Assembly (NCBI GenBank): GCA_902556355.1
Contig: CACDVW010000005.1
Span: forward strand, 1-54,384
DNA length: 54,384 nt
Source of the DNA: an uncultured SAR86 cluster bacterium
GTDB taxonomy: Bacteria; Pseudomonadota; Gammaproteobacteria; Magnimaribacterales; D2472
Direction: 5' to 3'
Part shown: piece by piece, positions 1-54,384 of the stretch
Layout: every line of letters starts with the position of its first letter
How positions within the stretch are numbered: the stretch's first letter is position 1
Notes under the pieces: generated by a model
Database searches by the model: none
Seen by the model: only the letters and a program-made list of their open reading frames with translations
Told to the model about the DNA's origin: nothing
Program-made: the position numbers and the translations under genes

Positions 1-1
1 T

Positions 2-91
2 AAAGAAAGTGATCACTCAGAACTTCACAAAGAGTTATTAGCTATAGAATCTGTCAAAAATATAAGATCAATTAGAATAGAGTCTAACTAA
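2..91 (+). CDS. hom: homoserine dehydrogenase, C-terminal fragment
   Basis: Only the last 29 codons of a gene entering from the left edge are present, ending at TAA 89-91. The final residues (ESVKNIRSIRIESN) resemble the end of the ACT domain of homoserine dehydrogenase, which typically closes with an I-x-x-L/V...IRVE pattern. The stop lies two bases before the thrC start, and hom-thrC is a common proteobacterial operon for threonine synthesis from aspartate semialdehyde. The call rests on this short tail and on the neighbour, so it is moderately secure. Confidence 0.6.
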   Translation, partial: KESDHSELHKELLAIESVKNIRSIRIESN

Positions 92-93
92 TA

Positions 94-1482
94 ATGTTAT
101 TCCATAGTACAAGGGGCAAGGACCACAATAGAACATTTGAGGATGTTCTTATGCAAGGTTTAGCTAAAGATGGTGGTTTATTTATGCCTGATTTTTGGCC
201 ACAAGTCGATATTGAGAAAATAAAAACTCTTGATAGTTTTATTGATGTAGCCAAATGCATAGTTCCTTTATTTACAAAATCCTCTTTCTCAGATGATGAG
301 GTCTTGGAACTACTAGATGATACTTGGCATGACTTTTCTAAAGAAAATTTTGCAGCTATTCATCAGCTTGATGATACAAAATCTATTTTAGAGTTATTTC
401 ATGGACCAACAGCAGCGTTTAAAGATTTTGGACTTCAATTGGCCGCAGCATTTTTTAATAAATCATTATTAAAACAAAATAAAACAGCAATAGTACTAGG
501 TGCAACTTCAGGGGATACTGGATCTGCTGCTATTGATGCATGTAAAAGATTTGATTCTATTAAAAGTTTTATTCTTCTTCCGGATGGAAATATGTCAGAA
601 GTTCAAAGAAGACAAATGACCACAGTTGATAGTCCTAATGTTTTTACATTAAGAGTTAACGGAACATTTGATGATTGCCAGGATATTGTCAAAGAAGCTT
701 TTAATGAAAGGTCTTTTCTCAAAGATGATCAATTTTTATTAGCTGTTAATTCTATTAATTGGGTAAGAATTATTGGCCAAATTTGTTACTATTTTTACGC
801 CTCATTAAAAACTAATCAATTGAGAGAGCCCCTCAATTTTTCTGTTCCAACTGGAAATTTTGGAAATGTATTTGCTTGTTATTCTGCATACAAAATGGGC
901 ATGCCTTTAAATAAAATATTGGTAGCTGTAAATGATAATAATATTCTGCATAGATTTTTTTCAGATAATGATTATTCAAAATCTAAAGTGTCAGAAACTC
1001 TTTCACCTAGTATGGATATAAGTATTGCAAGTAATTTTGAAAGATTGCTTTATGATTTTTATGCAGAAAGAAACTCGTCAATTTGCGATCAGTTTTATAG
1101 AAACTTTCCTAAAACTCCAATTAATCTTGAAAAACACATGTGGGAGAAATCTAAGGATCTCTTTATAAGTTACTCAGTCGATGATGTTTCTACAGTTAAA
1201 GCAATGAAAGATACTCATGCTTCTTATAACTATTTAATTGATCCCCATACAGCTGTAGCAATTAAGGCAGTTGATCAAATTAATGAAAAACTTAATGGAA
1301 ACACATTAATTCTATCTACAGCTCATCCAGCTAAATTTCCTGAAATTATTAAGGATGCAGATTTAGAATTATCAGAAATACCCAAGACTCTTTTAGATGT
1401 ATATAATTTAAAAGAAAGAGCTTCACATATGCCTGCATCCAAAGAATTAATTTTTGATTTTATAATTAAGAATAATTTATAA
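94..1482 (+). CDS. thrC: threonine synthase
   Basis: PLP enzyme converting O-phosphohomoserine to threonine in the cytoplasm. The 462-residue protein has the N-terminal LFHSTRG start typical of proteobacterial ThrC, the PLP lysine in TAAFKDFG (K110), and the phosphate-binding GATSGDTGSAA loop at about 136-146. Length is normal for the family. It follows the hom fragment by two bases (TAATAATG) and is followed one base later by prfB, so hom-thrC-prfB-lysS may be transcribed together. Confidence 0.96.
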   Translation: MLFHSTRGKDHNRTFEDVLMQGLAKDGGLFMPDFWPQVDIEKIKTLDSFIDVAKCIVPLFTKSSFSDDEVLELLDDTWHDFSKENFAAIHQLDDTKSILELFHGPTAAFKDFGLQLAAAFFNKSLLKQNKTAIVLGATSGDTGSAAIDACKRFDSIKSFILLPDGNMSEVQRRQMTTVDSPNVFTLRVNGTFDDCQDIVKEAFNERSFLKDDQFLLAVNSINWVRIIGQICYYFYASLKTNQLREPLNFSVPTGNFGNVFACYSAYKMGMPLNKILVAVNDNNILHRFFSDNDYSKSKVSETLSPSMDISIASNFERLLYDFYAERNSSICDQFYRNFPKTPINLEKHMWEKSKDLFISYSVDDVSTVKAMKDTHASYNYLIDPHTAVAIKAVDQINEKLNGNTLILSTAHPAKFPEIIKDADLELSEIPKTLLDVYNLKERASHMPASKELIFDFIIKNNL

Positions 1483-1483
1483 A

Positions 1484-2581
1484 ATGGATTCCTCAGAACT
1501 TAAGAATAGCCTCAATGATCTTAAAATACGCCTAGATGATATTAAAGATGGTGTTTTTGACATTAACTCCAAAGAAAAACGACTTAAAGAAATTGAGAGC
1601 GAGCTATCTAAAGAAGAAATTTGGTCAGATTTAGATTTATCCCAAAAAATTAGTAAAGAAAAAACAGCTCTTGAAAAAACACTAAATTCATTCAAATCCG
1701 TTGAGGAAAAAGTTACTGATGGTCTTATGTTCATTGATATTGCTGAAGAGGAGGGAGACGATAAATCTATATCTGAAATACTGGAAAGCTTCCAAAGTTT
1801 AGAAGAGTCTGTTGTTGAGCTTGAGTTTAGTAAGATGTTTACAAATAAAATGGATTCTGCATCGGCTTATGTAGAAATTCAATCTGGATCAGGAGGTACT
1901 GAAGCTCAAGATTGGGCTGAAATGTTACTCAGAATGTATACAAAGTGGTCTGAAGGCCGAGGTTTTAATTCTGACTTAATTGAAATTTCTCATGGCGATG
2001 TTGCCGGCATTAAATCTGCAACATTGCATGTAAGCGGTGAATATTCTTATGGTTGGTTGAGAACTGAAACCGGAATACATAGATTGGTTAGAAAATCACC
2101 CTTTGATTCTGGTAGCAGAAGACATACATCTTTTGCATCTGTTTTTATTTCTCCTGAAGTTGATGATTCTATTGAAATAAATATAAACAATGCTGATATA
2201 AGAGTTGATACATACAGAGCATCAGGTGCTGGAGGCCAACATGTCAATAAAACTGATTCTGCGGTGAGGCTGACTCATATGCCAACTGGAGTTGTTGCTC
2301 AATGCCAAAGTGATAGATCTCAGCATAAAAATAAAGAAAATGCCCTTAAACAATTAAAATCTAAGTTATACGAGTTAGAATTACAAAAACAAAACCAAGA
2401 AAGACAAGAATTGGAAGAAAGCAAATCAGACATAGGTTGGGGAAGTCAAATAAGGTCATATGTTTTAGATCAATCTAGAATAAAGGATCTAAGAACTGGT
2501 TATGAAACAGGAAATACATCGGCGGTTTTGAATGGTGATCTCGATGAATTTATGAAAGCAAGTCTTAAAGCGGGAGTATAA
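1484..2581 (+). CDS. prfB: peptide chain release factor 2, no programmed frameshift
   Basis: Class I release factor that reads UGA and UAA and triggers peptide release on the ribosome. The 365-residue protein has the SPF recognition tripeptide at 205-207 and the catalytic GGQ at 250-252, the same numbering as E. coli RF2. In most bacteria codon 26 is an in-frame UGA bypassed by a +1 frameshift that autoregulates RF2. Here the frame is continuous: codons 24-26 read GTT TTT GAC (1553-1561) with no stop and no SD-like stimulator upstream. It starts one base after thrC and abuts lysS, the usual prfB-lysS pair. Confidence 0.97.
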   Translation: MDSSELKNSLNDLKIRLDDIKDGVFDINSKEKRLKEIESELSKEEIWSDLDLSQKISKEKTALEKTLNSFKSVEEKVTDGLMFIDIAEEEGDDKSISEILESFQSLEESVVELEFSKMFTNKMDSASAYVEIQSGSGGTEAQDWAEMLLRMYTKWSEGRGFNSDLIEISHGDVAGIKSATLHVSGEYSYGWLRTETGIHRLVRKSPFDSGSRRHTSFASVFISPEVDDSIEININNADIRVDTYRASGAGGQHVNKTDSAVRLTHMPTGVVAQCQSDRSQHKNKENALKQLKSKLYELELQKQNQERQELEESKSDIGWGSQIRSYVLDQSRIKDLRTGYETGNTSAVLNGDLDEFMKASLKAGV

Positions 2582-4015
2582 ATGGCTGAAGAAAATATTG
2601 GTGGAGAAGAAGGTATTATTGAAGAAAGAAGAAAAAAACTTCAACTCCTTAGAGATAAAAATACAGCATATATAAATGACTTTTTAAAAGAGCATTATGC
2701 TCATGATCTTCATGGTCAATATGATGAGCTATCAAAAGAAGATCTAGAATCAAAAAATGTTGATAATATTTCTGTTGCTGGAAGGATTGTGCTCATGAGG
2801 GTAATGGGTAATGCAAGTTTTGCCACCATAAGAGATTCTAGTGGTGATATTCAGGTTTATGTGAGTAAAAATACTGTTGATATTGATATATATGAAGATT
2901 TTAAAACTTGGGATTTGGGGGATATTGTTGGTGTTAAAGGAAAATTATTTAAAACAAAAACTAATGAGCTAACAATTGAAGCTAGCGCGGTTAGTTTGAT
3001 TACAAAATCAATAAGACCTATGCCTGACAAATTTAAAGGTCTTGCCGATATAGAGACAAGATACAGACAAAGATATCTTGATTTAATGAGTAACGAAAAT
3101 CAGAAGCAAGTATTTTTAAATAGGTCAGCTATTATTGAATCATTAAGAGAGTCTCTTAAAGATAGAGATTTTGTTGAGGTAGAAACACCTATGATGCATC
3201 CAATACCAGGCGGTGCTGTGGCAAGACCATTCGTCACTAAACATAATGCTTTAGATAGAGAGTTATTTTTAAGGATAGCTCCTGAGTTGTATCTAAAAAG
3301 ACTTTTAGTAGGCGGTTTCGAGAGAGTTTTTGAAATTAATAGAAGTTTCAGAAACGAGGGCTTATCAACAAAACATAATCCAGAATTTACTATGCTTGAG
3401 TATTATGAGGCTTTTACAACTTTAGAAAATACCATTGAATTTACTGAAAAAATGATCAAAAAAGCTTGTGAACTTATAAATAATTCATTAAATATATCTT
3501 GGGGAGAGGATCAAATTAATCTATCAAAATTTAGAAAAGCAAAACTTGCCGATTTAGTTTTAGAACATAATAATTCAATTAGTGAAGATCAAATAGCAAA
3601 AATGGGTGGTAAAGAATTGCTTGAATTATTTGAATCTAGTGTAGAAGAAAATTTAATTGAACCAACTTTTGTCATTGGTTATCCTGTTGAAGTTTCGCCT
3701 CTTTCAAGAAGAAATAATGAAGATCCAGAAATAGCTGATAGGTTTGAACTATTTATTGGTGGTAAAGAAATAGCTAATGGCTTTTGTGAACTAAATGACC
3801 CAGATGATCAAGCTGACAGATTTAGAGAACAAGTCAAAGCTAAGGACACAGGCGATAAAGAGGCCATGTCATTTGATGAAGATTACGTAACTGCATTAGA
3901 GCATGGAATGCCGCCTGCAGTTGGAGTGGGTATTGGAATTGATAGATTGGTTATGATGATTACTAACCAAACATCAATAAGAGATGTTATTTTATTCCCT
4001 CAATTAAAATCTTAA
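2582..4015 (+). CDS. lysS: lysyl-tRNA synthetase, class II
   Basis: Charges tRNA-Lys with lysine. The 477-residue protein has an N-terminal OB-fold anticodon-binding domain (about 60-150). The class II catalytic core follows, with motif 2 at about 245-277 (FERVFEINRSFRNEG, then HNPEFTMLEYYEA) and motif 3 near 448 (GVGIGIDRLVMM). The ATG follows the prfB stop with no gap, implying translational coupling. The end overlaps the convergent acyl-CoA dehydrogenase by 4 bases, with the two stop codons sharing a TTAA. Confidence 0.97.
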   Translation: MAEENIGGEEGIIEERRKKLQLLRDKNTAYINDFLKEHYAHDLHGQYDELSKEDLESKNVDNISVAGRIVLMRVMGNASFATIRDSSGDIQVYVSKNTVDIDIYEDFKTWDLGDIVGVKGKLFKTKTNELTIEASAVSLITKSIRPMPDKFKGLADIETRYRQRYLDLMSNENQKQVFLNRSAIIESLRESLKDRDFVEVETPMMHPIPGGAVARPFVTKHNALDRELFLRIAPELYLKRLLVGGFERVFEINRSFRNEGLSTKHNPEFTMLEYYEAFTTLENTIEFTEKMIKKACELINNSLNISWGEDQINLSKFRKAKLADLVLEHNNSISEDQIAKMGGKELLELFESSVEENLIEPTFVIGYPVEVSPLSRRNNEDPEIADRFELFIGGKEIANGFCELNDPDDQADRFREQVKAKDTGDKEAMSFDEDYVTALEHGMPPAVGVGIGIDRLVMMITNQTSIRDVILFPQLKS

Positions 4016-5229
4016 GAATTACCTGAAGGTATGTCTTTGTAGGGCATTCCCTTATCAGCTCTCGCATCTTGAGGAAGTCCAAGCACTCTTTCAGCTATTA
4101 TATTTTTAAGTATTTCATCAGTACCACCAGCAATTCTTAATCCAGGAGCACCAAGCCAAGCATTCTGAAAGCTTTGTATTTCAGGATCATCTGTTTTTAA
4201 CATACCGGCCATATCAAGCGAGTCCATCCCAAAGGCACCAATATTTTGTAATTTATTTGCACTAACTATTTTAGTTATTGAAGCTTCTGGTCCGGGTGTT
4301 TCACCCCTTGATAATGCAGACATAGTTCTGAGTTTAGTATTTTTTAATCCATTTGCTTCACAATACCAGTCTGCAATAGATGATCTTACTGATTTGTTAT
4401 TTATAAGAGGCTCACCAGAATCATCTTGTTTTTTTGCCCATCTAAAAGCATCATCAACATCAGCTCCGTTAGCATCACCAACCGCGAGCCTTTCGTTCAT
4501 AAGCGTTGTTATGGCAACTTTCCATCCATCTCCAACATCTCCAAGCCTTTGAGAGTCAGGTATAACTACATCGGTAAAATAAACTTCATTAAAACTTGAA
4601 CCGCCTGTAATTTGTTTAATTGGTTTTACTTCAATACCTGGAGATTTCATATCTAAGAAGAAAAATGTCATCCCTTTATGTTTTTCAAGATTAGGATCAT
4701 GTCTTACAACTAAAATTCCATAATCTGAAAAATGTGCCCCAGAGGTCCATACTTTTTGGCCATTGATAATCCAATTATCCCCATCTTTGACAGCTTTACT
4801 TCTCAAACCTGCGACATCTGAGCCGGCTGATGGCTCTGAAAAAAGTTGACACCATATTTCTTTACCTTCCGCCATTGCTGGAAGATATCGAGCTTTTTGC
4901 TCATCAGTTGCGTATTCCATCATTACTGGCCCAGCCATACCTAAACCAATTTCAAAAATACCTTTAGGGACATTAAACTTTGATTCTTCTTCAGCCCAAA
5001 TAATTCTTTCAATAGCAGAGGCACCAATACCACCAAATTCTTTTGGCCAATGTAACATGGCCCAACCAGCATCATATTTCTTTTTTTGCCAGTCCTTAGC
5101 AACTTGTAAAAAATCAATATTTGCAAATTCGTTTTTTTCGACACCTGTTTTAAGTTTGGCATTTTTTTCCAGCCATTCTCTACAGGTCTTTCTAAATTTT
5201 GCTTGTTCAGGCGTATCTTTAAAATCCAT
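4012..5229 (-). CDS. acyl-CoA dehydrogenase, long subunit of a probable pair
   Basis: FAD enzyme of the acyl-CoA dehydrogenase superfamily that introduces an alpha-beta double bond into an acyl-CoA thioester. The 405-residue protein has the N-terminal helical domain, the flavin/substrate motif WCQLFSEPSAGSD with a following WTSGAH, and the C-terminal signature RIAGGTDEILKNIIAERVLG. It is the second gene of a minus-strand pair, starting 8 bases after the stop of the smaller dehydrogenase at 5238-6350. Such long/short pairs resemble heteromeric FadE enzymes of sterol or branched-acid breakdown. The substrate cannot be told from sequence. Confidence 0.9.
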   Translation of the reverse strand: MDFKDTPEQAKFRKTCREWLEKNAKLKTGVEKNEFANIDFLQVAKDWQKKKYDAGWAMLHWPKEFGGIGASAIERIIWAEEESKFNVPKGIFEIGLGMAGPVMMEYATDEQKARYLPAMAEGKEIWCQLFSEPSAGSDVAGLRSKAVKDGDNWIINGQKVWTSGAHFSDYGILVVRHDPNLEKHKGMTFFFLDMKSPGIEVKPIKQITGGSSFNEVYFTDVVIPDSQRLGDVGDGWKVAITTLMNERLAVGDANGADVDDAFRWAKKQDDSGEPLINNKSVRSSIADWYCEANGLKNTKLRTMSALSRGETPGPEASITKIVSANKLQNIGAFGMDSLDMAGMLKTDDPEIQSFQNAWLGAPGLRIAGGTDEILKNIIAERVLGLPQDARADKGMPYKDIPSGNS

Positions 5230-5237
5230 AATTTTTC

Positions 5238-6350
5238 CTAGTTTATATTTGATTGTTCTAAGTTAGAGACAAGTTTTTCTTTCCAATTAGCGAGTGAGCC
5301 AATATTTAATGAAAGTAGTTTTGATCTTTTATAAAAAAGATGACAGTCGTATTCCCATGTGAAACCATTACCGCCATGAGTTTGAATGTTCTCTTTTGAA
5401 CATAATTCATAAGCTTTTGTTGCACTTACTCTTGCAGTTGCTGCTGCAACAGGTAAATCTGAGGACTCTGATGACAATGCCCAAGCAGCATAGTAAGAAT
5501 TAGATTTAGCTAAAGTCAAAGCAACATACATATCTGCTAACTTATGTTTAATACCTTGATAAGAACCAATTGGTTTTCCAAAAGCATATCTTTCATTAGC
5601 ATAATTTACTGCCATGTCTAATGCAGCTTGCGAACCCCCAATTTGCTCAAAGCTAAACAATACAGCTGCTTGATTAATAATTGATTCGTACAAAATCCAA
5701 CCATTACCCTCATCTCCAATAAGTGAACTTGGCGTTTGTTTCATTTGTATTGAATAGTGGCCTCTACTACCATCAATATTTTCAACTTGATTGATTGAGA
5801 CTTCTTTACAAGATAAATCAACCAGTCTCAAGTCTATTCCTTTTGATGATTTGCAGACAATAATTGAATGAGTGGCTGCTTCACAATCAGGAACTGCAAT
5901 TTTTGTACCTGAAATTAACTCATTTGAAACTTCAGTTTTAATATTGTTATATGTTGGGGCTAAAAAATCTTCGGTAACTGCTATTGTACCAACTACTTCT
6001 CCTGTTACTAGCTTGGGCAGTATTTCCTTTTTAAGTTCCTCGCTACCATATTTAATTATGGCCTCAGTAAATAAATAGACTGATGACGAGAAGGGCACTG
6101 GTGCAAGATGTCTACCTAATTCTTCAGCAATTACACATAGCTCAAGATGGCCAAGGCCTAATCCATCATATTCTTCAGGAATTCTTATGCCCGTCCAACC
6201 TAATTCAATTATTTTTTGCCATAAATCATTATCAAACGATTTCGAGCCTTCTAATACCCCTCTGGATCGTTTTACACTTTCTTCCTTTTCAAGAAATTTT
6301 TTTGCTTCACTTTGAAGGAATTTTTGATCATCTGAAAAATCTAAATTCAT
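5238..6350 (-). CDS. acyl-CoA dehydrogenase, short subunit of a probable pair
   Basis: A 370-residue acyl-CoA dehydrogenase-family protein, first gene of the minus-strand pair. The N-terminal and middle domains are recognisable (GLGHLELCVIAEELGRHLAP; FSFEQIGGSQAALDMAVNYA). The C-terminus reads THGGNGFTWEYDCHLFYKRSK and lacks the EGT-x-EI-type segment of active long subunits. In known heteromeric FadE complexes one subunit similarly lacks the catalytic base and contributes to FAD and substrate binding, so this is probably the partner of the downstream gene. An AAGGAT stretch precedes the ATG. Confidence 0.86.
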   Translation of the reverse strand: MNLDFSDDQKFLQSEAKKFLEKEESVKRSRGVLEGSKSFDNDLWQKIIELGWTGIRIPEEYDGLGLGHLELCVIAEELGRHLAPVPFSSSVYLFTEAIIKYGSEELKKEILPKLVTGEVVGTIAVTEDFLAPTYNNIKTEVSNELISGTKIAVPDCEAATHSIIVCKSSKGIDLRLVDLSCKEVSINQVENIDGSRGHYSIQMKQTPSSLIGDEGNGWILYESIINQAAVLFSFEQIGGSQAALDMAVNYANERYAFGKPIGSYQGIKHKLADMYVALTLAKSNSYYAAWALSSESSDLPVAAATARVSATKAYELCSKENIQTHGGNGFTWEYDCHLFYKRSKLLSLNIGSLANWKEKLVSNLEQSNIN

Positions 6351-6449
6351 ATAAATCCTTATAGTTATTGTAAAATATATTATAGGACGATAAGTTAACG
6401 ACGCTACTGTTCAAAAATATAGCATATAGCGATAATTTTTTACATTTAA

Positions 6450-7079
6450 ATGAATAAAGATATTAGACCGGATAAAACATCACCAGCATACTTAAAAAAA
6501 ACAAAATCTGGAGGTTTATTTGTAGGTTTTCTTTATGTTCTTTTATTTATGAGTATTTTGGGTCTTGGTATTTGGCAAAGCTTCGAGTCAAGTTATACAG
6601 ACGCTAAAATAAAAACTAACGAAGATAGATTAGCTATCATTGAAGAACAAATGAATATAGCTGATGAGGTTAATAACGATTCTTTAACAGATATATCTTC
6701 TTCTATCCAATTCCTTGATAAAGAAGTTCGTAAGTTATGGGACCTGAGCAATAAAAGAAATAAAGTAAATATATCTAAATTATTAGCTTCAACAGCTGAA
6801 ATAGAGGCATCAATAACTCAAATAAATGAAGCACTTGATAAGTATAAAAATGATTTATCGTCTAATACAAAAAAAATAAATGAACTTAAGCCCTCTCTTA
6901 GTAATATCGATGATATTCAGCTAACACTAAAAACTATAGAAACCCAATTAATTTTAATTGATGACTCTGTCCAAGCTTTAAATAATTATAAAAAACAATT
7001 AAATCAGTCAATATTAGAAATTCAAACAGAAATATCTGCCATGAGGCAACCAGAAAAAATTGAAGAAGCTCTTAATTGA
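6450..7079 (+). CDS. membrane-anchored coiled-coil protein of unknown function
   Basis: I do not recognise a family. The 209-residue protein has a short charged N-terminus, one membrane helix at about 25-45 (LFVGFLYVLLFMSILGLGIW), and a long extracytoplasmic region rich in heptad-like I/L spacing with many Asn, Lys and Glu residues, compatible with a coiled coil (about 55-200). It starts about 100 bases from the divergent dehydrogenase pair and is followed 33 bases later by a small two-helix membrane protein. The topology is reminiscent of YtxH- or HemX-like scaffolds, but no motif supports such a call. Confidence 0.6.
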   Translation: MNKDIRPDKTSPAYLKKTKSGGLFVGFLYVLLFMSILGLGIWQSFESSYTDAKIKTNEDRLAIIEEQMNIADEVNNDSLTDISSSIQFLDKEVRKLWDLSNKRNKVNISKLLASTAEIEASITQINEALDKYKNDLSSNTKKINELKPSLSNIDDIQLTLKTIETQLILIDDSVQALNNYKKQLNQSILEIQTEISAMRQPEKIEEALN

Positions 7080-7112
7080 CAATACTGCAATAAATGGTAG
7101 TTTTATAGCTAA

Positions 7113-7325
7113 ATGAACAGAACTTTTTTACAAATATTTCTCTTATTAGCCTTCATTCCATTGGCGATATTAGTTGGTTATGGTGTTTTGGTAGTTGCAC
7201 CTATTTTTTGTTGCTTTCTTGCAATCAATTCTTATAAATTTAAAAACTACAAAGAAATGTATATTTGGATGGGAGTTGGAGTCTTGTCATTCTTTTTAGC
7301 CTTATATATGCTAGGCGTACTATGA
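7113..7325 (+). CDS. small two-helix membrane protein
   Basis: A 70-residue hydrophobic protein with two clear membrane segments (about 5-35 and 50-69) joined by a short basic/aromatic loop (SYKFKNYKEMYIWMG). No family is recognised. Its TGA stop overlaps the ATG of the next gene in an ATGA arrangement at 7322-7325, which supports it being translated and coupled. It is probably co-expressed with the flanking membrane genes at 6450 and 7322. Confidence 0.6.
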   Translation: MNRTFLQIFLLLAFIPLAILVGYGVLVVAPIFCCFLAINSYKFKNYKEMYIWMGVGVLSFFLALYMLGVL

Positions 7326-7711
7326 TTTTATTAAAAATTATGATCTTCTTTATATCAGCACTAGCAATGATAGCTGGAATAGTAACGATGGTATCACCTG
7401 ATGTTAATACTATCTTTTTACCTATAGTTGCTGAAGGGGTTCAGGAGTCACATTTTGCAAGATCATATGCTGGATTTGTTGCAGCTGTTGGTTATTTGGC
7501 TATGAGATTTTTATATTCCTCATCAAAAGTTCAAGTCGGTACAGTTGTGTTGTATATTATTTTTGTAATGATGATTTCAAAAATGTTCAGCTTCATTTAC
7601 GATGGTTACACAACTATTGCACTTATATCTTTCTTTATGGGTGTTGTATTTGCAATTGGCCTATATGCCGTGCAAAAAGCAAGAAAAAATCAGCTTGATT
7701 ATAATTTGTAA
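7322..7711 (+). CDS. four-helix membrane protein, DUF4345-like
   Basis: Read from the ATG at 7322, which overlaps the upstream stop (ATGA), this is a 129-residue protein with about four membrane helices. An upstream in-frame start at 7265 would overlap the previous gene heavily and is less likely. The pattern of an N-terminal helix ending in a Pro, then ARSYAGFVAAVGYLAM and a short basic C-terminus, resembles DUF4345 proteins and the gene at 15593. The function is unknown. It is the last of three small membrane genes before tRNA-Leu. Confidence 0.6.
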   Translation: MILLKIMIFFISALAMIAGIVTMVSPDVNTIFLPIVAEGVQESHFARSYAGFVAAVGYLAMRFLYSSSKVQVGTVVLYIIFVMMISKMFSFIYDGYTTIALISFFMGVVFAIGLYAVQKARKNQLDYNL

Positions 7712-7766
7712 ATTTTACAATTAACCTTTCCATAAAATATTAATAATCTATATAATGCTTCAATCC

Positions 7767-7851
7767 GGGGATGTGGTGGAACTGGTAGACACGCTTGGCT
7801 TAGAACCAAGTGCCGCAAGGCGTGGGGGTTCGACTCCCTCCATCCCTACCA
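7767..7851 (+). tRNA. tRNA-Leu (anticodon TAG)
   Basis: An 85-base class II tRNA with acceptor GGGGATG pairing with CATCCCT (a G-U at 1:72), D arm with CTGGTAGAC, anticodon stem CTTGG/CCAAG holding loop CTTAGAA, a variable arm (TGCCGCAAGGCG), T arm GGGGGTTCGACTCCCTC and an encoded CCA. Leu identity fits the long variable arm and discriminator A. A TATAAT box at 7751-7756 suits its own promoter. The arginine control region begins just downstream. Confidence 0.95.
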
Positions 7852-7866
7852 AATTTAGTTGAAAAG

Positions 7867-7894
7867 TTTACAAAATTAAATTTCTATATATACT
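7867..7894 (+). promoter_or_regulatory. sigma-70-type promoter of the arginine operon
   Basis: TTTACA (7867-7872) and TATACT (7889-7894) are separated by 16 bases, a near-consensus promoter. Transcription would start around 7900-7903, right at the ATG of the arginine leader peptide. The transcript would therefore have almost no 5' leader before that codon. Confidence 0.6.
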
Positions 7895-7902
7895 TAGCAC
7901 CG

Positions 7903-7947
7903 ATGAATAACTATTTAACACAAGAAAGACGGGTTTCAGCTTTGTAG
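7903..7947 (+). CDS. arginine leader peptide (14 residues, tandem Arg codons)
   Basis: A short open frame MNNYLTQERRVSAL ending in TAG at 7945-7947, too short for ordinary gene calling. It contains two adjacent arginine codons, AGA CGG (7927-7932). CGG should be among the rarest Arg codons in so AT-rich a genome. The frame lies between a good promoter and a terminator ahead of the arginine biosynthesis operon, and its stop codon lies inside the first of three alternative hairpins. This is the layout of trp/his-type ribosome-mediated attenuation, where stalling at Arg codons reports charged tRNA-Arg. No Shine-Dalgarno is visible, so initiation may be leaderless. Translation is inferred, not shown. 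Confidence 0.65.
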   Translation: MNNYLTQERRVSAL

Positions 7948-7980
7948 CTGGATCTATCCTATTGTGAATTAGACCCAGCT
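7937..7980 (+). promoter_or_regulatory. antiterminator region of the arginine attenuator
   Basis: Segment 1 CAGCT (7937-7941) can pair with segment 2 AGCTG (7946-7950) around a TTGT loop. Segment 2, extended to AGCTGGATC (7946-7954), can instead pair with segment 3 GACCCAGCT (7972-7980) at 8 of 9 positions. That pairing would sequester the 5' arm of the terminator. A ribosome stalled on AGA CGG (7927-7932) would cover segment 1 and leave segment 2 free. A ribosome at the TAG (7945-7947) would cover segment 2. Confidence 0.65.
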
Positions 7981-7998
7981 TATGCTGGGTTTTTTTTA
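7973..7998 (+). terminator. attenuator terminator ahead of argF'
   Basis: Perfect 7-bp stem ACCCAGC (7973-7979) / GCTGGGT (7984-7990) with a TTAT loop, running directly into eight T's. It ends 18 bases before the argF' start. It shares its 5' arm with the alternative antiterminator pairing, so it should form when the leader peptide is translated to its stop (arginine plentiful). Confidence 0.85.
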
Positions 7999-8015
7999 TT
8001 TTAAAAAAAGTAATT

Positions 8016-9014
8016 ATGAAAAATTTTATATCTACAACAGATTGGACGAAACAGGAGCTTCAAGATATCTTGGATTATGCAAAAGATCTTAAGATTAATA
8101 GGTTTAATAATGTATTAAAGAATAAATCTGTAGCTCTTTTATTTTTTAACCCATCAATGAGAACAAGAACTAGTTTTGAATTGGGTGTGCAGGAACTTGG
8201 CGGTTATGCTGTAGTACTTCATCCTGGTAAAGATGCATGGCCCATTGAATTTAAGCTCAACTCTGTTATGGATGGAGATTCTGAAGAGCACATAATAGAA
8301 GTTGCAAAGGTGCTTTCAGATTACTGTGATTTAATTGCGATAAGAGCATTCCCTAAATTCATTAATTTAGAAGAAGATTTATCTGACAATGTAATTAATA
8401 GTTTTGCAAAATATGCTTCTGTACCAGTCATTAATATGGAAACTATTACGCATCCCTGTCAAGAATTAGCACATATTTTAACAATGCAAGAAAACTTGGG
8501 CGACCTTACTGGTAAAGATTATCTTTTAACATGGACATATCACCCAAAACCTTTGAATACAGCAGTAGCAAATTCTTCTCTATTAATTGCAAGCAAATTT
8601 GGCATGAACGTAAAGCTATTATGTCCATCAGAAGAATATATTCTTCATGAGAATTATATTAATGAAGCAGAAAAAAACTGCGCATCAAATAATATGAAAT
8701 TTGAAATCACACATGATATAGATTATGGCTATGGAAATTCAGATATTGTTTATGCAAAAAGCTGGGGTTCTCTTTCTTACTATGGCAATCCTGAAGAAGA
8801 AAAACTTGTTAGAGATAACTTTAAACATTTTATAGTTGATGGAGAAAAAATGTCAAAAACAAATAATGCTCTATTTAGTCATTGTTTGCCATTAAGAAGA
8901 AATATCAAAGCAACAGATGAAGTAATGGATTCAGATTATTGTGTTGCTATTAAAGAGGCAGGTAATAGAATGCATGTTCAAAAATCACTACTTTCAACTT
9001 TACTAAAGGAATAA
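8016..9014 (+). CDS. argF': N-acetylornithine carbamoyltransferase
   Basis: Transfers the carbamoyl group from carbamoyl phosphate to N-acetyl-L-ornithine, giving N-acetylcitrulline; this is the Xanthomonas-type arginine route. The 332-residue protein has the carbamoyl-phosphate motif SMRTRT (47-52), HPCQELAH (146-153), and SHCLPLRRNIKATD with K298 at the position of the carboxylated Lys302 of the X. campestris enzyme. DGDSEEH places Glu90 where that enzyme has Glu92, the residue that specifies acetyl- over succinyl-ornithine (Pro in the Bacteroides enzyme). Ordinary OTCase is unlikely. It is the first gene of the arginine operon, behind the attenuator, and argG starts 5 bases after its stop. 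Confidence 0.93.
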   Translation: MKNFISTTDWTKQELQDILDYAKDLKINRFNNVLKNKSVALLFFNPSMRTRTSFELGVQELGGYAVVLHPGKDAWPIEFKLNSVMDGDSEEHIIEVAKVLSDYCDLIAIRAFPKFINLEEDLSDNVINSFAKYASVPVINMETITHPCQELAHILTMQENLGDLTGKDYLLTWTYHPKPLNTAVANSSLLIASKFGMNVKLLCPSEEYILHENYINEAEKNCASNNMKFEITHDIDYGYGNSDIVYAKSWGSLSYYGNPEEEKLVRDNFKHFIVDGEKMSKTNNALFSHCLPLRRNIKATDEVMDSDYCVAIKEAGNRMHVQKSLLSTLLKE

Positions 9015-9019
9015 TAAAA

Positions 9020-10210
9020 ATGAAAAAAATTGTTTTAGCATTTTCTGGTGGATTAGATACTAGTTTTTGTGTCCCATATCTTATTGATCAAGGTTTTGAA
9101 GTACATACTATCTTTGTTAATAGTGGAGGCACATCCACGAATGAAGAAAAAAAAATATCAAAGAGAGCTTATAAATTAGGAGCAAAAAAACACATAAATG
9201 TGAGCATTGAGACTAGTCTCTGGAAGGAGATAATTAAACCACTGGTTTGGTCTGGATCTTTATATCAGGATAAATATCCAGCACTTTGTTCTGATAGATA
9301 TCTTATTGTTTCAGAAGCAATAAAGCTTTGTAAGAAATTGAATACAAAGTATATTTCTCATGGCTGTACAGGTATGGGTAACGACCAAGTTAGATTTGAT
9401 TTATCTATTCAAGCATTTGGAAATTACAAAACAATTACACCAATCAGAGAGATACAAAATAAAGTTACTGATGTAAGAGGATATGAGCAAGAATATCTTA
9501 AGAATAAAGGATTTAAAGTCTCTACCCTTCATACAAAGTATAGTATTAATGAAAATCTTATGGGTGCTACTGTTTCTGGTTCAGAGATTGATGATTGGAA
9601 GGAGCCATCAAAAGAAAGTTATATACTTTGTAATACGCCAGATAAATATCCATCAAAGCCTAAAAAGCTCGAAATAGAATTCTCTAAAGGCGAGGCTAAA
9701 AAAGTAAATGGAAAATCTATGAAAGGACCAGATTTGCTAAGAATGTTAAATCAAATAGGTGGTAAATATGGAATTGGAAGAGAATTATTCGCTGGAGATA
9801 CTATTATAGGTATTAAGGGTAGATTTTTATTTGAATCACCTGGTATATCTATATTACAAAGGTCGCATAGAGCATTAGAAGAAGCTATTTTTACTGATAA
9901 ACAAAATAATTTTAAGCCACTTATCGGTAAAAGATGGGTAGAGCTTGTTTACGGAGGATTTTATTTTGATCCTTTAACTAAAAATCTTGAAAATTTTCTT
10001 GAGGATATTCAAAAACCAGTAACTGGAAAAGTAACAGTACTCTTGACTGCTGGAAAAGTTGAGGCTGTTGCAGTTGATTCTAAAAAGATTTTGGTAAGTA
10101 AAGACGCTGTATATGCTCAGTCTGCATCATGGGGTGTTGAAGAGTCAGCAGGCTTTATAAAGCTGCTTGGAAAAAGTACATCTACATGGACAGAAATTAA
10201 TAAAAAATAA
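9020..10210 (+). CDS. argG: argininosuccinate synthase
   Basis: Condenses citrulline and aspartate with ATP hydrolysis to argininosuccinate. The 396-residue protein starts with the ATP-pyrophosphatase motif AFSGGLDTS (about 7-15) and keeps YISHGCTGMGNDQVRF in the middle. It starts 5 bases after argF' and ends within a few bases of the NAGS/kinase gene. A run of nine A's at about 9147-9155 lies in frame inside the gene and does not disturb it. Confidence 0.95.
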   Translation: MKKIVLAFSGGLDTSFCVPYLIDQGFEVHTIFVNSGGTSTNEEKKISKRAYKLGAKKHINVSIETSLWKEIIKPLVWSGSLYQDKYPALCSDRYLIVSEAIKLCKKLNTKYISHGCTGMGNDQVRFDLSIQAFGNYKTITPIREIQNKVTDVRGYEQEYLKNKGFKVSTLHTKYSINENLMGATVSGSEIDDWKEPSKESYILCNTPDKYPSKPKKLEIEFSKGEAKKVNGKSMKGPDLLRMLNQIGGKYGIGRELFAGDTIIGIKGRFLFESPGISILQRSHRALEEAIFTDKQNNFKPLIGKRWVELVYGGFYFDPLTKNLENFLEDIQKPVTGKVTVLLTAGKVEAVAVDSKKILVSKDAVYAQSASWGVEESAGFIKLLGKSTSTWTEINKK

Positions 10211-10216
10211 TTGAAA

Positions 10217-11527
10217 ATGAAGAAAAGTTATAAAAAAGATACTATTTTAAAGCTGCTCAGTAGCATGAGTAGTGAAAAAGAAATTAGAAAATATCTAGAT
10301 AGGTTTTCTTCTGATGATTATAGATTTGCTGTAATAAAAGTTGGCGGTGCAGTAATTCAAAACGATCTTGAAAACTTAGTTTCATCATTAGCTTTTTTAA
10401 ATGAAGTTGGCCTCAGACCAATAATTGTCCATGGTGGAGGGCCTAAGTTATCTGAGGAACTAGATAAAAGAAAAATTGAATTTTCTTTTTTAAATGGCCA
10501 AAGAGTAACTACAAAAGACGTATTAGATGTAGCCTATGAAATTTTTAGTGGTGAAAATAAAAAAATTGTATCTGCCCTTAACGATCAACATGTAAATGCA
10601 ATACCAGTTATAGGTGATATATTTAGTTGTAATATTGAGAATAAAGATCTTGGCTATGTTGGTCAGATAAAAGAAACTAATTCTAATAAAATCAAAGATA
10701 TCATTTCCTCAGGAGGTATACCTGTTATCGCACCAATTGGATATACAGAAGAGCATCAATTAGTAAATATTAATGGAGACAAAGCAACTCTAGCTTTGGC
10801 AAAAGAAATAGTTCCAGATAAAGTAATTTTCTTAAGTGAAATAGGTGGTATTTTTGATGGTAGCGATAAGTTAATTTCTAATATCAATATTAAAGATGAC
10901 TATAACAATCTCATGGCCCAAGACTGGCTTCACTCAGGAATGAAATTAAAGTTAGAGCAAATTAAATTATTATTAGATTCTCTTCCAAGTAATAGTTCTG
11001 TATCTATAACAAAACCTCTTCATCTCAATAGAGAACTATTTACTGATGCTGGCTTTGGAACTCTAGTTAAAGCTGGACACCAAATAAATAAATTAAAATC
11101 TTTAAATAATGACCAAATTAATGTTTTAGTTTCAATACTAGAATCCGCTTTTAAGGGCACTTTAAGTGAAAATTATTTTGAAAATGATGATAAAGAATTT
11201 TACATAAGTGAATGCAATAGATCTTCCATAGTTATAACGTCTTACCAAGATATTGCATACATGGATAAGTTTGCTGTTATTAATTCAGCAAGAGGAGAGG
11301 GTCTTGGAAACGCTATGTGGAATAAAATGCTTTCTGAGCATAAGAAAATTTTTTGGAGATCAAGAGCAAGCAATGCAATAAATAATTTTTATAAAGACGT
11401 TTGTGATGGCTTTCAAAAATCTGATGAGTGGAATATTTTTTGGATTGGTATTAATGACTTAGATGAACTCACTGCATGTATTAATTATGCTGTAAATCAA
11501 CCAGCAACAATTTCATATGAAAACTAG
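10217..11527 (+). CDS. argAB: bifunctional N-acetylglutamate synthase / N-acetylglutamate kinase
   Basis: Catalyses the first two steps of arginine synthesis. The amino-acid-kinase domain (about 40-280) shows VIKVGGAV, IIVHGGGPKLSEEL, VNINGDKATLAL and the C-terminal SVSITKPLHLNRELFTDAGFG segment. A GNAT acetyltransferase domain follows (about 285-436) with the acetyl-CoA loop SARGEGLGNAMW near 357. This matches the Xanthomonas and vertebrate-like fused NAGS/K rather than separate ArgA and ArgB. ATG 10217 is chosen; a TTG at 10211, abutting the argG stop, is an alternative. The end overlaps argC by 11 bases. Confidence 0.9.
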   Translation: MKKSYKKDTILKLLSSMSSEKEIRKYLDRFSSDDYRFAVIKVGGAVIQNDLENLVSSLAFLNEVGLRPIIVHGGGPKLSEELDKRKIEFSFLNGQRVTTKDVLDVAYEIFSGENKKIVSALNDQHVNAIPVIGDIFSCNIENKDLGYVGQIKETNSNKIKDIISSGGIPVIAPIGYTEEHQLVNINGDKATLALAKEIVPDKVIFLSEIGGIFDGSDKLISNINIKDDYNNLMAQDWLHSGMKLKLEQIKLLLDSLPSNSSVSITKPLHLNRELFTDAGFGTLVKAGHQINKLKSLNNDQINVLVSILESAFKGTLSENYFENDDKEFYISECNRSSIVITSYQDIAYMDKFAVINSARGEGLGNAMWNKMLSEHKKIFWRSRASNAINNFYKDVCDGFQKSDEWNIFWIGINDLDELTACINYAVNQPATISYEN

Positions 11528-12461
11528 TTTTAACATTTCTATTCTAGGTGGTAGGGGCTATGTCGGCCAAGAGATAATTAAGATTATAAATAATCATCCT
11601 AATTTTTTTATATCAGATATTTACTCCAAAACTTCACATGGGAAGTTGGTTGATGATTACACTAAGTCAAAGAGTCTCACCTATAAACTATTAGAAAGGC
11701 CGGATAAATTAGATTTTACTGATATTGATATTGTAATTATGGCTTTATCAAATAATGAATCTTCAAATTATATTAAAAGCATTGAAGAACATGATTCTAA
11801 TATTATTATTATTGATATTAGTGCTGATTATAGATTCAACGATGGATGGGCATACAAGTTGCCAGAGATAGCTGCTCAAACTAAAGATAAAAGGATTAGC
11901 AATCCAGGCTGTTATGCATCTGCAATACAATTTTCTTTATTTCCAATAAAGCATCTGATAAACGGGAAAGTAAGTTGTATGGGTATTTCTGGCTATAGTG
12001 GCGCAGGGGCAACTCCAAATGAAAAAAATGATCCAAATAATCTTGAAGGAAATATTATTCCGTATTCATTAACTAGCCATATTCATGAAAAGGAAGTAAT
12101 GATGCACTGTTATGAAAAATTATCTTTTAGCCCTCATGTAGCTAATTTTTTTAGAGGCATTCTTATAACGTCTCATATTCAGCTAACTAAAAAATCATCA
12201 AGTTCTGAAATATATAATCTTTATAAGAGCTTTTATAAAAATAAGAAACTTATACGTGTGATAAAAGAAATACCAATGATTAATAAGGTATCTAATAGTC
12301 ATTATGTATATATTGGTGGCTTTGAAGTAGATGAAAGTGGATGTGGCTTAACAGTATGCTGCACTTTAGATAATTTATTAAAAGGTGCTGCTACACAAGT
12401 AATTCAAAACTTAAATCATGCTTGCAGTCTTGATGAATTAACAGGAATTAATTATGAATAA
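11517..12461 (+). CDS. argC: N-acetyl-gamma-glutamyl-phosphate reductase
   Basis: NADPH-dependent reduction of N-acetylglutamyl phosphate to the semialdehyde, the third step of the pathway. The 314-residue protein begins with the nucleotide-binding loop ILGGRGYVGQEI (about 9-20) and carries the catalytic cysteine in NPGCYAS (about C131) and the GYSGAGATPNEKN region. It is shorter than the roughly 340 residues common elsewhere, like the Xanthomonas form. It overlaps the upstream gene by 11 bases and argH by 8, so the run is translationally coupled. Confidence 0.94.
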   Translation: MKTSFNISILGGRGYVGQEIIKIINNHPNFFISDIYSKTSHGKLVDDYTKSKSLTYKLLERPDKLDFTDIDIVIMALSNNESSNYIKSIEEHDSNIIIIDISADYRFNDGWAYKLPEIAAQTKDKRISNPGCYASAIQFSLFPIKHLINGKVSCMGISGYSGAGATPNEKNDPNNLEGNIIPYSLTSHIHEKEVMMHCYEKLSFSPHVANFFRGILITSHIQLTKKSSSSEIYNLYKSFYKNKKLIRVIKEIPMINKVSNSHYVYIGGFEVDESGCGLTVCCTLDNLLKGAATQVIQNLNHACSLDELTGINYE

Positions 12462-13737
12462 AAAAATATGGAACACTTCAGGTGTAAAAGTATCAGACGA
12501 AATATCTTCATTTTTAGCTGGTGAAGACATAGAGCTTGATAATTCTATTTTTATATATGATATCGATGCAACTATCGCTCATATTAAAGGACTACAATCA
12601 ATCAATATTTTGAAAAAAAATGAATTTAATAAACTCAATAAATCATTAAAGGAGCTAAAAAAGAAATTCTTAGAGGGTTCTTTTAAACTGACTAAAAAGT
12701 ATGAAGATTGCCATTCTGCTATTGAGTTTTATCTGACTAAAGAATTAGGAGATCTTGGAAAGAAAGTTCATACAGGTAGAAGTAGAAATGACCAAGTTCT
12801 AGTAGCTATGAGATTATTTGCAAAAAATAATCTACAGGATTTTAAAAAACTAAATCAGTCTGTCGCTAAAACATTTTTACAAATGGCAAATAAGTATGAA
12901 CATATTCCTATGCCTGGATACACTCATCTTCAAAGAGCAATGCCTTCTTCATGGGGCTTATGGTTTAGTTCTTATGCCGAGTCATTTATCGATAATATAG
13001 ATTTAATTAATAGTACCATTGACTGGATAGACTCAAATCCTCTTGGCAGCGCTGCTGGCTATGGGGTTGCTCTTCCTTTAGATAGAAAAACTACAACAAA
13101 GGAACTAGGATTCAAAAGAGTGCAATTAAATAGCCTATATACTCAAAATAGTAGAGGTAAGTATGAGATGCAAGTTATCAATACTTTAAAACAATCTATG
13201 CTTGATTTAAGAAAGTTTGCATGGGATATGAGCCTTTTTATGTCGCAAGAGTTTAATTTATTAACTATTGATAAAGCATATTTAACTGGTTCTTCGATTA
13301 TGCCAAATAAACACAATCCTGATGTCATTGAGATTCTAAGAGCGAATTACTCAATTTTAGCTGGCCAAGCATCAGAGTTAGAAAATATCATATCTCTTCC
13401 AAGTGGCTATCATAGAGATCTTCAATTAACAAAGAGAAGTTTAGTCTCTAGTTTTGATGTAAGCTTAAAATCTTTAAGCATCCTTCCAAAACTTATTAAG
13501 TCTATCAAAGTAAATAAAAAGAATTCATTAGAATATATTGACGATGAGATGAAAATGACAGATAGAGTATATGCTTTAGTAAAAGAAGGAACACCTTTTA
13601 GAGATGCTTACAATAAAGTAAAAAATTCTAACAATGTGTCACAACTTTCAGAGACAACTAGATCTAATTATTCGGAAGGATCTCCAGGAAACTTGAAGTT
13701 AAATGTCCTTGAAAAAAGGTTATCTAAACAAAGATAA
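12454..13737 (+). CDS. argH: argininosuccinate lyase
   Basis: Splits argininosuccinate into arginine and fumarate, the last pathway step. The 427-residue protein has SGRSRNDQ-like TGRSRNDQV near 108, TYTQ-equivalent GYTHLQRAMPSSWG near 154, and the fumarase/aspartase signature GSSIMPNKHNPD at about 280. It is a little shorter than the usual 450-470 residues, and no acetyltransferase domain is fused. It is the last gene of the arginine operon; the MFS gene starts 30 bases later and might be co-transcribed. Confidence 0.95.
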   Translation: MNKKIWNTSGVKVSDEISSFLAGEDIELDNSIFIYDIDATIAHIKGLQSINILKKNEFNKLNKSLKELKKKFLEGSFKLTKKYEDCHSAIEFYLTKELGDLGKKVHTGRSRNDQVLVAMRLFAKNNLQDFKKLNQSVAKTFLQMANKYEHIPMPGYTHLQRAMPSSWGLWFSSYAESFIDNIDLINSTIDWIDSNPLGSAAGYGVALPLDRKTTTKELGFKRVQLNSLYTQNSRGKYEMQVINTLKQSMLDLRKFAWDMSLFMSQEFNLLTIDKAYLTGSSIMPNKHNPDVIEILRANYSILAGQASELENIISLPSGYHRDLQLTKRSLVSSFDVSLKSLSILPKLIKSIKVNKKNSLEYIDDEMKMTDRVYALVKEGTPFRDAYNKVKNSNNVSQLSETTRSNYSEGSPGNLKLNVLEKRLSKQR

Positions 13738-13767
13738 TCTTTGAATTAAAAGTTAACATTAACATAA

Positions 13768-15042
13768 ATGATGATACCAATTAGATTTAGGCTAGTCCTA
13801 ATGTCTTTTCTAGCAGTTTTTATATGCTACATAGACAGAGTTAATATCTCTGTTGCAATCATTCCTATGCAAGAGCAATTTGGGTGGAGTGAAGCTCAAA
13901 CAGGCATCATTTTTTCAATTTTTTACATCGGTTATGTTCTTACAATGATACTTGGAGGAATTTTAGCTGATAAATATGGCGGTAAGACTGTTCTAGGAGT
14001 AGGAGTGTTACTTTGGTCAATATTTACAATGCTCACCCCTTTTTTTGCATACAACGGTTTTCTTGCCTTGTTGTTTATAAGAGTTCTTATAGGATTAGGC
14101 GAGGGCATCACTTTCCCATCCTGGCATTCTATGTACGCGAGATGGATCCCATTTAATGAGAGAACGAGATCGATTGCTATTACAAACAGTGGTATTTCTG
14201 CAGGTACAATTTTTGGTTATGTAGCAACGGCGCTAATAATTGCTTCATATTCATGGGAATGGGTGTTTTACTCTTTTGGAATGCTTGGATTGATTTGGTT
14301 CATATTTTGGCATAAAAATTTTACTTCAGATCCTCAAGATCACCAACGTATCTCTTCAGAAGAATTGGAATTAATTAAATCAGAAGCTCCAGCAGACTCC
14401 AAAGCAAGTAAACTTCCATTACGAAAATTACTTACCAATCTTCCTTTTATAGCAATTACAGTAGCTACGTTTTGTAATAATTGGGCATTATTTACCTTTA
14501 TTTCATACTTACCTAAATACGTTAATAGTCCCATCTCAACTGGTGGCTTGGGTATTGAATTAGATTCAGCGATATTTATCATAATGATACTTATACCAAG
14601 TATTGTTTCAGTTTTAGCTTTAATTTCTGGAGGTTATTTAGCAGACTCGTTAATCAAAAAAGGGTTTCAAGTATTAAGAGTGAGAAAAACTGTAAATACA
14701 ATAGGTTTTCTTGGTGGTGCGACTTGTCTTTCAATGATTCCATTTCAAGATTCTCATATATCTATTATTATTTTATTGTCTTTTACGAATGCTTTTAGTG
14801 GAATTGCTGTTGGAGGTTATGGTGTAAATCATGCTGACTTGGGTCCAAAATATACTGGTTCTATTGTTGGCTTTGCAGGTGGTATTGGGATGATAGCTGC
14901 GATTATAAGTCCTTTTGTTGCTGGGCTGATATTAGAGCTTACAGGATCATGGTTTTTAATATTTAATATATCTACCTTTGTTTTAGTATTTGGAGGATTA
15001 TTTTATTTATTTTTTGCTGATACTAAGATTCAATTTGAATAA
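13768..15042 (+). CDS. MFS transporter, anion:cation symporter type
   Basis: Major facilitator with about 12 membrane helices in 424 residues. The N-terminal half shows YIDRVNISVAI, GILADKYGGKTVLGVGVLLWS (loop 2-3 signature) and GLGEGITFPSWHSMYARWIP, all typical of the ACS family (SLC17-like carriers of organic anions such as hexuronates, tartrate and phthalate). The substrate cannot be assigned. It lies 30 bases downstream of argH with no visible terminator, so read-through from the arginine operon is possible. Its end is 2 bases from the convergent thioredoxin-like gene. Confidence 0.87.
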   Translation: MMIPIRFRLVLMSFLAVFICYIDRVNISVAIIPMQEQFGWSEAQTGIIFSIFYIGYVLTMILGGILADKYGGKTVLGVGVLLWSIFTMLTPFFAYNGFLALLFIRVLIGLGEGITFPSWHSMYARWIPFNERTRSIAITNSGISAGTIFGYVATALIIASYSWEWVFYSFGMLGLIWFIFWHKNFTSDPQDHQRISSEELELIKSEAPADSKASKLPLRKLLTNLPFIAITVATFCNNWALFTFISYLPKYVNSPISTGGLGIELDSAIFIIMILIPSIVSVLALISGGYLADSLIKKGFQVLRVRKTVNTIGFLGGATCLSMIPFQDSHISIIILLSFTNAFSGIAVGGYGVNHADLGPKYTGSIVGFAGGIGMIAAIISPFVAGLILELTGSWFLIFNISTFVLVFGGLFYLFFADTKIQFE

Positions 15043-15044
15043 AT

Positions 15045-15545
15045 TTATTCAGTTATTAAATTCTGAAAGTAATTAAAAATATCTTGCTGCTTTCTGTCTC
15101 TGGCAGTTGTCCATTCTTTTGTTGAACTGCTATTTAACAAATTATTATTTTTATCAAACACAAGAACTCTTGGTACTCCTTCTTCTGTTGGGATATTGAA
15201 ATATTCCATCAAATTCATGTTTATTTCATATCTACCAACATCAATATGAAGAACTTCATAGTGTTTATCTAAAAACTTTTTAATGGTTGGTAAATTAAAA
15301 GTTCCAGCCAGTACTCTACAGTCACCACACCAATTACCACCAAAAATAATTATTGGTTGCTTTGAGCTATTAATAGTTTTGTTTATAAATTTTTGAATAT
15401 CTTTCTCTGTATATTCTTTTTTATTATACGGAAGGGGAAGTGGCATTTTTAATACTTCATCTTTTGGAAGCTCAATATAATTTGCATCTATATTCATACA
15501 AAACACTAAAAAAAATGAAAAAAAGATTTTTTTAATTAACTTCAT
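15045..15545 (-). CDS. secreted thioredoxin-fold protein (WCGDC)
   Basis: A 166-residue protein with a signal peptide (KKIFFSFFLVFCMNIDA, cleavage near 21) and a thioredoxin fold whose active site is W72-C73-G74-D75-C76, with a cis-Pro in EEGVPRVLVFD. The CGDC motif is typical of periplasmic thioredoxin-like reductases of unknown partner. It probably acts on envelope disulfides and may be fed by the DsbD protein at 27864-29837. It is convergent with the MFS gene and divergent from the DUF4345 gene, 47 bases apart. Confidence 0.8.
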   Translation of the reverse strand: MKLIKKIFFSFFLVFCMNIDANYIELPKDEVLKMPLPLPYNKKEYTEKDIQKFINKTINSSKQPIIIFGGNWCGDCRVLAGTFNLPTIKKFLDKHYEVLHIDVGRYEINMNLMEYFNIPTEEGVPRVLVFDKNNNLLNSSSTKEWTTARDRKQQDIFNYFQNLITE

Positions 15546-15592
15546 TGTGATAATTTTATATTACAACTAGCTAACAAAAAAGGAGTGCGAAT

Positions 15593-15985
15593 ATGATAAT
15601 GCTTAAGAAATTTTATTTAGTTTTTATGGGGCTTACATATTTTGCTATTGGTGCTTGGGCAATAGTAGACCCTGGTTTTACAGATGCTGTTGGCTTGCAA
15701 GTTACATCTGATATTGGTTATTCAGAGATAGCTGGAATATATGGAGGTTTAAATCTTTGTATTGGATCAATTTGTTTAATTGGATTGTTTAAAGATTATG
15801 TTGGAATATTCTCTATCAAGTTTTTGACTTTTCTAACAGGATCTATAGCTTTTGGTAGGATAATCTCCTCAGTGCTTCCAAGCATGCCTGGCTTTTTTAA
15901 CACCTTCTTTATATTTGAGATTTGTGCCTGTTTGATTGGATTATTGTTGATAAGCTCAACAAAAAAATCAGATCAGATTGCTTAG
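15593..15985 (+). CDS. DUF4345 membrane protein
   Basis: A 130-residue protein with about four membrane helices. The N-terminal helix followed by DPGF, then YSEIAGIYGGLNLCIGS, fits DUF4345, a small bacterial family without known function. A good Shine-Dalgarno (AGGAG, 15581-15585) sits 7 bases before the ATG at 15593, which favours this start over the one at 15599. Its 3' end overlaps the convergent Na+/Ca2+ exchanger by 18 bases. Confidence 0.75.
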   Translation: MIMLKKFYLVFMGLTYFAIGAWAIVDPGFTDAVGLQVTSDIGYSEIAGIYGGLNLCIGSICLIGLFKDYVGIFSIKFLTFLTGSIAFGRIISSVLPSMPGFFNTFFIFEICACLIGLLLISSTKKSDQIA

Positions 15986-16915
15986 TTTTAAAATATATCC
16001 TAGATAACCTGCAACCAAAATACACCCAATAAGTTTAATTACTTTTAAATTAAATCTCGAAGAGGAGTATGTTGCTGTAATCAATATAAATAATATTGAT
16101 GTTATGGATAAAACAAGGAAGTCTCTCGATAGAATATTTGATTCAAAAGTTACATCTGAAAACATCCCAATTATAGGAACCACTAGTGCAATATTCATAA
16201 CATTTGAACCAATTACATTACCAATCACCATTTCATTTTTATTTTTAATAATTGCTGATATCGTTGCTGCAAGCTCTGGCAAGCTAGTACCAATAGCAAT
16301 GATAGTTAACCCAATAATTACTTGAGGAACATTTAAGATAGTTGCTATTTTTTCAGCATTAACAACGGCATAATTTGATCCAATAATCAGCGCTAAAAGT
16401 CCAAATATCAACAAAAGAGTTGTTTTTCCTGTTTTTATATTTGAATTGTCAGACTCGTCTATTTTGTCAGGTATCCTATAAAGATATGTGACATACATGA
16501 ATGCAGCAAATACAAATAAAAACTCTATACTTTCAGCTTTTGTAATTTTTAAATCTTGCAACCCTAAACCAAGGACGACCACTGCTAAGATAAATGGAAT
16601 AAATTGGATTGGGTTTGTTTTAGTTGGTCGCATTGAAATGCCAATACAAGAGGCACCAAAAATTAATGCAATATTTGATATATTTGACCCAACCACAGCA
16701 CCCATAGCAATAGATTCTGTACCATTTAGCACAGATGAAATACCAACAAATATTTCAGGAGCAGAGGTTCCAAGGGCTACAATTGTTAACCCAATAGTTA
16801 ATTCACTTAAACCAAGCTTTTTTGCAATTAAAGATGAATTATCAATAAATTTATCTGCCCCCCATATCAAGACTGATAATGAAATGATTAATCCTATTAG
16901 GTGATAAAAAATCAT
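15968..16915 (-). CDS. sodium/calcium exchanger family antiporter
   Basis: Inner-membrane cation/Ca2+ exchanger of the YrbG type, 315 residues with about ten helices. Both alpha repeats are visible: GLTIVALGTSAPEIFVGI with GAVVGSNISNIALIFG in the first half, and GLTIIAIGTSLPELAATI with IGNVIGSNVMNIALV in the second. These carry the acidic and polar ion-binding residues of the family. It probably expels Ca2+ in exchange for Na+, which suits a marine cell. It is monocistronic; the end overlaps the DUF4345 gene on the other strand. Confidence 0.9.
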   Translation of the reverse strand: MIFYHLIGLIISLSVLIWGADKFIDNSSLIAKKLGLSELTIGLTIVALGTSAPEIFVGISSVLNGTESIAMGAVVGSNISNIALIFGASCIGISMRPTKTNPIQFIPFILAVVVLGLGLQDLKITKAESIEFLFVFAAFMYVTYLYRIPDKIDESDNSNIKTGKTTLLLIFGLLALIIGSNYAVVNAEKIATILNVPQVIIGLTIIAIGTSLPELAATISAIIKNKNEMVIGNVIGSNVMNIALVVPIIGMFSDVTFESNILSRDFLVLSITSILFILITATYSSSRFNLKVIKLIGCILVAGYLGYILKLSNLI

Positions 16916-17039
16916 TGCCTATTCTAACATTTATAATCTAGATAATTTGATGTGTTTTATTGCGCATTTGAAGATAATATAAAACGTATCGTTTTTAAGT
17001 ATTCAATATATAATTTATATAAAATTTATAGGAACAAAA

Positions 17040-17837
17040 ATGGAAATCAATAATTTATTCAGTGTAAAAAATAAAGTAGCTGTAGTTACCGGAGGATCCA
17101 GAGGTATAGGAGAAATGATTACAGCTGGGTTTCTTGCAAATGGAGCAAGGGTTTATATTACAGCAAGAAAAGCACCCGCTTTAATTGAAAAAGCTAAAGA
17201 GCTCTCAGAACTTTATGGTGGAGAATGTATTCCATTTCCATGCGATCTAAGCACTTCAGATGGCATTGATTCATTTACAAATATGATTGCAGATAAAGAA
17301 GATGGTATTGATTATCTTATAAATAACGCAGGCGCAGCATGGGGAGAGCCATTTGAAAGTTTTTCAGAAGCTGGATGGGACAAAGTTATGGACCTAAATG
17401 TAAAAAGCCTTTTTTTCTTAACACAGAAAATGAAACCATTGCTTGCAAAAAAAGCTACACTTGAAGATCCATCTAGAGTAATAAATATAGGATCGATTGA
17501 TGGGTTAAATGTTCCTGGATTCCCAACTTTTTCATACAGCACATCAAAAGCTGCAGTTCATCATTTAACAAGGCACCTTGCTGCTCAACTTGTTTCAGAA
17601 AATATTGTTGTAAATGCAATAGCGCCAGGCCCATACCCTAGTGCTATGCTGGGTTCAGCAGTTAACTCTGATTATTCTGAAATAGAGAAACATAATCCAA
17701 GAAAAAGAACTGGAAGCCCTGAAGATATTGCAGGGTTAACTATATTCTTATGCTCAAGAGCAGGTGCATATGTTGTGGGCGAGACTATTGCTTCAGATGG
17801 AGGTCTTGTAAAGACAGCAGGTCACGTATTAGGGTAA
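17040..17837 (+). CDS. SDR-family oxidoreductase
   Basis: Short-chain dehydrogenase/reductase, 265 residues. It has the NAD(P) motif TGGSRGIG (17-24), NNAGAAWGEPF, the catalytic serine in INIGSIDG and the Y-x3-K pair in FSYSTSKAA (about 165-169). It ends with the usual VVGETIASDGG stretch. It resembles RhlG-like 3-oxoacyl reductases; the true substrate is unknown. An AGGA lies before the ATG. It is convergent with the LysR gene, 5 bases between stops, and near an acyl-CoA dehydrogenase, suggesting a role in acyl-chain metabolism. Confidence 0.88.
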   Translation: MEINNLFSVKNKVAVVTGGSRGIGEMITAGFLANGARVYITARKAPALIEKAKELSELYGGECIPFPCDLSTSDGIDSFTNMIADKEDGIDYLINNAGAAWGEPFESFSEAGWDKVMDLNVKSLFFLTQKMKPLLAKKATLEDPSRVINIGSIDGLNVPGFPTFSYSTSKAAVHHLTRHLAAQLVSENIVVNAIAPGPYPSAMLGSAVNSDYSEIEKHNPRKRTGSPEDIAGLTIFLCSRAGAYVVGETIASDGGLVKTAGHVLG

Positions 17838-17842
17838 AGAAA

Positions 17843-18745
17843 TTATTTTTTAGCCTCAATGAACGCATTAATAATTAGTTCTTTCATCCAAATATGACCG
17901 CCATCACCTTCATCACTTTTATGCCATATTAAGAAATATTCCATTGATGGTATTTCAGCAGGTATTTCTAGAAACGGAAGGTTATGTGCTTTTGCAAAAC
18001 TTCTTGTTGCAAAAAGTAACATGTCAGTTGATTTAATAATAGTTGGAGCAATAAGAAAATGTTGACATCTGAGGGCAACATTTCTTCTGTATCCAATTTT
18101 ATCTAGCTCAACATCAATAAGATGTAACCCTCTTTTTCTGCTTGAAACATGAAGGTGGTCTTGAGCAAGTATGTCATCAATACCTGGATTTTCTATTTCT
18201 GAAATAGGATGTCCTTCTCTATGAATAGCAACAAAATCGTCCTCAAAAACTTTAAAAGAATTTATTTCATCTGAAGCTGGAATTACAGGATCAACAACAA
18301 AATCTAAATTATTTGTTGCCAAAGCATGAACTTGATCACTTCTTTTATATGCATAACTACCAACAGATATATTTTTAGCATTTTTATCTATTTCTTTCAT
18401 GATGTATGGCAGCACTCTTCCTTCTGAGATATCACCTAGTGATAACTTAAAAGTCCTTGTAGTGGTTTTTTCATCAAATGTGTCTGGCTCATTTACACTA
18501 TGTTGCATTAGCGTTAAAGCATTTTGAATATCTTTAATAATATTTTCAGTTTTTTGTGTTGGAACCATTCCTGATCCAGTTCTTACAAAAAGATCGTCAT
18601 TAAATCTTTCACGCAAACGAGATAGAGCATTACTTACTGCTGGTTGAGTAATTCCTACAACTTCTGCAGCCTTAGTTAAACTGCCTTCGGTGTATATGGC
18701 ATTTAGAATTACAAAAAGGTTTAAATCAAAAGAGCTTATCTTCAT
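17843..18745 (-). CDS. LysR-family transcriptional regulator
   Basis: A 300-residue regulator with an N-terminal winged helix-turn-helix (about 5-65; DLNLFVILNAIYTEGSLTKA, then VVGITQPAVSNALSRLRERF) and a periplasmic-binding-protein-like effector domain. The N-terminus fits the NodD/NahR/LinR branch. ATG 18745 (MKISSFDLNL) is preferred; an upstream TTG at 18781 would add 12 residues not seen in the family. It is divergent from the acyl-CoA dehydrogenase at 18890, with inverted repeats between them, so it probably controls that gene and itself. Confidence 0.88.
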   Translation of the reverse strand: MKISSFDLNLFVILNAIYTEGSLTKAAEVVGITQPAVSNALSRLRERFNDDLFVRTGSGMVPTQKTENIIKDIQNALTLMQHSVNEPDTFDEKTTTRTFKLSLGDISEGRVLPYIMKEIDKNAKNISVGSYAYKRSDQVHALATNNLDFVVDPVIPASDEINSFKVFEDDFVAIHREGHPISEIENPGIDDILAQDHLHVSSRKRGLHLIDVELDKIGYRRNVALRCQHFLIAPTIIKSTDMLLFATRSFAKAHNLPFLEIPAEIPSMEYFLIWHKSDEGDGGHIWMKELIINAFIEAKK

Positions 18746-18791
18746 AGTATTATTTTGGACAATTGTTATGCGTAAGTGCAACTAGCTTTGA

Positions 18792-18832
18792 TTTGTACAT
18801 AAAGCTATTATAGAGATACAAAGAATTTGTAT
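18792..18832. promoter_or_regulatory. putative LysR operator with repeated TTTGTA half-sites
   Basis: ATACAAA (18816-18822) and TTTGTAT (18826-18832) form a perfect inverted repeat with a 3-base spacer. A further TTTGTAC lies at 18792-18798. The cluster sits between the divergent LysR gene and the acyl-CoA dehydrogenase, where LysR proteins normally bind paired sites. The outer bases are ATAC-N9-GTAT, close to the ATC-N9-GAT of NodD-type sites. Confidence 0.5.
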
Positions 18833-18889
18833 TATTCATCACACTTATAATGTTACCAAATATTAGTGTATATAGGGAGTTAAATTTAA

Positions 18890-20110
18890 ATGTTACCTGA
18901 ACTTAGACCAGAGGCTCAAGATCTTATTGCAAGAGTTAAAGATTTTATTGAACAAGACTGTATTCCATCAGAACATACTTTTCATGACCAAATAGAAGAA
19001 GGTGAAAATAGATGGAACTCATATCCAAAAGTTATTAACGAATTAAAGGATAAAGCTAAATCTAAGGGGTTATGGAATCTTTTTTTACCAGAAAGTGAAT
19101 TTGGTGCTGGTTTAACAAATTATGAGTATGCACATTTAGCTGAAGTTATGGGAACATGCCACATTGCATCAGAAGCAATGAACTGTGCTGCACCAGATAC
19201 AGGAAACATGGAAGTAATCGCACGATACGGTAATGAAACACACCAAAAAGAGTGGTTGCAACCATTGCTTGATGGTGAAATTAGATCTGCATTTGCAATG
19301 ACTGAGCCAGGGGTTGGGTCATCTGATGCAACGAATATGCAGGCTACTGCTGTTTTAGATGGAGATGAGTATGTAATTAATGGTGAAAAATGGTGGACTT
19401 CAGGAGCTGGTGATCCTAGATGTAAGATTCTTATTTTTATGGCCGTTACAAATCCTGATGCTGCAAAACATCAAAGACATTCCATGATGCTGGTACCTAT
19501 GGAATCAGAAGGTATTGAAATTCAAAAAATGATGCATGTATTTGGGTATGATGATGCACCTCATGGACATGCTCATATTAAATTTAATAATGTAAGAATT
19601 CCAAAAGATAATCTTTTGTTAGGAGAAGGCAGAGGCTTTGAAATAGCTCAAGGACGCCTTGGCCCTGGAAGAATCCATCATTGCATGAGAACCATAGGTG
19701 TTGGTGAAAAAGCTATTGAGCTTATGTGTAAGAGAGGTATAGATCCTACTAAAATGCCTTTTGGTAAAAATATTGCTAATCTTGGAGCAAATTTTGACTA
19801 TATTGCAGAATCAAGAATAGAGCTCAATGCAGCAAGACTCTTAACGCTTGATGCAGCTCATAAAATGGATACTGTTGGAAATAAAATAGCTGCAAGTGAA
19901 ATTGCTCAAATAAAGGTTTTTGCTCCTAATGTAGTCTTAAAAATTATTGATAGAGCCATTCAAATGCATGGAGGAGAGGGTGTATCTCAATTAACTCCAT
20001 TAGCTTCAATGTATGCGCATATAAGAACTTTAAGACTTGCAGATGGCCCAGATGAAGTTCACAGAAGAGCTGTTGCAAGACTAGAACTTGGTAAATACAT
20101 AGTTAGATAA
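18890..20110 (+). CDS. acyl-CoA dehydrogenase
   Basis: A 406-residue FAD-dependent acyl-CoA dehydrogenase of the ACAD10/11-like group. It has [15 protein letters not shown] and [13 protein letters not shown] at the flavin site. The C-terminal stretch is [20 protein letters not shown], then [21 protein letters not shown], the usual end of this clade. The substrate is unknown. It is transcribed away from a LysR gene across a repeat-containing intergenic region. The exonuclease I gene begins on the very next base after its stop. Confidence 0.9.
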
Positions 20111-21514
20111 TTGTCATTCAGTAATTTAATTTTTTACGATACTGAGACGACTGGAATTCAAAAAGATTTCAGTCAAATATTGCAATGTGGTTCAGTTTTA
20201 ACAGATAGAAATCTAAAAACTATTGATGAACAAAATATAGGCTGTGCTCCACTTCCATGGGTAATCCCGCAACCCATGGCCATGCTTACAAATAAAAAAG
20301 TAGATCTTTTTAATTCAAATATTTCACATTATCAAATGATGAAAGATATACAAAGGCAGTGGAAACAATGGTCTGCCCAAAATCCCTCAGTTTTTATTAC
20401 TTACAATGGTCATGCATTTGATGAAGAATTAATTAGAAGACAATTTTTTTGGAATCTTTTAGAGCCATACACTACTAATACAAATGGAAATGGACGACTT
20501 GATTTGATGCTCATGATGCATAATATCGCTGCATTTTTTTCTGAAGAAATTTCAATTCCTCTTTTTGAAGGTGGACCTGGAATCAGTTATAAATTAGAAC
20601 ATTTAGCTAAAGAACATGGAATTGATGCAGGTGATGCTCATGATGCTATTGCTGATTGTAACTTGATGATTGAACTATGCCTAATCATTCAGCAAAAACT
20701 GCCTGAACTATTCCAATCTTTTATAGATACAGCCACAAAGCATGGCATAAAAGATCTCTTATATGCTGATGAATTCTTAGCTCTTGGCGAAATTCATAGA
20801 AGACATACTTTTAGGTATCCGGTTGTCCTTTGTGGAAGTGATGCAAGCAGGCCGAATGAAATAGTTTTCTTTGATTTAAGCTATGATCCTGATGATATAT
20901 TAGACTTAGACTATGCTGAAATAAATAAATTAGTTCAGTCGAAAGGAAGAGACGGACCATTAAAAAAATATAAAATTAATAAAACAATTCCAGTTTGCTC
21001 TAACAAGTTATTAAAAAATTCAGATGCTTTTGATATTGAATTTTCTGAGCTGCAAAGACGTGCTGATATTATTAAAGCAGATAAAGATTTTCAACAAAAA
21101 GTTTCCCAAGCAATGGAAGATAGGTTAATGGACTTTCCAGAGTCTGAATATATTGAGGGAACTATATATTCTGGTGGATTCCCTTCATATAAAGATAAAG
21201 ACCTAATGCAAGAATTTCACCTTAGTTCAGATCCAGCTCACTTAATAAAAATTTCAAGAAATTTTGAAGACGAGAGGCTTAGACTATTTGCTGAAAGAAT
21301 AATATGCAATCAATTCTCAACAGATATACCTGATGATATCCAAAAAAGATATCAAGACCTTATTTTACAGAGAAATACTGATGAGGGCCCTTGGGGCTCC
21401 GTAGAAAAAACATTGATTCAGATTGAAAAATTATTAGATGAAAGATCTGAAAAAGAAGATCAAAATATATTGCTAGCCACGAAGGAAAAAGTTGAATCAA
21501 TGAAGGTTTCTTAA
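20111..21514 (+). CDS. sbcB: exonuclease I (3'-5' ssDNA exonuclease), TTG start
   Basis: DnaQ-superfamily exonuclease that degrades single-stranded DNA 3' to 5' in recombination and mismatch repair. The 467-residue length is close to E. coli ExoI (475). The acidic residues appear in FYDTETTG (D10, E12), NGHAFDEELIRRQFFW and HDAIADC; the C-terminal SH3-like and helical domains follow. The start is TTG 20111, directly after the upstream stop. The next ATGs would remove D10 and E12, so TTG is needed. It is coupled to the dehydrogenase although functionally unrelated. Confidence 0.9.
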   Translation: MSFSNLIFYDTETTGIQKDFSQILQCGSVLTDRNLKTIDEQNIGCAPLPWVIPQPMAMLTNKKVDLFNSNISHYQMMKDIQRQWKQWSAQNPSVFITYNGHAFDEELIRRQFFWNLLEPYTTNTNGNGRLDLMLMMHNIAAFFSEEISIPLFEGGPGISYKLEHLAKEHGIDAGDAHDAIADCNLMIELCLIIQQKLPELFQSFIDTATKHGIKDLLYADEFLALGEIHRRHTFRYPVVLCGSDASRPNEIVFFDLSYDPDDILDLDYAEINKLVQSKGRDGPLKKYKINKTIPVCSNKLLKNSDAFDIEFSELQRRADIIKADKDFQQKVSQAMEDRLMDFPESEYIEGTIYSGGFPSYKDKDLMQEFHLSSDPAHLIKISRNFEDERLRLFAERIICNQFSTDIPDDIQKRYQDLILQRNTDEGPWGSVEKTLIQIEKLLDERSEKEDQNILLATKEKVESMKVS

Positions 21515-21519
21515 AAATT

Positions 21520-21545
21520 AAATGGAGGACCGAAGTCCTCCATTT
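21520..21545. terminator. strong hairpin, probable terminator (best on minus strand)
   Basis: Perfect 11-bp stem AAATGGAGGAC (21520-21530) / GTCCTCCATTT (21535-21545) around CGAA. Read on the minus strand the loop is TTCG closed by C-G, the extra-stable UUCG tetraloop, and the hairpin is followed by AATTTTTAAG. So it best suits transcripts coming leftward from the pseudoazurin operon, crossing tRNA-Val in antisense. On the plus strand, after sbcB, there is no T run. Confidence 0.6.
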
Positions 21546-21547
21546 GA

Positions 21548-21588
21548 GATATCAGCAATTCTAATAGGGGGAGAGGAGTGCTGACATC
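21548..21588. other. unexplained hairpin with purine-rich loop
   Basis: GATATCAGCA (21548-21557) and TGCTGACATC (21579-21588) pair at 9 of 10 positions. They enclose a 21-base loop containing GGGGGAGAGGAG (21567-21578). GAGGA in the loop is complementary to TCCTC in the neighbouring hairpin, so the two could interact. I do not recognise an RNA family. Confidence 0.4.
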
Positions 21589-21689
21589 ACGTATTTTATA
21601 TATTTATAATTAATTATCAATAATATTTATATTAGTTTTTTAGCTTATCGTATCTTGGTTATATGTATATGTTTGATACATATTTATGA

Positions 21690-21720
21690 TTGTTACCAAT
21701 GTATAAAATTTCTGTATAAT
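21690..21720 (+). promoter_or_regulatory. promoter of tRNA-Val(GAC)
   Basis: A consensus TATAAT at 21715-21720 lies 12 bases before the tRNA. A weak -35 (TTGTTA, 21690-21695, or GTTACC at 21692) precedes it. The surrounding 21590-21730 stretch is very AT-rich and holds no gene. Confidence 0.5.
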
Positions 21721-21732
21721 GTTTTCTTTTTT

Positions 21733-21811
21733 AGACCCGTAGCTCAGTTTTGGTTAGAGCGCCGCATTGACATTGCGGAGGTCGATGGTTCGAGTCCATT
21801 CGGGTCTACCA
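21733..21811 (+). tRNA. tRNA-Val (anticodon GAC)
   Basis: A 79-base tRNA with acceptor AGACCCG/CGGGTCT, anticodon stem CCGCA/TGCGG around TTGACAT, T arm GATGGTTCGAGTCCATT and encoded CCA. The D loop is slightly long (TTTTGGTTA). It is read in antisense by any transcript running past the pseudoazurin stop, 4 bases away. Confidence 0.94.
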
Positions 21812-21815
21812 GTAT

Positions 21816-22259
21816 TTATAATTGAGATAAATAGCTATCAAACCTATCTTTATTCATTACAAAGGTTGCCTTGATTTTTTGCGCAGTCGCTTTAACTGAC
21901 TCAAGATTGCTTTTATTTTTACCAACTTCAATAACACCTACCATTGCCATCATTGCATGCGGAGTACATTGATAACCATATAGACCCTCAACATCAAAAG
22001 TTACAGTGATATCTTGACTAAGGTTGCCGTTCCAAGTGGAGGCACCTGGAGGAATCATTCCTTCAATAGATGCAGAGTTATGCGCTGCATCAGTTGCAAC
22101 AAATGTAACAGAGTCTCCTTTGTTTATTTTAAGAACAGAGGGTTCAAATACCATATAACCCTCAGATCCTTGATTTAACATCTTAACCTCATAATTTTCG
22201 GCATAGGTAAATAAGTTAAATGAAAGTATGAGTGGTATTAAGAAATTTTTTATATTCAT
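21816..22259 (-). CDS. pseudoazurin-like blue copper protein
   Basis: Periplasmic type 1 copper electron carrier. The 147-residue protein has a signal peptide (1-20, ending TYA) and a cupredoxin fold with ligands H60 (DAAHNS), C98, H101 and M106 (YQCTPHAMMAM), the spacing of pseudoazurins. About 30 extra residues follow the domain. Its ATG overlaps the TGA of a tiny membrane gene (ATGA, 22256-22259), so it is the last gene of a three-gene minus-strand operon. It may shuttle electrons to a terminal reductase or oxidase. Confidence 0.86.
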   Translation of the reverse strand: MNIKNFLIPLILSFNLFTYAENYEVKMLNQGSEGYMVFEPSVLKINKGDSVTFVATDAAHNSASIEGMIPPGASTWNGNLSQDITVTFDVEGLYGYQCTPHAMMAMVGVIEVGKNKSNLESVKATAQKIKATFVMNKDRFDSYLSQL

Positions 22260-22411
22260 ATTATTGTTCCAGTAATAATGATTAAAGTTGTAACGATTGA
22301 TAAAAAGATAAAACCTAAAATTATAGAAAGTAATAAAATTTTTAATGGAGATGGTAAGAATGTTGGCTCACTAGAGCCGACACCAATTAATAGTTTTATT
22401 ACTTTATTCAA
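22256..22411 (-). CDS. 51-residue membrane protein, TTG start
   Basis: A small open frame between the pseudoazurin gene and the 60-residue gene. Starting at TTG 22411-22409 it reads MNKVIKLLIGVGSSEPTFLP and continues into one long membrane helix (ILLLSIILGFIFLSIVTTLI) ending GTII. Its start overlaps the upstream stop by 8 bases and its TGA overlaps the pseudoazurin ATG, so both junctions support translation. No family is recognised. A role beside a copper electron carrier, for example as a small oxidase-like subunit, is only a guess. Confidence 0.55.
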   Translation of the reverse strand: MNKVIKLLIGVGSSEPTFLPSPLKILLLSIILGFIFLSIVTTLIIITGTII

Positions 22412-22586
22412 AAAATATGCGAGTAACACTCATTGATACAAGCATGAAAGCTAGTACTACAATCTGTATTATGGCTGGTATAACAACAAACAATACCAAG
22501 GGGTCAAACTTCATGCTAAGAAAGTAGTCGTTTTGACTCCATTCTATTGCTTCTTCAGGTGTTGCATTTCTTACTTGTGTATTCAA
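22404..22586 (-). CDS. 60-residue single-helix membrane protein
   Basis: First gene of the pseudoazurin operon. It has a polar acidic N-terminus (MNTQVRNATPEEAIEWSQND) and then one membrane helix (about 27-55, FDPLVLFVVIPAIIQIVVLA and onward) with few charges after it. No family is recognised. The tight overlap with the TTG-started gene downstream suggests the three genes act together. The upstream 22587-22727 region is AT-rich and holds the divergent start of the serine hydrolase. Confidence 0.6.
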   Translation of the reverse strand: MNTQVRNATPEEAIEWSQNDYFLSMKFDPLVLFVVIPAIIQIVVLAFMLVSMSVTRIFFE

Positions 22587-22727
22587 TTTATACTCCTAGG
22601 TACTGTTAAATCAACATCATTATATATATTTATAATATGATATCAATAAAAATGATAAGATATTTTAGAAAATTATATTGAATATCCTAAAGATGCATAT
22701 ATCATCATATTTAACGGGGAATTTCTT

Positions 22728-23957
22728 ATGCAAAACAAAACTTTTAGTATCTTTTATCTACCAATATTCTTATTTTTTTCTATTTTTATACATTCAGCTG
22801 ATAAGTATTATCCTGGATCTTCGTGGGAGATTGTTTCTGCTGAAAGTCAGGGCATTGAAACAAAAAATGTGGAAACTTTAATTGATATAGCATTTACTGA
22901 TAACTCAACCCTTGGTGTTGTAGTTATCAAGAATGGAAAGATTATTGGAGAAAAATATGCTCCTGGCTATGACTCAGATTCACACGGAACATCGTGGTCT
23001 ATGGCAAAAAGTTATTATGCTGCACTAATTGGTATCTCAATTGATAGGGGTGAAATAGGTACTTTAGATGATAAGGTTTTAAATTATCTTGAGTATTTCA
23101 ATGATGAGAGATCAGAAATCACCATAAGAGATTTATTAGACATGTCTAGCGGTCTAGATTTCCCAAGTCATGAACATGAAAAAATGTTTTTTCAAGATGA
23201 TCATCTTGCTTATGCAAAAACAGTAGGTGTTGAAAAAGAAGCAGGAATAAAGTTTGAATATAATAATGTTAATTCAATGCTTTTAGGTGATATTTTATAT
23301 CAAGCAACTGGAAAGAAAGCTGATATTCTTTTTGAAGAAAGAATCTTAGAACCGCTTGAAATAACAGACTATAAATTATGGAAAGATGAAAAGGGTAATG
23401 TGATGACATATTGCTGCGTAGATATGTCAGCACGAGATTATTCTAAATTTGGGTTACTGTTTGCTAGAAACGGAATCTGGAATGATGAGCAAATCATTTC
23501 AAAAAACTTTGTTGATGAAACATTTCAGGTTGTCTGGGATACAACAACAGAGAGATTTACTAGATTTAACAGAGGATACTCCTTGCATTGGTGGGTATCG
23601 GCCTATGAGGATGACTTTAAAATTTTTAATACTAGTGGCAAGTTTGGTCAATATACATTTGTTGATAGAGAAAATGACATTATTGTCACAAGAATCACAA
23701 AATATAATCAACAAGACTCAGGCGATGTCCAGAAGTGGGGGCCCATGAGTTACTTAAAATGGGCTGGAGTTGATAATGCAATTAAGGTTGGAAGAAGGTT
23801 AATTGAAAATGGCGTCATTGAGTCTGGGACCAATGTTATTACACCATTTACAGACAAAGAGGGTGAATCAAAAGAGTTTTATCCAAGGTATGGGGACTTC
23901 ATTGCAGCAATACAAAATTTAAGTTGTAATTGTTATCTTGAGGATATTTCTAATTAA
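22728..23957 (+). CDS. serine hydrolase, class C beta-lactamase-like
   Basis: A 409-residue exported member of the beta-lactamase/DD-peptidase fold. After a signal peptide (about 1-23, ending HSA) comes the nucleophile motif S91-M-A-K94 and a YNN triad near 177 that replaces the Tyr-x-Asn of class C enzymes. The third motif is not an obvious KTG (TSGKFGQ near 306-312). The family includes esterases, D-aminopeptidases and peptidoglycan enzymes, so the substrate is open. Its stop overlaps the convergent small gene at 23954 by 4 bases. Confidence 0.83.
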   Translation: MQNKTFSIFYLPIFLFFSIFIHSADKYYPGSSWEIVSAESQGIETKNVETLIDIAFTDNSTLGVVVIKNGKIIGEKYAPGYDSDSHGTSWSMAKSYYAALIGISIDRGEIGTLDDKVLNYLEYFNDERSEITIRDLLDMSSGLDFPSHEHEKMFFQDDHLAYAKTVGVEKEAGIKFEYNNVNSMLLGDILYQATGKKADILFEERILEPLEITDYKLWKDEKGNVMTYCCVDMSARDYSKFGLLFARNGIWNDEQIISKNFVDETFQVVWDTTTERFTRFNRGYSLHWWVSAYEDDFKIFNTSGKFGQYTFVDRENDIIVTRITKYNQQDSGDVQKWGPMSYLKWAGVDNAIKVGRRLIENGVIESGTNVITPFTDKEGESKEFYPRYGDFIAAIQNLSCNCYLEDISN

Positions 23958-24133
23958 GATTTATTAATTTTCTTTAGATAGGTTTCTTTATCTCTTGCCC
24001 ATTCTTCAAAGTAATAGCCGTCATTACCTTGTTTACTATGATACTTCACAAAGAATCTTCCGTCTTCATCTTCAAAACCTGATTCATATGGCATGCCTGT
24101 CAATTTATTAGGTCTTTTAAAGTGATCTTCCAT
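23954..24133 (-). CDS. small basic/aromatic protein of unknown function
   Basis: About 59 residues from ATG 24133 (65 from a TTG at 24151 that would overlap the permease end by 14 bases). It is soluble, rich in Tyr, Phe and charged residues (GRFFVKYHSKQGNDGYYFEE). It follows the SLC13-type permease gene on the same strand with no space, so it may be a small accessory of it or an independent protein. No family is recognised. Confidence 0.5.
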   Translation of the reverse strand: MEDHFKRPNKLTGMPYESGFEDEDGRFFVKYHSKQGNDGYYFEEWARDKETYLKKINKS

Positions 24134-24137
24134 AAAG

Positions 24138-25904
24138 CTATGTCCAAACAAATAAAATCATTGGAATCGATACAGTAATAATTAAGATATCTAGTGGTAA
24201 ACCAAGCCTCCAATAATCAGTAAATTTATAATTACCAGGACCCATAACAACAGTGTTACATTGATGGCCAATTGGGGTCAGAAAAGCGCAACTAGCACCA
24301 ACTGCAACAACCATTAAAAATGGTTCAATATCATAACCAAGTTGCATTCCTATGCCAGCAGATATTGGAGCCATAATCACAGCTGTTGCCGCATTGTTAA
24401 TAATATCAGTAGTAGCCATTGTGATTATTAATATTAAAAAGAGTAACCAGAAGAGGCTCATATCTGCTGCAATATTTGAAATATTTGAGGAAATGACTTC
24501 ACTCAACCCTGTGGTTTGAAGAGCGGTGCCAATTGGAATCATTGCAGCCAACATAATAATAATAGGCCAATCTACTTCCCTATAAAAATTGCTATCGATA
24601 ATTCTAATTCTTGCAAAACCTAGAACGCATAATAAGAATGCAGCTGCTGTTGGAAGTATATTGAAGGTAACTAAAATTATCGATATTAAAAAAAATATAA
24701 TTCCTTTCAAAAGTCGGCTTCTACTTGGAATTGTTTGAAGCTCTCTTTGCATTAAAGGCATTAAACCTAAATGTTTAATTTTATTTGTAACATCTTCTTC
24801 ATCTAAGTCTCTAATACCAAGTAATAACACGTCTCCAGCTTTAAAAGTCTCTCTTGTTAGTCTTGTTCTATATCTAGCGCCTTTTCTCCATAGACCCAAA
24901 AGGTTCAATTCTTCATATGCTAATTTTAAGAAGAAATCATATTTTCTACCTATAAGCCTAGAACCAGGTGTAATCATAGCCTCTATTTCTTCTAAATCAT
25001 CATCATCAAAAGAATGAAGTTCCTTAGGTATAGAAAAATCAAAAACACTTAATATAGAAGATATGTCATCAGGGGGTGTCTTGATAACTAAAATTTGTCC
25101 AGCTTTAATTCTTAAATTATTTTTAACCTTCTTAACACCGCCATTTTCATTAACTATTCCAATTACCTCAGTATCTTCTCCGGCTTCTTTTTTAAACGCT
25201 GATAATGTCATGCCAATTGCAGAGCTAGATTCATTTACTTCTACTTCGAATAAATATCCTTTTAAATCAATTAATGATGAGCCTGAAGCAGAGTCATCCC
25301 TTAACTGAATAAATTTATTACCAATAACAGCAATAAAGAGAATACTTAATATTGTTACTGAGAGGCCAACATAGGAAAAATCAAAAAAATTAAACCCTGA
25401 ATCAGATATAGTCGACTTATATTCAGAAATAATGATATTTGGAGGTGTGCCAATTGTAGTATTCATACCGCCCAAGATGCATGCAAAAGCTAAAGGCATT
25501 AAAAATCTTGAAGGATGCCAATTCATTTTTTGACATATGTTTAAAGTAATTGGTAAGAGAATGGCAAGGGCACCAATATTGTTTATAAAAGAAGATAAAA
25601 CCGCTGCAATAAAAAGAAGGCATATTAAAAATTGAAATTTTGTAAATGATCTGCCGCCAATTAATTTACCGACCAGTCCAGTTAGACCAGAATTCTTCAA
25701 CCCTTGGCTAATGATTAATACAAGAGCAACAGTTATAACAGCGGGGTGGGCAAATCCATCAAAAGCTTGGTTAGCAGGTATTACTCCTAGAATTATGAGT
25801 ATAACCAGAGCGCCTGCAGCTAGAGCATCATATCTAAACTTACTCCATATAAACATTCCAAGAAGGCTAATAATGGTGATAGAAAGCAGATATTGATCAC
25901 TCAT
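24138..25904 (-). CDS. SLC13/DASS-type permease with two TrkA-C domains
   Basis: A 588-residue inner-membrane anion or citrate-type carrier of the ion transporter superfamily. Two membrane halves (about 1-185 and 395-588) flank two RCK C-terminal (TrkA-C) domains (about 210-380; EVNESSSAIGMTLSAFKKEA and RLIGRKYDFFLKLAYEELNL). Repeated hairpin motifs GGMNTTIGTPPNIIISEY and TPIGHQCNTVVMGPG are the substrate and Na+ sites of the family. Proteins of this layout move dicarboxylates or sulfate, but the substrate cannot be assigned. It lies 18 bases downstream of the MscS gene. Confidence 0.88.
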   Translation of the reverse strand: MSDQYLLSITIISLLGMFIWSKFRYDALAAGALVILIILGVIPANQAFDGFAHPAVITVALVLIISQGLKNSGLTGLVGKLIGGRSFTKFQFLICLLFIAAVLSSFINNIGALAILLPITLNICQKMNWHPSRFLMPLAFACILGGMNTTIGTPPNIIISEYKSTISDSGFNFFDFSYVGLSVTILSILFIAVIGNKFIQLRDDSASGSSLIDLKGYLFEVEVNESSSAIGMTLSAFKKEAGEDTEVIGIVNENGGVKKVKNNLRIKAGQILVIKTPPDDISSILSVFDFSIPKELHSFDDDDLEEIEAMITPGSRLIGRKYDFFLKLAYEELNLLGLWRKGARYRTRLTRETFKAGDVLLLGIRDLDEEDVTNKIKHLGLMPLMQRELQTIPSRSRLLKGIIFFLISIILVTFNILPTAAAFLLCVLGFARIRIIDSNFYREVDWPIIIMLAAMIPIGTALQTTGLSEVISSNISNIAADMSLFWLLFLILIITMATTDIINNAATAVIMAPISAGIGMQLGYDIEPFLMVVAVGASCAFLTPIGHQCNTVVMGPGNYKFTDYWRLGLPLDILIITVSIPMILFVWT

Positions 25905-25922
25905 TTTTCTAAAGTAATTTAA

Positions 25923-27008
25923 TTACTTAGGCATACTCTCAACATATACTGATGATGATGGATATGCGAATTCAGAGCCATTTATTTTAACAATTTTCAT
26001 TATGTTAAAAACTAAATTTTCTTTTATAAGGTTAAAATCTACAAAACCAACTGGTTCACAGTAAGCTACTATCATCACATCTATTGAGCTTGCGCCTAAC
26101 TCAACAACTCGAACAACATGCTCAATTTCATCATTATTTATGAAGTCATTACTTTCTTTAATATATTTCTTTATATCAGATCTTATTGCCTCTAATTGTT
26201 CAATAGAAGTTGAATAAATGAGATTAATTCTCCAATTAATTCTTCTATTGGTCATTTCACCATGATTAATAAGCTTTACATCAGAAAGGTCTTTATTTGG
26301 AATAGTCATTGGAGCTGTATCAAAAGTTCTAATGACTGTTGATCTGAAACCAATTGTTTCAACTATTCCATGTAACTGTCCTTCAACCTCTATCCTGTCT
26401 CCTGGCTGAAATCTATGCTCACCAATAACCAAAATACCTGCAATTAGGTTTTTGAAGAAATCCTGTGCTCCTAATGCTACTGCAACTGAGAAAAGACCAA
26501 GGCCTGCAACTAGTGGACCAATTTTAATACCAAAAATATCTAAAATTATTGCTACACCAATGACCCAAACTATAAATCTAGAGGCTCTTTCAAGCCACAT
26601 CTGCATTGAAGCAGTTAGCCAAGAGCTAGTAGACAATGCTTCAAATATTGGTTTTACACTATTAGAAAGAGCACTAAATATAGTAAATACTACAAAAGCT
26701 TTAACTATGTTAGTTGCAATATCACCAACTAAGCCACCAATAGGTAATATCAAAGTACATATATACAATGCCATCGTTATTGGGATTAAGCCAATAGGTT
26801 TTTTTAAAGCATTGAGGATTTCGTCATCGATTTTTGATTCTGTTTTTTCTGCAAGACGACTCAAAGAATTTATCATTACTGAAATAATAAATCCTCTAAA
26901 AAGCAATGATATTAATATTACTATTAAGGATGAAATTATTGCTCCTAGGTTGATACCTAAAAAACCTCTATTCCATACCTCTGAAAGAAGCTCAATAAAA
27001 TTTTCCAT
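25923..27008 (-). CDS. mechanosensitive channel, MscS family
   Basis: A 361-residue small-conductance mechanosensitive channel that releases solutes on osmotic downshock. Several N-terminal helices precede the pore helix (GPLVAGLGLFSVAVALGAQD, then FFKNLIAGILVIGEHRFQPG) and the beta domain with GDRIEVEGQLHGIVETIGFR and TVIRTFDTAPMTIPNKDL, the hallmark of the family. The C-terminal alpha-beta domain is complete. It is upstream of the SLC13-type permease on the same strand. Confidence 0.92.
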   Translation of the reverse strand: MENFIELLSEVWNRGFLGINLGAIISSLIVILISLLFRGFIISVMINSLSRLAEKTESKIDDEILNALKKPIGLIPITMALYICTLILPIGGLVGDIATNIVKAFVVFTIFSALSNSVKPIFEALSTSSWLTASMQMWLERASRFIVWVIGVAIILDIFGIKIGPLVAGLGLFSVAVALGAQDFFKNLIAGILVIGEHRFQPGDRIEVEGQLHGIVETIGFRSTVIRTFDTAPMTIPNKDLSDVKLINHGEMTNRRINWRINLIYSTSIEQLEAIRSDIKKYIKESNDFINNDEIEHVVRVVELGASSIDVMIVAYCEPVGFVDFNLIKENLVFNIMKIVKINGSEFAYPSSSVYVESMPK

Positions 27009-27076
27009 TTTTAAATTTGCAGTAAATTAATCTTAATTTATATCGTATTTACTAAAATATAGCAAAAAACTGTTAT

Positions 27077-27778
27077 CTATTTTTGTAAACGATCTTTAAT
27101 AAAATATGGAGAGTAAACCAAGAAGAACATTGCGATAGCAAGAGGTATTAATACCAACAGATGCAAGGGTGGCTCAGGAAAAGCATCCATTGGACTAGCA
27201 CCAGCCGGCTTTGCCATTAAGTACCAGAAGTTTGCCGGCTCACCTAATATTAAATTTATTATGTAGATTATTGGTAATAATATGCATGCTGTAATAAATG
27301 CTACAGTCAGTATGTCCCTAGCATAGGGTCTATTATTGAGAGCAACAGTTGCATACATTACTCCAATCACAATCATTCCATGACCAATCATAAAAAATGC
27401 ATAATCTAAATTATGATGGGAAATATCAGGAGTTAATATTGCCATAGTTGCTCCACCTATACCCCAGAAGAATGCACATTTATACAAGATTTTAGGACCA
27501 CCTAATAAGAACCATGCTAAAAATATCTCACTAAAATCACACATATGAAATGGCAAAACTTCTCTCCAATTGTATGGATTTTCAAGTATGAATAAATCTT
27601 TATATGGAGAAATAACAACATGGGCTATTAAGGTAAAGGCAATAATTTTTGTCATTACAGATTTTTGTAAATCAGATTTATTTTTATAAATTAATGGTAA
27701 AAATATAGAGACAGCTAGAATGCTCATCATAGTGATGATATGAATATTTCCAAACAATATAAACGGACTAGCACTCAT
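27077..27778 (-). CDS. TIGR02206 (YwaF-like) membrane protein
   Basis: A 233-residue protein with about seven membrane helices. The N-terminal FGNIHIITM, the PFHMCDFSEIFLAWFLL stretch after helix 3, HHNLDYAFFMIGHGMIV, and the GEPANFWYLMAKPAG loop are typical of the YwaF/TIGR02206 family of uncharacterised integral membrane proteins. It is monocistronic on the minus strand, between the MscS and DsbD genes, with 68-85 base AT-rich spacers and no clear terminator. Confidence 0.78.
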   Translation of the reverse strand: MSASPFILFGNIHIITMMSILAVSIFLPLIYKNKSDLQKSVMTKIIAFTLIAHVVISPYKDLFILENPYNWREVLPFHMCDFSEIFLAWFLLGGPKILYKCAFFWGIGGATMAILTPDISHHNLDYAFFMIGHGMIVIGVMYATVALNNRPYARDILTVAFITACILLPIIYIINLILGEPANFWYLMAKPAGASPMDAFPEPPLHLLVLIPLAIAMFFLVYSPYFIKDRLQK

Positions 27779-27863
27779 AAGATTCTCTCAATGAAGTATT
27801 AATATTATTAATTATAGTGATTTTTTGTAAATTTATAAAAAAATATATCTATTTAATTTTTAA

Positions 27864-29837
27864 TTATTTTAGAGCATCTAAAACAATTGTTTCTGAGAGA
27901 ATAGCAGGAAGAATTTCAGACTTTTGCATCCCGGGCTTCCAATAAACATACAAAGGCACCCCACTTCGACCATACATATTTAGAGCATCTAGGATATCTT
28001 TATTTTTGTTTGTCCAGTCAGCAACAATATATTCAATATTATTTTCCTTTAGAAATTTTTTTACATTTGGTCTAGATAGAGCAACTTTATCGTTAGCCTG
28101 GCAAGTAATACACCAAGCTGCAGTATAGTTTATAAGGTAAGCTTTACTTTCAGATCTAAGCTCATTTTCTATATCTTTAGTCCAAATTAATACATTTTTA
28201 TTTTCTTGATTATTGTTAATATCGACTTTTACATTAGTTAGGTTTTTAAGTTGAACTATGAACAAAGAACCTAGCAGTAATAATAAAATTATTTTTATAA
28301 TTTTTTTTGTAGTATTGGCAATAAGCCACATAAGCAGACTAATTAATAATAGAACTAATAAAAGCTCGATAAGTGCATCAGTCGAAGTTTGTATGCTAAA
28401 TACCCATAGCAACCATAAAGCTGTTGCAAACATTGGGAAAGCAAAAAATTCTTTCAATTTAACCATCCATGTTCCAGAACTAGGAAGGGCTTCTATGAGT
28501 TCTGGTTTGTAAGAGAGTAATAAGTATGGGAAAGCAAAACCCATACCAAGTGAGATAAATACTGGTAATGTTACAAATGATGGTTGTATCAAGGCATATC
28601 CAATTGCAGCACCCATGAATGGTGCTGTACATGGTGAAGCGACAACAACTGCCAAAATACCAGTAAGAAAAGAGCTTGAATAAGATGTTTCATTCATACC
28701 AATCTTTCCAAGTTTTGTCATAGAGGTGCCTATATCAATATTCATCAACAAAATAAGCCCAATAATAAACATTAAAATCGATAAAAATCCTACAATCACA
28801 GGCGATTGAAGTTGAAAGCCCCATCCAACAGAATTTCCTGCACTCTTAAGTGCTAAAAGTGATATAGCAATTAATAAGAAGGAAATAATTACTCCTAAGC
28901 AGAAGAGAAGAGAGTGAGTTCTTATTTTGCTCTTAGAACTTCCTCCCATGGAAACAAAGCTTAGTATTTTTAAGGAAATAATAGGGAATACGCAGGGCAT
29001 TAGATTTAATATAATGCCTCCAATAAACGCAAAAATAATTGCTTGAAGAATGGACATGCTTAATTCTTCACCTAAACTTTTTGTCACATCTGATTTAATA
29101 AGATATGACTCATCATTAATCTTTAATACTCCTTCCGTGGAAGAGATTTTCAAACCTTCAGATTGTAATGGAATTTTTAATAGCCAGTTATTTTCTTCCT
29201 TTATTAAAACTTGCTTACCAGAATGTAAAATTAAATTCTGGTTATCTGAAAAAAAGTAAATACTTCTTATCTGATCGTTATACGAAAATCTTATTTCAAG
29301 AAATTCATTTGTTTGACTTCCTAAAATAGGTAAAGTGATATCAGGTACTTTTAAAAGCCACTCTTCAAATCTTTCACTTGGCTGAAGTTTATTAAAAGAA
29401 GTTTTGATATTAGCCTTTTCAGGTACACAAACATCATCACATATTAAAAAATCTATATCAGCTCCAACGAAACTTAAATTATCAATATCTGTATATGAAA
29501 CTCTATAGGGAAAAATTACAAAATCTTTATACCCATATGTCATCAACGGGGGATAGGGCAATAACTCTGGAGTTGGCCATAACGGACCTTCTATAGATAC
29601 ATTTTCAGGTAAATTCCATATAACTTTTATTGGTCCCCCTGAATCACCAGGGTTCTTCCAATAGGTATGCCAGTTTTTTTGCATATCCATCTTAATACCA
29701 ATAAATAATTCATTCTGTGCAGATAGACTTGTATCAAATTTAACCAAAGAAACGTTAGCATGACCTGTCTCTACTGCATTTCCATAGCTAAAACTAGAAA
29801 AAATTAGTAATGATATAAAGTATTTAAAGACTTTCAT
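27864..29837 (-). CDS. dsbD: thiol:disulfide interchange protein DsbD
   Basis: Carries electrons from cytoplasmic thioredoxin across the inner membrane to periplasmic thiol proteins. The 657-residue protein has a signal peptide (1-20), an N-terminal immunoglobulin-like domain with CDDVC (133-137), the eight-helix CcdA-type core with MPCVFP (C282) and SPCTAPFM (about C401), and a C-terminal thioredoxin domain with W575-C576-I-T-C579. The N-terminal domain is of the ScsB/DsbD-alpha kind (WHTYWKNPGDSGGP). Likely clients are the thioredoxin-fold proteins at 15045 and 42042. Confidence 0.9.
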   Translation of the reverse strand: MKVFKYFISLLIFSSFSYGNAVETGHANVSLVKFDTSLSAQNELFIGIKMDMQKNWHTYWKNPGDSGGPIKVIWNLPENVSIEGPLWPTPELLPYPPLMTYGYKDFVIFPYRVSYTDIDNLSFVGADIDFLICDDVCVPEKANIKTSFNKLQPSERFEEWLLKVPDITLPILGSQTNEFLEIRFSYNDQIRSIYFFSDNQNLILHSGKQVLIKEENNWLLKIPLQSEGLKISSTEGVLKINDESYLIKSDVTKSLGEELSMSILQAIIFAFIGGIILNLMPCVFPIISLKILSFVSMGGSSKSKIRTHSLLFCLGVIISFLLIAISLLALKSAGNSVGWGFQLQSPVIVGFLSILMFIIGLILLMNIDIGTSMTKLGKIGMNETSYSSSFLTGILAVVVASPCTAPFMGAAIGYALIQPSFVTLPVFISLGMGFAFPYLLLSYKPELIEALPSSGTWMVKLKEFFAFPMFATALWLLWVFSIQTSTDALIELLLVLLLISLLMWLIANTTKKIIKIILLLLLGSLFIVQLKNLTNVKVDINNNQENKNVLIWTKDIENELRSESKAYLINYTAAWCITCQANDKVALSRPNVKKFLKENNIEYIVADWTNKNKDILDALNMYGRSGVPLYVYWKPGMQKSEILPAILSETIVLDALK

Positions 29838-29859
29838 TAAGTTATATTACCTTAATAGA

Positions 29860-29889
29860 TAAAAATAGGGATGCATGAAGCATCCCTAT
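29860..29889 (-). terminator. terminator of the small heat-shock gene
   Basis: Perfect 10-bp stem ATAGGGATGC (29865-29874) / GCATCCCTAT (29880-29889) with a 5-base loop. Read on the minus strand it is followed by TTTTTATC. It sits 16 bases past the stop of the Hsp20 gene. Confidence 0.8.
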
Positions 29890-29905
29890 ATTGCAATGTT
29901 ATTTA

Positions 29906-30356
29906 TTATCCTGAGATTCTTTTAGGAGTTTTAATCTCAATAGTTCTTGGTTTTTTTTCATCAGGTATTATCTTTTCAAGATTAATGGTCAATAATCCAT
30001 TAATAAGATCGGCTCCCTGGACAACCACGTCATTAGATAGTGTAAATTGCTGTTTAAAAGCTCTTTGAGCAATCCCTTGATAGACCACCTCATTGTTATC
30101 ATTTACAACTTCAGTGCCTGGTCCATCATAACTAACTGACAAAACTCCATCAGCTAGCTCAATATTAATATCTTTTTTTTGTAAGACCTGCAACAGCTAT
30201 TTCAATTGCAAAATGATTGCCATCTTTTCTTATATTATATGGGGGATAGCTTGAAGATCTGTCAGATGACTCAGAAAGTCTTTGTAATCTATCAAACAAT
30301 GGTTCAAACCCTAATACACGAGTTGTAAAAAATGGATCTGTAAAATTAAGTATCAT
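29906..30356 (-). pseudogene. ibpA: small heat-shock protein (IbpA-type Hsp20), frameshifted at an A8 run
   Basis: Holdase chaperone that binds unfolding proteins. The gene is in two frames: 30356 down to about 30173 encodes the N-terminal part through YPPYNIRKDGNHFAIEIAVA and GLTKK, and 30180 down to 29906 continues DINIELADGVLSVSYDGPGT to the end (GLLTINLEKIIPDEKKPRTI). Together they make about 149 residues colinear with E. coli IbpA. The break is at eight A's (minus strand; T's at 30173-30180). With seven A's the reading would be GLTKKDINIEL without interruption. As written, translation stops four codons after the run begins. An intact thermometer, promoter and terminator argue for a working gene, so this may be a sequencing indel or slippage rather than decay. 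Confidence 0.75.
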
Positions 30357-30358
30357 AG

Positions 30359-30379
30359 TAGTCCTCCTTTTAGCGACTA
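30359..30379 (-). promoter_or_regulatory. ROSE-like RNA thermometer hairpin over the ibpA Shine-Dalgarno
   Basis: On the minus strand TAGTCGCT pairs with AGGACTA around an AAAAGG loop. It uses the ROSE signature U-C-G-C-U opposite AGGA with a bulged G. This captures part of the Shine-Dalgarno AGGAGG (30363-30368), 6 bases from the ATG. Two further hairpins lie upstream in the 5' UTR (30386-30404, with TTCG loop, and 30417-30437). Gammaproteobacterial ibpA genes are known to be controlled by ROSE elements that open on heating. Confidence 0.65.
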
Positions 30380-30447
30380 AAATTAATGCACCCCGAAGGC
30401 ATGCTTATTTATATTTGGAGACCCAATTGGCATCTCCTCTAATTACT

Positions 30448-30474
30448 ATTTATGGCTAATATAAGATTTTTCAA
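30448..30474 (-). promoter_or_regulatory. sigma-32-like heat-shock promoter of ibpA
   Basis: On the minus strand TTGAAA (30469-30474) is followed after 13 bases by CCATAAAT (30448-30455). This resembles the CTTGAAA and CCCCATNT elements read by the heat-shock sigma factor. Transcription from here would give a 5' UTR of about 85 bases that contains the three hairpins. Confidence 0.5.
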
Positions 30475-30539
30475 TAATTTTTAGTTATTTTTTTTCTAAT
30501 TGCATAGAACTTTAATGAGTGTATATTGTCTTAATAATT

Positions 30540-30935
30540 ATGAAAAAATTATTAATTTTTACTGCACTAATCAATATATCTGATATTTCAGCAAGTAAAG
30601 AGATTGTTTTCAATAAAGGGGATCAATGGGTTCTTGAGGCTAGAAGTAATAGACTATCATCTGATAGCAAAGTTTTGTACCACATGCCAAGCGATGCATA
30701 CCATACTTACTACGCAAGAGAGTTTGGAGATTGGGATATTTTTTCCATAGTTGATTCTAGAGATATTGAAAGATTGAGTAAGGGTGATGTTATCCAAATT
30801 ATTGAATCTGAATACAATGAAAAAGTCTACAAAGTTAAACTTCTTTCTGGATTTAATAAAAATAGAAATTTTTATGTAATTGCAGAAGACCTTTTAAATT
30901 ATTACAAGCCATCACAGGAGCAAATAAATGAATAA
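30540..30935 (+). CDS. exported protein of unknown function, SH3-like
   Basis: From ATG 30540 (an upstream GTG at 30519 would spoil the signal peptide) the protein has 131 residues: a signal peptide of about 19 residues (KKLLIFTALINISDISA) and then a small beta-rich domain with FNKGDQWVLEARSNRLSSDS and DVIQIIESEYNEKVYKVKLL, reminiscent of a bacterial SH3 domain. No family is assigned. It overlaps the lipoprotein gene by 8 bases and shares an operon with recX and dnaX. Confidence 0.6.
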   Translation: MKKLLIFTALINISDISASKEIVFNKGDQWVLEARSNRLSSDSKVLYHMPSDAYHTYYAREFGDWDIFSIVDSRDIERLSKGDVIQIIESEYNEKVYKVKLLSGFNKNRNFYVIAEDLLNYYKPSQEQINE

Positions 30936-31386
30936 AAATCTAGTTGCATGTTTTCTACTATTTAGCATTGTAAGTTGTGTTAATTACTCTTACACGCCAG
31001 ATGTTGTTTCACGTTCAGATGCACAAAAACAACAATATGTTGTTCTTGGAACTATAAAAGATATAACAGCTGTTACGATTGAAGGCGACAGGGAAGCTGG
31101 TGCTGCAGCAGGAGCTCTTATCGGAGGAGTGGCAGGAAAAAATGTTACTGAATCTGAAACTGAATCTGATATTGCTTCTTTAGTTGGAGGGCTTGTTGGT
31201 TCTGCAGTTGGATCTAAGGTAGGCTCAAATCTAACAAAAAAAGATGGTATTGAATTACTAATTGAAACAGATGCTGGAAGATTAATATCTATTATTCAGG
31301 AAATTAGCTCATACAATTATTCAAAAAATCAAAGGGTAAGAATTGTCAAAAGGAATGGTAAATCAAGGGTAGTTCCTTTTGAATAA
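30928..31386 (+). CDS. glycine-zipper lipoprotein, SlyB/17-kDa antigen type
   Basis: A 152-residue outer-membrane lipoprotein. The lipobox ends at C17 (LFSIVSC). The middle (about 60-105) is a glycine zipper, AGAAAGALIGGVAGKN and GLVGSAVGSKVGSN, and the C-terminal part has the VRIVKRNGKSRVVPF stretch common in the Rickettsia 17-kDa/SlyB family. It probably inserts in or stabilises the envelope. Its stop directly abuts recX. Confidence 0.78.
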   Translation: MNKNLVACFLLFSIVSCVNYSYTPDVVSRSDAQKQQYVVLGTIKDITAVTIEGDREAGAAAGALIGGVAGKNVTESETESDIASLVGGLVGSAVGSKVGSNLTKKDGIELLIETDAGRLISIIQEISSYNYSKNQRVRIVKRNGKSRVVPFE

Positions 31387-31827
31387 ATGAATGATGATGC
31401 TTATAAAGCCATTTATAACAAAGCATTAGATATTTTATCTAGAAGAGAACATTCGCAAAAAGAGCTATCAGATAAGCTTATTAAAAAATTTAATATTACA
31501 GAGTTAGTTGACTTAGTAATACATGGTCTTCTTGAGAAAAACCTTTTAAATGACTATCGCTACTCAGAGTCTTATGTTGTTGCAAGAAAAAGAAAAGGTT
31601 TTGGTCCAAAAAAAATTGGATATGAATTAGTCTCCAGAGGTGTTAATGAAAACACAGCATCAGAAGTAATTGATGCTGAAGGTGGCTGGAATGAAGCTGC
31701 TTTAAAAGCTTTTAATAAAAAATTTAAAGCGGGTATAGGTGAAGATTTTAAGGAACAAAATAAACAAAAGGTTTTTTTGCAAAATAGAGGCTTTAGTTTT
31801 CAAGAAATTGACTCAGTTTTTAACTAG
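31387..31827 (+). CDS. recX: regulatory protein RecX
   Basis: Modulator of RecA filaments. The 146-residue protein consists of tandem three-helix repeats; the first shows ALDILSRREHSQKELSDKLI, the second NDYRYSESYVVARKRKGFGP, then KKIGYELVSRGV, all classic RecX positions. recX is not beside recA here but between a lipoprotein gene and dnaX. It starts directly after the upstream stop, and dnaX begins 21 bases after its end. Confidence 0.85.
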   Translation: MNDDAYKAIYNKALDILSRREHSQKELSDKLIKKFNITELVDLVIHGLLEKNLLNDYRYSESYVVARKRKGFGPKKIGYELVSRGVNENTASEVIDAEGGWNEAALKAFNKKFKAGIGEDFKEQNKQKVFLQNRGFSFQEIDSVFN

Positions 31828-31848
31828 CTCATGTTATGATTTATCGCT

Positions 31849-33441
31849 ATGTCATACGAGGTTTTAGCTAGAAAATATAGACCATCAAGCTTTGAAGAAG
31901 TTGTTGGCCAAGAACACGTAATTCAAGCATTATCAAACAGTATCCTTCAGGATAGAATTCACCAAGCTTTCATTTTTTCAGGTACTAGAGGCGTTGGGAA
32001 GACAACTCTTGGAAGAATTCTTGCTAAATGTCTTAACTGCACTTCATCAGATAAACCAGTTGCTGTCCCATGTAATGAATGTATTAATTGTGAGGAAGTT
32101 AAGTTAGGAAGATCATTAGATTTTTACGAACAAGACGCTGCATCTCAAAGGGGTATAGACGCAATGAAAGAATTGCTTCAAACAGTTCCTCAGTCTCCAG
32201 CAAATGGAAGATATAAAGTATATTTGCTTGATGAGGCTCATATGCTAACAACAGAAAGTTTTAATGCATTATTAAAAAACCTTGAAGAGCCACCAAAACA
32301 TGTAGTTTTTATATTAGCTACAACAAATCCTGAAAAACTTCCAAAAACAGTTCAATCGAGATGTCTACAGTTGAATTTAAAAACAGTTGGTGGCACGGTT
32401 CTATCAAAGCATTTACAAAAAATCTTAAAATCAGAGAATATTAGTTATGATGAAGAAAGTGTTGATTTAATTTCAGATGCTGCCTCGGGATCAGTGAGAG
32501 ATGCATTAACTCTATTAGATCAAGCAATTGCTCATGGTAGCGGCGCCCTTAAGTCAAATAATGTTAAGGAATTATTAGGAACAATTGATAGCTCATTTTT
32601 AGTCACTATGGTTAATGCCATTATTGATGGAGATGGTGTGGGTGCATATGAGGCATTATCAAAAATAGAAGAGCTATCCCCAGAGTATGATGTAATCTTA
32701 AAAAGCTTGATTTCAATTTTACATAAAACCTCCATTGAAAAAGTTTTAAGTAATTCACCAGATCAAGATATTAAAAATTTAGCAGCAAATATTGATGAAG
32801 AGTTTTGTCAGCTATTGTACGAGATTGCAATTAACTCATACTCAAAATTTAATGCTCATCCTAGCCCTAAAGAGGCGTTAGAGGTTTGTATTTTAAGAAT
32901 GTTGGCATTTAATCCTATACATAAAATTGATAACAAAAACACTTCAAACGATACAGAAAAAAAAAATTTAAAAACACCTAAAATCGATACCCCTAAGACT
33001 TTAAAGAAAGATTTAGAAAATAAAAAAACTGAAACTGTTAATTCAAAAGATAAATGTAATTTAAAAAATAATAGTGACTGGCTAGAGCTCTTTGATTTGT
33101 TGTCTCTAAGTCCTTTTGCTAGAAATTATTTTGGAAATCTTTCATTTTTATCATTTGAAGAATCTTTAATTACACTTGTGCAGCCTGAAGAGGAAAATAA
33201 TATTCCAGAAAATGTTTTTAAAGAATTTCAAACCGTATTAAATGCATATTATGGTTATGAAATAGAAGTTGAAATAAAACAAGGCGACAACAACAATTCT
33301 CCATTAAATCATAAAAAGAAAATTGAGTCTGATAGACAGACAAAAGCAGAAAAAGATGTTTTATCAGATCCATCAATTCAGAAGTTTCTTGATAAGTATG
33401 ATGGTAACATTAAAGATGGATCAATTAAGCCAGTGAACTAA
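31849..33441 (+). CDS. dnaX: DNA polymerase III subunits tau/gamma
   Basis: Clamp-loader ATPase of the replisome. The 530-residue protein has RKYRPSSFEEVVGQEHV, Walker A GTRGVGKTT (45-53), zinc cysteines C64, C75, C78 and C81, Walker B LLDEAHML, the sensor region and domain III ending LRMLAFNP (about 355-362). The tau-specific tail follows and is short (E. coli tau has 643 residues). At codons 370-373 lies a run of ten A's (32957-32966), where a shift to either other frame stops translation within five codons. That would give a gamma-like product of about 373-377 residues. recR follows after 1 base, without the usual ybaB. Confidence 0.94.
   Translation: MSYEVLARKYRPSSFEEVVGQEHVIQALSNSILQDRIHQAFIFSGTRGVGKTTLGRILAKCLNCTSSDKPVAVPCNECINCEEVKLGRSLDFYEQDAASQRGIDAMKELLQTVPQSPANGRYKVYLLDEAHMLTTESFNALLKNLEEPPKHVVFILATTNPEKLPKTVQSRCLQLNLKTVGGTVLSKHLQKILKSENISYDEESVDLISDAASGSVRDALTLLDQAIAHGSGALKSNNVKELLGTIDSSFLVTMVNAIIDGDGVGAYEALSKIEELSPEYDVILKSLISILHKTSIEKVLSNSPDQDIKNLAANIDEEFCQLLYEIAINSYSKFNAHPSPKEALEVCILRMLAFNPIHKIDNKNTSNDTEKKNLKTPKIDTPKTLKKDLENKKTETVNSKDKCNLKNNSDWLELFDLLSLSPFARNYFGNLSFLSFEESLITLVQPEEENNIPENVFKEFQTVLNAYYGYEIEVEIKQGDNNNSPLNHKKKIESDRQTKAEKDVLSDPSIQKFLDKYDGNIKDGSIKPVN
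32957..32981 (+). other. A10 slippery run in dnaX, possible gamma-subunit switch
   Basis: Ten A's at 32957-32966 follow the clamp-loader domain III. The zero frame reads GAA AAA AAA AAT TTA onward. One added A (or a -1 ribosomal shift) gives a TAA at 32979-32981, and one lost A (or a +1 shift) a TAA at 32969-32971. Thermus dnaX makes gamma by transcriptional slippage at nine A's, and E. coli by a -1 shift at A AAA AAG. Confidence 0.5.
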
Positions 33442-33442
33442 C

Positions 33443-34039
33443 ATGCATCAAGATCTTCTAAATGATTTAATTAATTCTTTAACGATACTACCAGGTGTAG
33501 GAAAAAAATCTGCCCAAAGAATGGCACTTTATTTGTTAGATAAAAATAAAGATGGCGCAGGAATTCTAGCTAAAAACCTTGAGAAAGCCATTGATGAGAT
33601 TGGTAGATGCTCAAGATGCAGAATGCTAACATCCAATGATCTTTGTAAGATTTGTTCAGATACTAGCAGAGATATGAATAGTATTTGCGTGGTTGAAAAT
33701 CCATCTGATGTCTTAGCAATAGAATCAACAGGGGGTTTTAAAGGAAGATATTTTGTTTTACTTGGTAGATTGTCACCAATCGAAGGAATTAGTCCGGATG
33801 ATTTGGGTATCAATGATTTCTTAAAACTGATAAAGATTGAAAATATCAAAGAGGTTATATTGGCAACCAGCTCAACTGTTGAAGGTGATGCAACTGCCAT
33901 ATATATTAAAGATCATATCAAGGATATTAAAGTATCAAGGATTTCTTATGGGATTCCAATTGGAGGCGAATTGGAATATGTTGATGGAAATACAATAGCA
34001 AGAGCTATTCAAGGGAGAACTGAAATAAATGTCGATTAA
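33443..34039 (+). CDS. recR: recombination protein RecR
   Basis: Loads RecA at gaps as part of the RecFOR system. The 198-residue protein has the helix-hairpin-helix [17 protein letters not shown] (16-32), the zinc finger C56-x2-C59 ... C68-x2-C71 and a Toprim domain beginning [14 protein letters not shown]. Length is normal. It follows dnaX by one base; the nucleoid protein gene ybaB that usually separates them is absent. It overlaps dcd by 11 bases. Confidence 0.95.
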
Positions 34040-34598
34040 ATCAGATAAATGGATAACAGAAATGTCCAAGACTCAATCAATGATTGAACCGTTTTCAGAG
34101 AATCAAGTAAGACTCGATAAAGATGGTGAAAAGTTGATTTCGTATGGCGTTTCTAGTTATGGCTATGATGTTAGATGCTCAAATGAATTTAAAGTCTTTA
34201 CCAATATTCATTCAGCAATTGTTGATCCTAAATCTTTTGATGAAAAAAGCTTTGTCGATATTGAATCAGATATTTGTGTTATACCACCTAATTCTTTTGC
34301 ATTAGCAAGGACAGTTGAGTATTTTAAGATTCCAAGAAATGTTTTAACCGTTTGTCTTGGTAAATCAACTTATGCTAGATGTGGAATCATCGTTAATGTT
34401 ACTCCTTTAGAACCAGAATGGGAGGGACATGTTACCCTTGAATTTTCTAATACAACAAATTTACCTGCAAAAATTTATGCCGGAGAGGGCGTAGCGCAAA
34501 TGCTATTTTTTGAATCTGATGAAGAGTGCAGCATAAGTTATAAGGATAGAGGTGGTAAGTATCAGGGTCAAACAGGAGTTACATTACCCAAAACTTAA
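34029..34598 (+). CDS. dcd: dCTP deaminase
   Basis: Deaminates dCTP to dUTP, feeding dTTP synthesis. The 189-residue protein has [19 protein letters not shown], the [20 protein letters not shown] active-site segment (with the conserved R and E), and the C-terminal [15 protein letters not shown] that folds over the nucleotide. Length is typical. It overlaps recR by 11 bases and the convergent DUF3108 gene by 15. Confidence 0.95.
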
Positions 34599-35270
34599 TA
34601 ACTCTTTTAATTCAAGTTTTTGATACTCTTCTGGACTTTCATCTATTACTTTATAAAACATATATGCAAGTTCTGGAATTAGATAGTATGTTGTAACTCT
34701 GTCGTCAGAGTCCCTATATCTTTTAAGAATAACACAGTCATATTTTTTTTCTTGTAAGATACAAACATCCTCGCCATCTAATTCATATAAGTTTTCTTGG
34801 CTTTCACCTGTCTCCATCTCTATTACATTTATATAAAACTTTTTCATTCCACTAATCAAATTTAACCTAATTTGGATTTGGGCATTCAATGGGTCTGTTA
34901 AAAAAGCAGCTTGATCGAGAGGAGCCACCCAAGAGTCTCTTCCAGAAGAATTTATTTTAAAATTGTCATAGTCATAAGAGATTTTTTGATCTCTATCAAC
35001 GGACTTAGGCCTTATTTTGACTTCATAATTTTTAGATATTATTTTGGAATCTTTTATTTCAAATATTGATTCAAAATTCATGGAAACAATCAATAAAGTA
35101 TTTGCATTAAATTTAAAAATTAAATCATCATTATTTGATTTTTTTAGCTCTCTAATTCCAGTAATAGAAAAGTCGTCTCGTTCAAATTTATATTTGGCTT
35201 TATATTCGGGTATAACTGAAGAACTCAGACTTACAGTAAATATTATTAATAGTAACGTCCTAAATATCAT
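34584..35270 (-). CDS. DUF3108 periplasmic protein
   Basis: A 228-residue exported protein with a signal peptide (about 1-19, ending SSS) and a beta-rich domain. The pattern PEYKAKYKF...SITGIREL and later [31 protein letters not shown] fits DUF3108. The family often follows purN in Pseudomonas-like genomes, as here, where it is the last gene after purM-purN and overlaps purN by 11 bases. The function is unknown; an envelope role is likely. Confidence 0.8.
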
Positions 35271-35907
35271 ATTTTTTATATATATGGGTACTTTCTATAG
35301 ATAGATTTTTAAATATAACTTCATTTGAATAAATATTAATTTGATTATCGCAGATATATTTAATAATTTCAGGATAAAGTGCATGTTCAAGTGTATGAAT
35401 TCTTTCTATTAAATTATCAATATTATCATCTTCTGATGTCATAATTTCTCCTTGCGCAATTATCGGTCCACCATCGAGCTCAGATGAAACGTAGTGAATT
35501 GTTATGCCATGAGTCATATCTTTGTTATCTATAACTTGTTGATGAGTATTTAGACCTGGATATTTTGGTAGCAGAGACGGATGAATATTTATTATTTTTC
35601 CATAGAAATTTTTTGTGATTTTTTCTGTAAGTATTCTCATGAAACCAGCTAACACTATTAAATCAGCATTTTGATCTTTTAAAACTTTATAAAGATCATT
35701 ATCAAATAAATCTCTTGATTGATATTCTTTGTGATCGATAACAAGAGTTTTAATACCAGCAGATTTTGCTCTTTCAAGGCCATAGGCTTTAGGGTTATTT
35801 GAAATTACACATACAATTTCTGCATGAATATATTTTGATTTGCAATTATCTATGATGGCCTGAAGATTAGAGCCACTTCCAGAAATTAAGACAACAATTT
35901 TTTTCAT
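35260..35907 (-). CDS. purN: phosphoribosylglycinamide formyltransferase
   Basis: Transfers a formyl group from 10-formyl-THF to GAR, the third step of purine synthesis. The 215-residue protein starts with VVLISGSGSNLQAIID, has the folate/active-site stretch VLAGFMRILTEKI and the catalytic Asn-His pair in INIHPSLLPKYPG, plus the later Asp in SSELDGGPIIAQG. It follows purM by 3 bases and overlaps the DUF3108 gene. Confidence 0.94.
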   Translation of the reverse strand: MKKIVVLISGSGSNLQAIIDNCKSKYIHAEIVCVISNNPKAYGLERAKSAGIKTLVIDHKEYQSRDLFDNDLYKVLKDQNADLIVLAGFMRILTEKITKNFYGKIINIHPSLLPKYPGLNTHQQVIDNKDMTHGITIHYVSSELDGGPIIAQGEIMTSEDDNIDNLIERIHTLEHALYPEIIKYICDNQINIYSNEVIFKNLSIESTHIYKKYDI

Positions 35908-35910
35908 AGA

Positions 35911-36939
35911 TTATGAATAAATTACCGATTCACCATCTTTTTTTATAACTTTACCAATATCAAAACATTCAAAGGCATTGTTTTTAATTTCTGATTTTAC
36001 ATTTTCTGAAATATCTTCATTAACTACAAGCGCCATCCCTATGCCGCAATTAAAAATTCTTAACATATCATCTTGCGTGATATTTCCATTATCCTGTAGC
36101 CATCTAAAAATTTCAGGTAATTGCCAAGAATCTAAATATATTTCAACTGCTAAATGTTTTGGCAATGTTCTGGGTATATTTTCTGTTAACCCTCCACCTG
36201 TAATATGCGCCATCCCATTTATTTTAAATTGATTAATTAACTGCATAATTAAATTAGGATAAAGATGAGTTGGTTTTAAAGCTAATTCAGTTATTTTGTT
36301 CAAGTCATTTTCTTTCATGGACGATTCTTTAATTATTTTTCTGATTAGAGAAAATCCATTTGAATGAGGTCCGCTTGATTCAATACCAATTAGAACATTG
36401 CCTTCTTCTATACTATCACCGGTGATAATATTAGCTTTTTCAACACATCCAACTGAAAATCCAGCTAAGTCAAAGTTTTTACCAACATAGTGACCTGGCA
36501 TTTCAGCAGTTTCGCCTCCAAGTAGAGCACAATTAGAATTTTTGCACGCATCTGCAATACTTTTAATAATTCTCGATGCCTCATTTATTTCAAGTTTTGA
36601 TGAAGCAAAGTAGTCTAGGAAAAAAAGAGGCTTAGCGCCACAAACAATAAGATCATTTACACACATTGCTACAAGGTCTTGTCCAATACCATCAACTTGA
36701 TTAAATTCTTGAGCTAGTGCAACCTTTGTACCAACTCCATCTGTGCAAGCGACCAATACAGGCTCATTATAATTTTTGCTCAGCTCATACATGCCTGCAA
36801 AGCCCCCGATACTTCCTAGGACATTTTTGTTGTGAGAGGAGGCTACATCCTTTTTAATTTTTTCAACTAAATCATTTCCTGCATCAATATCAACACCAGC
36901 TGACTTATAAGGATCATTTTCTATAATTTCTTTTGTCAT
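35911..36939 (-). CDS. purM: phosphoribosylformylglycinamidine cyclo-ligase
   Basis: ATP-dependent ring closure forming AIR, the fifth step of purine synthesis. The 342-residue protein has YKSAGVDIDAGNDLVEKIK at the N-terminus, ACTDGVGTKVALA, LLGGETAEMPGHY and HITGGGLTENIPR, all standard PurM motifs. It is the first gene of the purM-purN-DUF3108 operon. Its start codon is only 23 bases from the divergent DUF2066 gene, so the promoters must lie in each other's coding region. Confidence 0.95.
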   Translation of the reverse strand: MTKEIIENDPYKSAGVDIDAGNDLVEKIKKDVASSHNKNVLGSIGGFAGMYELSKNYNEPVLVACTDGVGTKVALAQEFNQVDGIGQDLVAMCVNDLIVCGAKPLFFLDYFASSKLEINEASRIIKSIADACKNSNCALLGGETAEMPGHYVGKNFDLAGFSVGCVEKANIITGDSIEEGNVLIGIESSGPHSNGFSLIRKIIKESSMKENDLNKITELALKPTHLYPNLIMQLINQFKINGMAHITGGGLTENIPRTLPKHLAVEIYLDSWQLPEIFRWLQDNGNITQDDMLRIFNCGIGMALVVNEDISENVKSEIKNNAFECFDIGKVIKKDGESVIYS

Positions 36940-36962
36940 TTAGAATACTCAATGTGAGTCAA

Positions 36963-37982
36963 ATGCATAACAACTTTATTAAACATTTTTTAGTAATACT
37001 TATTATCTTTTCTAATCACTCCTTTGGGAAGGAATTTGAAGAACTTTTTACTATTTATGTACCTATTGAAAATTCTAGCAAGATAGAGTCTTCAATTAAT
37101 AAATCTTTTAATAACTTAGTTTTTAGAATTAGCGGCTCTAAATCACCATCAAACATCTGGAAAATAATAAACTCTGGATCATCTAGAAAAGATTTTATTC
37201 AAAGCTACTCAATTAAGAATATTAATATGAGTAGCTATTTGGAAGTTAATTTTGATCAAGAATTAGTCATAAATAAGTTTAAAGAGTTATCAATTCCTAT
37301 AGTGGGATACTCGCGACCTGTAATATTTTTTTTAATTAATATAGAGTCTGGCTCTGATGAACCTTACTATGTTTCACAAGAATCAAACAATGAGATAGAC
37401 TCTTTAATCATAGAAACTTTAGCCGAACTTTCAAATGAAAGAGGTTTATTCCTAGAATTACCTATTTTGGATCTAGATGATCAAAGATTTATATCTAACA
37501 ATGATATCTTGTCATCACCAAAAGAGCATCTAATTTCAAAATATGATTTTGATGAATTTGTGGATGTGAAATTAACAAATTTGGGTTTAAATCAGTGGCT
37601 TTTCTCTGGTGATATAAAAGAAGATATTCTTGCAGAGAATTATCTAGAAGATATTAAAAAGGCTTTTGCTAATCATATTGAATCTAAGATTCAATCAATT
37701 TATAAAAATTTGATTGTTGATACTTCTAAAACTATATTGCTTGATGTCACCATAGAAGGTATAAATTCCTATGAGGAGTATGAGATCTCAAAAGATAAAT
37801 TATCTAAAATTATTGCTATCTCAAATTTAGAAATACTTAATTTAAATAATAATACAATTTCATACCAAATTAGTGTTATGGGGAACTTTGATACCTTTAA
37901 AAATACTATTGAAAATAATACTTTTTTTGAAATTATGGCTGAAAATTCTAACAAAAGTTTAAATCTAAGATTTGTAAAATGA
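36963..37982 (+). CDS. DUF2066 exported protein
   Basis: From ATG 36963 the product has 339 residues with a signal peptide (FLVILIIFSNHSFG, cleavage about 20). The N-terminal FTIYVPIENSSKIESSINKS and VFRISGSKSPSNI and the later GYSRPVIFFL segment match DUF2066, a family found opposite purM and upstream of hda in gammaproteobacteria, the same place as here. An in-frame TTG at 36933 would overlap purM and is not preferred. The function is unknown. It overlaps the next gene by 4 bases. Confidence 0.8.
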   Translation: MHNNFIKHFLVILIIFSNHSFGKEFEELFTIYVPIENSSKIESSINKSFNNLVFRISGSKSPSNIWKIINSGSSRKDFIQSYSIKNINMSSYLEVNFDQELVINKFKELSIPIVGYSRPVIFFLINIESGSDEPYYVSQESNNEIDSLIIETLAELSNERGLFLELPILDLDDQRFISNNDILSSPKEHLISKYDFDEFVDVKLTNLGLNQWLFSGDIKEDILAENYLEDIKKAFANHIESKIQSIYKNLIVDTSKTILLDVTIEGINSYEEYEISKDKLSKIIAISNLEILNLNNNTISYQISVMGNFDTFKNTIENNTFFEIMAENSNKSLNLRFVK

Positions 37983-38530
37983 GCAAGTATTTTATTTTTA
38001 TTCCAAATTTATTATCCATAATAAGAATTGGGCTTGTTTATCCTATTCTAAATAATATTTTTATTGGTAATTTTATAATCAGTCTGGGTTATTTTTTGAT
38101 TGCATCTTTAACAGATGCGCTTGATGGTTTTCTTGCAAGAAAGATGAGGTGGCAAACTTATCTTGGAACTATCTTAGACCCAATAGCAGATAAGCTGCTT
38201 TTATCGGGTACTATTTTTATCTTATGGCTTAATTCATACATACCTCTTTATATATTTGTTATTTTTATTGGAAGAGATGTTGCTATTTTATTAGGCGCTG
38301 CTGTTCATATGACACTTATGGAGTCTGAAACCCCATTGCCCAATATTCTTGGAAAAATTACTACAGGTCTTCAAATTGCCTATATTGTGGTTATATTATT
38401 TTTTCAAATTTTTGAGATTAATCTTTCATTAATAATGCTCGATATATTTATTATCATAGTCACTTTATTAAGCTTAATTGTATATTCTAGAAACTGGTTG
38501 CTAGATATTAATAAGTATCATAATGAATAA
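37979..38530 (+). CDS. CDP-alcohol phosphatidyltransferase
   Basis: A 183-residue membrane enzyme that swaps CMP of CDP-diacylglycerol for an alcohol. The signature D-x2-D-G-x2-A-R-x8-G-x3-D-x3-D is exact (DALDGFLARKMRWQ then TYLGTILDPIAD, about 42-67), followed by several membrane helices. It is close to PgsA or bacterial cardiolipin synthase-like members; which alcohol it uses cannot be decided. It lies between DUF2066 and hda, an arrangement known from Pseudomonas-like genomes, overlapping both by 4 and 8 bases. Confidence 0.88.
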   Translation: MSKYFIFIPNLLSIIRIGLVYPILNNIFIGNFIISLGYFLIASLTDALDGFLARKMRWQTYLGTILDPIADKLLLSGTIFILWLNSYIPLYIFVIFIGRDVAILLGAAVHMTLMESETPLPNILGKITTGLQIAYIVVILFFQIFEINLSLIMLDIFIIIVTLLSLIVYSRNWLLDINKYHNE

Positions 38531-39209
38531 ACCCAAACAACTTACTTTTCCATGGAACAAGGTAAATAAGTCTTCATTAGAGGGCTTCTTTACAAGCCGA
38601 GAAAACTCTCATCTGCTTTCTCTACTAAAAGATAGCGATTTCTTAGATGACTTATTCATATATGGAACTAAAGAATCTGGTAAAACTTTTCTTCTTCAAG
38701 CAATGTGTAATTCTTATAGCTCTGTGAGTAAATCATCTTTATATATTCCTCTCAAAAAGGTAATGAATTATGGCGTTGAGATTTTTGAATCCTTAGAAAA
38801 TATCGATTTAATATGTGTTGATGGCATTGAAGAGGCAATTTCCAAAATAGAGTGGGAAAAAGCAATTTTTAATTTAATTAACAAAGCCCTTATTTCAGAG
38901 ACTAGATTAATTCTTACTTCTTCAAAAGATCTAAAATCTTTAAATTTTTCATTACCAGACCTTGAATCAAGAATAAGAAAAATTCAAAGCTATGAACTAC
39001 ATCCTGTAAATGATAAAGACATATTTGATGCACTTAAATATATTTCGAAATTAACTTCAATAAATTTAGGTGATAAAGAGGCAAAGTACCTAGTGACTTA
39101 CTCTCAAAGAAACATTTCTAATTTAGTTCATATCCTTGAGAGCCTAGATCAGCTCTCAATGGAAATGAAAAGAAAAATTACGATTCCTTTAATTAAAGAA
39201 GTTATTTAA
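38523..39209 (+). CDS. hda: DnaA regulatory inactivator Hda
   Basis: AAA+ protein that, bound to the DNA clamp, stimulates ATP hydrolysis by DnaA and so limits initiation. The 228-residue protein opens with a clamp-binding motif QLTFPW (6-11), then Walker A GTKESGKT (48-55) and Walker B LICVDGIEE, with DnaA-like sensor segments (RIRKIQSYEL). It is the last gene of the DUF2066-hda run and overlaps the convergent sppA by 8 bases. Confidence 0.85.
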   Translation: MNKPKQLTFPWNKVNKSSLEGFFTSRENSHLLSLLKDSDFLDDLFIYGTKESGKTFLLQAMCNSYSSVSKSSLYIPLKKVMNYGVEIFESLENIDLICVDGIEEAISKIEWEKAIFNLINKALISETRLILTSSKDLKSLNFSLPDLESRIRKIQSYELHPVNDKDIFDALKYISKLTSINLGDKEAKYLVTYSQRNISNLVHILESLDQLSMEMKRKITIPLIKEVI

Positions 39210-41040
39210 CTTCGCACTCAAAGCAATACATCAATATATTCCTTTTTTCAGGATCAATTAATTTAAGATGTTTTTCTAGTTTTGAATTAATTAGCTTAAG
39301 TCTTGGATCGAGATTAATTTCTATATTGATGTTTTCAAGCAATTCATTTAAAAAAACATCAAATGGATCCATTGGCTTTTTGTAATTCTTGACTGCAAAG
39401 TCTTCGATACCAGCTCTTTCTGCTGCAGATTTTAGGGCTTCATCAAGACCGCCAATTTTATCTACCAAGCCGAGTTCTAGGGCTTTATATCCTGCCCATA
39501 TCCTTCCACCTGCAATTGGCAGAACATCTTCGTAGGTCATGTTTCTATTTTCAGCAACTTTTGACACAAATTTATTGTATGTATGATCTATACTTGCTTG
39601 AATACCATTTTTAACATATTCAGGCATAGCATATCTTTCATCCCATTCACCTGCTTTAGTAGAGCTGACACCATCAACCTTTATTCCTGCCCAATCATAA
39701 ATTCCATCTAGTGTGGGAATAATCCCATAAACTCCAATAGAACCAGTTAGAGTATCCTCTTCTGCAAATATTTCATCGGATAGAGTAGTGACCCAAACAC
39801 CACCTGATGCAGCGATATCTCCCATTGATGTAACAATAGGTCTGCCAGTTTCTTTAAATTCATTTAAAGCGTTAGTAATTAATTCACTTGCCCAAACACT
39901 TCCACCAGGACTGTTAACTCTCAACACAAGCGCTTTAACAGATTTATTTTCTGTAGCTGACTGAATGTTATCTACTATGGTATCTGATCCGGCGACACCA
40001 TATGCAGCTTCACCTTCCATTATGGCCCCCTCGACATTAATAACTGCTATTTTATTTTTACTAGTATTCTCTTCTTCATCTTTTTTAATATCTGAAAGAT
40101 AGTCATAAATTGAAATACTGTCTGGAAATGAGTATTGATCATTATCTTCATTTGGAAATTCTTCAAACATATATGCTTTTATTTCCTCTCGAGTAACTAC
40201 CATATCAACCAACCCTAATTCAAGTGCTACCTCTGCCATCTCTGGATTTTCAGTACTTAATTTCCAAGCATTATCTCCGTAATTTTGAATAGAACCTTTT
40301 TCTAGATTTCTAGCATCTTCCATCATATCTGTCATTTTGACCCACATTGGATTAGCAAATTCATTCCATGCTAATTTATCATTTTCAGACATTGAGTCTC
40401 TGGTGTATGGTTCAGGTCCAGATTTAAAATCACCAGCAGTAAAGACGTTGTAATTTAATTTAAGATTTTTATATAAATCTTTCATGTACTCTCTTTTTCT
40501 TGAAAAACCAAATGCTGAAACTTGTCCATATTCATTTATAAGAACCTCATTGGCTTGAGAGCTAATTAGGTATGAGTTGTTATTATATTGTTCTGCATAG
40601 GCTATAACTCTTTTCCCATTTTCTCTAACAGACCTTAACGCCTCAGCAATCTTAAAAGCTGAAGACCAATACATGCCTAATTCAGAAACATTTACATATA
40701 CTGCAGCAAGGTTTTCATCATTAGCTGCATGGTTTAATACATCTAATAAATCTTGAAGTTCATGTTGCTCAACAGTATCACCACTTAAAACAATGCTATT
40801 AAAATCAAAATTTCCAGAACTATTAACCTCTGAATCGACAACAACACCGATTGGTTTAAACCAAAGAACTTTATCTTCTGTATCAATTTCTTCAGGACTA
40901 CTAAACATCGAACCTATTCCACCTAATAACGAAAATGTAACAATAACTAGAATTATTGCAGTTAATGAATTAAGTATTATTTTTCTTGTTGTTGTTAAAA
41001 AGCTATCTGCTTTTGACCAAATTGATTGTTTTTCTGACAT
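39202..41040 (-). CDS. sppA: signal peptide peptidase SppA, 67K type
   Basis: Inner-membrane protease that degrades cleaved signal peptides. The 612-residue protein has one N-terminal membrane helix (about 20-45) and two ClpP-like halves. The catalytic Lys lies in the first (FTAGDFKSGPEPYTRDSMSE) and the nucleophile Ser in the second (RVNSPGGSVWASELI), as in E. coli SppA. The IAASGGVWV and GSIGVYG motifs are intact. Length matches the 67K class. It is preceded by a short 60-base gap and the DUF2069 gene. Confidence 0.93.
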   Translation of the reverse strand: MSEKQSIWSKADSFLTTTRKIILNSLTAIILVIVTFSLLGGIGSMFSSPEEIDTEDKVLWFKPIGVVVDSEVNSSGNFDFNSIVLSGDTVEQHELQDLLDVLNHAANDENLAAVYVNVSELGMYWSSAFKIAEALRSVRENGKRVIAYAEQYNNNSYLISSQANEVLINEYGQVSAFGFSRKREYMKDLYKNLKLNYNVFTAGDFKSGPEPYTRDSMSENDKLAWNEFANPMWVKMTDMMEDARNLEKGSIQNYGDNAWKLSTENPEMAEVALELGLVDMVVTREEIKAYMFEEFPNEDNDQYSFPDSISIYDYLSDIKKDEEENTSKNKIAVINVEGAIMEGEAAYGVAGSDTIVDNIQSATENKSVKALVLRVNSPGGSVWASELITNALNEFKETGRPIVTSMGDIAASGGVWVTTLSDEIFAEEDTLTGSIGVYGIIPTLDGIYDWAGIKVDGVSSTKAGEWDERYAMPEYVKNGIQASIDHTYNKFVSKVAENRNMTYEDVLPIAGGRIWAGYKALELGLVDKIGGLDEALKSAAERAGIEDFAVKNYKKPMDPFDVFLNELLENINIEINLDPRLKLINSKLEKHLKLIDPEKRNILMYCFECEVK

Positions 41041-41100
41041 GAATATCTCCTATTAAGGTGAAAGATAATAATCTAGGAAAATCATAATGTAAAGCGTACT

Positions 41101-41433
41101 TTACATATTATTTTTAATTGACCGGGGAGAAAATATACATACTAAAAATAAAGTAACTATTAAAATGATTTCTAAAAGGTCATTAATTAAGGGCTTTATA
41201 CCGAACACTCTAAGAGATGCTGATAAAAAATATATCAATAGTATGAAACTAAAACCTTGAAAAGATTTAATAGATAACTTATTTCCCATATAGATAAAAA
41301 CACCAAAAGGAATCGACCAAAAAACAAAAAAGAAAAATGTAATGTCGTTATTAAAAAAGGAAAATAGTTTCAATATTATTAAAGAGCTGCATATTAAGTT
41401 AATAGATGTTCTTATTCTTGAGTTAGTTAGCAT
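41101..41433 (-). CDS. DUF2069 membrane protein
   Basis: A 110-residue hydrophobic protein with about four membrane helices. It fits DUF2069 by size, topology and position: in Pseudomonas-like genomes this family follows wrbA, exactly as here, with an 11-base overlap. The sequence is very rich in Phe, Ile and Leu and no catalytic residue is evident. The function is unknown. Confidence 0.7.
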   Translation of the reverse strand: MLTNSRIRTSINLICSSLIILKLFSFFNNDITFFFFVFWSIPFGVFIYMGNKLSIKSFQGFSFILLIYFLSASLRVFGIKPLINDLLEIILIVTLFLVCIFSPRSIKNNM

Positions 41434-42022
41434 CTAATTTATTGATAAATTTTGCAATTCTTGAACCAGTCTGTTTAGCAATTTCATATTCATCTGGAGT
41501 TAAATTATTAGATTCATTAAAGCTTTCTACATGAGATGGACCATACGGGCTTCCACCCGATTTAGTTTTACTCAATTCTTTTATGGAGTAGGGCGTGCCT
41601 AAAACAATCATCCCATGATGAAGCATATAAGTTAATAAATTAAACTGTGTTATCTCTTGTCCACCATGCATTGAGCCTGTAGAGGTAAAAGCTATTCCTG
41701 GTATATCTTCTAAAGCATTTGATGCCCATAAGTCTCCAGTTGAATCAAGAAAGTATTTAAGCGGTGAAGCCATTGATCCAAATCTTGTTGGAGAACCTAA
41801 AGCAAGGCCTGAACAATTAATTAAATCTTCTTTAGTGCAATATATTTCATCTTTTTTAGGAATACTTTCTTCAGTTTGCTCAGCAACTGATGAGACCTTA
41901 GGCACTGTTCTTATCTTAATACTTAAGTTTTCTTGCTCTGCTCCATCAGCAATAGCGTGTGCAATGCTTCTAACAGAACCTCCAGCAGAGTAAAAAAGAA
42001 TTAATAAATATTTATTTTCCAT
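41423..42022 (-). CDS. wrbA: NAD(P)H:quinone oxidoreductase, WrbA type
   Basis: Flavodoxin-fold FMN enzyme that reduces quinones by two electrons. The 199-residue protein has the FMN phosphate loop ILFYSAGGSVRSIAHAI (about 8-24), LGSPTRFGSMASPLKYFLD and TGSMHGGQEITQF, all WrbA hallmarks. It is the first gene of the wrbA-DUF2069 pair and is 19 bases from the divergent TlpA-like gene. Confidence 0.92.
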   Translation of the reverse strand: MENKYLLILFYSAGGSVRSIAHAIADGAEQENLSIKIRTVPKVSSVAEQTEESIPKKDEIYCTKEDLINCSGLALGSPTRFGSMASPLKYFLDSTGDLWASNALEDIPGIAFTSTGSMHGGQEITQFNLLTYMLHHGMIVLGTPYSIKELSKTKSGGSPYGPSHVESFNESNNLTPDEYEIAKQTGSRIAKFINKLDAN

Positions 42023-42041
42023 ATTGATAATTTAGCCTATT

Positions 42042-42494
42042 ATGTGGTTCATGAAAGCTAAAATTATACCCTTGTTATGCATTTTCATATTATTTGGTTG
42101 TCAAAAAAATGACATTGATGTGTTTAACGGAAAAGATACTTCATTAGAAAAATTAAAAGGTCAGTGGGTTATAGTGAACTATTGGGCTGACTGGTGTGCT
42201 CCATGCATAAAAGAGCTTCCTGAGTTATTTGAATTTTCTAAAGAAAACAACGATGTGCTCGTTTATGTATTTAATTTTGATGAATTAGATGCAGAAGATT
42301 TAGCGCCTGTAGCCAAAAGATTTAATCTTAAACTACCATCGCTAATATCTCATCCTAGAGAGATTTGGGGTATTGAAACACCTCCAGCTGTCCCAGCTAC
42401 TTTTTTTATTAATCCGGAAGGTGTTGTAGTTAAGTCTTTGTTCAGACCTCAAACAAAAGATAGTCTAAACTCTATTCTTGCTTCAATTAAATAA
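42042..42494 (+). CDS. TlpA-like thioredoxin lipoprotein
   Basis: A 150-residue envelope thiol reductase. A lipobox ends at C20 (ILFGC; C17 if the ATG at 42051 is used). The thioredoxin domain has the active site W51-C-A-P-C55 and the cis-Pro in TPPAVPATFFINP. It probably reduces disulfides at the periplasmic face, perhaps in cytochrome c maturation, fed by DsbD. It is divergent from wrbA, as in related genomes, and overlaps the convergent M23 peptidase by 12 bases. Confidence 0.87.
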   Translation: MWFMKAKIIPLLCIFILFGCQKNDIDVFNGKDTSLEKLKGQWVIVNYWADWCAPCIKELPELFEFSKENNDVLVYVFNFDELDAEDLAPVAKRFNLKLPSLISHPREIWGIETPPAVPATFFINPEGVVVKSLFRPQTKDSLNSILASIK

Positions 42495-43271
42495 TTTTTC
42501 AAAAAAATTTTCAGCGATTAAAGATTCTGGGTTTATCCTCTTCTTTTCTAAGTAAACAGACCAGTGCAAATGAGGTCCGGTAACTCTTCCAGTTGAACCA
42601 ACCTCGCCAATAATATCGCTTTGTTTAAGATAGTCACCAGCTTGGACATGAATTTTTGACATATGACTATAAGAAGAGAGTAATCCAAGTCCATGATCTA
42701 GAATAAGGTAATTTCCAGAATAGAAAAAATCACCAACAAGTATTACTTTTCCTGGTGCTGGAGCTATTATTTCTGTCCCTTCAGCAGCTGCTATATCTAA
42801 TGCTAAGTGAGGAGATCTGGGTTGATCGTTTATATATCTTTGTTTGCCATATCTGCTCGAAATTATTCCATCAACAGGACTAATAAACTTAAGTGATGGT
42901 TTGATATCTGTTGAATAACTATTTAACGACTCTTTGATCAGTTGAGATTCTTTGTATGCTCTTTGGGAATCTTCTTCACTGAGATTAACTTTAGAAACGT
43001 CTAAAATTGTAATTCTAGATTCACCAAAATCTTTTTTATTAATTTTTATTGGGATACAGTAGCTTTTTATAACCCTACTATTTTTTGAAAAAGGCGAAGG
43101 AATTATTGCATATTCAATATTATTAAAGGTGTAAAAAAATATTTCTTTATTTTTTATATCAGGACAAGTCGATATTTTGACTGCAACCATTTCACCAGGA
43201 TCAACAACTATCTGACTTTTTAATTCAGATGAAGTGAAAAAGATAAAAAATAGAAAGGCCTTATAATGCAT
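42483..43271 (-). CDS. M23 family metallopeptidase (LytM domain)
   Basis: A 262-residue exported peptidoglycan endopeptidase-type protein. After a signal peptide (FLFFIFFTSSELKS) and an N-terminal beta domain (about 25-125) comes the LytM domain with the zinc ligands in SPHLALDIAA (H-x3-D) and GPHLHWSVY (H-x-H), plus the SRYGKQRYIND segment. All catalytic residues are present, so it may be active or act as an amidase activator. Its start overlaps the xseA stop by 11 bases. Confidence 0.88.
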   Translation of the reverse strand: MHYKAFLFFIFFTSSELKSQIVVDPGEMVAVKISTCPDIKNKEIFFYTFNNIEYAIIPSPFSKNSRVIKSYCIPIKINKKDFGESRITILDVSKVNLSEEDSQRAYKESQLIKESLNSYSTDIKPSLKFISPVDGIISSRYGKQRYINDQPRSPHLALDIAAAEGTEIIAPAPGKVILVGDFFYSGNYLILDHGLGLLSSYSHMSKIHVQAGDYLKQSDIIGEVGSTGRVTGPHLHWSVYLEKKRINPESLIAENFFEKLFN

Positions 43272-44631
43272 CTTTTTTATTTTTAACTTCTATATCTATA
43301 AATCCTTTATTTAATCTTGCAGTTAAGTTTTCTCCAATTTTTACATCAGCATTAGACTTTATTGATTTACCAGATTGATTTTGAATAATTGAATATCCTC
43401 TATCAAGTATTGATAATGGATTAAGAATTTCGAGATTTTTCTCATATTCTTGAACGAAGATAAGATTTCGATTTAAACAAGATTTAATTTCTTTTTGTAT
43501 CATATTCTTAATATTGCCTAATTTGATATTCAATTCCTGAATGTAGGCACTTGGACTTTTTTCTTTAAATCTAATATTTAGAAGATTTAATTTCTGTTTG
43601 TTTTGATTGAAGCTAATTTTAATATTCTGCTTTAACTGTAACTCATAGCTATCAATTCTTTGATTTTGTTCTCTTAATATCACTAACGGGCTTCTAATTT
43701 TGCTTCTAAGAAATTCTAATTTTTGCTTTTGAGTTTTAAATGAGTTGATCAATGATCTTTTAAGATCAATATGTAATTCATTAATTCTATCCATAGCTTT
43801 AAAGTAAAACTCTGTAGCAATTTCTGCAGAAGCAGTTGGAGTTGGCGCTCTCATATCTGATACGAAATCGCAAATTGTAAAATCTATTTCATGGCCTACA
43901 CCTGAAATAGTTGGGATCGAAAATGATGCTATTTCTCGTGCAAGACTTTCATTGTTAAAACACCACAGGTCCTCAATCGATCCACCGCCTCTAGATAAAA
44001 GCACTAAATCAATTGGATTATCTTGATTATTTTCATTAAATTTTAGAATCCTATTTAATGCATGGATAATTGTATTTGGTGCAGTATCTCCTTGAACAAC
44101 AGCTGGACTTAAAGAAACTTGGGCAGATGGAGCTCTTCTTTGAATTGTGCTCAAAATATCTTGAAATGCTGCTGTAGATGATGAGGTGATTACTCCAATA
44201 TGTTTGGGTGACTGAGGAATAGATAATTTCTTAGACAAATCAAATAATCCTTCTGAGTCAAGTTTCTTTTTTAATTGTTCGAACTGGTGCATTAAATTTC
44301 CAGACCCAGCTTGTTCAATAGATTTAACCATGAGCTGATAACGACCTGTTGCAGGATATAAACTCACCTGTCCTTTAAGAATGCATTTATCACCATCTTC
44401 AGGGCGGAAGTTTAGTTTAGATGCTTGTGAACGCCACATTGCACAACCTATAGCACCATCCTCATCTTTTAGCGTGAAATAAATATGACCCGAGCTAGGT
44501 CGAGACATATTTGATATTTCACCAATTACAGCGATATTTGCGAATGCATCTTCTAGCAGATACTTAGCAGACCTGTTTAACTCACCAACTGAGATAATTT
44601 CTTTATTCTGCTCTACAATGTCATTTTGCAT
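43261..44631 (-). CDS. xseA: exodeoxyribonuclease VII large subunit
   Basis: Large subunit of ExoVII, which degrades ssDNA from both ends. From ATG 44631 (an in-frame TTG is at 44637) it has 456 residues: an N-terminal OB-fold (VGELNRSAKYLLEDAFANIA, then SGHIYFTLKDEDGAIGCAMW), the catalytic core with GVITSSSTAAFQDIL and LLSRGGGSIEDLWCFNNESL, ISGVGHEIDFTICDFVSDMR, and a long C-terminal coiled coil. The small subunit gene xseB is not in the window. The start is 17 bases from the divergent EamA gene. Confidence 0.94.
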   Translation of the reverse strand: MQNDIVEQNKEIISVGELNRSAKYLLEDAFANIAVIGEISNMSRPSSGHIYFTLKDEDGAIGCAMWRSQASKLNFRPEDGDKCILKGQVSLYPATGRYQLMVKSIEQAGSGNLMHQFEQLKKKLDSEGLFDLSKKLSIPQSPKHIGVITSSSTAAFQDILSTIQRRAPSAQVSLSPAVVQGDTAPNTIIHALNRILKFNENNQDNPIDLVLLSRGGGSIEDLWCFNNESLAREIASFSIPTISGVGHEIDFTICDFVSDMRAPTPTASAEIATEFYFKAMDRINELHIDLKRSLINSFKTQKQKLEFLRSKIRSPLVILREQNQRIDSYELQLKQNIKISFNQNKQKLNLLNIRFKEKSPSAYIQELNIKLGNIKNMIQKEIKSCLNRNLIFVQEYEKNLEILNPLSILDRGYSIIQNQSGKSIKSNADVKIGENLTARLNKGFIDIEVKNKKDAL

Positions 44632-44648
44632 AGTCAAAGTATAACTTC

Positions 44649-45527
44649 ATGATTAAGAATTTACAGGGAACAAATTATTTTCTTATGCTTGCATTAGGGG
44701 CGACCCTAATTGGCTTTGCACCTATATTTGTAAAGTGGAGTGATTTGTCTCCAGCTGCTATCGCTTTTTGGAGAATGTTTTTAGCGATTCCTCTTTTAAT
44801 GGGCTTTAATTATTTTGCCAATAAGAAAATATTTTTTAAGGTAAAAAATAAAAAGACCATTCTATATTCAGCGATCGCATCATTAGCTTTTACGACTGAC
44901 TTAGTTTTATGGCATTACAGTATGACCATCACATCTGTGGCTAATGCAACAATTATTGTAAATTCTGCACCAATATTTGTAGCTCTTTTGGCCTTCATTG
45001 TTTTTAAAGAAATCCCCTCCAAGGGTTTTGGGGTATCATTTTTAATTACCTATGTTGGGATAATAGGCCTAATAATTTTTTCAAATAACTATGCTAATGG
45101 AAAAGTTCTTGGTGATTTATTATGTATGGTTGCTGCGCTATTTTATGCTATTTATTTATTAATAATCTCAAAGCTAGGCAAAGAAACATCTTTAAACATT
45201 ATTTTTTACACTACATTCTTTTGTTGCTTATTTTCTGCATTAACAATGATGTTTGATTCTAGACCTTATATTCCTGCTACTAACTTTGAATGGATTAATC
45301 TTCTACTTATGGCTTTTTTATGTCAATTTGGTGGCCAATTCCTGATTACTTATGGCATTGGAAAGATTTCTGCATCTATCGGCTCAATAGGTTTATTAAT
45401 GCAACCCTTAACAGCAACTTTATTAGCTGCATTCATTTTTTCTGAGGTTTTAAATGTAATGCAGATAATATTTGTCTTCATAACGCTTGTGGGTATATAT
45501 CTTGCAAGATTAAGCATTGTAAAATAA
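44649..45527 (+). CDS. EamA-family (DMT) transporter
   Basis: A 292-residue drug/metabolite exporter with ten membrane helices in two EamA repeats. Typical features are the early GFAPIFVKWSDLSPAAIAFW, AIASLAFTTDLVLWHYSM and the second-half QFGGQFLITYGIGKISASIG, LMQPLTATLLAAFIFSEVL. The substrate is unknown. It is divergent from xseA and 19 bases before the carbonic anhydrase gene. Confidence 0.88.
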   Translation: MIKNLQGTNYFLMLALGATLIGFAPIFVKWSDLSPAAIAFWRMFLAIPLLMGFNYFANKKIFFKVKNKKTILYSAIASLAFTTDLVLWHYSMTITSVANATIIVNSAPIFVALLAFIVFKEIPSKGFGVSFLITYVGIIGLIIFSNNYANGKVLGDLLCMVAALFYAIYLLIISKLGKETSLNIIFYTTFFCCLFSALTMMFDSRPYIPATNFEWINLLLMAFLCQFGGQFLITYGIGKISASIGSIGLLMQPLTATLLAAFIFSEVLNVMQIIFVFITLVGIYLARLSIVK

Positions 45528-45545
45528 TTCCAAAAGGTACCGAAT

Positions 45546-46049
45546 ATGTCAAAAATTTTAAAAGAAGTAATTATCTCAAACGAAGAGTACGCAAAGGACT
45601 TTAATACAAAAGGGGAGTTGCAGGCTGCACCAATAAAAAAATTTGCGATTCTTACATGTATGGATGCAAGGCTAGATCCAGCTAAATTTGCAGGCCTATC
45701 AGAGGGAGACGCGCACGTGATCAGAAATGCAGGGGGAAGAGTTAGTGATGATGCTATTCGCTCTTTGCTAATATCTTATAAATTATTGGGCACTAAAGAA
45801 TGGTTTATTATTCATCATACTGATTGTGGCTTGGAAAAATTTTCTAATGCAGGTATTGATAAAGAATTTAATCTGGATTCCAAAAATAAAATAGATTGGC
45901 TTACATTTAATGATAATGAAAAAAGTGTTTGTGAAGATATCTTAAAATTAAAAAAACATCCACTAGTGCCAGACTCAATAAAAATATTTGGTTATATTTA
46001 TGATTGCAAAACCGGTAAGCTTAAAAATGTGCCTTTAGTGATTTTCTAG
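45546..46049 (+). CDS. beta-carbonic anhydrase, short clade
   Basis: Zinc enzyme interconverting CO2 and bicarbonate. The 167-residue protein has the metal and dyad residues in LTCMDARLD (C38, D40, R42) and HHTDCG (H91, C94). [20 protein letters not shown] also fits. Its size and motifs resemble the short mycobacterial Rv1284 type rather than E. coli Can. It follows the EamA gene by 19 bases and may be co-transcribed with it; no terminator is seen. Confidence 0.88.
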
Positions 46050-46123
46050 CACATTAAATTTTTAAAGTAGAAATATCAAATATTGTATGTTAATTTCTTA
46101 CATATTATTTCAACATTTTATAT

Positions 46124-47035
46124 ATGACACATCTTAGAATTTCATTTTTTATTTTATTTATATCATTAAGTCTATCTATTCAATCTCAAAACCTGCCAAT
46201 AATTGCTATCACTAAAATTACTTCTTCTGTGGATAGTTCATCATGGCTTGATTATAAAAATTCAAAATCCCAGAATTTTGAAACAATGCTTGAAACACAG
46301 CTCGTAAAAACTAAAAGATTTAAAATTATTGAAAGAAATAGGATAAATGAAATTTTATCTGAGCAAATTTTACAAGGTGAGTTTTCACAAAATGATACAC
46401 AAATGAAAGTTGGAGCTGTTGATTATATTGTTTATGGGTCTATTACAAAATTTGGTTCAAAAAAGAAAAAAATTCAGACGAGCGGAATATCGGTAACAAA
46501 ATTAATTTCAGTTTTTGGAGTCGATCTTAAAGTCGTTGATGTACTAACTGGTGAAATTGTTAAATCTGAGACTGTAGATATCTCTCTTGAAACCGGTTCA
46601 GGCACGAATACTGATTCATATGGTATTTCTGATGTGTTAGCAGATCCGCTATCAGACATCCAAAGATCTGCTGCAAAAACCTCTGCTGCTCTTATTGCGG
46701 AATCTATATTCCCAATAAAGTTAATCTCATGGCAAGATGAATTAAAAAATTGTTGTGCATATATTAATTATGGTGATGCTATCTTAACTAATGGCGATAT
46801 TCTATTAGCAAAGCAGAAAGGGTCATCTATAATTGATCCTGATACAGGTATTGCACTTGGTTCAATTGAAACAACTCTAAGTAAATTAGAGGTGATAGAG
46901 GTCTTACCAAACTTTTCAAAGGCAAAGGTTATTGATGGTAAAAAGCCAGCCGGTGGAGAAATTTTACGATTTGATAATACAACAATTCCAGCAAATAAAT
47001 CATTACAAAGAGAAAGGCTTGGTAAGAAAATATAA
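46124..47035 (+). CDS. CsgG-like exported protein, first of a tandem pair
   Basis: A 303-residue protein with a signal peptide (ISFFILFISLSLSIQS, cleavage about 21). The CsgG-type domain follows: IIAITKITSSVDSSSW, then FETMLETQLVKTKRFKIIER and VDYIVYGSITKFGS, then a hydrophobic-alternating VFGVDLKVVDVLTGEIVKSE. CsgG and its relatives are oligomeric envelope secretion or scaffold proteins. Here the lipobox cysteine of true CsgG is missing. It is clearly paralogous to the next gene (21 bases downstream), so the pair arose by duplication. The function is unknown. Confidence 0.7.
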   Translation: MTHLRISFFILFISLSLSIQSQNLPIIAITKITSSVDSSSWLDYKNSKSQNFETMLETQLVKTKRFKIIERNRINEILSEQILQGEFSQNDTQMKVGAVDYIVYGSITKFGSKKKKIQTSGISVTKLISVFGVDLKVVDVLTGEIVKSETVDISLETGSGTNTDSYGISDVLADPLSDIQRSAAKTSAALIAESIFPIKLISWQDELKNCCAYINYGDAILTNGDILLAKQKGSSIIDPDTGIALGSIETTLSKLEVIEVLPNFSKAKVIDGKKPAGGEILRFDNTTIPANKSLQRERLGKKI

Positions 47036-47056
47036 ATAAAACTCTAGGGGGAGCAC

Positions 47057-47959
47057 ATGATGAAAAAATACAAAATTATATTGGTGATATTTACTTCTAT
47101 TCTAATACCTGAAATAAATTCACAATCTAATAAGCCTGTTATTGGAATTGGAGAAATGACATCAAGCGTAGGTGGAGATGTAAAATCTTTTCAATCAATG
47201 CTTGAAACAGCAATTGCTAGTACTAATAAATTTGATTTAATTGAGAGATCTAGAATAGGAGACATAATCAGTGAACAGGCGCTGTCTTCTAGTGGCATTA
47301 CTAGTGGTAATTCAAATATAGGTGGAATTTCTGCTGTTGATTATCTAATTTATGGATCTATTACAAAATTGGGTATAGAAACAAGTGAGTTTTCATTAGG
47401 AGATTATGAATCATCTTCATCTGATGGAGTAATGTCAGTAGACCTGCGCGTTGTTGATGTTAGCTCAGGCAGTATAAGAATTTCTGAAACCGTTGAGGTT
47501 GAAGCTTCAGTAACCTCAGCATTAAATATTGATGGAAGAAGCATTGGTGGTGATGAGGCCGATCCTATAAACACAGTTCAAAGGTTAGCTGCAAATGAAA
47601 TTGCAACTAAAATTTCTCTTCATATTTTCCCAATAAAGATTATTAATGTTAAAGACAACCAGGCCTATCTAAATTATGGCTCTTCTACGCTATCAAAATG
47701 TAAATGGAGTTCTGAAAAATCATGTTATTTAAAGATTGTTGAACTTGGTGAAGGATTTATTGATCCAGATACTGGTGAAGTATTAGGTGCAGAAGAGACT
47801 TATATTGGTGCTGTTGAAGTTGTAGACCCTAAAAGCAAATATTCCATAGCTAATATTCTAGAAGGTGACTTGAATAGGGGTGATGTTGCATACTTTATGT
47901 CAAAATCAGAAGGAAATAAGCTTAAAAAAGCAATAAAAAAGAAGAAAAAAAAGAAATAG
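47057..47959 (+). CDS. CsgG-like exported protein, second of a tandem pair
   Basis: A 300-residue paralogue of the preceding protein. It has a signal peptide (KIILVIFTSILIPEINS), FQSMLETAIASTNKFDLIER, VDYLIYGSITKLG and VDLRVVDVSSGSIRISETVE, and the shared PDTGEVLGAEE segment near the C-terminus. A strong G-rich Shine-Dalgarno (GGGGGAG, 47046-47052) precedes ATG 47057, unusual in this window. The protein ends in a lysine-rich tail (KKAIKKKKKKK). No lipobox is seen. The following 150 bases hold only the tRNA promoter. Confidence 0.7.
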   Translation: MMKKYKIILVIFTSILIPEINSQSNKPVIGIGEMTSSVGGDVKSFQSMLETAIASTNKFDLIERSRIGDIISEQALSSSGITSGNSNIGGISAVDYLIYGSITKLGIETSEFSLGDYESSSSDGVMSVDLRVVDVSSGSIRISETVEVEASVTSALNIDGRSIGGDEADPINTVQRLAANEIATKISLHIFPIKIINVKDNQAYLNYGSSTLSKCKWSSEKSCYLKIVELGEGFIDPDTGEVLGAEETYIGAVEVVDPKSKYSIANILEGDLNRGDVAYFMSKSEGNKLKKAIKKKKKKK

Positions 47960-48035
47960 CTCTCATAACTTCCTTATAAATTTTTTATTTATTTACTCAG
48001 TAAATTTCTTTTCTCATATTGCCTAAATAAAATGC

Positions 48036-48063
48036 TTGTAATGTCCTAAGCAATTCTTATAAT
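48036..48063 (+). promoter_or_regulatory. promoter of the tRNA-Val/tRNA-Asp unit
   Basis: TTGTAA (48036-48041) and TATAAT (48058-48063) are separated by 16 bases. The next bases, TGCG, form a G/C discriminator of the sort seen at stable RNA promoters. It lies 45 bases before tRNA-Val. Confidence 0.65.
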
Positions 48064-48108
48064 TGCGAAATAGTTAAATTCTTTTTATTAAACTTTAGCT
48101 ATGTGAGT

Positions 48109-48185
48109 GGGTGATTAGCTCAGTTTGGTAGAGCATCTCGTTTACACCGAGAGGGTCGGCAGTTCGATCCTGTCATCACCCACCA
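48109..48185 (+). tRNA. tRNA-Val (anticodon TAC)
   Basis: A 77-base tRNA with acceptor GGGTGAT/ATCACCC, anticodon stem TCTCG/CGAGA around TTTACAC, T arm GGCAGTTCGATCCTGTC and encoded CCA. It is followed 55 bases later by tRNA-Asp and probably shares its transcript. Confidence 0.95.
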
Positions 48186-48240
48186 ATAATTGATAGTTGA
48201 ATTATTATTTTTTAAATATATTATTCGACTGTTATTTAGT

Positions 48241-48315
48241 GGTCCGGTAGTTAAACGGTTATAATTCCGCCCTGTCACGGCGGCGTTCGGGGTTCGATTC
48301 CCCGTCGGACCGCCA
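48241..48315 (+). tRNA. tRNA-Asp (anticodon GTC)
   Basis: A 75-base tRNA with acceptor GGTCCGG/TCGGACC, anticodon stem CCGCC/GGCGG around CTGTCAC, T arm CGGGGTTCGATTCCCCG, discriminator G and encoded CCA. A DUF4149 gene starts 8 bases after it. Confidence 0.95.
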
Positions 48316-48322
48316 CTTAATT

Positions 48323-48730
48323 ATGAATATAGTTATTTTAAGTCTTTTAATATTATGTTACTCATTGGTATTAGGCATAATATTTGCTCAAGTACTCCTA
48401 ACTGCTCCAGTGGTCTTTAAGGTTTTAGATAATCAAAACGCATCTAACTTCTTAAGAAAAATCTTTCCGAGGTATTATCTCTTAATATTACTAATTGCAT
48501 TGGTTGCCTTACTAATTAGCTATCTTTTCTTTAAAAATATTGATGTTTATTTTGCTCTTACCGCTGTTGCTTTTGCATTTATTGGATATGTCATCATACC
48601 TTTAACTAATATAGCTAGAGATAGAGGTTGGGAAAGATTATTTAAGTTTTTTCATAATTTAAGTGTATTTAATACCCTTGTAATTTTTATAGTCTCTGTA
48701 GTTCAAATAGTAAGAGTCACATATCTATAA
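48323..48730 (+). CDS. DUF4149-like membrane protein
   Basis: A 135-residue protein with four membrane helices. The first-helix pattern SLVLGIIFAQVLLTAPVVFK, then SNFLRKIFPRYYLLILLIAL, and the later RDRGWERLFKFFHNLSVFNT fit DUF4149, a small family of unknown function often annotated TMEM205-like. It begins 8 bases after tRNA-Asp and may be transcribed with the tRNAs. htpG starts 63 bases downstream. Confidence 0.7.
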   Translation: MNIVILSLLILCYSLVLGIIFAQVLLTAPVVFKVLDNQNASNFLRKIFPRYYLLILLIALVALLISYLFFKNIDVYFALTAVAFAFIGYVIIPLTNIARDRGWERLFKFFHNLSVFNTLVIFIVSVVQIVRVTYL

Positions 48731-48793
48731 ACCCAATTAACACTTGAATTTTCTTTATTAAATATTATTTAAAGAACATTAGAGAGGATTAAA

Positions 48794-50620
48794 ATGGCAA
48801 AATCAAAAACTAAATCATTTCAGACAGAAACAAAGCAGCTTTTAAAGCTGATGATTCATTCCCTTTATTCTAATAAAGAAATTTTTATTAGGGAGCTTGT
48901 ATCAAATGCATCAGATGCAATAGATAAACTTAGATTTAAATCTGTAGAGGATAAATCTATTGCTAAATATACCAAGGATCTAAAGATTGACGTTCAAGTG
49001 CTTAAAGAAGAGAAGAAGATTATTATTTCTGATAATGGTATAGGAATGAATGAAGATGAAATAGTTTCAAATATTGGAACAATTGCAAGATCAGGTACAG
49101 CATCTTTTCTAGAAAACATTACAGGTGATAAGAAAAAAGACTCTAATTTAATTGGTCAGTTTGGTGTTGGTTTTTATTCAGTGTTTATGGTTGCCGATAA
49201 AGTTCAAGTTATTTCCAAATCTGTATTCGAAAAATCTGACTCAGCTATCATGTGGGAAAGTTCTGGTGAAGAAAAATATAAACTTTCTGAAGTTACAAAA
49301 GATTCAAATGGTACTGATATTGTTATTTATTTAAATGACGATAATACAGAGTTTGCTGAAGAAGGGAGAATCAGATTTTTGCTTGAGAAGTATTCACAGT
49401 ATATTAATTTCCCCTTAAATTTAATTGGCGAAGATGCTGAATCAAAAAGAATAAATGATGCTGATGCTCTATGGCTAAAGTCTAAAAGATCAATCAAAGA
49501 TGAAGAGTATAAAGAATTCTATAAATTTATTACTTATGACCAGGAAGACCCTTTGCTTTGGGCTCACAATAAAGTTGAAGGTAAAAACGAGTATACAAAT
49601 TTGTTATACATACCTTCAAAGCCACCTTTTGATCTTTGGAACCGTGAATCCCCAAGGGGTGTAAAACTTTACATCCAGAGGGTATTTATTATGGATGATG
49701 CCTCTAACTTTTTGCCACTATATTTAAGATTTGTAAGAGGTATTATCGATACAAATGATTTGCCATTAAATGTTTCTCGAGAAATTCTTCAAGAGCATCA
49801 TCTTGTGGATACTATAAAAAAAGCGGTAACAAAAAGAATGTTGGATTCTCTTAAGGCGCTTAAAAAAGAATCTTTTGATAAATATAAGAACTTTTGGGAC
49901 GAATATGGATTAGTTTTAAAAGAGGGACCAGCAGAAGATAGAGAAAATAAGGATACGATAGCAAGTTTATTGTTATTTGCTTCAACATATGCAAATAGCA
50001 AAGATTGTGATCAAACTCTTGATGATTATTTAGAACGAATGGGCGATGACCAGGATAAGATATATTACTGCGTAGCAGATACATATGAAGCAGCGGCTAA
50101 TTCACCACATATTGAAGGCTTAAAATCCAAAGGAATAGAAGTTCTCCTCTTAACAGACAGAATTGATGAGTGGGTTATGGCTGGATTAATGGAGTACCAA
50201 GGCAAAGAGCTTATTAATGTAGCCAAAGAAGATATTGCTGATGATGAAGAGACAAAAAAAGTTTCCGAAGGAGATCAGGAAATTATCTCTAAAATCCATA
50301 AGCACTTAGATGATAAAGTTTCAGATGTAATAATTAGCAAACGTTTAACAGATTCTGCTTCCTGCATTGTCTTGCCTAAGCATGAGCCTGGAGCTCAGTT
50401 AAGAAAGATACTTGAAGCCTCTGGTCAAACATTAGGATCATCTAATCCAATTTTTGAAATTAACATGAAACACAAATTAGTTAAAAAGCTTAAAGATATG
50501 AAGGGTAAGCAGTTTAATTCATTTGTAGACTTTCTTTATGACTATGCTGTCATAGCTGAAGGTGGATCGCCTCAAGATCCATCAAAATATTTGAGGCAGT
50601 TAGATAAGTATCTATCATAG
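48794..50620 (+). CDS. htpG: molecular chaperone HtpG (Hsp90)
   Basis: ATP-dependent Hsp90 chaperone. The 608-residue protein has the N-terminal GHKL ATP site (FIRELVSNASDAIDKLRF, IISDNGIGMNEDEIVSNIGT, GQFGVGFYSVFMVADKV), the middle domain with LPLYLRFVRGIIDTNDLPLN and NVSREILQ, and a C-terminal dimerisation domain. A CTTGAA at 48743-48748 could be a sigma-32 -35 element, but no matching -10 stands out. A GAGAGGAT Shine-Dalgarno is present. gpsA follows after 2 bases. Confidence 0.96.
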   Translation: MAKSKTKSFQTETKQLLKLMIHSLYSNKEIFIRELVSNASDAIDKLRFKSVEDKSIAKYTKDLKIDVQVLKEEKKIIISDNGIGMNEDEIVSNIGTIARSGTASFLENITGDKKKDSNLIGQFGVGFYSVFMVADKVQVISKSVFEKSDSAIMWESSGEEKYKLSEVTKDSNGTDIVIYLNDDNTEFAEEGRIRFLLEKYSQYINFPLNLIGEDAESKRINDADALWLKSKRSIKDEEYKEFYKFITYDQEDPLLWAHNKVEGKNEYTNLLYIPSKPPFDLWNRESPRGVKLYIQRVFIMDDASNFLPLYLRFVRGIIDTNDLPLNVSREILQEHHLVDTIKKAVTKRMLDSLKALKKESFDKYKNFWDEYGLVLKEGPAEDRENKDTIASLLLFASTYANSKDCDQTLDDYLERMGDDQDKIYYCVADTYEAAANSPHIEGLKSKGIEVLLLTDRIDEWVMAGLMEYQGKELINVAKEDIADDEETKKVSEGDQEIISKIHKHLDDKVSDVIISKRLTDSASCIVLPKHEPGAQLRKILEASGQTLGSSNPIFEINMKHKLVKKLKDMKGKQFNSFVDFLYDYAVIAEGGSPQDPSKYLRQLDKYLS

Positions 50621-50622
50621 CT

Positions 50623-51642
50623 ATGAGTGGAATAAAAAAAATTGCAGTTTTAGGTGGTGGTAGCTTTGGAACTGTTCTGGCAAATATAGCAGCATCTAAT
50701 GGTTATGATGTTTCATTATGGGTTAGAGATTCAGATCAGGCTTTAAGAATTAATTCTGAAGGAGCAAATACTACATATCATCCTGAGCTACAGTTATCAT
50801 CGAATATTGAGGCTTCAGAAAAGTTAGAGTCAGTGGTCAAGGATGCAAATATAGTTCTTATAGCGACACCAAGTTTAATATTTGAAAATATAGTAAAGAG
50901 AATTGCACCCATAGTAGAAGAGGGAGCACATATTATTTCTTGCACCAAAGGAATTAAATTAGATCCATTTAGGTCAATGTCCGACATCATTAAAATAAAC
51001 ATGAATTCTGCAAATAATAGTGTTGGAGTATTAAGTGGTCCAAATCTTGCTAAAGAGATTGCTGAAGAAAAAGTAACTGGAACAGTAATAGCAAGTAGTG
51101 ATGAGTTATTAATTAATGATATAAAAGAAACACTCTCATCAGAAACATTTAAGATATATTCATCAGATGACATTCAAGGTGTTGAGCTAGCAGGAGCACT
51201 TAAAAACATATATGCAATTATTTGTGGTATTGCTGAATCTTTGAAAGTTGGTGAAAATGCTGTTGGATTGATTCTTACAAGAAGCATGGCTGAAATGAGC
51301 AGATTTGCAGTAGCAAAGGGAGCTAATCCTATAACTTTTCTTGGACTTGCTGGGATGGGTGATTTGGTAGCAACCTGCACCTCTAATTTATCTAGAAATT
51401 TTCAACTTGGCATGTATTTAGGAAATGGCTTAAAGCTAGATGAAGCAAAATTAAAAGTTGGCCAAGTTGCTGAAGGAATAAGAACCTTAGAGGTTATAAA
51501 AACAGAATCTGCTAGCTTGAATATAAGCATGCCATTAGTAGATTCTTTATATAATATTGTCTTTAATGAGGCATCATCAAAAATATTTATTGAAGATCTT
51601 GTGAATAATCCACATGAAGTTGATGTAGAATTTACTTACTAG
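50623..51642 (+). CDS. gpsA: glycerol-3-phosphate dehydrogenase [NAD(P)+]
   Basis: Reduces dihydroxyacetone phosphate to sn-glycerol-3-phosphate for phospholipid synthesis. The 339-residue protein has the nucleotide loop VLGGGSFGTVLANIAASNG (about 10-28), SCTKGIKLDP, VLSGPNLAKEIAE, the catalytic lysine in ELAGALKNIYAI, and GLAGMGDLVATCTSNLSRNF. It starts 2 bases after htpG and is followed by a DUF4389 gene, the order also known from Pseudomonas. Confidence 0.95.
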   Translation: MSGIKKIAVLGGGSFGTVLANIAASNGYDVSLWVRDSDQALRINSEGANTTYHPELQLSSNIEASEKLESVVKDANIVLIATPSLIFENIVKRIAPIVEEGAHIISCTKGIKLDPFRSMSDIIKINMNSANNSVGVLSGPNLAKEIAEEKVTGTVIASSDELLINDIKETLSSETFKIYSSDDIQGVELAGALKNIYAIICGIAESLKVGENAVGLILTRSMAEMSRFAVAKGANPITFLGLAGMGDLVATCTSNLSRNFQLGMYLGNGLKLDEAKLKVGQVAEGIRTLEVIKTESASLNISMPLVDSLYNIVFNEASSKIFIEDLVNNPHEVDVEFTY

Positions 51643-51652
51643 GATAAAAATT

Positions 51653-52012
51653 ATGACTCAAATAGAAATAGATAAGGAAGAAATTTTAAAAGGAAGCAAG
51701 TGGATAAGATTCTTATTCATGATTCTTTATGGTTTTGTAATTAATTTTGTAATTACCATTTGCATTGGATTAGCTATAGTTCAATTTATGTTTTATTTAT
51801 TTACTTCAAAACCAAATGCATCAATAGCAAATTTTAATTCTCATCTTTTAGAGTTTTTTCATGATTCTTTAGCATTTTTGTTATTTCAAACTGAAGATAA
51901 ACCATTTCCTTTCAAAGAAAATGATGATGCCAGCAATGAAGATGAAGGTGAGGTCATAGAAGGAGAATTAGACACAGATACTTCTGAAGAAACAGAAGAA
52001 GTGAAAGAGTAA
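51653..52012 (+). CDS. DUF4389 membrane protein
   Basis: A 119-residue protein with two membrane segments (about 18-46 and a weaker one near 66-80) and a strongly acidic C-terminal tail (about 90-119). SKWIRFLFMILYGFVINFVI near the start and the FFHDSLAFLLFQTEDKPFPF segment fit DUF4389, whose members commonly follow gpsA, as here 10 bases downstream. The function is unknown. Its stop abuts the stop of the convergent folD. Confidence 0.75.
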   Translation: MTQIEIDKEEILKGSKWIRFLFMILYGFVINFVITICIGLAIVQFMFYLFTSKPNASIANFNSHLLEFFHDSLAFLLFQTEDKPFPFKENDDASNEDEGEVIEGELDTDTSEETEEVKE

Positions 52013-52855
52013 CTAGTTAGTCAATAATTTTTTTGCAGACTGCATAGTATGTAGTATTAATGTATTAATAGTCATTGGGCCAACTCCACCAGGAACTGGA
52101 GTGTAAGCAGAAGATATCTCATCCATATGATCTAAATCAATATCACCACATTTTTCAGGATGAAAACCTGCATCAATTACTATAGCACCTTTTTTAATCC
52201 AATCTGTCTTAATAAATTTAGGTATTCCTACTGCTCCAACAATGAGGTCTGCATTTTTAATTATGGTTTCGATATTTTGTGTTCTTGAATGGCATATTGT
52301 TACAGTCGCATTTAAATTTAGCAGCATCATCGCCATTGGCTTACCTAAGATAGGACTTCTTCCTACAACAACAGCATTTAAACCCTGAACTTCAAGTTTA
52401 TAATGCTTGATTAATCTTATAATTCCAGCTGGTGTGCATGAGCCATAAGCATCAATTCCCATCGACATATTTCCGAAACCTAAACAAGTTACTCCGTCCA
52501 CATCTTTTTCAATATCGATAGCATCAAAACATTTTCTTTCATCAATTTGGGACGGAACTGGGTGTTGCAATAAAATTCCATGGACATTTGGATTATTATT
52601 TAAATCGTTAATAGTTGCTAATAACTCTTCTGTAGTTGTAGATTCTGGAAGCTCAACAGCTATTGATTCCATTCCAACTTTTTTACATGTATTTCTTTTC
52701 ATTCGAACATATGTTTCAGAAGCCGGGTCATTGCCAACAAGAATAGTGGCTAGAGTAGGATTTATACCTTTTGATATAAGCTCTGAAACTTCTGATTTAA
52801 TCTCTTCTTCGCTTAGAGAAGCTAATTTTTTTCCATCTAAAATTTTCGCTACCAT
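52013..52855 (-). CDS. folD: bifunctional methylenetetrahydrofolate dehydrogenase/cyclohydrolase
   Basis: Interconverts 5,10-methylene-THF, methenyl-THF and 10-formyl-THF, supplying formyl groups to PurN and others. The 280-residue protein has the conserved [16 protein letters not shown] segment with the active-site lysine, [12 protein letters not shown], the NADP-binding [17 protein letters not shown], and the C-terminal [17 protein letters not shown]. Length is normal. It is convergent with the DUF4389 gene, with no base between stops. Confidence 0.95.
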
Positions 52856-52934
52856 AAAAATATTATCGCATTTATGAATATTTATTCATATGATGATTGC
52901 TTATTTTTTAGATAAACTTTAATATTTGCAACCT

Positions 52935-53011
52935 CGGGGTATAGCGCAGTCTGGTAGCGCACTCGCTTTGGGAGCGAGTGGTCGTAAGTTCGAATCTTAC
53001 TACCCCGACCA
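52935..53011 (+). tRNA. tRNA-Pro (anticodon TGG)
   Basis: A 77-base tRNA with acceptor CGGGGTA/TACCCCG, anticodon stem CTCGC/GCGAG around TTTGGGA, T arm GTAAGTTCGAATCTTAC and encoded CCA. The first base pair is C-G, as expected for bacterial tRNA-Pro. One base separates it from tRNA-Arg. Confidence 0.95.
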
Positions 53012-53012
53012 C

Positions 53013-53089
<77 letters not shown>

Positions 53090-53112
53090 TTTTCTTGTAG
53101 TAAAATTATGTC

Positions 53113-54051
53113 ATGTACACTGTAGCTGCACTTTATAAATTCTCTTCCATTGAAGATCCAAATAATCTTCAAACTGCCATTAGAAAAGAACTTAAGCTGC
53201 TTAAGATTTATGGAACTATCTTAGTTGGCAATGAGGGATTAAATGGAACTATATCTGGACAAGATGGTAATTTAAAAGATGCAATAGAGTTTATTAAATC
53301 GATACAGGGTTTTAATGATATAGATATTAAATTTTCTTATGCAAATATTAATCCTTTTGTAAGACTAAAAATTAAACTAAAAAATGAAATTGTTACTATT
53401 GGTGATAAGACCATCAATCCAAATGAAGTTGTAGGAGAATATGTTGATCCAAAAGACTGGAACAATTTAATTCAAGACAAAGATACTATTTTGATAGATA
53501 CAAGAAATAATTATGAATATTCAATTGGAACATTTAAAAACTCTATTAATCCAAACACTGTGAAGTTTAGAGAATTTCCAAAATGGGTCAAAAATCAAAA
53601 TTTTACTGAAGAAGATAAACAAAACAAAAAAGTGGCCATGTTTTGTACAGGCGGCATTAGATGCGAAAAAGCATCCTCAATGATGATAAAAGATGGATTC
53701 AAGAATGTTCATCATCTTAAAGGAGGCATATTAAATTATTTTGAGAAAATTAATAAAGATGAGTCTTTATATGATGGTGAGTGTTTTGTATTTGATGACA
53801 GAGTAGCAGTTAAACATGATCTTTCAGAGGGTTCATATGATATGTGTCATGGTTGCAGGATGCCTATAACTGATGCAGATAAACTATCAAAGGAATTCAT
53901 AAGAGGAGTATCGTGCCCAGCTTGTTTTGATAAAACTACTGAAGAGCAGAAAGCAAGATATATGAGCAGACAAAAGCAAGTTGATTTAGCAAAGGAAAGA
54001 AATCAAAAACATATAGGTCCCAAAGAGAAAGTTCAAAATTATAAAGCTTAA
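53113..54051 (+). CDS. trhO: tRNA uridine(34) hydroxylase TrhO
   Basis: Rhodanese-related enzyme (YceA) that hydroxylates U34 of certain tRNAs, the first step to 5-(carboxy)methoxyuridine. The 312-residue protein has an N-terminal ferredoxin-like domain (YTVAALYKFSSIEDPNN; TILVGNEGLNGTISG), a rhodanese domain with LIDTRNNYEYSIGTFKNSIN and the active-site loop FCTGGIRCEKASS (Cys about 178), and a C-terminal zinc-like cysteine segment (CHGCRMPI, CPACFD). It lies directly after two tRNA genes, and tRNA-Val(TAC) and tRNA-Pro(TGG) here belong to classes it would modify. Confidence 0.92.
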   Translation: MYTVAALYKFSSIEDPNNLQTAIRKELKLLKIYGTILVGNEGLNGTISGQDGNLKDAIEFIKSIQGFNDIDIKFSYANINPFVRLKIKLKNEIVTIGDKTINPNEVVGEYVDPKDWNNLIQDKDTILIDTRNNYEYSIGTFKNSINPNTVKFREFPKWVKNQNFTEEDKQNKKVAMFCTGGIRCEKASSMMIKDGFKNVHHLKGGILNYFEKINKDESLYDGECFVFDDRVAVKHDLSEGSYDMCHGCRMPITDADKLSKEFIRGVSCPACFDKTTEEQKARYMSRQKQVDLAKERNQKHIGPKEKVQNYKA

Positions 54052-54052
54052 T

Positions 54053-54384
54053 ATGCCAATACTTTATTCATTTAAAAGATGCCCATATGCAATGAGAGCA
54101 AGAATGGCATTATATTTATCAAAGACAGTTGTAGAACTTAGAGAAGTAAGACTAAGAAATAAACCTAAATCCATGTTGGAAATTTCTCCAAAGGGAACAG
54201 TGCCGGTACTCCTATTAGATGATGGAAGTGTTATTGATGAAAGTATCGAGATAATTGAGTGGTGCATAAAAAAGAAAAAAGATATGTTTAAAGATACTCT
54301 TAAGAAAGAGCAAGAGTTATTTGTAGAAGATACAATTAAGTTGTTTGATGAAAAATTTAAATTCCATTTAGACAGATATAAATA
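54053..54384 (+). CDS. glutathione S-transferase family protein, N-terminal part (clipped)
   Basis: The gene begins at ATG 54053, one base after trhO, and runs off the right edge after 110 codons. The N-terminal thioredoxin-like GST domain is clear: ILYSFKRCPYAMRARMAL (C10-P-Y with a possible catalytic Cys), ISPKGTVPVLLLDDGSVIDE with the cis-Pro and the glutathione-contacting ESIEI. The start of the helical C-terminal domain follows. It would be a redox or thiol-transfer enzyme; the subclass cannot be fixed without the rest. Confidence 0.85.
   Translation, partial: MPILYSFKRCPYAMRARMALYLSKTVVELREVRLRNKPKSMLEISPKGTVPVLLLDDGSVIDESIEIIEWCIKKKKDMFKDTLKKEQELFVEDTIKLFDEKFKFHLDRYK

What the first reader, a model, noticed from the sequence alone, without database searches (positions are those of the whole stretch)
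7867..8015. A complete trp-type attenuator with an Arg-Arg leader peptide ahead of an arginine operon
Seen: promoter, 14-codon frame with AGA CGG (7927-7932) and stop at 7945, a 1:2 hairpin CAGCT/AGCTG, a 2:3 pairing AGCTGGATC/GACCCAGCT (8 of 9), and a 3:4 terminator ACCCAGC/GCTGGGT with eight T's, all within 115 bases of argF'. Known: amino-acid leader peptides control trp, his, leu and ilv operons, while arginine operons are usually controlled by the ArgR repressor. Inference: starvation for charged tRNA-Arg stalls the ribosome on AGA CGG, frees segment 2, forms the antiterminator and switches on all five arg genes. I do not know of a described arginine leader of this design.
Basis: partly seen in the sequence, partly recalled or inferred. 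Interest (0 to 1): 0.86.

Follow-up and report, generated by a model that had tools for sequence, protein, structure and literature searches.

The report
Arginine-sensing attenuator before argF' operon
A short RNA switch ahead of the arginine-making genes of a marine SAR86 bacterium appears to use a ribosome that stalls on arginine codons to decide whether the genes are copied, and related switches stand before the same genes in Kangiella and in relatives of Xanthomonas, where the transcript is catalogued as a small RNA.

Summary
In this SAR86 genome a promoter is followed at once by a 14-codon frame with AGA CGG, then 1:2, 2:3 and 3:4 pairings and a T-run, starting 113 bases before argF'-argG-argB-argC-argH. 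All 28 readable SAR86-family argF' loci outside genus g5 have it: 14 codons, CGG as codon 10, although CGG is 0 of 431 Arg codons in 38 window ORFs. Leaders with RRR or MTSRARR precede argF' in 7 of 7 readable Kangiella and 34 of 34 Xanthomonadaceae-type loci. In all 69, segment 2 starts 17-23 nt after the last conserved Arg codon, while its offset from the stop codon runs from -27 to +8. No ArgR match in 107 SAR86-family and 34 other genomes. Rfam "sRNA" Xoo5 is this leader in 24 of 34 Xanthomonadaceae-type loci; its mapped 5' end falls about 2 nt before the leader ATG. Our searches of an open-licence library found no described arginine-biosynthesis attenuator. Best filed as a new, widespread member of the trp/his leader-peptide class. 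All 18 readable g5 loci lack it. A nascent-peptide sensor in Xanthomonadaceae stays open.

The parts
7867..7894 (+). Promoter: -35 TTTACA (7867-7872), 16-nt spacer, -10 TATACT (7889-7894)
   Evidence: TTTACA with 16-nt spacing in 26 of 28 SAR86 loci
7903..7947 (+). Leader ORF MNNYLTQERRVSAL*, 14 codons, ATG 8 nt after the -10 (expected to be leaderless)
   Evidence: 14 codons in 28 of 28 SAR86 loci (L013 counted from its inner ATG)
7927..7932 (+). Sensor codons AGA CGG (codons 9-10)
   Evidence: CGG is codon 10 in 28 of 28 loci, but 0 of 431 Arg codons in 38 window ORFs
7919..7966 (+). Segment 1:2 protector hairpin: outer stem 7919-7923/7962-7966, inner CAGCT 7937-7941 / AGCTG 7946-7950
7946..7954 (+). 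Segment 2, pairs with segment 1 or 3; overlaps the stop codon
7972..7980 (+). Segment 3, pairs with segment 2 (antiterminator) or 4 (terminator)
7984..7997 (+). Segment 4 (GCTGGGT) and T-run (7990-7997): intrinsic terminator
8016..9014 (+). argF': N-acetylornithine carbamoyltransferase
   Evidence: NF003384, 519 bits, cut-off 288
9020..10210 (+). argG: argininosuccinate synthase
   Evidence: TIGR00032 above cut-off; NF003385 just below its cut-off
10211..11527 (+). argB with C-terminal extension (PRK04531 type): acetylglutamate kinase
   Evidence: NF003387 above cut-off; that the extension is an acetyltransferase domain is recalled
11517..12461 (+). argC: N-acetyl-gamma-glutamyl-phosphate reductase
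   Evidence: TIGR01850 above cut-off
12454..13737 (+). argH: argininosuccinate lyase
   Evidence: TIGR00838 above cut-off

Best explanation
A ribosome-mediated transcription attenuator that senses arginine supply through charged tRNA-Arg. Transcription is expected to start at or within about two bases of the leader ATG, so a ribosome can load straight on the 5' end. When arginyl-tRNA is plentiful the ribosome passes AGA CGG, reaches the stop codon inside segment 2, covers segment 2, and 3:4 terminates. When arginyl-tRNA is short it stalls on AGA/CGG; the core of segment 2 begins 17 nt after the first base of CGG, just outside the ribosome, pairs with segment 3 before segment 4 is made, and RNA polymerase reads into argF'GBCH. 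With no ribosome, 1:2 forms and 3:4 terminates. CGG, almost unused in SAR86 proteins and probably read by a minor tRNA, may set the sensitivity. Shown: anatomy, conservation, possible alternative pairings, no ArgR match and, by alignment to Xoo5, a relative's transcript that starts at the leader. Inferred: translation, stalling, and response to arginine.
For: Anatomy. Presence: 28 of the 46 SAR86-family argF' loci with readable upstream (28 of 28 outside genus g5, 0 of 18 in g5), 7 of 7 Kangiella loci with a readable leader (an eighth, L050, is cut by its contig end), 34 of 34 Xanthomonadaceae-type loci. Frame: 14 codons, CGG codon 10, in 28 of 28 over 23 distinct leader DNA sequences. Codon rarity: CGG 0 of 431, 1 of 895 and 4 of 687 Arg codons in three SAR86 samples, two of which overlap. 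Geometry: first base of the last conserved Arg codon to segment 2 core = 17-23 nt in 69 of 69, stop codon to segment 2 = -27 to +8 (segment 2 was taken as the best complement anywhere between 12 nt after the codon and segment 3). Antiterminator stronger than at least 190 of 200 shuffles in 25 of 28, 7 of 7 and 28 of 34. Segments 2, 3 and 4 change together (U/A/U to C/G/C) in 6 loci; 4 more have the G-U intermediate. Xanthomonadaceae-type peptide MTSRARR fixed in 34 of 34 while third positions vary. ArgR: 0 of 107 and 0 of 34 genomes, control found in 8 of 14. On the argF' tree the attenuator is best read as ancestral with one loss on the branch to g5 and SAR92 (midpoint root). Rfam Xoo5 covers the leader in 24 of 34 Xanthomonadaceae-type loci; its first position lies 2 nt before an in-frame ATG in 20 of 23 full-length matches, and Xoo5's 5' end was mapped by RACE. 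Three class-wide hits of the exact three-segment pattern all lie just before argF'.
Against: No expression data for SAR86. With segment 4 present and a ribosome on CGG, the minimum-energy fold of the window's RNA is the terminator, not the antiterminator (first lines before that script stopped); the terminator is the more stable in 23 of 28, 3 of 7 and 16 of 34, so the switch must work by order of synthesis. Within SAR86 segments 2-4 barely vary and RNAalifold gives no covariation. The antiterminator misses the shuffle threshold in 3 of 28 SAR86 (L008, L023, L058) and 6 of 34 Xanthomonadaceae-type loci, and those six are exactly the six with the triple change; in five of them the 2:3 core pairs at 5 of 6 positions. 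The 1:2 hairpin beats at least 190 of 200 shuffles in 22 of 28, 3 of 7 and only 3 of 34. L012 has a mismatch in segment 2. g5 and SAR92 argF' loci do without the switch. The Xoo5 clone ends before the terminator hairpin, so that 3' end does not show termination; its paper reports no obvious phenotype for deletion mutants of seven of its eight sRNAs (abstract; whether Xoo5 was among them I did not see). Kangiella leaders do not look leaderless (by eye).
Confidence: 0.87

Rival explanations
1. Nascent-peptide sensor: free arginine or the Arg-rich chain arrests the ribosome, as in the fungal arginine attenuator peptide (recalled), and the arrest position rather than tRNA charging sets the switch.
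For: In Xanthomonadaceae-type loci M-T-S-R-A-R-R is identical in 34 of 34 with third-position changes at T, R, A and R, and the A three residues before M is also fixed (the locating pattern itself required RARR, but no locus failed it). This points to selection on the peptide.
Against: In SAR86 the peptide is not conserved beyond the Arg codons and the length. The near-constant distance is from the Arg codon to segment 2 in all three groups.
Confidence: 0.08
2. The hairpin is merely the terminator of the upstream tRNA-Leu gene (7767-7851), and the frame is chance.
For: A tRNA-Leu (anticodon TAG) ends 51 bases before the leader ATG, and a tRNA-Leu lies within 400 bases upstream of argF' in 12 of 28 SAR86 loci.
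Against: 16 of 28 attenuator loci have no tRNA in those 400 bases. A conserved promoter lies between tRNA and frame. Frame, CGG codon and pairings are kept in 28 loci.
Confidence: 0.01
3. A metabolite riboswitch or protein-bound leader controls termination, and the ORF is incidental.
For: The CGG and segment 2-4 nucleotides are nearly invariant in SAR86.
Against: No riboswitch or T-box among the window's Rfam matches up to E 5, while a sub-threshold Leu_leader match is listed (21 bits, gathering 50). Frame length is exactly kept. Synonymous drift with a fixed peptide in Xanthomonadaceae-type loci. Spacing held from the Arg codon.
Confidence: 0.03

Closest known systems
Enterobacterial trp, his, leu, ilv leader-peptide attenuators (recalled)
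   Same: Short ORF with clustered codons of the product amino acid, mutually exclusive 1:2, 2:3 and 3:4 pairings, terminator before the first gene
   Different: Arginine is the amino acid; no room for a Shine-Dalgarno site in SAR86; no ArgR match in the same genomes
Sinorhizobium meliloti trpL (PMC7298713, passages read)
   Same: 14-residue leader peptide whose transcript starts at the ATG: a leaderless attenuator ORF
   Different: Tryptophan, Alphaproteobacteria
speF leader orf34 of Salmonella (PMC6386406, passages read)
   Same: Two consecutive Arg codons (AGG CGG) sense arginine by ribosome pausing
   Different: Controls putrescine synthesis through Rho, RBS sequestration and RNase G in the passages read; rare or frequent Arg codons worked alike there; 34-codon ORF with a conserved peptide domain
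Rfam RF02242 Xoo5 (PMC3039613: abstract, passages and section 6 read)
   Same: The homologous leader in Xanthomonadaceae, detected by Northern blot and 5' RACE in X. oryzae
   Different: Described as a small RNA; the word arginine occurs 0 times in the main text
Pseudomonas carA leader (PMC4997734, passages read)
   Same: Leader peptide and suggested attenuation ahead of a gene shared with arginine synthesis
   Different: Attenuation is attributed to pyrimidines; arginine is said to act at the transcriptional level
Rhodobacterales cysS uORF motif (PMC8632094, passages read)
   Same: uORF with tandem cognate codons and a terminator, found by comparison
   Different: Cysteine; tRNA synthetase gene

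Membership tests
Ribosome-mediated leader-peptide transcription attenuators | Short ORF with clustered codons for the amino acid made by the operon | tested here: met
   RR in the window and in 26 of 28 SAR86 loci, a single CGG in 2 (L028, L076); RRR in 7 of 7 Kangiella; RARR in 34 of 34 Xanthomonadaceae-type; operon genes confirmed in the window
Ribosome-mediated leader-peptide transcription attenuators | Intrinsic terminator before the first structural gene | tested here: met
   (window); found in 28 of 28, 7 of 7 and 34 of 34
Ribosome-mediated leader-peptide transcription attenuators | Antiterminator exclusive with the terminator and freed by a stall at the cognate codons | tested here: met
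   60 of 69 loci beat at least 190 of 200 shuffles; spacing 17-23 nt in 69 of 69; computed only, and the terminator is often the more stable
Ribosome-mediated leader-peptide transcription attenuators | 1:2 protector hairpin when the leader is not translated | tested here: inconclusive
   Segment 2 paired upstream in the minimum-energy fold in 25 of 28, 7 of 7 and 31 of 34; fold better than at least 190 of 200 shuffles in 22 of 28, 3 of 7 and 3 of 34
Ribosome-mediated leader-peptide transcription attenuators | Leader ORF is translated | tested here: inconclusive
   Frame conservation and synonymous pattern support it; no ribosome data
Ribosome-mediated leader-peptide transcription attenuators | Readthrough rises on starvation for the cognate amino acid | not testable with these tools
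   needs RNA measurement
Rfam RF02242 Xoo5 | Covariance-model score above the gathering threshold | tested here: not met
   No Xoo5 match listed for window 7700-8100 at E up to 5; met in 24 of 34 Xanthomonadaceae-type loci, 0 of 7 Kangiella
T-box or amino-acid riboswitch | Match to an Rfam model | tested here: not met
   only the tRNA reaches its gathering score; the sub-threshold matches listed include no riboswitch or T-box

The most novel reading that the evidence does not exclude
One ancestral arginine attenuator has diversified into three sensor types: a near-unused codon (CGG) read by a scarce tRNA in SAR86; a conserved nascent peptide (MTSRARR) that itself arrests the ribosome in Xanthomonadaceae, a bacterial counterpart of the fungal arginine attenuator peptide; and a terminator-free form in SAR86 genus g5, where an upstream frame, in some genomes panD itself, ends in R-x-R-S-[I/L/V] just before argF'.
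Probability: 0.15. Interest if true: 0.85.

Novelty: new member of a known kind. Interest (0 to 1): 0.7.

Why it matters
Arginine synthesis is the textbook case of repressor (ArgR) control, while attenuation is textbook for trp, his, leu and ilv (recalled). Here lineages without a detectable ArgR, including an abundant uncultured ocean clade, carry an arginine attenuator in front of a run of five arginine genes. It suggests how arginine synthesis is controlled there, gives a function to an orphan Rfam sRNA (Xoo5), adds a gammaproteobacterial case of an apparently leaderless attenuator ORF, and offers a natural series (CGG, RRR, RARR) for asking what distance and codon set an attenuator needs.

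Tried and rejected
RNAalifold on the SAR86 alignment found only the terminator and a 3-bp pairing, with no covariation, because segments 2-4 are nearly invariant; the triple change was seen only across clades. The 1:2 hairpin tested against shuffles is weak in Xanthomonadaceae-type loci. A class-wide exact pattern for the three segments hit 3 of 369 Gammaproteobacteria, all in one family and all just before argF', so no copies before other operons were found; but an exact pattern misses variants, including the window's own (0 in G000). The tRNA-Leu-terminator and riboswitch readings were rejected (see rivals). The panD comparison is suggestive: R-x-R in 7 of 7 panD genes next to argF' and 0 of 23 others read (8 further matches were not read); but the seven share ancestry, so it stays a lead. 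Literature searches for an arginine attenuator listed nothing on arginine biosynthesis that I recognised as one; one search listed 30 of 79 papers, and of all listings I opened only PMC4997734, PMC8632094, PMC3039613, PMC7298713 and PMC6386406, plus PMC2965389 found through a reference. The library holds open-licence papers only. An earlier count said 15 of 18 g5 loci end R-x-R-S-[ILV]; recounted it is 14 of 18, plus one (L025) ending KLRSL.

Full report
WHAT IS THERE. The window lies in a SAR86-cluster genome by kinship (the nearest argF' relatives are titled SAR86; own genome G000, contig C5). Between a tRNA-Leu gene (7767-7851) and argF' stand a promoter, a 14-codon frame with AGA CGG, and three overlapping pairings ending in a T-run. 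The five genes downstream are N-acetylornithine carbamoyltransferase, argininosuccinate synthase, acetylglutamate kinase of the PRK04531 type, argC and argH (argG passes TIGR00032 but falls just under NF003385).

NOT CHANCE IN THE WINDOW. The leader folds at -30.6 kcal/mol against a shuffle mean of -16.8, z -4.7. With a ribosome whose A-site is on CGG (footprint taken as 15 nt from the first base of that codon, a recalled figure), the RNA from there to the end of segment 3 forms the antiterminator at -10.3 kcal/mol, reached by 0 of 200 shuffles. With the ribosome at the stop codon only the terminator remains. Against a simple equilibrium picture, once segment 4 is included the terminator wins even with the ribosome on CGG, and it is the more stable of the two in 23 of 28 SAR86, 3 of 7 Kangiella and 16 of 34 Xanthomonadaceae-type loci. 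As in other attenuators (recalled), the order of synthesis has to decide.

DISTRIBUTION IN SAR86. Of 107 family genomes (89 with any match), 47 hold a long argF' match by my count; the others have only weak matches (E above 1e-10) or none. The upstream is readable in 46 (G029 starts at a contig end). 28 have the attenuator, every one of them outside genus g5; the 18 readable g5 loci lack it. Three of the 18 (L057, L061, L068) have a terminator 51-53 nt before argF' but no Arg-rich frame. In the 28 the frame is 14 codons, counting L013 from its inner ATG, CGG is codon 10, and the stop is TAG in 27 and TAA in one. These are 23 distinct leader DNA sequences. Codons 2-8 vary. In genus g7 (5 loci) the second Arg codon lies after CGG or, in two, is missing, while CGG stays at codon 10.

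CGG IS THE ODD CODON. CGG is 0 of 431 Arg codons in 38 window ORFs, 1 of 895 in ORFs of the SAR86 attenuator loci plus L163, and 4 of 687 in G053 flanks (L163 is in both of these samples). In G053, 95% complete, all 34 tRNA matches were read: the Arg anticodons are TCT, CCT, TCG and ACG, none CCG. CGG is therefore probably read by the TCG tRNA, which also serves rare CGA (inference). Rare sensor codons raise sensitivity in the E. coli leu leader (recalled), but in the speF leader rare and frequent Arg codons worked alike (PMC6386406). A nucleotide-level reason for CGG is not excluded.

BEYOND SAR86. Kangiella argF' is preceded by leaders with R-R-R and the same GCTGGG/CCCAGC/GCTGGG core (7 of 7 readable; L050 is truncated). 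The 34 Xanthomonadaceae-type loci (L078-L111) carry ...MTSRARR.... In all 69 loci the segment 2 core begins 17-23 nt after the first base of the last conserved Arg codon, while the stop codon lies anywhere from 27 nt after to 8 nt before it. The distance from the Arg codon, not from the stop, is what is held, as expected if the stall at Arg decides; within each clade the loci are related and not independent. In six Xanthomonadaceae-type loci the same position of all three segments has changed together (U/A/U to C/G/C); four more show the G-U intermediate. Five of the six form one clade on the argF' tree and L103 lies elsewhere, so at least two events are likely. The antiterminator beats at least 190 of 200 shuffles in 25 of 28, 7 of 7 and 28 of 34; the six Xanthomonadaceae-type misses are exactly those six loci, which weakens the energy test where covariation is best.

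TRANSLATION. In the Xanthomonadaceae-type loci A--MTSRARR is fixed in 34 of 34 while T, R, A and R third positions vary. The locating pattern required RARR, but all 34 loci satisfied it; A, M, T and S lie outside it. This is a coding signature.

LEADERLESS. The SAR86 ATG lies 7-9 nt after the -10 in 27 of 28 (L013 from the inner ATG; L060 unclear), so the transcript should begin at or next to the ATG. Independent support comes from X. oryzae. Rfam RF02242 Xoo5, a 124-nt "sRNA", matches the leader in 24 of 34 Xanthomonadaceae-type loci (3 of 8, 16 of 20, 5 of 6) and in 0 of 7 Kangiella. Xoo5's 5' end was mapped by RACE and its size given as 124 nt (PMC3039613, Table 2); model position 1, which I take to be that end, lies 2 nt before an in-frame ATG in 20 of 23 full-length matches. 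Northern blots showed about 130 and 100 nt forms; two transcripts were seen early in growth and only the short one later. The 3' end lies before the terminator hairpin, so it is not itself proof of termination. I did not check the argF' neighbour in X. oryzae PXO99; it rests on the related loci. Kangiella leaders seem to have a 5' UTR (by eye).

NO ArgR. PF02863 had no match in 107 of 107 SAR86-family genomes and in 34 of 34 others (8 Kangiella, 23 of the 34 Xanthomonadaceae-type, 3 SAR92), while the control finds it in 8 of 14 known genomes including E. coli. Many SAR86 genomes are incomplete, but absence in all is telling.

HISTORY. On the argF' tree (89 rows; L126, L127 and L128 left out) Kangiella and Xanthomonadaceae-type rows lie on one side, SAR86 with SAR92 on the other; the attenuator-bearing rows surround a single branch of g5 plus SAR92 that lacks it (midpoint root, for drawing only). 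One ancient origin and one loss is the simplest reading.

GENUS g5. In 14 of 18 g5 loci a frame ending R-x-R-S-[I/L/V]-stop closes 35-41 nt before argF' (first base of the stop), by eye followed by a small hairpin and without a T-run; seven of these are panD and seven a separate short ORF. PanD genes away from argF' have no R-x-R there (0 of 23 read against 7 of 7), but the seven are related. This may be a replacement arginine sensor acting on translation; untested.

KNOWN OR NEW. Searches for arginine attenuators listed nothing I recognised for arginine biosynthesis; most listed papers were not opened. Naville and Gautheret 2010 (PMC2965389, term search only) has 0 occurrences of arginine or argF in its main text. 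Nearest are Salmonella speF orf34 (PMC6386406, passages), where arginine-codon pausing acts on mRNA structure and RNase G decay beside Rho control, and S. meliloti trpL, a leaderless 14-aa leader (PMC7298713, passages). The mechanism is of a known kind; the amino acid, the spread and the identity of Xoo5 appear new. Subscription papers are not covered.

Noticed in passing
L022, L024, L026, L027, L029, L030, L055, L059, L062, L063, L064, L065, L066, L124 (upstream of argF'): SAR86 genus g5 lacks the attenuator; 14 of 18 loci instead have a frame ending R-x-R-S-[I/L/V]-stop 35-41 nt before argF', by eye followed by a small hairpin without a T-run.
   Followed up: partly
L167-L173 against L174-L196: PanD proteins encoded next to argF' end QR[IL]RS, while PanD elsewhere in SAR86 ends Q[KR]L[HKYR]S; R-x-R in 7 of 7 against 0 of 23 read.
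   Followed up: partly
L079, L090, L093 and 21 other Xanthomonadaceae-type loci: Rfam RF02242 'sRNA Xoo5' overlaps a conserved leader ORF and is better described as the argF' operon leader.
   Followed up: yes
SAR86 family genomes of genera g3, g6, g9, g10: Long argF' matches are missing in g3, g6 and g10 and present in only three g9 genomes; arginine synthesis may be lost or use another enzyme there.
   Followed up: no
L012 segment 2: A single base change (GCAGG for GCTGG) breaks one 2:3 pair while the fold with segment 3 stays strong (-13.0 kcal/mol).
   Followed up: no
L069, L070, L074: SAR92-type argF' loci show no terminator before argF' and no ArgR match; how they control the operon is unknown.
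   Followed up: no
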